The translations under genes and the position numbers were made by a program. The notes beneath the pieces are model-generated. The model was not told the DNA's origin, ran no database searches, and was given only the letters and a program-made list of their open reading frames with translations. A stretch of DNA of 30,619 nucleotides from a virus, in IMG/VR virus record IMGVR_UViG_3300046718_000807, positions 1 to 30,619 of that record; one strand, written 5' to 3'. Every line of letters begins with the position of its first letter. Positions within the stretch are counted from its first letter, which is position 1. This document shows, piece by piece, positions 1 through 30,619 of the stretch.

Positions 1-381
1 ACTGAGACGACTGCCGAGCAGCGTCAGCGGGCCGAGCAGCTCCGGCAGGAGCACATGCAAGGCCAGCTCGTCGCGATGGGTACCCAGACTGCCACGGCAT
101 GGGAAGGCGAAAGGGCGCGCACGGACCCGGATTGGGCCTTGAAGCAACCGAGGATCTTTGCGCTCGTCGAAAATGCCCTGCTGAAGAACGGCACGCCGAG
201 GTCGCCGCAAGACGTGCGGGCCATGCTCGACACCGTCTACAAGCAGGTTTCCGACGAGCTTGCAAAGCTACGGCCGGCGCCGCGAGCGATGACCGGCCTG
301 CGCGGAGTTGCTTCGCAACGAGACGGCGTGGCTGAGCCCAAGACGGCTCTGGAAGCCGCAAGGCTGGCGCTGGCTCGCTAG
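1..381 (+). CDS. Probable capsid scaffolding protein, C-terminal part (5' truncated by window)
   Basis: The reading frame is open at base 1, so only the last 126 residues are visible and the true start lies outside the window. An ATG at 55 is internal to the frame. The visible part begins with a Gln/Glu/Arg-rich helical stretch (QRQRAEQLRQEH) and ends Ala-rich (TALEAARLALAR). It is charged, lacks membrane segments and has no enzyme motif. It lies 18 bases before the major capsid gene, the usual place of a scaffold or capsid assembly protein in podoviruses, and that position is the main reason for the call. I do not recognise a family from the sequence. An alternative is an unrelated head protein. 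Confidence 0.5.
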   Translation, partial: TETTAEQRQRAEQLRQEHMQGQLVAMGTQTATAWEGERARTDPDWALKQPRIFALVENALLKNGTPRSPQDVRAMLDTVYKQVSDELAKLRPAPRAMTGLRGVASQRDGVAEPKTALEAARLALAR

Positions 382-399
382 ACGACAAGGATCTCCCCT

Positions 400-1434
400 G
401 TGCCTTTTACCCTCGCACAAATAGAGGGCGTCGCTAACTCAACTCTTGATTTCTATATGCGGAAGGGCGGCTGGCGCGACCAGCACATCCAAGCCCGTCC
501 GCTGTTGAGCAAGATGCGCGCCAAGCAAAAGACCATCCCAGGCGGCAAAGGCCTGGTGAGCTTGCCCGTCAACATGCAGGTCGAATCTGTCCTGCAGGGC
601 TTCCAGTACGACGACACCGTCACCTACGGCTCCCCCAACAACATCAAGCGCGTGACCGCCCCGTGGCGCCTGTTCCACGTCGGCATCAACATCACGATGC
701 ATGAATTACTGCACGACGGCATCTCCGTCGTCGACGATGTCGGTGACAAGACTGTAGAGCACACCGATCGTGAGCTCACTATGCTAGTCAATATTCTTGA
801 ATATAAGATCAAGGATATGCAAGAAGGGTTCGAGCGCGGCCTTAACGCTCTCTTCTGGCAGGACGGCACGCAGTCCGCCCTCGCCTTTCCCGGTGTCCAG
901 GGCTGGGTGTCGCCCACTCCGACCGTCGGTGTCGTCGGCGGCATCGATGCGGCCTTGAACGTCAAGTGGCAGAACCGTGCATCGACGGCGATCTCGCTCG
1001 GCGCTTCCGCGGCGACGCAAGCCGTGCTCCGTACTCTCGACTTTGAGATCCCGCAGCTAAGGCGTTTCGGCGGCAACCCGAATATCGGCGTCGCCGGCTC
1101 GTCCATGATCGATCGCCTGAAAGCCGAATACCGGGCCAACGGCACTTTCACGATGACCGGCTACGCCCAGAAGAAGGATCTCTCCGTCGGGGACATCCAG
1201 GTCGGCAATATCGACATCTTCTACGATCCGACCTTAGACGACCTCAACCAGGCGAAGTATCTCTACGTCCTGGACATCGCGCGCCTCACCCCCTTCGTCA
1301 TCGAGGGCGAGGATGAGAAGGAGCACACGCCGCCGCGGCCGGAGGACAAGTATGTCTTCTACAAAGCGAAGACGTGGGTTGGTGGCATGATCGCAGATCA
1401 GCGTAATTGCCACGGCGTCTACGCTTTCCCGTAA
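400..1434 (+). CDS. Major capsid protein
   Basis: This 344-aa protein is the likely shell subunit of the head. It starts at a GTG preceded by AAGGA (387-391) at good spacing. The sequence has the feel of HK97-fold coat proteins of the type that lack a cleaved N-terminal delta domain. There is an N-terminal arm, a region rich in GGK/GLVSLPV, a long charged helix (about 125-150, TDRELTMLVNILEYKIKDMQEG), then an A-domain-like middle and a C-terminal strand ending in KTWVGGMIADQRNCHGVYAFP. Size and position (after a scaffold-like gene, before a gene with a very strong RBS) fit. The fold is inferred; no structure comparison was made. Confidence 0.8.
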   Translation: MPFTLAQIEGVANSTLDFYMRKGGWRDQHIQARPLLSKMRAKQKTIPGGKGLVSLPVNMQVESVLQGFQYDDTVTYGSPNNIKRVTAPWRLFHVGINITMHELLHDGISVVDDVGDKTVEHTDRELTMLVNILEYKIKDMQEGFERGLNALFWQDGTQSALAFPGVQGWVSPTPTVGVVGGIDAALNVKWQNRASTAISLGASAATQAVLRTLDFEIPQLRRFGGNPNIGVAGSSMIDRLKAEYRANGTFTMTGYAQKKDLSVGDIQVGNIDIFYDPTLDDLNQAKYLYVLDIARLTPFVIEGEDEKEHTPPRPEDKYVFYKAKTWVGGMIADQRNCHGVYAFP

Positions 1435-1460
1435 ACCCATAGCAGAAAGGAGGACTTAAA

Positions 1461-2360
1461 ATGGCTTGGGATGTACTCTCAACAACCGTCTCCGCTGCTG
1501 TGCCAAACGGCGGAACGCTCACCTTCGCTTATCCCGCGGGCAAGAACGCGGGCAATTATCGTGGCACTTATGGCCAGGAGATGTACGTGGAAGGGCTGCA
1601 GACGCGAGCCTTCTGCCCGAACGATTTCTCGATCTCCTACGGCGCTTCTAACGCCACCGTGACCTGGAACGGCGCAACTTCCATTCCGGCGAACACGACT
1701 TGTCGGCTGCAATCCAACTACATTGGATTTCTCGACGACCAACCCCAAAGGCCGACGGCAAACACGTTGCGGACGCAGAATTTCACGCTTGCGTTCGTCG
1801 ACTTCGGCGCGTTGCCCACTGCCGTCACCAATCAGTTCGCTGCCGCGCAGGCGGTCGGAGCTGCCGGCAATTTGACGCTCGCCGCCGCGGCGAATTTGAT
1901 CAACGCCATGCCGGTCAACTGTCAGATCGTCTCGGCTTCCGCCGGCGACACCACGCAGACGGCGACCGTCTTCGGCCTCGACGAATACGGTCAGGTGATG
2001 ACGGAGCGCCTTTCCCTCAACGGCACCACGCCGGTGCTGGGCAAGAAGGCGTTCAAGTCCATCACCCGCATCGCGATGAGCGCTGCGACCGCCGGCAACG
2101 TCTCCGTCGGCTTCGGCAAGGTCTATGGGCTTCCCGTCTACTTGCCTATGCCGGCGCTGGCACTCCGCGAGCTCCAGGATGGCGCCATCCCGACGGCGGG
2201 CGTCTTCGTCGCTGGTGATAATTCACTGCCCACGAACGTCACGGGTGATGTTCGCGGCACCTGGACACCGAACGCCACGCCCAACGGAACCATCAACTTC
2301 AGCGTGGTGCTGTCTGTTCCGACGGCTCGCTACCCAGGTCTGGCCCAGAGCACGACGTAA
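1461..2360 (+). CDS. Abundant head protein, possible capsid decoration or minor capsid protein
   Basis: This 299-aa protein is rich in Ala, Thr, Gly and Asn and looks all-beta. It has stretches such as SYGASNATVTWNGATSIP and a C-terminal NGTINFSVVLSVPTARYPG typical of virion surface proteins. Its ribosome site, AAAGGAGG at about 1446-1453, is the strongest in the window, so the product should be made in large amounts like the capsid protein just upstream. No catalytic motif, signal peptide or membrane segment is visible. A decoration (cement) or head-fibre protein is the best guess, based on context and composition rather than a recognised family. Confidence 0.55.
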   Translation: MAWDVLSTTVSAAVPNGGTLTFAYPAGKNAGNYRGTYGQEMYVEGLQTRAFCPNDFSISYGASNATVTWNGATSIPANTTCRLQSNYIGFLDDQPQRPTANTLRTQNFTLAFVDFGALPTAVTNQFAAAQAVGAAGNLTLAAAANLINAMPVNCQIVSASAGDTTQTATVFGLDEYGQVMTERLSLNGTTPVLGKKAFKSITRIAMSAATAGNVSVGFGKVYGLPVYLPMPALALRELQDGAIPTAGVFVAGDNSLPTNVTGDVRGTWTPNATPNGTINFSVVLSVPTARYPGLAQSTT

Positions 2361-2591
2361 ATGGAAGAGATCGCCACGGCGCTTGTCTATAACGACAACA
2401 TGTATGTGTTCATGCGCCGTGGCGATATCTACCGAATGATCACCGACGATCCGTCCGGCATGTACAAGGCGGAACGCCTGTTCTCTTTCTACGAGGTCGT
2501 TGGCTCCATCCAGCGGCCTTCATCCGATGTCGACACGACCCTGCCGGAACCCATCGTCAAGGCGCCTGTGGCCCCGGAGATCACACCATGA
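2361..2591 (+). CDS. Small hypothetical head-module protein (76 aa)
   Basis: The ATG follows directly on the TAA of the preceding gene and the end overlaps the next start by 4 bp (ATGA), so it is translated as part of a coupled chain. The N-terminal 50 residues look folded (NDNMYVFMRRGDIYRMI, then YKAERLFSFYEVVGSI). The last 25 are Pro/Val-rich and probably extended. I do not recognise the family. Its place between structural genes suggests a virion or assembly role. Confidence 0.6.
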   Translation: MEEIATALVYNDNMYVFMRRGDIYRMITDDPSGMYKAERLFSFYEVVGSIQRPSSDVDTTLPEPIVKAPVAPEITP

Positions 2592-2995
2592 AATTGTACA
2601 ACGCCTTCGTTCACCTCGTGGGCACCGGCATCAACCACGAGATCGTCAAGAAGGGCATCACGGCGTCCGAGATCAAGATCCTGAAGACCATTCATGGCGA
2701 GGATGCCGTGACCGACATCACGCCCGCCAAGAACGAGTTCACCGATCACGTCAACATCGACGAGTTTGCGCTCCCCGAGCAGAAGGGCAAGCCGTTTCAG
2801 CTTGCCGCCGCCGAGGTCGAGCGCAGCGAGGACGAGGAGCGGGAGCGCTTAAGCAATATCTATGGCTCCAAGATCATCACGGCGGTCTTCGGTGCTCCGG
2901 TCGCCAAGATCATGGACGACATCGTGCTGCCGGCCGCGCCGCAAGGGCCGGCGCCGATCAAGCGCACCGCGCATGGCCGCGAGGTCGTGTCGTGA
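2588..2995 (+). CDS. Hypothetical structural-module protein (135 aa)
   Basis: This gene is coupled to its neighbours by 4-bp overlaps on both sides (ATGA at the start, GTGA at the end). The N-terminal half has a repeated Ile/Lys helical pattern (HEIVKKGITASEIKILKTIHGEDAVTDI). In many phages such a segment is found in small proteins that monitor positions along a head or tail surface, but I cannot assign a named family. The middle is acidic (EVERSEDEERERLS) and the C-terminus is basic and Pro-rich. There is no membrane segment and no enzyme motif. Confidence 0.6.
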   Translation: MKLYNAFVHLVGTGINHEIVKKGITASEIKILKTIHGEDAVTDITPAKNEFTDHVNIDEFALPEQKGKPFQLAAAEVERSEDEERERLSNIYGSKIITAVFGAPVAKIMDDIVLPAAPQGPAPIKRTAHGREVVS

Positions 2996-3483
2996 CCGCC
3001 ATAGGTGAGCGCGTCCAGTATCATCCGGCTGCGGACGAGCCCGCCGGCAGCGACGGCGTGAACCCACTCGCGGGCATCGTCGCCTATGTGCACGAGAGCG
3101 GCGCTGTGAACCTCGGTGTGCTCGACATGTACGGGCACATGTATTCGCGCACCGAGGTGCCTGTCGTGCCGGAAACCGAGAAGCCGCCGGACACCGGGAG
3201 CTATTGCAGGCTGATAGTAGAGCCGGCCGCAGCCCGCAAGCAGCCGAAGGCCGAGGAGCCTAAACCGGAGTTAAAGCCGGAAGTCGCCAAGCCGACACAA
3301 CGCTTTCGAGATTGGGTCAAGGAAGGAGAGGCCGAAATGTCATTGAAGAAGGGCACCAGCAACAAGACGGTCTCGTCGAACATCAAGACCGAGATAAAAG
3401 CCGGCAAACCGCAGAAGCAAGCCGTCGCAATTGCACTTAGGACGGCGGGACGGCCGAAGCCCGTAGCCAAGCGAGGGAAGTGA
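2992..3483 (+). CDS. Hypothetical protein with C-terminal DUF6496-like basic domain (163 aa)
   Basis: I place the start at the GTG at 2992, which overlaps the previous stop (GTGA); no ATG is available there. The first 75 residues look beta-rich and folded (ERVQYHPAADEP, GIVAYVHESGAVNLGVLDMYGHM). A charged Lys/Pro/Glu linker follows. The last 48 residues (MSLKKGTSNKTVSSNIKTEI..., QKQAVAIALRTAGRP) closely resemble small basic phage proteins of the DUF6496 type that usually stand alone. An in-frame ATG at 3337 carries its own Shine-Dalgarno (GGAAGGAG at 3321-3328), so a separate 48-aa product is likely as well. Function unknown. Confidence 0.6.
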   Translation: MTAIGERVQYHPAADEPAGSDGVNPLAGIVAYVHESGAVNLGVLDMYGHMYSRTEVPVVPETEKPPDTGSYCRLIVEPAAARKQPKAEEPKPELKPEVAKPTQRFRDWVKEGEAEMSLKKGTSNKTVSSNIKTEIKAGKPQKQAVAIALRTAGRPKPVAKRGK

Positions 3484-3484
3484 C

Positions 3485-3769
3485 ATGGCCAAAGAGCCCG
3501 AAGCAAAGCCCAATGTGATTGTGCCGCCGCCCCCTGTGAATCAGCCCCATGTGGATGGCGGCCCCCTGCCGGACAGGCCCAACGAGAAGCCGATCGACGT
3601 CGTGCCGCCGCCGCCGGAAGTGCCGAAAGAGGAGCCGGTGAAACCCGAAGAGGCCGCGCCGCAGGAAGAGCCGCCAGCACCCCCGCCGGAGCCACCGGCA
3701 CCGCCGCCGGAAGAGCCTAAGCCGGAACCACCTCCGCAAGCACCCCCGCCACAGGGCAAACGGCGATGA
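3485..3769 (+). CDS. Proline/glutamate-rich low-complexity protein (94 aa)
   Basis: The ATG at 3485 lies directly after the previous TGA. The protein is almost wholly disordered: a short N-terminus (MAKEPEAKPNVIV) is followed by runs of PPPP, PPPPEVPKEE, PPAPPPEPPAPPPEEPK. It has no hydrophobic core. Such spacers occur in phage head or membrane-adjacent proteins. The gene is coupled by ATGA to the following two-TM membrane protein, so the two may act together, for example as a flexible tether. That is inference only. Confidence 0.55.
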   Translation: MAKEPEAKPNVIVPPPPVNQPHVDGGPLPDRPNEKPIDVVPPPPEVPKEEPVKPEEAAPQEEPPAPPPEPPAPPPEEPKPEPPPQAPPPQGKRR

Positions 3770-3996
3770 TCGAGACGCTCATTCTCCTCGTCGTCTACAT
3801 CGTCATTCTTGGATTGGTGATGTGGCTCCTGATCTATGTGGTCGACATGCTGCCGCTGCCGGCTCCCTTCGGCCAGGTGGCGAAGGTCGTCATCATGGTG
3901 GTCGGCGTCCTCATATTGATCCTGCTTTTGCTGCAGCTGGTCGGCGGCATCCGGCCGCTTAGGCTCGGCTGCGACAGCTTTCCGGCAATCGGCTAG
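3766..3996 (+). CDS. Small membrane protein with two TM segments
   Basis: This is a 76-aa protein. TM1 covers about residues 4-27 (LILLVVYIVILGLVMWLLIYVV). A short amphipathic loop follows (DMLPLPAPFGQVAK), then TM2 at about 42-62 (VVIMVVGVLILILLLLQLVGG). The hairpin topology is compatible with a class II holin, but its place among head genes rather than beside the endolysin argues against a simple lysis call. It starts within an ATGA overlap with the Pro-rich gene. The TAG stop forms part of the 5' arm of a hairpin described separately. Function unknown. Confidence 0.6.
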   Translation: MIETLILLVVYIVILGLVMWLLIYVVDMLPLPAPFGQVAKVVIMVVGVLILILLLLQLVGGIRPLRLGCDSFPAIG

Positions 3997-4027
3997 GTGC
4001 AGGGAGATCCCGATCCCGCCTGCACCT
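3995..4027 (+). terminator. Perfect 9-bp hairpin between head and connector genes (weak terminator or mRNA stabiliser)
   Basis: AGGTGCAGG (3995-4003) is exactly complementary to CCTGCACCT (4019-4027), with a 15-nt loop. It begins at the stop codon of the membrane protein and lies in one of the few untranslated gaps of the late operon. It is followed by CCCTCTATTTG rather than a clean U-run, so intrinsic termination would be weak. RNA processing or attenuation between head and tail genes is as likely. Confidence 0.4.
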
Positions 4028-4053
4028 CCCTCTATTTGTGATGGTTGTGATCC

Positions 4054-4749
4054 TTGAGAAACCGACCCTTCCTCGAGCTTCGCCAGGGGCTGCGCGACGA
4101 GCTCGGTCGCAGCACGGATCCTGCGGTCGGGCCCGACGACATCCCGCGCCTCAACTGGGCCATCAACCGCGCCTATGAGAAGCTGTGGAAGGCTACGGCC
4201 TGGAAACACCTCGAATCGACCTTCACGCCCTTCGTCGCCAATGCCGGCCAGCAGTTCTTCGGCCTTCCGGCAGGATGTGATTCCACCCGCATCCTCGAGG
4301 TCCGCAATTTCTGGGGTTCCTCGAATACCCCTGTTCCACGTGGAATAGGTTTTCGCGAATACGCGATCTGGGACAGTTACGCCGGGGCACGCGGCGGCAA
4401 CCCCGTCTCGCGTTACGACATCAAGTGGGTCAACGGCATCGAGATGATGGAGTTGTGGCCGATCTCCAACGACAACGGCCAGCGGATCTATGTGCAGGGC
4501 ACTGTCGCCATAACGCCGCTCGTCGCCGACACCGACATCTGCCTTCTCGATGATAAATTAGTCGTGCTGCAAGCCGCGTGCCGCTTCATCACCAACCAAT
4601 TAGTCCTGCAGGAGATGAAGCTCGAATTGTCCGAGCTCTACACCGACGAGATCGCCAATGCGGCGTCAGACCGACGCACAGTCGCCATCAATGGCGAGCT
4701 CCCGTCCGAAGTCCCAAATCGCGTGGTGCTGCGCGTGCAAGGTGCTTAG
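4054..4749 (+). CDS. Head-to-tail adaptor / tail tubular protein A-like
   Basis: This 231-aa protein resembles podovirus adaptors that join portal to tail tube (T7 gp11 / P22 gp4-like role). The N-terminal part, LRQGLRDELGRSTDPAVGPDDIPRLN, followed by WAINRAYEKLWKATAWKHLE, is the recognisable feature. That pattern is common to phage proteins placed between head genes and the tail-nozzle gene. The frame has a stop at 4048-4050, so the only possible start nearby is the TTG at 4054; the Shine-Dalgarno is poor. The stop is followed directly by the start of the nozzle-like gene. The role comes from sequence pattern plus gene order. Confidence 0.65.
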   Translation: MRNRPFLELRQGLRDELGRSTDPAVGPDDIPRLNWAINRAYEKLWKATAWKHLESTFTPFVANAGQQFFGLPAGCDSTRILEVRNFWGSSNTPVPRGIGFREYAIWDSYAGARGGNPVSRYDIKWVNGIEMMELWPISNDNGQRIYVQGTVAITPLVADTDICLLDDKLVVLQAACRFITNQLVLQEMKLELSELYTDEIANAASDRRTVAINGELPSEVPNRVVLRVQGA

Positions 4750-6813
4750 GTGCCATCCGTCGTCGTCGCCGATTTCAAGTATGGGCTCGATCACCGCCGG
4801 CCGCGTGCCGCGGCGCCCCCCGGCACCCTCTGGACGCTGACCAACGCCGTCATCAGCCGCGGCGGCGATCTGGAAAGATCCAAGAAGTGGGTGCCGACCT
4901 ACACGCTCCCAGCCGGTACCTTCGGGCTCTCCAACATCAACGGACAACTGACCGTGTTCGGGTCGGCCAACCTCGCCGGCTCCATGCCGGTCGGCGTGCA
5001 GTACCAGCGGCTGGACCCTGGCACGACCATGACACGTCTGCTCAAGGTCACCGTGTTCGCGGCCCAGTACTACGTCATTGCCGAATACAATGACGGCAAC
5101 ATCCACCACTGGTACAACGGCGTAAACATGACGGCCTGGGACGCGCTGTCCGATGCGAATTCCTCGCAGACGACGCTCGCGGCTTACCTTGCGAGCAAGG
5201 TCGACGGTGATGCGGCCGTGCACGCGACGGCGTCGGGCTCGGACATCCTGATCACAGCCGACGTCCCTGGTGTCCCGTTCACGGCGACGTCTTTTGTTGC
5301 CGGGCCTGCCACGATCACCCTCACGACGCTCCAGGCCAATGTTCCAGCCGTCACCGAGGTACGCTCGAGCGGCACGCTGACCATCACCTCCGGCGTGACT
5401 GGCACCTTGACCGACCTCACCATCTCCGGCGTGCATCTCATCACGGCGCCGGTGCCCTACCTCATCGACAATCCTACGACCGCGAACGCCGTGGCGGTGG
5501 AGATCACCAACAACACCAGCGCATCCGGCTACCAGGCGTCCGTCACGGGGAACGTAGTGACGGTGTTCGCCGCCACCGGCACCGGCGCGTCGCCCAACGG
5601 CCTTGCCATCGTGCCGACGGTCAACGGCGCCTTTGGCACGACGAACACGGCTTTTGCCGGCGGCGTCACCGCCGTCGCCCCAGTTGCCCAGGTCGTCCGC
5701 GCCACGCTCGGCGGCACCTATGTGACCAATTCCACCTACACGATCACGATCGCGGCCTCGGTCACGACGAGCTATTTCGCGACAGGCCGGGCGTCCGGAT
5801 ACGGCACGTCCGCCTTCACCTACAAACAGCGGATCTACTTCCCTGCCGGCAACCTCTTGCGCTACTGCGCATTGTCGGACCCGACCGTCATGACTGGCGG
5901 CCTTCCTGCGAGCGGTCCGGGCTTCATCTCCGTCGCCAATGATTCCGAAGGCAGCGACCCGATGCTGTGCCTCGCGCCGTATCAAATCTATGTGGCGTTG
6001 TTCTCCCGCCGCTCCATTCGCATCTACGACCTGCAGTCGGACGCGACGCAAACGAACTTCCGCAATCCATTGCAGAACACCGGAACGCTCGCACCGAATT
6101 CCGTCCTGTCATACGGCAACACGGATGTATTCTATTTCGACGATACGGGTGTGAGAAGTGTTCAGTCGCGCGATGTTATTAACACACCATTTGTCGGCGA
6201 TGTCGGCTCGCCCATCGATCTGCTGATTCACGATTGGTATTCGAGCGTCGGCGAGGTCGTGGCGTCCCGATCCTGCAGCGCCATAGAGCCGTTGGACGGT
6301 CGTTTCATGATGGCGATCGGACCCGACATCTTTACGCTGTCCTACTTTCCCAATTCCAAGGTCACGGCCTGGAGCATCCAGCAGCCGGGCTTCACCGCGA
6401 CGGACTTCACGGCGAGTAAACGCCAGCTTTACGCGCGCTCGACGATCGGCGGCGGCGCCAACGACACGATTTACCTCTATGGCGGGCTCAACGGGACGAC
6501 CTACGCCAATGCCGGCGAGCTGACGTCGCTGATCGAGACGTCCTTCGTCTCCGCGCAATCGCCCGACAAGGTCAAGGCCTGGATCGATTTCAGCATGGCC
6601 TGCCAGAACGTCTGGGACATCTATCTCCTGGTCGATCCCGACGACGACACCCGGACCATCCACATCGGCAAGATCAGCAAAAACTCTTACGACCTGACCA
6701 TCATCCCGGCGATTGGCGAATTCCCTTACGTGGCGGTGCGCGCCATCTGCACGGCGGCTGGGCAGGCGTCCATCTCCAACATGACGTTGGGCTACACGGT
6801 GGATGAAGAATGA
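4750..6813 (+). CDS. Tail nozzle / DNA stabilisation-like protein (tail tubular protein B position)
   Basis: This 687-aa protein starts at a GTG directly after the TAG of the adaptor gene. The N-terminus (DFKYGLDHRRPRAAAPPGTLWTLTNAVISRGGDLERSKKWV) describes replicon-wide 'uploaded once' tail proteins that begin with a track of conserved Gly/Arg. The middle (about 150-340) is a long Thr/Val/Ala-rich beta region that looks like inserted Ig- or adhesin-like strands (TLTITSGVTGTLTDLTISG). The C-terminal half is a propeller-like region (DVFYFDDTGVRSVQSRD, SVGEVVASRSCSAIEPLDGRFMM) like P22 gp10 / T7 gp12-type nozzles. It would close the tail tube and hold DNA in. Family assignment is by pattern and order. 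Confidence 0.6.
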   Translation: MPSVVVADFKYGLDHRRPRAAAPPGTLWTLTNAVISRGGDLERSKKWVPTYTLPAGTFGLSNINGQLTVFGSANLAGSMPVGVQYQRLDPGTTMTRLLKVTVFAAQYYVIAEYNDGNIHHWYNGVNMTAWDALSDANSSQTTLAAYLASKVDGDAAVHATASGSDILITADVPGVPFTATSFVAGPATITLTTLQANVPAVTEVRSSGTLTITSGVTGTLTDLTISGVHLITAPVPYLIDNPTTANAVAVEITNNTSASGYQASVTGNVVTVFAATGTGASPNGLAIVPTVNGAFGTTNTAFAGGVTAVAPVAQVVRATLGGTYVTNSTYTITIAASVTTSYFATGRASGYGTSAFTYKQRIYFPAGNLLRYCALSDPTVMTGGLPASGPGFISVANDSEGSDPMLCLAPYQIYVALFSRRSIRIYDLQSDATQTNFRNPLQNTGTLAPNSVLSYGNTDVFYFDDTGVRSVQSRDVINTPFVGDVGSPIDLLIHDWYSSVGEVVASRSCSAIEPLDGRFMMAIGPDIFTLSYFPNSKVTAWSIQQPGFTATDFTASKRQLYARSTIGGGANDTIYLYGGLNGTTYANAGELTSLIETSFVSAQSPDKVKAWIDFSMACQNVWDIYLLVDPDDDTRTIHIGKISKNSYDLTIIPAIGEFPYVAVRAICTAAGQASISNMTLGYTVDEE

Positions 6814-7295
6814 TCACCGTCAACAACGCGAGCACAGCCGAGATCCGCGAGGTCTTCGCGAACCTTTCGGCCGTCTCGCGTGCGGAGATGATGCGCGAAG
6901 AGGAAGAGCCCGAATTCGAGGTTTCTCACGTCTTTTGCGTCCGCGATGAATTGGGCCCACTCTTCGTCTTCGGGTTCGGTGCCTGGCAACCCGGCGCATG
7001 GCGCACGAGCTTCGGCGGCACCCAGCGCTATTTCGACATGGGCGCGGCAGGGGTGAGGCTCATGCAGCGTTTCGTGCGAAAGCTGATGGCTAATCATCCA
7101 GGCGACATCTTCATCAGCCGCACGCGATCGACGCACCCGGAGGTCGTCCGCTGGTATCGCCTGCTCGGTGGGCATCTTGTCGGATGTGAAAACGGCCGCT
7201 CTACTTTCCGATTTGAGCCAATCCATGATAACCTGCCTTTGGTGCGTAACGACCGGGTCGCGCCACCGGCCAACAAGGGCCGCCCCCATGTGTGA
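6810..7295 (+). CDS. GNAT-fold-like phage protein (T7 gp13 position)
   Basis: This 161-aa protein has an acetyltransferase-like shape. An N-terminal helix is followed by beta strands (SHVFCVRDELGPLFVFGFGAW), a helix (GVRLMQRFVRKLMANHP) and the C-terminal signature RTRSTHPEVVRWYRLLGGHLVG, where a GNAT has its last helix and strands. Genes of this type sit between the tail nozzle and the internal virion proteins in T7-like phages, as here. They are usually considered assembly or internal virion proteins rather than enzymes. Start overlaps the preceding stop (ATGA). Confidence 0.6.
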   Translation: MITVNNASTAEIREVFANLSAVSRAEMMREEEEPEFEVSHVFCVRDELGPLFVFGFGAWQPGAWRTSFGGTQRYFDMGAAGVRLMQRFVRKLMANHPGDIFISRTRSTHPEVVRWYRLLGGHLVGCENGRSTFRFEPIHDNLPLVRNDRVAPPANKGRPHV

Positions 7296-8133
7296 CCTTT
7301 CCAGCCTGCTCGGCGGGGGCAACGCCCACACTCAACGCCTGATCGCCATCCAGCAGGCGCAGCAGGCCAAGGACGAGGCCGCAGCGCTGCAGGCCCAGCA
7401 GGATCGGCTCTACCAGCAGCAGGCCGCCGCGCAGCAGGCGCAGAACGACGCCCAGCAACGGCAATTCGATCAGTCGATGGCCGTCGTCCAGAAGGCGCAG
7501 GACAAGGCCGATACCATCGCCACCAAGCGAACAGCCGACGTAGCCGCGAACAACGCTGCGATAGACCAGCAATTCGGCCAGTTCAACGACGATTACTACA
7601 ACAGCCTGGTGAAATCGTATCAGGACGCCAACGACCCTGCGGTCAAGATGGCAGCGGCCAATGCGCGCGATAAATTGGTCGCATCGCTGGCTGGCCGTGG
7701 GCTCGGCGGCTCATCCGTATCGGCGCAGAATCTCTCCGACCTTGACCAGACGACCAACAAGGCGCTGGGCGACATCTCCTCTCAAGGTGCGGATATCGCC
7801 AACACCTTGCGCGGGCGGGTGGCGACGACGAGGGGCAATCTTTCTCAGGACGCATTGACCGCGGAGGACCCGGCAGCCCTGGGGGCCACGGCCGAAGCCA
7901 ATGCGACCGCGCTCGCGAGATCCGGCGTGTCGCAGGCCGGCATCCCGTCGCCGTCCGTCACGCCGGTCGCCGGTTCCACGCAGACGCCGGTTTCATCCCT
8001 GTTCGCGTCGCTCGTGCAGCCCTTCCAGACGGCAGCGCTCGCCAACATGAATTCCGGTGTCGGGTTGTCGGCGCCGACCGGTGTCAAGGCGCCGGTGCCG
8101 TCAGCGACCGGCTCCAGCTACGTCACGTCGTAA
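7288..8133 (+). CDS. Internal virion protein, Gln/Ala-rich, MCD-type (first copy)
   Basis: I start the gene at the ATG at 7288 (MCDLSSLLGGG), preceded by AAGGG and overlapping the previous gene by 8 bp. That gives 281 aa. Residues about 15-75 form a strong Gln/Ala coiled coil (IAIQQAQQAKDEAAALQAQQ). The middle has DKLVASLAGRGLGGSSVSAQNLSDL, and the C-terminus is Ala/Ser/Thr-rich. It is shaped like the small ejection proteins (T7 gp14-type) that leave the head and enter the host envelope during DNA entry. The next gene encodes a similarly built protein that also begins MCD, suggesting a duplicated pair. Confidence 0.6.
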   Translation: MCDLSSLLGGGNAHTQRLIAIQQAQQAKDEAAALQAQQDRLYQQQAAAQQAQNDAQQRQFDQSMAVVQKAQDKADTIATKRTADVAANNAAIDQQFGQFNDDYYNSLVKSYQDANDPAVKMAAANARDKLVASLAGRGLGGSSVSAQNLSDLDQTTNKALGDISSQGADIANTLRGRVATTRGNLSQDALTAEDPAALGATAEANATALARSGVSQAGIPSPSVTPVAGSTQTPVSSLFASLVQPFQTAALANMNSGVGLSAPTGVKAPVPSATGSSYVTS

Positions 8134-9081
8134 ATGTGTGACCCAATCACCTTAGGGTTGCTGGGCGCGAGCACTGCCGCGAGCGTCGCCGGCGGGGCGA
8201 TGACCAACGCCGCGACCCAGAAGAACAACCGCAACGCGGCGATCGCGGCATCGCAGCAGAACGCCGAGAACTTCCAGTACAACCTCGCCGACCAGGAGCG
8301 CTGGGGCGACTACCAGAAGCAAGTCAACCTCGCCAACCTGAAGCAGATCGCACAGGACAGTGCTGCGGCTAACGCCGAGAACGTGCAGCGCGATAAGGCC
8401 ATCGGCTCATATGACGTCAATCAGGGCACTAACGACAAGACGATCTCGGACCTGATCTCACGTTTCAGCGGGCCTAGCCAGGCCGCCGCCTATGACAAGG
8501 CCGCCATCGGGCGAACATCCGCCATCAATGCCAACATGCTGCCCGCGCAGCCGATCACCGCGGCGGAAACCGGCGCTAATGCATCGCCCGCCGTCGCCGA
8601 GGCCTTCCGCAATGCTGCCGCGACTGGCGATGCCGCATCGCGCGCCAGGGCGGCTGCCCTTGGCAACCTCGGCGCCTATACCGACACCTGGACCGGCAAC
8701 GACGCCGCGGTGACGCGGGCCGGCAGCGACATCGCCAACACCAATGCCGCCGCCACCCTGACGAGCCAGATGCTGCCGGGGCAGCAGCAGCTCGCCGGTT
8801 TCACGCAGCAGCCGCCCATAGCGACGCCGTTCCCGACCCAGGCGCCTGCACCTCCGGCGCCTGTCTACCAAGCCCCACCAGTCACCTCCGGCGCGGGCGC
8901 GGCGCTGACCGGGCTGGGCCAACTCGGCGGCGCCATCGCCGGCTCCGGCAAGGCGCCGGCGATCGCCAACAGTCTGGGTAATCTGTTCAACACGACGACG
9001 GGCTATCTGTCAGGGCTCGTGCCGACAACGCCAGCCGCCGTTGGAACAGCCGCTTACGGCCGCGCCGCGGGGCCAATCTGA
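8134..9081 (+). CDS. Internal virion protein, MCDP-type (second copy, T7 gp14-like)
   Basis: This 315-aa protein begins MCDPITLGLLGASTAASVAGG, a short hydrophobic Gly/Ala start that is very common in gp14-like podovirus internal virion proteins. A helical section follows (NAAIAASQQNAENFQYNLAD, QKQVNLANLKQIAQDS), then a Gln/Pro-rich linker and a Gly/Ala-rich hydrophobic C-terminus (GAGAALTGLGQLGGAIAGSG) able to insert into membranes. The ATG directly follows the TAA of the MCD paralogue, and the TGA overlaps the next ATG. The likely role is part of the trans-envelope ejection tunnel. Confidence 0.65.
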   Translation: MCDPITLGLLGASTAASVAGGAMTNAATQKNNRNAAIAASQQNAENFQYNLADQERWGDYQKQVNLANLKQIAQDSAAANAENVQRDKAIGSYDVNQGTNDKTISDLISRFSGPSQAAAYDKAAIGRTSAINANMLPAQPITAAETGANASPAVAEAFRNAAATGDAASRARAAALGNLGAYTDTWTGNDAAVTRAGSDIANTNAAATLTSQMLPGQQQLAGFTQQPPIATPFPTQAPAPPAPVYQAPPVTSGAGAALTGLGQLGGAIAGSGKAPAIANSLGNLFNTTTGYLSGLVPTTPAAVGTAAYGRAAGPI

Positions 9082-10853
9082 TGGCCAACATCATCGGACA
9101 AAGAATTGCGATGCCGCAGATCGCGGCGCCGCAAGCCGCGCAGGCGCAATTGCTGCAAGTGCCGGCCGATGCGCCGCCGGCGGTCGGCTCACTCGGCGGA
9201 TTGTTCCAGGGGCTGGCGGGGCCGTTCATGGACACGGCGTCGCGCGACTACAAGAACGCCGAGACGGCGCGAGCGCTTCTGCAGGGAAGCCAGCTTCGGC
9301 AAGGCATCCAGGGCAAGCAGTCGCTGGCCGATTTCGTCAGGGGCGGTGGCGACATCGCTTCCAACCCGGCGCTTGCCAACGCCATCCTCGGCGACGTGTC
9401 GGCCGCGAACCTCGCTGGATATCGCCGGTCCCAGGTCTATGACGACCAGGGCAACCCGGTCGGCGGCGATATCGCAACGCGGGCTTCGCTGGCCGCCGGA
9501 GAGCCATTCGCGAGCACCGTGGCCGGCACCAATCAGGCGGAAGCCAATCGCCTCTTGATCAACGATCTGATCACCAAGCGCCAAGCGGCCGCGCAGGAGC
9601 GTGCCGCGCAGATCACGGCACAGGGGCGAATTCAGGAAGCCGGCCTCGAGCCGGTTCAAGGCGTCGACGCCAACGGCAATCCAGTGTGGACGACCAAGGC
9701 CGCGATCGGTGGCGGCACAGCGCCTGCCGGCTATTCCCCGGCGCAGAGCGAGGACCAGGTCAAGGCGCTGCTTCTCAGGCAGTGGATAGGTGGCGGTGCG
9801 CCGTCGGGACCGTCGGCGCCGGCTGCGCCTGCCCTCACGACCACGGCGCCGGCCACCTCAGGCGATACGCTCGACGTGAATGCGCCGATAGCGGCCCCCA
9901 CCGCGGCTCCGACCGCGCCGCGGCAATCGCGCGACCTGAGCCAGATGCCCTACCCGCTGCAGAAGATCATGGGCATCGCCACGGATGCCATCCCCTATAC
10001 GGAGGTCAGCACGAATGTCGTCGGGCAATCCTTCGACGGCGGCCGTACCATAACCTTGCCGAGCGGCAAGGTTGTCGATGCGACCTCGGGACAATGGGTC
10101 CGCGGCGACCCGACGACCGCCACCGGCGAAGCCCGTACCGCCATAGCCAAGCAGCAGGCGGCGGCCCCGTCGCAATATGCAGGCGCCAACCCGTTGCAAG
10201 GCGACATCGCCAGGGCCGCGCTGACCGCATCCGGCCTGCCGGCCGCGGTGCGATCTCATGCCAACGCGTTGGTTGGCGCCGTCACGGGCGGCGCGCTGCC
10301 GGAGCTCGACCCGCAGACGGAGCGCGCGCGGCAGACGCTGGCCATCTTCGACCAGACCATCAAGCCGGCGCTTCTCAACTCGGCGGCCAAGGGCTCGAGG
10401 GAACAGGCCATCGTGCAAGGCATGCTGCCTTCCGGCAGCGCTTTCGAGAACCCCGAGACGGTGGCGCGCAATGTCGGGCAGATCCACGCCTATCTGCTGC
10501 AGCAGAACGGGATCATCCGGAACGTCATCCAGTCGACTGCATCACCGCAGATCCTGCAGGACTACCAGCAGCGCCTGGCAGAGAACGAGGCGGCGCTGGC
10601 GGCGATCACGCAAGGCGCTGCTGGGCGAGCAGCAGCGGGGCGGCCGGCACCAGCCGCACCAGCCGCACCGACTGCAGCGCCCACGGCTCCAGCCAAATTG
10701 CCGGCCGGCGTCACGGCTGATCAGGCGATCGCCGAGGCCCAGTCCGCCATCAAGGCCAATCCCGCCGCACGCGAAGCCATCATGGGCCGCTTGCGCAACT
10801 GGGGCCTCGACCTCAACACCGCGCAGCCGGGCACCACCGGCGGGACTTTCTAG
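9081..10853 (+). CDS. Internal virion protein (T7 gp15-like position)
   Basis: This 590-aa protein is Ala/Gly/Gln-rich and mostly helical, without catalytic motifs. The N-terminal 60 residues contain IAAPQAAQAQLLQVPADAPP. The middle has LLINDLITKRQAAAQERAAQITAQGRI, and Pro/Ala linkers separate at least three segments. The C-terminal piece, about 545-585 (GVTADQAIAEAQSAIKANPA, then REAIMGRLRNWGLDLN), looks like a small folded peptidoglycan- or partner-binding module. Gene order (after the gp14-like and before the giant internal protein) gives the role. It is coupled to both neighbours by TGATG or directly adjacent stop/start. Confidence 0.55.
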   Translation: MANIIGQRIAMPQIAAPQAAQAQLLQVPADAPPAVGSLGGLFQGLAGPFMDTASRDYKNAETARALLQGSQLRQGIQGKQSLADFVRGGGDIASNPALANAILGDVSAANLAGYRRSQVYDDQGNPVGGDIATRASLAAGEPFASTVAGTNQAEANRLLINDLITKRQAAAQERAAQITAQGRIQEAGLEPVQGVDANGNPVWTTKAAIGGGTAPAGYSPAQSEDQVKALLLRQWIGGGAPSGPSAPAAPALTTTAPATSGDTLDVNAPIAAPTAAPTAPRQSRDLSQMPYPLQKIMGIATDAIPYTEVSTNVVGQSFDGGRTITLPSGKVVDATSGQWVRGDPTTATGEARTAIAKQQAAAPSQYAGANPLQGDIARAALTASGLPAAVRSHANALVGAVTGGALPELDPQTERARQTLAIFDQTIKPALLNSAAKGSREQAIVQGMLPSGSAFENPETVARNVGQIHAYLLQQNGIIRNVIQSTASPQILQDYQQRLAENEAALAAITQGAAGRAAAGRPAPAAPAAPTAAPTAPAKLPAGVTADQAIAEAQSAIKANPAAREAIMGRLRNWGLDLNTAQPGTTGGTF

Positions 10854-13800
10854 ATGCCAGGCTTGTTTGACGATCTGGTCGCGCCCGCCGCAGCTCCCCC
10901 GCGGACAACCGGCCTGTTCGACGACCTGGTCGCGCCCAACGCCAAACCCCAGGTGCCGCTGCCGCAAGGTGCCGTCCCAGTGCCGCCGACGCCTGCCGCA
11001 CAGCCTGGCTTCGGCCTGATCGACGCCGCGGCGCAAGCCGACAAAGCCGATGCCGCCGGCGGATACCAGCGTATCGATCCGCTCACCGACAAACCGGTCG
11101 AGCGCCCTTTCGAATTCGGCCGCACCGGCGTGGCGGCGCTCGAGGGCGCCAACAGGGCTGCTGCGAGCATGTTGCTGGCGCCGTCCGCGGCCGGCCACGT
11201 CATCGGAGCGCAACTGGCCAAGCTGCTGGGGCTACCAGAACCGTTCGACCAGCCAGCCGCGGCCTACCAGGAGCTTGTCAACCGCGATCCGGTGCAGCCG
11301 GAGAATGTCTTCGAGCGGGGCGCCATGCGCGGTGGCAATCAGGCCATGCTGAATCTGCCATTAGCCGCCGCGGCAGGCCCGTTCGGCGCAGCGCTGACGG
11401 CATCGCGTACGATGCCTTTCTACGAGATGCCTGTCCTGAAACAGGCGGCCACGACCGTCGCCGAGACGGCCGCGGCAAAGCCCGTCGGTTTCGCCGCCGG
11501 CGACGTCGCTGCCAATATCGGCTCCGGCCTCGGCGCCGAGATCGGAAAGGACAATCTCGGCGTGGCGGGCGAGACGATCGGCGGCGCGCTCGGCGGCGTC
11601 CTCCCAGCGGCCTATCCGAAGTGGATCAGCCCGACCGGGATCATCGCTCGCACTGTCGCCAAGGTCGCGCCGGGGATCGTCGATGCCGCGGCGGGCATGG
11701 CGCCCGGCGTCGCCGATCGTGGCCTGGCCGCTACCCAGTATGCCAACCGCGAAGGCATCTACGCGGACCCCTCCATACCGAACCCGAATTCCGGCAGCTG
11801 GATCAAAGAGGCGCTGGCCGCGGCGGCCGAGCGCCAATCGGCGAAACTGCAGAGCCGTGTTGCCGGTAACCTGGGCCAGGCGATGGCCACACCGGGCGCG
11901 CAGGCAAACCTCGACGAGGCGCAGGCATTGAGACAGGCGATTCCCGGCTTCAACCCGAGCGTCGCCAAGTCGATGAATTCGCAACCATTGCTCAATATGG
12001 AGCGAACGTTAGGCGAGAAGGCAACCGGAGAGGATCTGACGAACCTGCGCGGGCAAAGCGCCGCGAACGCAGCCGCCATCGATGCGTTCGCTGGCGGCCG
12101 TGTGCCGCCCGTGCAAGGCGCGGCTCCCGCCGACCAGCAGGTCATCGACCTCTTGACCCGGCAGGCGCAAGCCGCCGACCGTGCCGCGGCACAAGGTCCG
12201 GCCGGCCTCGAGAACCAGATCCGCGATGCGACGGCGGCGTTGCCGGAGCGTTCGACGATCGAGACAGGAACGCAGATTCGCGGCGCGACGGACGTCGCCG
12301 AACGTGCCGCGAATGCCGAGGTCCAGCGGCTGCGTGCCGCCATCGATCCAAGCGGCACCTTCCGCGAGCCGACAACGAGCCTTTACAACGCCATCGTCGG
12401 CCGGCTGAACAACCTCGGAACCGACCTGACCAATCCGGTCATCCCGCCGAAGGTTCGGGAGATCCTGGGCAACGCCCGGCCACAAGCTATCCTCGACGCG
12501 CAAGGGCAGCCGGCCGGGCGCGTGGCGCCGACCTACGACATCGACAGCCTGCTGACTGCGCGTCAGCAGGTCGGCCAGAAGCTCCGGCAGCTGGGCCCGG
12601 TTCAATCGGTCGAGGCGGCCGATGCGCGCGCTGCGCTTGCCGCGACGCGCGATGGCATCGACGCCGAGGTCGCACGCATCTCGCAAGCGCCGGCACCTGG
12701 TCCGCAAGCGCCGCAAGCGCCAGTGCTCGGTCTGCCAGCGCCGCAAGAGCGCATCTCCGGCCCGCAAGCGCCTGCAGCCGCCGTCGATCCTATGCGGCAA
12801 GCCGGATCGAAATTCGCAACCGATTACTTGGCCAGACTGAAATCGGTCAGCCCAGAGGATTTGCAGAACCTGATTGCCGATGCAGAAAAACAGGTCGTCA
12901 GGCACGCGAGAACCGAAGCGGAAAGCCAGCAATACCGGCAGGGGCTGACAGACGTCTACAGAAAGGCGCTGGCGAACGCCCAGGGCACTCCCGCGGCTCC
13001 GGGCGGGCCAAGTGCACCGGCCGCAATGCCGATCGCCCGCGGTGCGGCGCCTGGCGCGCCATTGCCGCCCGAACAGCCGAGCACCATCCAGAGCCGTCTC
13101 GCCGACTATAATCGCTATTACCGCGAGCAATATGTGCCGCGTTTCCGGCAGGATCTCGGCGCGGAGCTCGGCGCAACCCGCGCAAGCGGCCAGGAGGTCA
13201 TCAAGCCGGAGGACATCATCCCTCGCCTGCTTGGCCCCAACAACGCTTCCGAGATGCGCCAGTTCAACCTGATTCACGGGCAAGACGCAGGCGCGCGCGA
13301 CACCGTCATCAATGCGGCACTTGACGACATCCGCCGCGGCGTCGGCCCCAGCGGCGTGATAGGCCCCGACGACGTAGCCAAATGGGTCAGGTCGCATTCG
13401 CGCGTGCTCGACGAGGCCCCTTGGCTAAGAGAAGCCGTATCGGCGCGAGATCCGGCCGCGCTCTACCAGCGGCTGGGCGAGGCCGAGGCGGCGCGTCGGG
13501 CCACTGCCGACGAGAACCTCACCAGTATGCTCGGCAAGCAGCCGCATGAGGTCATCGATGCCGGATTGAAAGATTCTCGCGTCATGCGCCAGATCGCCGC
13601 CAATGCGAAAGCCGCTGGCCCCGACGCAGAAGCCGCATTACGGCGCGCCGTCTGGGAGCGGGCCACCGGCGCCGGCGGCGGCACGGCCAGCACCCTCCCA
13701 GACCCGGCCAAGCTCCGGCAGTTCATGGCGGACAACGCCGTTTCGCTCAGCCACGTGCTGACGCCGGAGCACATGAGCGACCTCGAGACGATCGCGCGAG

Positions 13801-14195
13801 CCGCCGAGGTCGAAGGCCGGCTACCACCTCCCAAAGGTGCCGCCGAAGCGCCGGCGACAGTCTCATCGGCCGTCGAGGGTTTGACAGGCTCCGGCATTCC
13901 TTCCGTGCTCAACAAGGCTTTCGCCTTCATGAGCGGGCGTGTCCCGAAGGGCTACCTGTCAGCCGACATAGGCCTGCGCGTCTTGAACAACTTCAACGAG
14001 AAGGAAGCCGCACGGGCCTGGCGCGAGGCGCTGTTCAACCCCGACGTGGCGCGCACCATCGCCGACGGCGTGCGCAACGGCCGTGCGACGCCGATGCAGC
14101 AGCAGAAGCTCAAGAGCTACCTGCTGCAGGCGCCTGGGAACGCGCTTAGCGACATCAAGCGCCGGCAAGAAGAGAACCAGCAGGAACAGCCCTGA
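10854..14195 (+). CDS. Large internal virion / DNA ejection protein (T7 gp16-like position)
   Basis: This 1113-aa protein is the largest of the window. It begins with two copies of a short motif, GLFDDLVAP (residues 3-11 and 20-28), a pattern I know from N-termini of such phage proteins and possibly a docking peptide for another virion protein. Residues about 75-230 contain membrane-like Ala/Gly-rich helices (AAASMLLAPSAAGHVIG, LNLPLAAAAGPFGAALTA). The remainder is long helical segments with Pro/Gln linkers, for example LGLPAPQERISGPQAPAAAV. No lytic transglycosylase motif is evident, so unlike T7 gp16 it may lack its own cell-wall enzyme. The role comes from size, order and composition. Confidence 0.6.
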   Translation: MPGLFDDLVAPAAAPPRTTGLFDDLVAPNAKPQVPLPQGAVPVPPTPAAQPGFGLIDAAAQADKADAAGGYQRIDPLTDKPVERPFEFGRTGVAALEGANRAAASMLLAPSAAGHVIGAQLAKLLGLPEPFDQPAAAYQELVNRDPVQPENVFERGAMRGGNQAMLNLPLAAAAGPFGAALTASRTMPFYEMPVLKQAATTVAETAAAKPVGFAAGDVAANIGSGLGAEIGKDNLGVAGETIGGALGGVLPAAYPKWISPTGIIARTVAKVAPGIVDAAAGMAPGVADRGLAATQYANREGIYADPSIPNPNSGSWIKEALAAAAERQSAKLQSRVAGNLGQAMATPGAQANLDEAQALRQAIPGFNPSVAKSMNSQPLLNMERTLGEKATGEDLTNLRGQSAANAAAIDAFAGGRVPPVQGAAPADQQVIDLLTRQAQAADRAAAQGPAGLENQIRDATAALPERSTIETGTQIRGATDVAERAANAEVQRLRAAIDPSGTFREPTTSLYNAIVGRLNNLGTDLTNPVIPPKVREILGNARPQAILDAQGQPAGRVAPTYDIDSLLTARQQVGQKLRQLGPVQSVEAADARAALAATRDGIDAEVARISQAPAPGPQAPQAPVLGLPAPQERISGPQAPAAAVDPMRQAGSKFATDYLARLKSVSPEDLQNLIADAEKQVVRHARTEAESQQYRQGLTDVYRKALANAQGTPAAPGGPSAPAAMPIARGAAPGAPLPPEQPSTIQSRLADYNRYYREQYVPRFRQDLGAELGATRASGQEVIKPEDIIPRLLGPNNASEMRQFNLIHGQDAGARDTVINAALDDIRRGVGPSGVIGPDDVAKWVRSHSRVLDEAPWLREAVSARDPAALYQRLGEAEAARRATADENLTSMLGKQPHEVIDAGLKDSRVMRQIAANAKAAGPDAEAALRRAVWERATGAGGGTASTLPDPAKLRQFMADNAVSLSHVLTPEHMSDLETIARAAEVEGRLPPPKGAAEAPATVSSAVEGLTGSGIPSVLNKAFAFMSGRVPKGYLSADIGLRVLNNFNEKEAARAWREALFNPDVARTIADGVRNGRATPMQQQKLKSYLLQAPGNALSDIKRRQEENQQEQP

Positions 14196-14794
14196 TGCCT
14201 TACAACCGAGATTTCTTCTTTTCTTCAGTGAGGGAGAGCCTGTTCAATGGCAAGTTGACCCAGCGCCAGGTGGACGGGATGAACTACCTGCTCGATCAAT
14301 GGGAGAAATATTTCGAGAAGAAGGCGGCGGCGAACAGCCACAACTGGCTAGCTTACGCATTCGCGACCGCCTTCCACGAGACGGCTTACATGATGGTGCC
14401 GATCGAGGAATACGGGCAGGGGAAAGGCAAGTCATACGGCGAGCCGACTGGGCCTTACAAGCAGTGCTATTACGGGCGCGGGCACGTCCAGCTCACCTGG
14501 GAGGCGAACTACCAGAAAGGCCAGGATGCGCTCCTGGCCCACTACAAAGTCGACGCCCCTATGCATCAATACCCGCACCGCATGCTCGAGGACGAGACGT
14601 CGGCGCTTGTGCTCTTCGACGGGATGATTGGGGGGTGGTTTACGGGCGTCGGATTGCCCAAGTTTTTCGACCACGCGAAGAAGATCGAGGACGCCTACAA
14701 TGCGAGGAAGATAGTCAACGCATTGGACAAGGCGGAAACAATCAAGGGCTACTACACAAAATTCAAAGCCGCACTGAAACCCGATGCGGCGTAA
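14195..14794 (+). CDS. Endolysin, glycoside hydrolase family 19 (chitinase-like)
   Basis: This 199-aa protein is a single GH19 lysozyme/chitinase-like domain that would cleave peptidoglycan glycan strands at lysis. It shows AFATAFHETAYMMVPIEEYG, with the acid Glu62 in the HET motif and a second Glu at 71/72. It also has the GH19 hallmark CYYGRGHVQLTWEANY (91-106). There is no signal peptide or SAR-type N-terminal helix, so export should need a holin. The start overlaps the preceding stop (TGATG). The following genes encode a small single-TM protein and other short products, consistent with a lysis region. Confidence 0.88.
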   Translation: MPYNRDFFFSSVRESLFNGKLTQRQVDGMNYLLDQWEKYFEKKAAANSHNWLAYAFATAFHETAYMMVPIEEYGQGKGKSYGEPTGPYKQCYYGRGHVQLTWEANYQKGQDALLAHYKVDAPMHQYPHRMLEDETSALVLFDGMIGGWFTGVGLPKFFDHAKKIEDAYNARKIVNALDKAETIKGYYTKFKAALKPDAA

Positions 14795-14809
14795 CAAGGA
14801 GAACTAGAA

Positions 14810-15265
14810 ATGGCTACGATTACGGTTAAGCCTGGCCAGACAGTCAATATCCTTGGAGTCCCAGCCGACAGCCCGCTCCCGCCGATTGTTCCCGGGCCAG
14901 TGGACCCTGGCTACTCGCCGCCGTGGGCGCAAGTGCCCCCGGGCGGACAGGGCGGCGGACCGGTCGACCCCGGCTACTCGCCGCCGTGGGCGAGGCCGCG
15001 GCCGCCGGGCGGACCCGTGGACCCCGGGTACTCACCGCCTTGGGCACAAGTGCCGGGTGGGCCGGTGGACCCAGGCTACAGCCCGCCATGGGCGCAGATC
15101 CCGGTCGGACCTCCCGTCGAGCCGCCGACCGAGCCGCCGCCCACCCAGCCCCCGCCGGCAACGGATGCCGGGCATTGGGTATGGGCGTGGTCGCCGCAGG
15201 CCAATCGCTGGGTCTGGGTCCGCGTGCCGGGCGAAGGCGAAGCCGCGCCAAAGACACCGGCCTAA
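14810..15265 (+). CDS. Repeat-rich Pro/Trp protein with four GPVDPGYSPPWA repeats
   Basis: This 151-aa protein has a good RBS (AAGGAG at about 14795-14800). After a short N-terminal segment (MATITVKPGQTVNILGVPAD), which looks like one beta domain, come four near-identical units GPVDPGYSPPWA at about residues 27-101, separated by Gly/Pro linkers. A Pro/Thr spacer follows, then a Trp-rich end (GHWVWAWSPQANRWVWVRVP). At DNA level the units are also similar, pointing to recent repeat expansion. No enzyme motif is visible. It may be a surface or cell-wall-contact protein, or a fibre-like tail component. I do not recognise a family. Confidence 0.6.
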   Translation: MATITVKPGQTVNILGVPADSPLPPIVPGPVDPGYSPPWAQVPPGGQGGGPVDPGYSPPWARPRPPGGPVDPGYSPPWAQVPGGPVDPGYSPPWAQIPVGPPVEPPTEPPPTQPPPATDAGHWVWAWSPQANRWVWVRVPGEGEAAPKTPA

Positions 15266-15278
15266 CGGCTTAAATCAC

Positions 15279-15626
15279 ATGGCAGGCCCAGTAGATACCG
15301 GTGCGAAAGTCGCACTAGGGTTCGTGGACTCGATGAAGCACGAGCCGTTGTCGCTCGCCTTGGTCTTCATGAACCTTTGTCTGCTGGGCTTCTTCTACTT
15401 CATCCTCAATCGAGTGGCTGACCAACGCAAGGAGGAGGTCAGCTTGCTCTATATCGACAAGCGCGAGACGCGCGAACTCTTGTCGAAGTGCATCGTGCCC
15501 GAAAGGCGAAGCGAGAGATACAATGGCGGCGATCAGGCCGAGCTGCAGCCAACGCCGAAAGCGAAGGGCACACCTGTGGTCCCTCCCCCAGAGGACTTCC
15601 GGGCGGAGCCGTCAACCAAGGACTAA
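15279..15626 (+). CDS. Single-TM membrane protein downstream of endolysin (possible holin or spanin-like)
   Basis: I start it at the ATG at 15279 (MAGPVDTGAKVALGFV), which gives 115 aa. An earlier frame extension overlaps the repeat protein and is less likely. Residues about 25-44 form a single membrane helix (LSLALVFMNLCLLGFFYFIL). A charged, probably coiled region follows (NRVADQRKEEVSLLYIDKRETRELLSKCIVP), then a Pro-rich tail. One N-terminal TM with a soluble C-terminal helix next to an endolysin could be a holin or an i-spanin. It lacks a clear partner lipoprotein. Function by context only. Confidence 0.55.
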   Translation: MAGPVDTGAKVALGFVDSMKHEPLSLALVFMNLCLLGFFYFILNRVADQRKEEVSLLYIDKRETRELLSKCIVPERRSERYNGGDQAELQPTPKAKGTPVVPPPEDFRAEPSTKD

Positions 15627-15630
15627 AGGG

Positions 15631-15819
15631 ATGAGCACCCGGAACCCGGTCATGCACGAAGCGCAGCAGCGCCTCACCTGGCAACCATGGCGCAAGGAAC
15701 CTGACCCTAAGCCGTCGGCTCCCGACCGGGTTAAGCAAGGCCTCGATGCGCCGACCGAGATCACGCCCGCCGATTCAGTGGCTATCACCAGGGCACTGCG
15801 ACAACATGAAAGGGGATAA
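15631..15819 (+). CDS. Small hypothetical protein (62 aa), last gene of the late operon
   Basis: The ATG is 5 nt after the previous stop, with AAGGG directly before it (AAAGGGATG), a rather short spacing. The protein is polar (MSTRNPVMHEAQQRLTWQPW, ITPADSVAITRALRQHERG), has no membrane segment and no motif that I recognise. It ends the + strand structural/lysis block; the lysogeny cassette promoter follows within 20 bases. Confidence 0.5.
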   Translation: MSTRNPVMHEAQQRLTWQPWRKEPDPKPSAPDRVKQGLDAPTEITPADSVAITRALRQHERG

Positions 15820-15832
15820 CCACGACCCAAAG

Positions 15833-15861
15833 TTGATATTTGACCTCTTTGCCTTTATAAA
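15833..15861 (+). promoter_or_regulatory. Sigma70-like promoter of the lysogeny cassette
   Basis: TTGATA (15833-15838), a 17-bp spacer and TATAAA (15856-15861) form a near-consensus promoter. The expected start is near 15868, about 37 nt before the XRE gene. The stretch 15820-15904 is otherwise non-coding and noticeably more AT-rich than its surroundings. Confidence 0.6.
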
Positions 15862-15904
15862 GCGAGAGTAACGGTGGGGGCACACTCGAAACACTAGAAC
15901 GCCA

Positions 15905-16324
15905 ATGACAGTTCACGTTACATCCCGCAGACCCGAAATCGATAACCGTCAAGCACGGCTGCTAGAATTTGCCAAGCGTCTTCAAAGGGCTCAACTCGAC
16001 AAGGGCATGACGCAGGCCGAGCTCGCTAGAGCATCCGGCCTCGGCGAAGACAGCATCTCCGGCTATATCCGCGGCCGCACCCTCCCCCGACCGGCCCAAC
16101 TCCAAAAACTATGTAAAGTTTTAGGCGTAGAGCGCGATGCTTTGCTGCCGCCTCAGCCTGTGGAAGAGATCGCAAGCCATCGAAAACCTAGTTTAGATTT
16201 TAAAGACTTAGGTGATGGTAGGGCGTGGCTGTTTTTAAACCAAGCGGTCGATTTCAGTACAGGTTTGAAAATCATGCAGCTTTTAAACGACCAGTATGGA
16301 GAACTAAAACGAAAGACCGGCTGA
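15905..16324 (+). CDS. XRE-family helix-turn-helix regulator (candidate phage repressor)
   Basis: This is a 139-aa protein. Residues about 17-75 form a Cro/CI-type HTH (LEFAKRLQRAQLDKGMTQAELARASGLGEDSISGYIRGRTLP, then LQKLCKVLGVERDALLPP). The C-terminal 60 residues (FKDLGDGRAWLFLNQAVDFSTGLKIMQLL) are not a LexA-like protease, so RecA-driven self-cleavage is not expected. It is the only clear HTH repressor in the window and lies just after a strong promoter and before the Xis/Int genes, so it could control lysogeny or the Int operon. The ATG at 15905 has no good Shine-Dalgarno. The stop overlaps the next start (TGATG). Confidence 0.75.
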   Translation: MTVHVTSRRPEIDNRQARLLEFAKRLQRAQLDKGMTQAELARASGLGEDSISGYIRGRTLPRPAQLQKLCKVLGVERDALLPPQPVEEIASHRKPSLDFKDLGDGRAWLFLNQAVDFSTGLKIMQLLNDQYGELKRKTG

Positions 16325-16620
16325 TGCGCTCGGGAGAGTTTGCCAAGCTTTGTCACCTCTCGCCAAGAACTATCCAACGCTACGTCGAAACCGGCCTACT
16401 GATCCCCGCCGGCCGTACTGAGAGACGCCAATCTCTATTCAAGCTTGAGCAGATCGAGGAAATCACATGGCTCGTCCGCAGCGCAAGGTACCCTGGTTTG
16501 AAACCCGTAACGGCATCGGCTACGCCGCCTGGTATGACCCGCAGGCTCGACGGACAAAGCGCGTATCGCTACGCACTGACACGATTGAAGATGGGCAGAA
16601 AGCCTTCGCGGCGTTCCTGA
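16324..16620 (+). CDS. MerR-like/excisionase-like DNA-binding protein
   Basis: The start at 16324 overlaps the XRE stop (TGATG). The first 55 residues are a winged HTH of the MerR/Xis kind (MRSGEFAKLCHLSPRTIQRY, VETGLLIPAGRTERRQSLFK). This DNA-binding form is used by phage excisionases and by directionality factors. The annotated frame runs on to 98 aa, of which the last 51 codons lie over the integrase start in another frame. This C-terminal part (LKPVTASATPPGMTRRLDGQ) looks like low-constraint sequence. The function is inferred from fold and from its place directly before int. Confidence 0.65.
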   Translation: MRSGEFAKLCHLSPRTIQRYVETGLLIPAGRTERRQSLFKLEQIEEITWLVRSARYPGLKPVTASATPPGMTRRLDGQSAYRYALTRLKMGRKPSRRS

Positions 16621-17498
16621 GCACGGGTTCAGGCTACATGGCCGGGATGCGCCTAGGCGATCGCATGACGGTGCGCCAGGCGTTGATGACGTATGAGAGC
16701 GAGCAAGGGCCGAACTGCGTCGACCGGAAGACGATGCGATCCCGCGTCAAGACACTGCTGGCCCATTTCGGCGACGAGCCTTTGGCCGACGTCGACATCC
16801 CGCGCTGCCGGGTCTATGGCGCGGTCAGGGCCGCCGACGGCATCGCGGTCATCACCATCCGGCGTGAGCTCGGCATCCTCCAGGCCGCGGCCAATCACGC
16901 CAAGCGATGGAAGCGGATCGGCACGCCGGAGAGCCCTGGCCTGCCGACGATCGAGCTGCCGGCGGCGCTGGAGCGGGCCGGAGAGGCCCCATGGATCACT
17001 AAGGCGGAACTGGCCACGGTGCTCGATGCAGCGGAAGGCCGGCTGCACGACTTTATCGTGCTGGCCTACTACACCGCGTCCCGTCGCAACGCCATTGAGA
17101 CGCTGCGTGTCGAGCAGGTCCGGCTCGATCTCGGCCGCGTGCACTTGGCCAAGGACGGGGAGCGGAAGACCAAGAAGCGCCGCCCTATCGTGCCCATCTT
17201 CCCCGAGATGCGCGAGGCGCTGGATCGCCGCATCGCGGCCGCCGAGGATGGCTGGCTCTTCGGCCGCAGATGGAAGGCCTATGAGCCTTTCGTGAACCTA
17301 TTACGGCGTGCCGGCATCACCAACGGACGCCGTCACCCGCACGTGCTGCGGCACAGCCGGGCCACCCACCTGCTGCTCGACGGGGCTTCCATCTACGCGG
17401 TCGCCAAACTGTTGGGCGACACCGTGAGCACGGTCGAGCGGGCCTATGGCCACTGCTCCGTCGAGTACCTTTCACAGCTTGGCCAGCAGGCCGCGTAA
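16467..17498 (+). CDS. int: Tyrosine recombinase / phage integrase
   Basis: This 343-aa protein is a full-length integrase. The N-terminal arm-binding part (WFETRNGIGYAAWYDPQARRTKRVSLRT) is followed by a SAM-like core-binding region (about 65-160) and the catalytic domain. Visible residues are Arg206 (TASRRNAIETL), Lys in HLAKDGERKTKKRR, H292-x-x-R295 (HVLRHSRATHLL) and the nucleophile Tyr327 (VERAYGH). The usual LGH before the Tyr is LGD here (316-318), a variant seen in other alphaproteobacterial integrases. The start at 16467 makes an unusual 154-bp overlap with the Xis-like frame. It shows the element is able to integrate. Confidence 0.92.
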   Translation: MARPQRKVPWFETRNGIGYAAWYDPQARRTKRVSLRTDTIEDGQKAFAAFLSTGSGYMAGMRLGDRMTVRQALMTYESEQGPNCVDRKTMRSRVKTLLAHFGDEPLADVDIPRCRVYGAVRAADGIAVITIRRELGILQAAANHAKRWKRIGTPESPGLPTIELPAALERAGEAPWITKAELATVLDAAEGRLHDFIVLAYYTASRRNAIETLRVEQVRLDLGRVHLAKDGERKTKKRRPIVPIFPEMREALDRRIAAAEDGWLFGRRWKAYEPFVNLLRRAGITNGRRHPHVLRHSRATHLLLDGASIYAVAKLLGDTVSTVERAYGHCSVEYLSQLGQQAA

Positions 17499-17692
17499 GC
17501 TGGCGCGTCAACCTTGATGGGTGTCGGCATTCTTGATTATCAACCCCAAAAAATGTAACGTTTTCAACGAACCGAATTATCAAGAAATGCCATTCGATGT
17601 TTTCCTGAAGCGTTACGATATAGATGGTAAGCCGTTGAAATGACTAGACTAGATAGGCCTTGAAAGGGGATTCTGGTGTGCTAACAGGAGCG
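17499..17692. other. Non-coding int-proximal region with inverted repeats, attP candidate
   Basis: About 190 bp without a supported gene lie between two convergent units (int on +, replication operon on -). The region is AT-richer than its flanks. It holds an imperfect inverted repeat (GGCATTCTTGATTATC at 17526-17541 against AATTATCAAGAAATGCC at 17575-17591), a perfect palindrome TTGATTATCAA (17533-17543) and GTAACG/CGTTAC (17555-17560, 17611-17616). These are plausible Int or Xis arm and core sites. The core crossover cannot be set from one end of the element. I see no tRNA fragment and no strong terminator. Confidence 0.45.
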
Positions 17693-17968
17693 TTATCCCG
17701 TGCGAGCTTCGAGCTTGGCGAGAAGAGCGCATACCTGCGCTCGGACCATGTAAAGAGGCGACTGCGAAACAAGATCCAGCACCGTCTCGCACTCTACGAG
17801 TAGCGCCTCGAGCGACGCATCGATACGCTTCAGCTCGATTGTGTCGCTCTGTGCCGCGAGCACGAGGCGTGCGGCATTTAGGACGGCAATAAGATACGGA
17901 TCTTCTCTCGTGTCAGCGTTAAGATCATAAAAGTCTAGGGCCTCTTTCAGCGTGACGAGGTCAATCAT
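17693..17968 (-). CDS. Small helical hypothetical protein (91 aa), last gene of replication operon
   Basis: The ATG at 17968 overlaps the polymerase stop (ATGA), which sets the start; the longer frame to 18025 is not needed. The protein is acidic and helical (MIDLVTLKEALDFYDLNADT, SLEALLVECETVLDLVSQSP) with no membrane helix or metal motif. It is small, terminal in an early operon and not recognised, a profile shared by many host-takeover and anti-defence proteins. That is only a reason to test it, not a call. Confidence 0.6.
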   Translation of the reverse strand: MIDLVTLKEALDFYDLNADTREDPYLIAVLNAARLVLAAQSDTIELKRIDASLEALLVECETVLDLVSQSPLYMVRAQVCALLAKLEARTG

Positions 17969-20148
17969 TTCCGGTAGCGCTCCCCGGCCCAGGCGCTCGC
18001 GGCGATAGGCAACCCGAAGGCCCATTTCGGAATTTCCGTCATAATTTTTTCAAAATTTTGTAAGGTTCCGAAGCCAAGCGGCACCTCGCAAACGACCTCG
18101 TCATGCACCGATAAGACCACCGGATACCCTGCCGCCTCCAGCCGTATCATGGCCTCTGCCATGATGTCCCTCGCGACCGCCTGGGTGATGTTCTCGGCCC
18201 ACAGCCCGCCATAAGCATACTGCTCGGTCCACTGCTTCGTGAACGAATCTACCCCCTTATAGGCGAGCACCCGGCGGACCACGACGTCCCCCTCGTCGTC
18301 GACCCATGGCATCGCCTTCATCGCGAAATGCGGAAAGGGGTAGCAGAGCGAGCGGCCGCTCGGCAGACGCACCCACAGGAACGATCCCGACTTGCGCATC
18401 TTCACCGGCTCGACGTAGATCACCGGGTGCTCCTTTAAGGCGCCCTTCTGGCCGCGGGGGTTTTCGGCGTCGCGGTGCAGCACGTCGGTGTTCGAGATGG
18501 CTTCCATGGTGCCGCGCTCGAGGTCCTTCCACCATGAGGTGGTCCCGTCATGCGCGGCTCGCCAGCGCCGCTTGATGATCTCGGCCGTCACCCAGGCGCG
18601 CTCGCCCATGCCGCTCTGTTTCCCCCTACTTTCGTAGGCGGCCTGCGCCTGCTCCACGAGGCCGGGCGATGTAGCGGTGATCAGCTCGTAGCTCTCGGCA
18701 ATGTCGACGCCATAGGTTTTGGCCATGGCGCCGAAGGCGCCGGGCCCGCCCTGGTAGCCGAGCGCGAGCTCTTGCACCTTGCCGATCTGCCGCTGGGCCT
18801 TGGTGACGGATTCCGGATCCACGCCGAATGATCTCCCGTAGGCCACCTGGTACAGGTCGGGGCCTTTGCCTTCGTCGTAATCCCTGAAGGCTCTGAGCTT
18901 CCAGTTCTCCCCCGCCAACCAAGCTAGCACCCGTCCCTCGATATTGCTGAAATCGGCGGCCATCAGGCGATGCCCTTCGCGGGCCCGGACCATGCCGCGT
19001 ATGCAATCGCCCACCACCGAAAGCGGCTGGTCATAGACCGTCTCGATGAGGTCGAGCGAGCCATAGCCGACGAGCTCGATCGCGGTCGACACGTCGTCGC
19101 TCGAGGGCCTCTTCAAATTCTGCGGCTGAAACCGCCTGCCGCCCCAGCGGCCGGTGGATGCCGCGTGAAACTGTAAAAGGCCGCGTGCACGACCGTCGGC
19201 GCTCATGCCGGCCAATAGCGCATCGATCTTGGCAACCGAGGTCTTGGCCGTTGCGGCCCGCAGCTCCAATGCTTCTCGCACGTTTGGCGCGAGGTCATCC
19301 CGCGCCAGGATCTCGATAAGCTTGTCCTTCGCCAGGCTATCGCCGTCGCCGCCATTGCCGCGGAACCACTTCGCCAACCGGCCGACCTCAGTGCATTTTT
19401 GCACCTCGCCGGCAGTGACGATTTTCATGCGCGCATCGGCCTTGACCGTCGCGGCCTTCACGATCGCCTTGGCGGCCTCGCAGAGCGGCACGTCGACCTG
19501 CACGCCACGCCCGTTGATCACCTGGTCCAATCGCCACAGCGCCTGCTCGGCCTCACTGAGCGGCATGAGCCTCTCGTGCAGCATCCGTTCGACCTCGACG
19601 TCGGTGCGGCAGTACTCGTAGAGCCGCTCCAACTTCTCGGAATCCTCCCACCACGTATAGACCGGAGCGTCATTTTCCATGCATGGATGCGCGTGCGGGT
19701 CCGGCCCTAATACCGATCGCGGCCGCGCCATGCGCAGCATCAGCCCCCGCCCGACCATGTCCTTAGGGATGGTGAGCGACAGCGCCGCGGCGCAGTTCTC
19801 GAGCGACGCCGGCAGCGCCATGGCCAGCGCCATACTCATGGTGCAGCGCCATTGCTCTGGATTGGGCACTGGCCAGCCATAGCGTGGCGTGAGGATGTGC
19901 TGCCAAATTTGCATCTCGAAATTGGCGTTATGCGCAACGATCGGCCAGCCACGCCGAACGAATTCTCCTATGGCGATCGGCGGCGTATCGGTTCTTCGCC
20001 AAAGGAACACATCCCCGTCGTCGATCGCGAACGCTGCGCATTGCACATCGGTCGTCGGATCTTCTGCATAACGATAGACACCGGCGGTCTTGAGCTCGAC
20101 CGTGCTGCGTGTCTCGAAATCGAGATGGAGCGTGTGGGTTTCAGGCAT
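17965..20148 (-). CDS. Family A DNA polymerase with 3'-5' exonuclease domain
   Basis: This 727-aa protein is the phage replicative polymerase. The N-terminal proofreading domain has Exo I LHLDFETRS (Asp10, Glu12), Exo II HNANFE (73-78) and Exo III YCRTDVE (179-185). The polymerase domain has motif A MAADFSNIEGRVLAW (catalytic Asp399), motif B KAQRQIGKVQELALGYQGG (450-468) and motif C LSVHDEVV (His-Asp-Glu at 682-684). No 5'-3' exonuclease is present, as in other phage pol A enzymes. It would extend primers laid down by the Prim-Pol/helicase at 26646. The start overlaps the upstream secreted-protein stop (TGATG). Confidence 0.93.
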   Translation of the reverse strand: MPETHTLHLDFETRSTVELKTAGVYRYAEDPTTDVQCAAFAIDDGDVFLWRRTDTPPIAIGEFVRRGWPIVAHNANFEMQIWQHILTPRYGWPVPNPEQWRCTMSMALAMALPASLENCAAALSLTIPKDMVGRGLMLRMARPRSVLGPDPHAHPCMENDAPVYTWWEDSEKLERLYEYCRTDVEVERMLHERLMPLSEAEQALWRLDQVINGRGVQVDVPLCEAAKAIVKAATVKADARMKIVTAGEVQKCTEVGRLAKWFRGNGGDGDSLAKDKLIEILARDDLAPNVREALELRAATAKTSVAKIDALLAGMSADGRARGLLQFHAASTGRWGGRRFQPQNLKRPSSDDVSTAIELVGYGSLDLIETVYDQPLSVVGDCIRGMVRAREGHRLMAADFSNIEGRVLAWLAGENWKLRAFRDYDEGKGPDLYQVAYGRSFGVDPESVTKAQRQIGKVQELALGYQGGPGAFGAMAKTYGVDIAESYELITATSPGLVEQAQAAYESRGKQSGMGERAWVTAEIIKRRWRAAHDGTTSWWKDLERGTMEAISNTDVLHRDAENPRGQKGALKEHPVIYVEPVKMRKSGSFLWVRLPSGRSLCYPFPHFAMKAMPWVDDEGDVVVRRVLAYKGVDSFTKQWTEQYAYGGLWAENITQAVARDIMAEAMIRLEAAGYPVVLSVHDEVVCEVPLGFGTLQNFEKIMTEIPKWAFGLPIAASAWAGERYRK

Positions 20149-20546
20149 CAGCGCGAGAACCAGCTAAAAGGCTGTATCGGCACTTTGCGCAGCATACGCG
20201 AATCCGGCAACGGAAGCTCGACCTCCGGCGCAGGCTTGTCGATCGGCAGAAGCTCGTCCTCGCTGGGGATGCGCTCCTCGATCCGCAGCCGGTCCTGCTT
20301 CTTGGCCGCCTCGACCTCTACCGGGTACGCCCTGAAGGTGACGCGATGATGCCGGTGGGAAACATACTGGCGAGGGGCACGCACCCACACATAGCCCCTC
20401 GCCAGCCGAGAGCGTTTGTTCACACAAACGCCCAAGCTCAAACGCTTGATGTAGCCGGGCCCACAACGATGCGCGTGACGCGCATGGCGCGCTTCAGCCG
20501 GGCCAGCAATGGCCAACAAGACGACCAAGAAGACAAAACACCTCAA
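20148..20546 (-). CDS. Predicted secreted basic protein in replication operon
   Basis: I place the start at a TTG (20546) that overlaps the previous stop (TTGA), in keeping with the operon's 4-bp overlaps; no better start is present. The first 20 residues (MRCFVFLVVLLAIAGPAEAR) are a well-formed Sec signal peptide with an AEA cleavage site. The mature part is His/Arg-rich (HARHAHRCGPGYIKRLSLG) with two Cys (CGPG, GVCV) that could form a disulfide, and ends Pro/Glu-rich. Export to the periplasm is odd for a protein encoded between replication genes. It may alter the cell envelope, for example in superinfection exclusion. No family recognised. Confidence 0.55.
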   Translation of the reverse strand: MRCFVFLVVLLAIAGPAEARHARHAHRCGPGYIKRLSLGVCVNKRSRLARGYVWVRAPRQYVSHRHHRVTFRAYPVEVEAAKKQDRLRIEERIPSEDELLPIDKPAPEVELPLPDSRMLRKVPIQPFSWFSR

Positions 20547-20935
20547 GCGTTGCCCGCCGTTAACCTTGCTGCGTCCCGTTCTCCCTCCGCTTTCGCGAGG
20601 GCAGCGGTGAGTGCTTGCGCGGCCACGCTGTCGCTAGAGTATCCTTGAGCCCAATAAGGTCGTAGCGTCTCTAGTGCAGCTATCCTTTCCTCCGCCTTCG
20701 CGAGCGCGGCGCGCAGCGGCTCGATGTGCTCGGCGATGATGCGGTCGGCTGAGATTCCCACTTCAGCCACACGTCCGATCCCGCATTCTTCGTGAATGAT
20801 CCGCGCAATCGCCTCTCGCTCTGTGGGGGCGGTCATGAGCCTACCTTTAATGTTCTCAATAAGATGATCTCGCTGATGATTTGAAGTTACGCGAGCGGCT
20901 TGTGCCCAAGTTTCTCGCTCTGTGGGGGCGGTCAT
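20543..20935 (-). CDS. Coiled-coil hypothetical protein with duplicated in-frame start (130 aa)
   Basis: The ATG at 20935 overlaps the preceding stop (ATGA). The N-terminal MTAPTERE recurs exactly 33 codons later, at a second in-frame ATG (20836) with its own RBS (AAAGGTAGG), so a 97-aa short form is likely too. The rest is a helical coiled coil (HIEPLRAALAKAEERIAALE and, near the end, AALAKAEGERDAARLT), typical of small early phage proteins of unknown role. No enzyme or metal motif. It lies between a Zn-type protein and the secreted protein. Confidence 0.6.
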   Translation of the reverse strand: MTAPTERETWAQAARVTSNHQRDHLIENIKGRLMTAPTEREAIARIIHEECGIGRVAEVGISADRIIAEHIEPLRAALAKAEERIAALETLRPYWAQGYSSDSVAAQALTAALAKAEGERDAARLTAGNA

Positions 20936-20938
20936 GAG
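20814..20938 (-). repeat. 26-bp direct repeat spanning two start codons
   Basis: 20814-20839 and 20913-20938 are identical over 26 bases and 99 bp apart, a multiple of three. Each copy contains an ATG and the codons for MTAPTERE. The result is two similar start regions in one frame. Confidence 0.85.
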
Positions 20939-21195
20939 TGTTCCTCACTGTCGGCTGCGCACCCGGCGATAATGTTGCGAGCCTCGGCGTTGTCGCCATA
21001 GTCACAGTCGCCGCACTTGGCACATTCGTAGACCGGAACGGAGCAGCCGCCGGCGACATTCTCGCAGCCACAATTACACCCGCCAATGTGTGCCCATCGG
21101 TGGCCCACCTCGGCGCATCCAGCTTGCGCGATCTCTCGTTCAAGCTTCGCAACTTCCGCCCGCGCCGCTTCAAGCTGTGCTGTGCGCTCGCTCAT
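20932..21195 (-). CDS. Small Cys-rich putative zinc-binding protein (87 aa)
   Basis: I use the ATG at 21195 because it overlaps the previous stop (ATGA); the longer open frame is unlikely. The N-terminal 27 residues are a short coiled coil (QLEAARAEVAKLEREIAQAG). A Cys/His cluster follows (GHRWAHIGGCNCGCENVAGG, then CSVPVYECAKCGDCDYGD) with enough ligands for one or two zinc ions. The end is acidic. It could be a nucleic-acid or protein-binding adaptor of the replication module; the family is not recognised. Confidence 0.6.
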   Translation of the reverse strand: MSERTAQLEAARAEVAKLEREIAQAGCAEVGHRWAHIGGCNCGCENVAGGCSVPVYECAKCGDCDYGDNAEARNIIAGCAADSEEHS

Positions 21196-21332
21196 GCCTC
21201 GAACACCTTCGGCGTCTTGACCTCGTCGCTCACGTTCACGCACTCCACGAGCTTCCCTTTCCGATAGACCTTCCAGGCCGCCACCCATAAAGGCGAGACG
21301 ACATGGGACTGGCCCCATATCGTCTCGAGCAT
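21192..21332 (-). CDS. Small hypothetical protein (46 aa; start uncertain)
   Basis: The stop overlaps the next start (ATGA), which supports expression. The protein from ATG 21332 is MLETIWGQSHVVSPLWVAAW, then KVYRKGKLVECVNVSDEVKT. That start lies 5 nt after the GapR stop with AAGG close by. An ATG at 21395 would give 67 aa but overlaps the GapR gene by 58 bp. It is probably a compact beta fold. Function not recognised. Confidence 0.5.
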   Translation of the reverse strand: MLETIWGQSHVVSPLWVAAWKVYRKGKLVECVNVSDEVKTPKVFEA

Positions 21333-21337
21333 CGCCT

Positions 21338-21607
21338 TCAGATCAGGCCCAACGCGTGCAGGTACATGTCGCGGATCTCTTCGTTCTCCCGCCATTGGTC
21401 GATGTCCTTGCGAATGGCGATCATCTGCCGGATGGCCTTGGCGTCGAAGCCTTGGGCCTTGGCCTCGGCCATGACCTCGCGGATGTCGCCGACGATCACG
21501 GCGCGCTCCTCGACGAGCTTCTCGACGCGCGTGATGAAGGCCTTGAGCTGAGACGCCGAAACGGAATTACCGCCAGGCGCCGCTCGTGTGTTCTCTGCAG
21601 TGGTCAT
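21338..21607 (-). CDS. GapR / DUF2312 family DNA-binding protein
   Basis: This 89-aa protein has the whole GapR pattern: SQLKAFITRVEKLVEERAVI, VGDIREVMAEAKAQGFDAKA, IRQMIAIRKDIDQ and an end DMYLHALGLI. Cellular GapR of alphaproteobacteria encircles overtwisted DNA ahead of replication and transcription forks and helps gyrase and topoisomerase IV. An N-terminal tail of about 18 residues is specific to this copy. The RBS is good (GAGGTGAG). Sitting between the SSB and polymerase genes, it would be suited to relieve or sense torsion during phage replication, or to compete with host GapR. The family call is firm; the phage role is inferred. Confidence 0.85.
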   Translation of the reverse strand: MTTAENTRAAPGGNSVSASQLKAFITRVEKLVEERAVIVGDIREVMAEAKAQGFDAKAIRQMIAIRKDIDQWRENEEIRDMYLHALGLI

Positions 21608-21617
21608 CTCTCACCTC

Positions 21618-22229
21618 TTACGTGTACAGGTCGTCAATCGATGCCGGTTTTCCCGCTTCGCCACCCACGGATTCGAACTCGTCTTCCGCCGCGGCCCGCA
21701 CCCGCCCGACCGGGTCGGCGTGGTCGAGCAGCTGCACGTTCTGTAGCCCTAAGCTAATCCCCTTGCCGCCGGTCTTGTGGTCATAGGCAAACGGCCGGAT
21801 GGTGGCCCGGGCCCAGCGGCCGGCATAGACTTCCTCTTCCTTGTCCTCGCCGACATTGGTGCGATCGGCGCGGATGACATTCGGCCGGTCGTCGCTCGCT
21901 GTGCGGATGAACATCTCGTATTCATCGGGATCAAATCCCATGTTCGGGTGGTCTTTGACGAACAGGAACGGCTTCTTGACCTTGTTGTACTTGGACTTGT
22001 AGTCCGCGCCCCAGCGGTCGACCGCGCATTTCTCGACGGCCTCGGCCAACACGCGGAGGTCGGCTTCCTTCGGGAACACCAGGCTCAATTTGTAGCGCGC
22101 CTTCTCCGGATCGGTCTCGCCGGCCGGAAGGCTCTTCTTGTACAAGGACGGATAGCTCATGCGAGCTCGCGCCGTGATCACGTTGCCGGAAGAAGCGATA
22201 GAGCAGTTGTTCATAAGGTTCGTGGTCAT
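21618..22229 (-). CDS. Single-stranded DNA-binding protein, DUF2815 / Enc34 type
   Basis: This 203-aa protein matches the DUF2815 (Enc34-type SSB) pattern: ITARARMSYPSLYKK, ARYKLSLVFPKEADL, YAGRWARATIRPFAYD, GKGISLGLQNVQLLDHADPVG and an acidic tail AEDEFESVGGEA. The acidic end is like that of SSBs that recruit partner proteins. It would coat ssDNA for the family A polymerase. The ATG at 22229 has GGAG (22241-22238) 8 nt upstream; the solitary CRISPR-like repeat ends 14 nt before that site, so a protein bound to the repeat in the mRNA could affect translation of this gene. Confidence 0.85.
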   Translation of the reverse strand: MTTNLMNNCSIASSGNVITARARMSYPSLYKKSLPAGETDPEKARYKLSLVFPKEADLRVLAEAVEKCAVDRWGADYKSKYNKVKKPFLFVKDHPNMGFDPDEYEMFIRTASDDRPNVIRADRTNVGEDKEEEVYAGRWARATIRPFAYDHKTGGKGISLGLQNVQLLDHADPVGRVRAAAEDEFESVGGEAGKPASIDDLYT

Positions 22230-22255
22230 CGATTGTACTCCATTTACTCAGCGGC

Positions 22256-22287
22256 GTTTCAATCCACACTCCCACGGGGGGAGTGAC
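22256..22287 (-). CRISPR. Solitary type I-C-like CRISPR repeat (candidate RNA-based anti-CRISPR)
   Basis: Read on the - strand, this 32-nt element has the exact parts of a type I-C repeat. They are GT (22287-22286), stem arm CACTCCC (22285-22279), loop CCCGT (22278-22274), stem arm GGGAGTG (22273-22267) and the conserved 3' handle TGGATTGAAAC (22266-22256). The stem pairs perfectly over 7 bp. It is alone: no second copy is seen one repeat-plus-spacer length up- or downstream, and no cas gene is present. It sits in the 67-bp gap between the DUF2800 nuclease stop and the SSB start, in the sense of the operon. Six-frame translations show the misleading peptides that such repeats give (RRFNPHSHGG, GVWIETPL). 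Confidence 0.85.
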
Positions 22288-22296
22288 CAGCACTTC

Positions 22297-23493
22297 TTAC
22301 GCAAACTCAACAGCCGCGTCGGCCTTCACGGCCGCACGCGGATCGTCAGACGGTGCGAGCACCGTGCCGGTCGATTCTTTGATCACCAGAGGTGACAGAA
22401 ACTTGGCCCGTTCCGCCTTGTTGCGGCCCGGCACGAACCTCTCGACTTGGGCCGGCGAGACGAGCTTGCGGGTATAGAGCTCCTCCTCGGCGACAATGGC
22501 GATAAGCGCAGCCGCGGCCTCGTCGTCTTCACGCCATTTACGGTTGGCTCTTTTGGCGACCAGCTTCCAGCCCGGCGGGCATCTGCCTTCGGTGGCTTCG
22601 GCGTGAGCAAACTCACGCACGCGCCGGCACCACATCTCGATGAAGTCGACCTCGGCCAGCACCCCCGCCAATTGGTGAGGGGTCAGGGTTGTCGGCTCCG
22701 GCGGCGGGCTTTGTTCATCGAAGTCCGCCATCGCCTCGGTCAGCGCCTTCTCGCGCAAGGCCGGGCACACCGGGGCCGCCTTGCAGAACTTGCACCACTC
22801 GCCCGGCACCAGCGGCGCGGTGGGTACCTGCGTGGCCTTGGCGGCCGCCACCAGCGCCGTCGCGAACTCCGCGAGATCCGCCACGTTGGCCGTCCATTCG
22901 CGCACCGGTCCGCGCGGATGCGGTGCACGCGGTTGAATGATGGCCACCGTCACGAGGCTGACGCCGCGGTTATGATAGCGCTCGGCCGCGCCTAGGGCAT
23001 AGGACATCGCCTGCGGGTTTTCCTTGGGCTCGATGGCAATGCCGCGGCCGTACTTGAAGTCGGCGACGACTAGGTGCCTGTGCACCGCCGAATAGAGAAG
23101 TGCGTCGGCGGTGCCGCCTTCCATGCCCTCGATGCCGAAATGGGCGAGCGACACATGCGTCTCGAAACTCTTCTCGTAACCCTTGAAAGGAGGACTGAAG
23201 ACGTAATCGAGATAGGCCTGAACGCCGTCGGCCATCTCTTCGTCGACGATGATCGTATCGAAAACGGAACCTGCGGCGACATGGCCGGGCTTGCCGATGT
23301 AGTGCGCGGCATCGACGTGACTGTCGATACAGAGCTGCGCCAACTCGTGCGCGACGGTGCCTTCGCGCGCATAGGCCGTCTCGCGATCGGGCAGCCCCGT
23401 CTCCATGCGCACGCTGCCAGGGCAGGCCATCCAGCGATGGGCGCCGCTGGGGCTAAGGCGCGCATGAGCTCGAGTGGAATGCGCCTCGGTCAT
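22297..23493 (-). CDS. DUF2800 family Cas4/RecB-like PD-(D/E)XK nuclease
   Basis: This 398-aa protein is a probable nuclease of the RecB/Cas4 superfamily. It begins RLSPSGAHRWMACPGSVRM with Cys24. H49-E50 (TVAHELA) and Asp130 (GTADALL) precede the core DFKYG with Asp145 and Lys147, the D...DxK metal centre. Near the end of the catalytic part is WCKFCKAAPVCPAL (Cys234, Cys237, Cys243). One N-terminal and three C-terminal cysteines are the Cas4/AddB-type arrangement for a 4Fe-4S cluster. DUF2800 genes commonly travel with DUF2815, SNF2 and pol A genes, as here, so a role in phage recombination or end processing is likely. The ATGA overlap sets the start. Confidence 0.85.
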   Translation of the reverse strand: MTEAHSTRAHARLSPSGAHRWMACPGSVRMETGLPDRETAYAREGTVAHELAQLCIDSHVDAAHYIGKPGHVAAGSVFDTIIVDEEMADGVQAYLDYVFSPPFKGYEKSFETHVSLAHFGIEGMEGGTADALLYSAVHRHLVVADFKYGRGIAIEPKENPQAMSYALGAAERYHNRGVSLVTVAIIQPRAPHPRGPVREWTANVADLAEFATALVAAAKATQVPTAPLVPGEWCKFCKAAPVCPALREKALTEAMADFDEQSPPPEPTTLTPHQLAGVLAEVDFIEMWCRRVREFAHAEATEGRCPPGWKLVAKRANRKWREDDEAAAALIAIVAEEELYTRKLVSPAQVERFVPGRNKAERAKFLSPLVIKESTGTVLAPSDDPRAAVKADAAVEFA

Positions 23494-23990
23494 TGGGCCC
23501 CCTTGCCTGCCGCGCCTTCAGCCACATAGGCGGCGCACGCCGCCACGAAGCCGGCCCTTTGGGTATCGGTCAGCTCGCGGGTCTTCTTGACGCCGAAGCC
23601 GCCCAGTACATGCCCAGGCGCCAGGATGTCACCCGTGCGGCTCACAAGCGACTTGACGGCCTCGATGCAGTCATCAGGCGTCACGACGACAGGCGCTTCG
23701 GAGATATGCTTCTTCGCTGACGGCGCTTCGTCCTCGGGCTCGTTCGTTCCGACCTTAGGCGGACGGCCGCGGCGCGGTGCTTTAGCCTCGGGGAACTGGA
23801 CCACGGGGCCGTTGGCCACAGGCGCATCGACCGAATCCACCAACAGCGGATTGACCGCTTCGTCGGCCTTGAGCTCCCGGCCCTCGCGAATCACCTCTGG
23901 CGCAACCGGCAATCCGACCTTAGCCAGGCTGCTGAGCTCGTTGCGCATCTCCTCCACGTTCTCGAATGTCATCCGCAACTCGATCGCCAT
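23490..23990 (-). CDS. AT-hook-containing hypothetical protein (166 aa)
   Basis: The N-terminal 40 residues are helical and acidic (MAIELRMTFENVEEMRNELS). The middle is disordered with a typical AT-hook, APRRGRPPKVG (about 91-101). The C-terminal 60 residues form a small domain (DDCIEAVKSLVSRTGDILAP, ARELTDTQRAG-like helix, AACAAYVAEGA). It would bind DNA, perhaps to position the nuclease or SNF2 protein whose genes flank it. Stop and start overlap with the DUF2800 gene; a 12-bp gap separates it from the helicase stop. Family not recognised. Confidence 0.6.
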   Translation of the reverse strand: MAIELRMTFENVEEMRNELSSLAKVGLPVAPEVIREGRELKADEAVNPLLVDSVDAPVANGPVVQFPEAKAPRRGRPPKVGTNEPEDEAPSAKKHISEAPVVVTPDDCIEAVKSLVSRTGDILAPGHVLGGFGVKKTRELTDTQRAGFVAACAAYVAEGAAGKGAQ

Positions 23991-24002
23991 AGTGCTATCC
24001 TT

Positions 24003-25307
24003 TCAATTGAACAGCGCGTTGATATCGGCCAACTTCCTCGAGCACGCCCGCGCGATGTCCTCATCGATGCTGTCCGGGATGGTGGCGATGCGCGCGATGC
24101 ACGCAGCCCGCTGGCCAATGCGGTGGATGCGCATGATGGCTTGCTCGTTGTCCCCTGGAACCCAAGACTGCTCGACAAGCACCACATCCGAAGCAGCATT
24201 GAGTGTGATGCCCGTGCCGGCCGCCTGCAATTGGCCAATGAACACAGGACAGCGGCGGCTACGCTGAAAGCGCTCTACCTCATCGGCGCGCTCGCCCGGC
24301 AACGATGAGCCAGTAAGCACGGCCGGCTCGAAGGCACGCAGCGCCACGGCCATGATCTCGATGACCTCGCGGTGATGAGCAAAGAGCACCACCTTGGAAA
24401 GGCCTGACGCCAACTGATCCTTCACCCATCGCGCCACTGCATCGGCCTTGACCACGCCGATCGCGCGCCGGTATGTCGCCATCGTCTCGCCCAAGCCCTT
24501 AAGCCCGGCCAAGCCTTCGCTGTTCAGCACCCGGCGCACCTCGACAGCGAAATCCGACAAAGCCGTTGGGTCGGTCGCCTCTAACGGCAACATGGCGATC
24601 CGCAAAGGCGGCAGATCGGTGAGCACATCGAGCTTGCGGCGGCGCAGCATGATTTGCGAAAGGATGCCCTTGAGCTCCGGCACGCGTTTGGCGCCGACGA
24701 TCTTGGCGCCGAAGCCGGTTTCGACCAGGCGGCAGTAGCGCTGGGTGAACTGGTGGAAGTTGCGCGGCTTGGCCATGCCGCGCGGATTGGGAGCGCAGAT
24801 GAGCCCCGGGAACACGGCGTGCAGCATCGGCCACAGCTCCGAGGCGTTGTTCGGCGTCGGCGTGCCGGTCAGAAGCCACACCCTGCGACATTGCTTGACG
24901 AAGCCGCCTTCACAGTCCTTGCCGAAGATGACCTTGGTCCGCATGGCGCTGGGCGTCTTGAGGTAGTGCGCCTCGTCGATGATGACCAAGTCGAAGTTGG
25001 ACTTTGGCGGTATCATCCCCTTGCCCATAGAGGTGTTGCGGAAGGCGTCGTAGGACATCACGCGCCAGAGCTTGAGAATGGCGGGCCCGCCCCAGCGACG
25101 GAGCTCGTCCAGCCACACAGCGCGCACGCTCGCGGGGCAGATGACCAGCACATTGGTGAGCTTCAAGCGCAGCGCGGCAATGACGGCCTGCGGCGTCTTG
25201 CCAAGGCCCATCTCGTCCGCCAGCAGCGCGTCGGTCCGGCCCATAAGCCACTGCACACCCGCTTCCTGGAAGGGGTAGAGCGCCAAAGGCGGATTGACGT
25301 TGATCAT
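24003..25307 (-). CDS. SNF2-type DEAD/DEAH helicase (phage replication/recombination ATPase)
   Basis: I choose the ATG at 25307 (MINVNPPLALYPFQEAGVQW) because it overlaps the preceding stop (ATGA); an ATG at 25325 would add 6 residues. The 434-aa protein has the SF2 motifs: Q-like YPFQ (11-14), Walker A DEMGLGKT (31-38), motif II DEAH (111-114), motif III LLTGTP, and motif VI QAIMRIHRIGQ near 400. The single-unit SNF2 form, without accessory domains, is the kind found in phage replication modules with DUF2800/DUF2815. It likely remodels DNA or displaces proteins instead of acting as the main fork helicase. Confidence 0.9.
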   Translation of the reverse strand: MINVNPPLALYPFQEAGVQWLMGRTDALLADEMGLGKTPQAVIAALRLKLTNVLVICPASVRAVWLDELRRWGGPAILKLWRVMSYDAFRNTSMGKGMIPPKSNFDLVIIDEAHYLKTPSAMRTKVIFGKDCEGGFVKQCRRVWLLTGTPTPNNASELWPMLHAVFPGLICAPNPRGMAKPRNFHQFTQRYCRLVETGFGAKIVGAKRVPELKGILSQIMLRRRKLDVLTDLPPLRIAMLPLEATDPTALSDFAVEVRRVLNSEGLAGLKGLGETMATYRRAIGVVKADAVARWVKDQLASGLSKVVLFAHHREVIEIMAVALRAFEPAVLTGSSLPGERADEVERFQRSRRCPVFIGQLQAAGTGITLNAASDVVLVEQSWVPGDNEQAIMRIHRIGQRAACIARIATIPDSIDEDIARACSRKLADINALFN

Positions 25308-25519
25308 GATTGCCGGCGGCCCCACCAGCGCCGGAAAAGGCTAAGGCAATCGGGGCAAAGGTCCGCGGGCGCAACACCGATGGGGAAAGTCTCCTCGTCC
25401 GCTACCCCATCGACCTGCATCTTGATCCAGGCCCATCGCTGCACAACGGGCTCTTCAACCCAGCCGCAGCGGTCGCAAGTGTATCGCGACTTCAGGATAG
25501 AGGTGTCCTGACGCGTCAT
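25304..25519 (-). CDS. Small zinc-ribbon protein (71 aa)
   Basis: This protein has two CxxC knuckles, CDRCGW (15-20) and CPDCLS (55-60), with beta-like sequence between (VVQRWAWIKMQVDG). That is a compact zinc ribbon. The C-terminus is basic (LFRRWWGRRQ), suiting nucleic-acid contact. Both ends overlap their neighbours by 4 bp. It could be an accessory to the helicase that follows, but no family name is supported. Confidence 0.6.
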   Translation of the reverse strand: MTRQDTSILKSRYTCDRCGWVEEPVVQRWAWIKMQVDGVADEETFPIGVAPADLCPDCLSLFRRWWGRRQS

Positions 25520-25881
25520 GACGAGAACGCCGTCGGCGCCAAGCCCATCCGGTCCAAATGCTTGACGAGATCCTTGAGGCCATTGCGCTGGGCGAGCGCC
25601 ATCCTGCAGAAGGACACCAGCACGTCCGCCGCCGCCTTATCGTCATCGAGGCAGAACAAGGTGAGCGACATGGCGCGCACGCAGCCGGCCACCACGCCGA
25701 CCGGCGCGTCGGAGCGCGCAGCCAATTGGAACATGTCCCGCTCGACTTGGTGGTCCTTAGAGCCTGAGTCCAACGCCTGCTGGACGAGAAACGCCTCGAA
25801 CAGATCGACGATCGCGAAGCCGTCTGGATGTTCCTTGATGAACTGTTCCGTGTAGTCGGCAGGTATGCTCATGGGGCTCAT
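25516..25881 (-). CDS. Hypothetical alpha-helical protein (121 aa)
   Basis: The product (MSPMSIPADYTEQFIKEHPD, then FAIVDLFEAFLVQQALDSGS) is wholly helical with a hydrophobic C-terminal half (VVAGCVRAMSLTLFCLDDD). There is no membrane helix or known motif. The start may be the ATG at 25881 or one 9 nt further on; neither has a strong Shine-Dalgarno. The stop overlaps the zinc-ribbon start (ATGA). It is an early gene of unknown role. Confidence 0.55.
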   Translation of the reverse strand: MSPMSIPADYTEQFIKEHPDGFAIVDLFEAFLVQQALDSGSKDHQVERDMFQLAARSDAPVGVVAGCVRAMSLTLFCLDDDKAAADVLVSFCRMALAQRNGLKDLVKHLDRMGLAPTAFSS

Positions 25882-25887
25882 GACGTA

Positions 25888-25986
25888 TCACCAGCGGATC
25901 TTTTTGGCGAAACTGTAATAGGCGATACAGACAAGCACAGCCATCGCCGCGCCCCCGAGCAGAATGCCTATTAACATGTTCAGCAT
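25888..25986 (-). CDS. 32-residue single-TM membrane peptide
   Basis: The ATG at 25986 lies 2 nt after the RuvC stop, and the frame runs to a TGA at 25888-25890. The peptide is MLNMLIGILLGGAAMAVLVC followed by IAYYSFAKKIRW. This is a single hydrophobic helix with a positively charged end (KKIRW), that is, a membrane anchor oriented with the C-terminus in the cytoplasm. It fills an otherwise empty gap in a tightly packed operon, which supports that it is real. The role is unknown. Confidence 0.6.
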   Translation of the reverse strand: MLNMLIGILLGGAAMAVLVCIAYYSFAKKIRW

Positions 25987-25988
25987 GG

Positions 25989-26459
25989 TCACACCCATTC
26001 CTTGATGCCGTATTCGACGAGTGCATAGCGGACCAACGCGATTGCGTCGGCCTCGTTATCGTCCGCAGGGTTGAAGCCCAGGCTTCTGGCGACGGCGATC
26101 ATCTTCGCCTTGTCGGCGTTGCCCTTGCCGGTGAAGTGCTTCTTGATGGTGGCCACGGGCACGGCCTGGTAGTCGATTGACGCCTCTTGGCAGTAGGTCT
26201 GCAGCATGGCCACGAGACCTCCATAAACATGAGCGGCACTCGTGCCCACATGACGCCGGACCTCCTCATAGGCCACGAGATCCGGCCGGATGGATTCGGC
26301 CGTCTCTTGCAATCGCGCGCGGAATTTGACGAAGCGCATCCCGCTCGAGTCGTAGCGACTAGGCTGGAACGACCATGAGCCAGACAGCATCGCGTTGTCG
26401 GTCGTCGACGCGATCGCGAAGCCGGTGCGCGTGCCCAGGTCGAGAGCCAGGATTTTCAT
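25989..26459 (-). CDS. RuvC-like Holliday junction resolvase
   Basis: This 156-aa protein has the RuvC/RNase H fold signature: ALDLGTRTGFA with Asp7, an acidic pair YEEVRRH (Glu65/66), a GGLVAMLQ helix, VPVATIKKHFTGKGNADK and the last acids DDNEADAIAL (Asp138). All four catalytic acids can be placed. It would cut branched DNA left by replication or recombination before packaging. It is the first gene of the - strand replication operon, with a 5' leader of about 110 nt from the predicted promoter. Confidence 0.88.
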   Translation of the reverse strand: MKILALDLGTRTGFAIASTTDNAMLSGSWSFQPSRYDSSGMRFVKFRARLQETAESIRPDLVAYEEVRRHVGTSAAHVYGGLVAMLQTYCQEASIDYQAVPVATIKKHFTGKGNADKAKMIAVARSLGFNPADDNEADAIALVRYALVEYGIKEWV

Positions 26460-26570
26460 GGGATTTCAGCCGGGTGGCGAACCGGCAACGGGCAAGGCAT
26501 GCCAGGACTTTCGATTGTCGACGGGTGTTTTCGATAATGGATTTTGAGCTCGATCAAGCCCAACCGAGAC

Positions 26571-26601
26571 AGGCTAGACGGCTTGATTATGCTGTGTCAA
26601 G
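26571..26601 (-). promoter_or_regulatory. Promoter candidate for the replication operon
   Basis: On the - strand, CTTGACA (26601-26595) is a perfect -35. A -10-like CTAGCC/TAGCCT (26577-26571) follows at 17-18 bp. Alphaproteobacterial promoters commonly show CTTGAC. The -35 is part of a 10-bp palindrome TCAAGCTTGA (26597-26606), a possible operator. This lies in the 186-bp gap between divergent replication transcripts. No clear + strand promoter could be fixed; TTTCGAT occurs twice, 20 bp apart (26509, 26529). Confidence 0.5.
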
Positions 26602-26645
26602 CTTGAAATTCGAACTTCGCCAAGCCTCGCCAAGGATACATCATC

Positions 26646-28598
26646 ATGACCGACACCCCCATGCGTGAGCATGCTTTGGCGCTTGCCGCGAGGGGGTTTC
26701 GAGTTTTTAAATTGGAGGTTTGGGGGAAGCATCCCGTCGTCGAGAACTGGCCAGAATCGGCGTCGTGCGATGCGGATACGGTGCGAGCCATGTGGACCCT
26801 GCCCTGGGGCGAGGCGCTCGACAACAATGTGGGAATCCTGGCCGGCGGCGATCTGATGGTCATCGACGTCGACATGAAGAACGGGGCTCATGGCGATGCG
26901 TCGCTGGACTACCTGGTCGATTCGCTGGAGCTCGATGTGCGAACCTTCACAGTGCGCACGCCGACCGGCGGCCGGCACATCTACTTCAGGACTGCCGGCG
27001 TTGAGGTCCGCAACTCGGTGCGAGCGCTTAGGCCAGGGCTCGATGTGAGGGGGTGGCATGGATACGTGGTCGGTCCGGGGAGCGAAACGTGGCAGGGCCG
27101 CTACGAGATCCTGTCGGACAAGCCGATCGCCATGGCGCCGGATTGGTTGGTGAACATGTGCGGACGCGCGCGCCGGTGCGCGCCCGAATCAGGAACACGC
27201 CCCGCGGCTGGCACGATAGAGCTCGATGCGCAAGCGGACCTGGAGCGGGCCGTGAGATGGCTCGAGGACGAGGCGCCGACGGCCGTGAGCGGCAATGGGC
27301 GTAACAACGAAACGTACAGGGTGGCAGCACGCCTGGGCGACCTGGGCGTGTCCGAGGCGCAGGCTGTGGTGCTGATGATGGGGCACTGGAATGAGCTGAA
27401 GGTGTTTCCGCCTTATGAATGGGAGCTGCTCGAGGCGAGGGTGGGGCACTCCTACAAGTACCGTCGGCGGCCACTAGGAGTTGCATCGCCGCTCGTCGAG
27501 TTCGATGCGGTCGAGCTCGCACCAGACCCGGTGAGGGTAAAACGCAATAAGAACAGCAAGCCGACAACCGAATGGGTGGACCAAGTCATGCCGGGCAACG
27601 ACAATCCATACCTCATCAAGGGCTGGCTCGACGCCGGCATGATATCGATCCTCTATGGGGCTTCGGGAGCTTCCAAGAGCTTCGTGGCGCTCGACATGGG
27701 CTGGCACGTGGGCGCTGGGAAGGCCTGGAACGGCTGCGAGGTGAAGCGGGGGATCGTGCTCTACGTGGCACTCGAAGGCGGCGCCGGAATCAAAAAGCGG
27801 CTGGTGGCGTTGCGGACACGGCACGGGATAGGCTGCCACCTGGCCGCCATGCGTTGGGGCATCGACCTCAAACCAGGGAGCAAAGATGCCGCGGAGCTCG
27901 TTCGCTTGGCGCGTGAGGCCGAGAAGGAGCAAGGCGGGTTGCCGGTGGTGCTGATCATCATCGACACGCTCTCGCGGGCGACGGCCGGGCTCGACGAGAA
28001 CTCGGCATCGGACATGAACGGGGTCGTGCGGGTCGTCGAGGGCATCTGCGAGACGCTCCAATGCCATGTCATGCTGGTGCATCACAGTGGCAAGGACGCC
28101 GCGCGTGGAGCGAGAGGTTCTTCGGCGCTGAAGGCGGCGACCGACACGGAGCTCGAGGTCGTCTCCGAAGGACCGGAAGGCACGCTCAGCGCCACCAAGC
28201 AGCGGGACATCGACGGGACCATGGAAGCCCCATTCGTCAGGGAGACGATCGAGGTTGGCAAGGATGCGGACGGCAAAGCTATTTTCAGCTGTGTGATCAG
28301 ATGGCGATCGAAGGCCGATATCGAATTCGGGCCGGTCGAATTAAATGACGGACAAAGCCAGTTGCTAGAGTTCCTCGATTTATTGGACGAAGGAGACGGC
28401 GTGGTGGAATCCGATTGGTGGGCGCATGCGCAGGCCAACTGGAGGGAGAGCAAGCACGGAAAGTGGCGCTTGAGTTCAACTCAAGCGGCGCCGATCAGCC
28501 TAAGCAGATTGCGGGCAATACGCTTGAGTTTGCTTAAGTTGAGCTTGATTTATAAAAACGAGAAAGGTCAATGGTTTAGGCGTATAACTCAACCGTGA
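26646..28598 (+). CDS. Primase-polymerase / RepA-like helicase fusion
   Basis: This 650-aa protein primes and unwinds DNA for phage replication. Residues about 1-170 are a Prim-Pol domain: GFRVFKL at the start, the catalytic DxD in VIDVDMKNG (Asp74, Asp76) and TGGRHIYF (His111). A linker helix region (195-275) follows. Then comes a RecA/KaiC-type helicase: Walker A YGASGASKS (Lys344), Walker B VVLIIIDTLSR (Asp440) and VMLVHHSGKD (His479/480). The C-terminal end is winged-helix-like, and its DNA also holds the first iteron-like palindrome. It is divergent from the operon encoding the polymerase and SSB with which it must work. Confidence 0.9.
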   Translation: MTDTPMREHALALAARGFRVFKLEVWGKHPVVENWPESASCDADTVRAMWTLPWGEALDNNVGILAGGDLMVIDVDMKNGAHGDASLDYLVDSLELDVRTFTVRTPTGGRHIYFRTAGVEVRNSVRALRPGLDVRGWHGYVVGPGSETWQGRYEILSDKPIAMAPDWLVNMCGRARRCAPESGTRPAAGTIELDAQADLERAVRWLEDEAPTAVSGNGRNNETYRVAARLGDLGVSEAQAVVLMMGHWNELKVFPPYEWELLEARVGHSYKYRRRPLGVASPLVEFDAVELAPDPVRVKRNKNSKPTTEWVDQVMPGNDNPYLIKGWLDAGMISILYGASGASKSFVALDMGWHVGAGKAWNGCEVKRGIVLYVALEGGAGIKKRLVALRTRHGIGCHLAAMRWGIDLKPGSKDAAELVRLAREAEKEQGGLPVVLIIIDTLSRATAGLDENSASDMNGVVRVVEGICETLQCHVMLVHHSGKDAARGARGSSALKAATDTELEVVSEGPEGTLSATKQRDIDGTMEAPFVRETIEVGKDADGKAIFSCVIRWRSKADIEFGPVELNDGQSQLLEFLDLLDEGDGVVESDWWAHAQANWRESKHGKWRLSSTQAAPISLSRLRAIRLSLLKLSLIYKNEKGQWFRRITQP

Positions 28599-28648
28599 TT
28601 GAGTTTGCTTGAGTTCATGCTTGAGTTCATCCCAAGGCTGATCGAGTT
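28467..28648 (+). repeat. Iteron-like GCTTGAGTT cluster, candidate replication origin
   Basis: The 9-mer GCTTGAGTT recurs at 28468 (followed after one base by its inverse AACTCAAGC at 28478, a palindrome of 10-bp arms), 28522, 28607 and 28619. One- or two-mismatch copies lie at 28532, 28543, 28597 and 28640. Several are 10-12 bp apart, about one helical turn. The 28540-28600 part is AT-rich. The cluster overlaps the 3' end of the Prim-Pol/helicase gene, a common origin location. Confidence 0.6.
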
Positions 28649-28649
28649 A

Positions 28650-28687
28650 GGGGGGTGGGGGGCCCCCTTAAGGGGGGGCCACCCCCC
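28650..28687. repeat. Extreme G/C palindrome downstream of iterons
   Basis: GGGGGGTGG (28650-28658) pairs with CCACCCCCC (28679-28687). Inside it, CCCCCTTAAGGGGG (28663-28676) is self-complementary. The structure is 38 bp long with G-runs on both strands, so a cruciform or quadruplex is possible. It may end the Prim-Pol transcript or act at the origin. Confidence 0.6.
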
Positions 28688-28725
28688 ACACGAGCAGGGG
28701 CATCTCGATTTTCATGGAGATTTGG

Positions 28726-29511
28726 ATGGCTAAGAGCATCTTCGAAATTTTAATTAATTTGCCCCCACCGGACGATCCGCGGTGGGACAAGGTCCGGCTG
28801 GACCTGGAGAAGCAGCGGCGCGCGATGCGGCGCAAGCAGTTGGCCATGGACAAGCGCCAAAGGCGGACGGAGCTCCGCGGCGCGCGACTGGCGGCCGTCA
28901 CCCTGGCGCGCATCGCCGGTGACCCGGCCGGCCTTATCGGGCCGCCTGGTCAGTCCCCCTACGAGCAAGCTCTTGCGGTGATGCGGCCGGGCGACTGGTA
29001 CCGGCCCGCGGATCTGGCGAGGCTGACCGGCACTTGGCGCGGTTGGGCGCAGGCGGCGTTGCGATGGGCGCTTATGAGCGGCCTGGTGGAAAGCCACAAG
29101 GACGGCTTTGGGCCGGGGCGTGGGCGCGGTTGCTGGCCTTACAGGCTCACGGATGCCGGCGAAGCGTGGCGGGCCTGTAGGGTGCCTCTGAAGGCCTTGG
29201 CGGGGCTACCCCAAAAAGGGGAAGGCCTGGATCAACTCCAGGCCTTTGTGGTTAGCGACGACAGTGCAACCGGAAGTTTAGGACAGATCGTCACGGGTCC
29301 AGCGTTCGATGCGCAGGATCACGCGAATGGTGAACAGCACGACGTCGTGGACGAGCGCAAGAGCGAACAGCAGCAGTCGCCAGGCGATCGGCAGGGCGTG
29401 CAGGAACAGCGGCAGGATGATGAGGAGAACGATGAAGCCGGTTCCGGTCATTTGGGATCGGGCCTGGGCAGAAGGACGAATTCGCGCCAGGAAACATCAC
29501 GTGCGCAGTGA
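28726..29511 (+). CDS. Winged-helix-like hypothetical protein (C-terminal end uncertain)
   Basis: I choose the ATG at 28726 (MAKSIFEILINLPPPDDPRW), which has GGAGA (28716-28720) at the right spacing; an ATG at 28714 lies upstream of that site. Residues 20-60 are highly basic. About 80-150 look like a winged helix (EQALAVMRPGDWYRPADLAR, LTGTWRGWAQAALRWALMSG, then CWPYRLTDAGEAWR). After about residue 165 the frame passes through a strong hairpin and over antisense genes, and the sequence becomes low-complexity (QHDVVDERKSEQQQSPGDRQ). The real protein may end earlier by frameshift or the tail may be dispensable. It is possibly an origin-binding or regulatory protein. Confidence 0.55.
   Translation: MAKSIFEILINLPPPDDPRWDKVRLDLEKQRRAMRRKQLAMDKRQRRTELRGARLAAVTLARIAGDPAGLIGPPGQSPYEQALAVMRPGDWYRPADLARLTGTWRGWAQAALRWALMSGLVESHKDGFGPGRGRGCWPYRLTDAGEAWRACRVPLKALAGLPQKGEGLDQLQAFVVSDDSATGSLGQIVTGPAFDAQDHANGEQHDVVDERKSEQQQSPGDRQGVQEQRQDDEENDEAGSGHLGSGLGRRTNSRQETSRAQ
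29222..29247. terminator. Strong bidirectional hairpin terminator candidate
   Basis: AAGGCCTGGA (29222-29231), loop TCAAC, TCCAGGCCTT (29237-29246) is a perfect 10-bp stem. It has T's after it on the + strand (TTTGTGGTT) and an A-rich block before it (CCCCAAAAAGGGG at 29210-29222), which gives TTTTT on the - strand. It lies between convergent transcripts: the + winged-helix gene and the - accessory genes ending at 29278. Confidence 0.65.
29278..29451 (-). CDS. 57-residue membrane protein antisense to the winged-helix tail
   Basis: The ATG at 29451 overlaps the preceding stop (ATGA) and the frame ends in TAA at 29278. Residues 5-23 (GFIVLLIILPLFLHALPIA) and about 25-41 (RLLLFALALVHDVVLFT) are two hydrophobic helices. 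The end is charged (RVILRIERWTRDDLS). The coupling and clear membrane composition make it more believable than the + strand tail that it overlaps. It lies directly before the hairpin terminator, as the last gene of this operon. Function unknown. Confidence 0.65.
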   Translation of the reverse strand: MTGTGFIVLLIILPLFLHALPIAWRLLLFALALVHDVVLFTIRVILRIERWTRDDLS

Positions 29512-29771
29512 TGCTCTTCGCCCCATGCCACGACCTGGCGCGTATCAGAGGTTATGCCCACATAGTCGGTGTCCTGTTCTTTCGCTTGTTCGGCGAGCTC
29601 CGGCCAATCGTCGAAATCCGGTTCGCTGTCGAGCAAGGCTTCGGCGACGGGTTGCCAAACCTTCATAAGTTTCTCGGCGAGATCGGGATCGTAACCGCCG
29701 TTGGCTATTTCGGTCATGGCGATGTTAGCGGTTTCGACGATGCCGGCTTGCGCTTTGTACCAGGTGCTCAT
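29448..29771 (-). CDS. Hypothetical acidic protein (107 aa)
   Basis: I choose the ATG at 29771 (MSTWYKAQAGIVETANIAMT), which has AAGGAA 8 nt upstream. An ATG at 29801 overlaps the preceding 24-aa peptide's stop (TGATG) and would add MTLETQGTSK. The protein is acidic (ALLDSEPDFDDWPELAEQAK, DTDYVGITSDTRQVVAWGEE), without membrane or metal motifs, and ends in REFVLLPRPDPK. Family not recognised. It is a member of the left-going accessory operon. Confidence 0.55.
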   Translation of the reverse strand: MSTWYKAQAGIVETANIAMTEIANGGYDPDLAEKLMKVWQPVAEALLDSEPDFDDWPELAEQAKEQDTDYVGITSDTRQVVAWGEEHHCARDVSWREFVLLPRPDPK

Positions 29772-29800
29772 CTTGGATGTTCCTTGTGTTTCGAGTGTCA

Positions 29801-29875
29801 TCAGCCGTAGCGGCTGTCGAGTATTTCGAGGCAGATCAGCAAGGTGAAGGCGAGGAGCGACAAAAAATCTTTCAT
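29801..29875 (-). CDS. 24-residue hydrophobic peptide
   Basis: The ATG at 29875 overlaps the stop of the preceding gene (ATGA) and the frame ends with TGA at 29801-29803. The product, MKDFLSLLAFTLLICLEILD plus SRYG, is one short hydrophobic helix with a possible amphipathic face. A GGTGA lies about 8 nt upstream. Translational coupling is the main support. It is at the lower size limit for a gene and may be a membrane-active peptide or just a translated spacer. Confidence 0.4.
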   Translation of the reverse strand: MKDFLSLLAFTLLICLEILDSRYG

Positions 29876-30330
29876 GTGCTTTCACCAGGAAGCGTTCCCC
29901 AAGGCAAGGAAGCGCGCCGGTTGTCCTGCCAACTGTCGGTGGCGGGATCGGAGCAGGGCACGACCCGCCAGGCCTTGACGGCCGTCCAACGCATGGCCAG
30001 GTCGCGAGCGTAGGATTCGGCACTGGCTTCGGTGTCGAAGCGCAGCATGTTGGACGTCCAAGCGTCGGGTGCACAGGAATAGGTCTGCACTTCGGCTTTG
30101 AAGCTTCGCGGGGCCCGGTGGCTGCGGGCGCAAAAGTCCCGGCGGCAAGCATCGCAATGGCCAACACCGTCGGCGGCTTTCGGCTTGCCGCAACTCAGGC
30201 AGTGGGCGCGAGGCTTCCGGCCGGCGAGTAGTCTGTGAATTTGCTTGGCTTCGCCTTTGCCGATCTTGTGGCCATGGCGATTGCTCGAGTCTATGGCCTT
30301 GTCGACTGCGATCGGATTGTAATCGGTCAT
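29872..30330 (-). CDS. Zinc-ribbon hypothetical protein (152 aa)
   Basis: The ATG at 30330 (MTDYNPIAVDKAIDSSNRHG) has GGAG 8 nt upstream; the longer open frame is not supported. After a basic N-terminal helix (KIGKGEAKQIHRLLAGRKPR), two knuckles CLSCGK and CDACRRDFC (about 48-72) form a zinc ribbon. The C-terminal half has an alpha/beta region (MLRFDTEASAESYARDLAMR, then AVKAWRVVPCSDPAT). It could bind nucleic acid. It is the second gene of the accessory operon and shares an identical 20-nt leader with the first. Confidence 0.6.
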   Translation of the reverse strand: MTDYNPIAVDKAIDSSNRHGHKIGKGEAKQIHRLLAGRKPRAHCLSCGKPKAADGVGHCDACRRDFCARSHRAPRSFKAEVQTYSCAPDAWTSNMLRFDTEASAESYARDLAMRWTAVKAWRVVPCSDPATDSWQDNRRASLPWGTLPGEST

Positions 30331-30607
30331 TGGATGAACTCCGTTCCCTTTGGTTTGTGGCTTGGTTTCAGACCGGCTCGAGGTAAAGGCGGTTTTCGAG
30401 CACGAGATTGCCGACATTGACGCGGGAGATCTCGCCGTCGTCCCAGTGGATACGAGCCAGGGTGAAGCCTGGCGCGATGGTATCGAGCCGGATGATGGCG
30501 CCCCTGGCGAAAGGCGCCCACCCGGTGAAGATTCCCGTGTTGCGCAAGAATTCACGTGCGAACATGACACGGTCGGTTTTCTTGAATGTCATTGGATGAA
30601 CTCCGTT
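30326..30607 (-). repeat. Duplicated translation leader (two identical 20-bp copies)
   Basis: GTCATTGGATGAACTCCGTT occurs at 30326-30345 and 30588-30607. On the - strand each reads AACGGAGTTCATCCAATGAC, holding the GGAG ribosome site and ATG of one gene. The two downstream proteins are unrelated, so the leader itself was copied or conserved. Confidence 0.8.
30368..30592 (-). CDS. Small beta-rich hypothetical protein (74 aa)
   Basis: Starts at the ATG at 30592 in the first copy of the shared leader. The protein (MTFKKTDRVMFAREFLRNTG, then ARIHWDDGEISRVNVGNLVL) looks like a small SH3-like beta barrel, with a KxxDRVMF opening strand and the WDDGEISRVNVGNL turn-strand pattern often seen in small phage proteins. 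No enzyme motif is visible. It is the first visible gene of the accessory operon; upstream sequence is cut by the window end. Confidence 0.6.
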   Translation of the reverse strand: MTFKKTDRVMFAREFLRNTGIFTGWAPFARGAIIRLDTIAPGFTLARIHWDDGEISRVNVGNLVLENRLYLEPV

Positions 30608-30619
30608 TCCTTAGTGTGG

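Follow-up and report, generated by a model that had tools for sequence, protein, structure and literature searches.

A solitary type I-C CRISPR repeat in the replication operon of a phage, a candidate RNA anti-CRISPR

RacrIC1 is a validated type I-C RNA anti-CRISPR (Racr) that is made as part of a bicistronic acrIC5-racr RNA and restores phage infection in PAO1::I-C (PMC10651486). For the type I-F RacrIF1, inhibition is exerted by the product upstream of the cut, which is bound by Cas6f and a Cas7f filament (PMC10651486). An element counts as a solitary repeat unit (SRU) under the SRUFinder definition if its identity to a known CRISPR repeat and its coverage both reach 90% (PMC10651486), if it lies outside predicted genes with no full or partial repeat within 100 bp, and if it scores at least 41.1 bits (PMC10651486). 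In type I-C systems, cleavage of the pre-crRNA by Cas5d leaves an 11-nt handle at the 5' end and a 21-nt hairpin at the 3' end, with which the enzyme remains associated (PMC5965380).

Here we describe a 32-nt element in a viral sequence of 30,619 nucleotides (IMG/VR record IMGVR_UViG_3300046718_000807; the whole of this stretch is called the window). In kind, the element matches the published solitary repeat units and Racrs, among which is the validated RacrIC1, and it probably serves as an operon-borne type I-C Racr that would jam host I-C immunity.

The repeat element and its counterparts in bacterial arrays

Read along the minus strand from 22287 to 22256, the 32-nt element is GTCACTCCCCCCGTGGGAGTGTGGATTGAAAC and consists of a 2-nt lead (GT), a 7-bp stem (CACTCCC/GGGAGTG) that encloses the loop CCCGT, and an 11-nt handle, TGGATTGAAAC. 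RNA folding of the element returned the 7-bp stem, the 5-nt loop and a single-stranded 11-nt tail formed by the handle, which is the shape taken by genuine I-C array repeats. The element thus has the secondary structure of a cognate I-C repeat that is looked for in a Racr, with stem, loop and tail as in the array repeats. Stem stability was typical and not exceptional (z -1.65 for the element alone and z -0.28 in a 75-nt context); the case for the element is carried by its sequence identity.

The array repeat of Bacillota bacterium Ch109, present in 53 copies in two stretches, is identical to the element at 31 of 32 positions and differs in one loop base. An earlier note had described a full type I-C repeat anatomy with a 7-bp stem and handle, and this description stands on both the fold, which is that of array repeats, and the 31/32 identity. 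Four further array repeats matched the element at 30/32 positions each. In a blastn-short run with a word size of 6 and one repeat as the subject, the Ch109 repeat gave 56.0 bits and 96.9% identity over 32/32 positions. The remainder of the window contained nothing comparable: outside the element, no site had fewer than 11 mismatches to any of 18 array repeats (21/32 at best), and the best matches in 60 windows simulated with an order-1 Markov model had 9-12 mismatches (at best 23/32). These matches are far weaker, and the element is therefore not a product of chance.

The pattern GTCACTCCC-N5-GGGAGTGTGGATTGAAAC was used to list 40 stretches from an 84,980-species genome collection. The exact-stem stretches were mostly real arrays, the largest of 121 copies in one stretch, and the exact-stem arrays among the 40 stretches listed came from Bacillota, Desulfobacterota, Bacteroidota and others. 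A Cas5d scoring above the family cut-off is encoded by Ch109 and also by Desulfobacteraceae BB40 and Desulfobulbaceae BRH_c16a, the latter two having related arrays. Searches for the exact 32-mer found no further copy in IMG/VR, and the 32-mer had no match among plasmids at E<=1. When 776 spacers from the collected arrays were compared with the window, a single 16-nt match was obtained, which is at chance level.

The element is present in one copy: a search of the 30,619-bp record that allowed up to three mismatches found no second copy, and no full or partial repeat was found within 100 bp of the element. A search for cas genes gave no Cse2 match and no cas family in the main proteins scanned from a record that may be incomplete. 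The earlier statement that the repeat occurs with no array and no cas genes was thus upheld, for a single copy and for the proteins scanned. Set against the SRU definition, the element shows 31/32 identity over its full length to the Ch109 repeat, a score of 56.0 bits compared to the 41.1 required (scored against one repeat), an intergenic location in a 67-bp gap, and nothing repeat-like within 100 bp. A viral mini-array has at least two repeats around a spacer, and there is one repeat here; a phage-encoded CRISPR-Cas system has cas genes in the genome, and the proteins scanned included none.

The same stem had been expected in Rhizobiales, an expectation that was not borne out, as neither a Rhizobiales member nor any other alphaproteobacterium was among the 40 exact-stem stretches listed. 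An alphaproteobacterial I-C system with another stem is found on Tistrella pTM3, and an I-C system has been recorded in ant-gut Rhizobiales (PMC5156944). A GapR-type gene and a distant relatedness to Rhizobium phages hint at an alphaproteobacterial host. Another distant capsid relative infects Microcystis, so the host class remains a guess.

Position within the replication operon

The element has the orientation of the coding strand of a minus-strand replication operon, which also includes small unknown genes, and lies between the exonuclease gene and ssb in the leader directly 5' of the ssb ribosome-binding site (Table 1). The exonuclease gene ends at 22297 and ssb starts at 22229, with an in-frame TGA 21 nt 5' of the ssb ATG. 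The gene coordinates and this stop codon agree with the earlier placement of the element, inside an untranslated 67-bp gap and in the coding sense of the operon. A 120-aa alternative frame spans the element, but a coding function was rejected because stops interrupt the same frame in the closest relative.

Table 1. Coordinates of the element, its parts and the neighboring genes in the window
Feature	Position	Strand	Basis or remark
Solitary type I-C CRISPR repeat, candidate Racr	22256..22287	-	Sequence, array-repeat match and fold
Hairpin	22267..22285	-	Stem 22279-22285 / 22267-22273; RNA folding; expected Cas5d-binding part
Expected Cas5d cut	Between 22267 and 22266, 3' base of stem		Expected from the 11-nt 5' handle of I-C crRNA (PMC5965380)
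crRNA-type 5' handle, TGGATTGAAAC	22256..22266	-	Same in the array repeats compared
Untranslated 67-bp gap housing the element	22230..22296	-	Net 48 nt longer than in closest relative
Upstream gene, DUF2800 / PD-(D/E)XK exonuclease, 398 aa	22297..23493	-	Protein profile scan
Downstream gene, Enc34-type ssDNA-binding protein (ssb), 203 aa	21618..22229	-	Protein profile scan
SNF2-type helicase, 440 aa	24003..25325	-	Same operon
GapR-like DNA-binding protein, 89 aa	21338..21607	-	Same operon
Family A DNA polymerase, 727 aa	17965..20148	-	Same operon

A search of positions 20000-26700 found no sigma-70-like promoter, so the element would be transcribed within the operon mRNA, with its abundance set by read-through, and we infer that it is co-transcribed with the operon genes. 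Racrs are often, though not obligatorily, located near other acr genes. None of the operon's small genes was recognized as a member of the acr families in Pfam and NCBIfam, although these genes may include unrecognized acr genes, and the element consequently stands without a recognized acr neighbor. A tyrosine integrase gene (16467-17498) is nearly 5 kb from the element.

Elsewhere in the window, a 26-bp exact direct repeat (20814-20839 and 20913-20938) includes the start region of a 130-aa open reading frame, so that a further copy of this start falls inside the frame, about 100 bp downstream. Next to this direct repeat, a 41-bp segment is 97.6% identical in the closest relative, where the flanks differ.

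Related phages and other solitary I-C repeats

Close relatives were sought with ssb, the exonuclease and the primase, and one was found, a 48,258-bp contig (L001/L003/L230) with 78% DNA identity whose ssb protein is 98% identical and whose exonuclease is 78% identical. Both flanking genes are retained in the relative, but its exonuclease-ssb gap is 19 nt long and lacks the element, and no match with up to three mismatches was found in its contig. Alignment at the junction showed a clean 48-nt difference. A clean absence in a syntenic relative marks the element as an accessory insertion, a distribution to be expected of counter-defense but not of a core regulatory site. Conservation in related phages had been proposed as a check on the Racr claim, with loss of the element beside retained flanking genes counting against it. 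The nearest relative shows just that loss and so weighs against the claim on those terms, though variable presence of an accessory element would be expected of an anti-CRISPR.

Among 80 exonuclease relatives, nearly all of them far more distant, no such hairpin-plus-handle was found at this junction. Rhizobium phage RHph_N65 has the helicase-exonuclease-ssb order in common with the window and about 560 bp without annotated genes between exonuclease and ssb, which indicates that the junction tolerates insertions. That gap (L127:19529-20090) contains an open frame starting MTEEWRSIPGEPGYEASSNGRIRSVDR that, by eye, resembles a NUMOD4/HNH homing endonuclease.

Scanning IMG/VR with a less strict type I-C pattern gave 97 stretches, and 54 solitary I-C copies representing 40 distinct sequences were counted among the loci returned. 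The stem pair left free by the pattern (positions 6 and 18) pairs in 39 of the 40 distinct solitary repeats, whereas shuffled controls averaged 17.4 and reached 25 at most, showing that solitary phage repeats keep the hairpin. Their neighbors included capsid, portal, terminase, DUF2213 and DNA polymerase genes. Among solitary repeats between co-directional genes, the sense strand was favored only weakly (about 11 to 6, from crude gene calls), and the argument does not draw on this bias. One solitary repeat, found in three loci (L143, L168, and L205), is identical to the I-C array repeat of Tistrella mobilis pTM3, a plasmid that encodes Cas5d.

Several loci with I-C repeats have features of their own. 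The Tistrella-identical repeats lie at L143:2954-2985, L168:3122-3153 and L205:2805-2836, the first of them downstream of a gene that terminase large subunit profiles recognize. At L192:3055-3086 (IMGVR_UViG_3300037104_000061), a solitary I-C repeat sits in frame between two apparent halves of a terminase large subunit, a call made by eye and not by profile, with in-frame stops directly 5' (TAA) and 3' (TAG) of the repeat. Two I-C-like repeats about 80 nt apart occur on the minus strand of L083 (IMGVR_UViG_3300006065_000008, about 7,570-7,700); the same AGATTTGAATGGTGAT stretch precedes each, and the second is followed by a hairpin and a T-rich run, an arrangement suggestive of a duplicated unit for transcribing repeat RNAs. 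A mobilizable plasmid of Azospirillum oryzae (NZ_CP054618.1; L229:4001-4032) has a single I-C repeat and no Cas5d match on the plasmid, and this may be a plasmid-borne solitary repeat. The small phage contig L084 contains an intact I-C repeat (minus strand, 868-899) and a degenerate one about 290 nt upstream. In an uncultured jumbo phage of 485 kb (LR745208.1; L129:1400-1532), about 100 bp separates two I-C-like repeats whose stems differ; they may form a small or degenerate array.

Proposed function, alternatives and known systems

A Racr is the best available reading of the element, a candidate function with a direct precedent in RacrIC1. Counted for it are the near identity (31/32) with an array repeat whose genome encodes Cas5d, agreement with the SRU definition, the recurrence of such repeats, the RacrIC1 precedent, and the accessory pattern of absence; counted against it are the lack of a sigma-70-type promoter, a close relative without the element, the lack of an alphaproteobacterium among the exact-stem stretches listed, and the lack of a recognized acr gene.

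Under the proposed mechanism, the operon mRNA would be read through the gap and the repeat would fold as an I-C hairpin. In a type I-C host, Cas5 (Cas5d) would bind this hairpin and cut at the 3' base of the stem. Of the two cleavage pieces, the upstream one would end in the 21-nt hairpin, to which Cas5d could remain bound, and the downstream piece would begin with the 11-nt crRNA handle, followed by the ssb leader in place of a phage-targeting guide. Either piece may tie up Cas5/Cas7/Cas8 unproductively and outcompete true crRNAs; by analogy with known Racrs, the element should titrate these proteins. To our knowledge, the mechanism of Racrs has been worked out biochemically for type I-F alone. 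The P. aeruginosa I-C PAM is TTC (PMC7913775), and since the phage's would-be protospacer has the AAC of the repeat in front of it instead, self-targeting of the phage DNA would be avoided.

Presence in only one of two close relatives and a gap open to insertions (RHph_N65 has about 560 bp there with no gene annotated) would also suit a neutral relic, that is, a repeat copied in via recombination or mis-integration at a host array and having no present function. However, the stem has kept all seven of its pairs and the handle all 11 of its bases, neither a spacer nor a partial repeat flanks the element, and intact stems recur over 40 distinct solitary elements, making a relic unlikely. The leader position directly before the ssb ribosome-binding site, the intact stem and a predicted weak hairpin that joins handle and leader are consistent with a Cas5d-dependent mRNA processing switch, in which cleavage would alter the stability or translation of the exonuclease/ssb message and sequestration would be secondary. 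We regard such a switch as rather unlikely, since the leader hairpin was no better than those of shuffled sequences (z -0.28) and the syntenic relative without the element has an ordinary 19-nt gap, from which it appears that the operon does not need the element. A combination of the two activities, also improbable, would have Cas5d cutting before ssb convert the message into a hairpin that traps Cas5d and a handle-led RNA, jamming I-C immunity and tuning the replication genes.

The processing rule for type I-C (PMC5965380) would place a defined sequence after the handle, as needed for a mini-array or crRNA-like guide that turns the host I-C system on related phages or represses host cas genes. 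A hidden second repeat or mini-array was rejected, as neither a second repeat nor a pseudo-repeat was found downstream or elsewhere near the element, and the 35 nt 3' of the repeat are the phage's own ssb leader. A guide against relatives was likewise rejected, because the match to the closest relative omits the first 14 nt, the seed region, and the guide reading as a whole is very improbable. An ordinary transcription terminator or a chance hairpin, suggested by a GC-rich hairpin in an intergenic gap, was rejected and is hardly credible, given that no T-run follows the hairpin, no terminator was called there and the match statistics exclude chance.

If active, the Racr candidate would add a type I-C Racr without a recognized promoter of its own, for which the phage replication operon would be the source of RNA. 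Cas5d both processes crRNA and caps the complex in type I-C systems, where either half of the cut repeat might do the blocking. A compact natural element between two known genes, together with a natural relative free of the element, makes a convenient test case.

The element appears to be a further instance of a phage strategy described only recently, and not a new kind of system. It would resemble viral CRISPR mini-arrays such as those of the archaeal viruses SPV1 and SPV2 (PMC11656645) in using a viral repeat with host Cas proteins, but those mini-arrays contain one or two spacers flanked by repeats and are directed against related viruses, whereas the element is without a second repeat. RacrIF1, from a Pectobacterium prophage, is likewise a solitary repeat that mimics the host hairpin and handle (PMC10651486), but it belongs to type I-F, depends on Cas6f instead of Cas5d and has its own strong promoter (PMC10651486). 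The other solitary I-C repeats in IMG/VR share the anatomy of the element and occur as lone phage copies, often in gene gaps, while their stems, loops and gene neighborhoods differ. RacrIC1, a prophage element of Bifidobacterium pseudocatenulatum (Camara-Wilpert et al., 2023, PMC10651486), is located 11 nt downstream of AcrIC5, and its activity was assayed in PAO1::I-C, whereas the neighbors of the element are the exonuclease gene and ssb. As described, RacrIC1 is, like the element, a solitary phage I-C repeat; it is carried on a polycistronic RNA with an adjoining gene, as is predicted for the element from its place in the operon.
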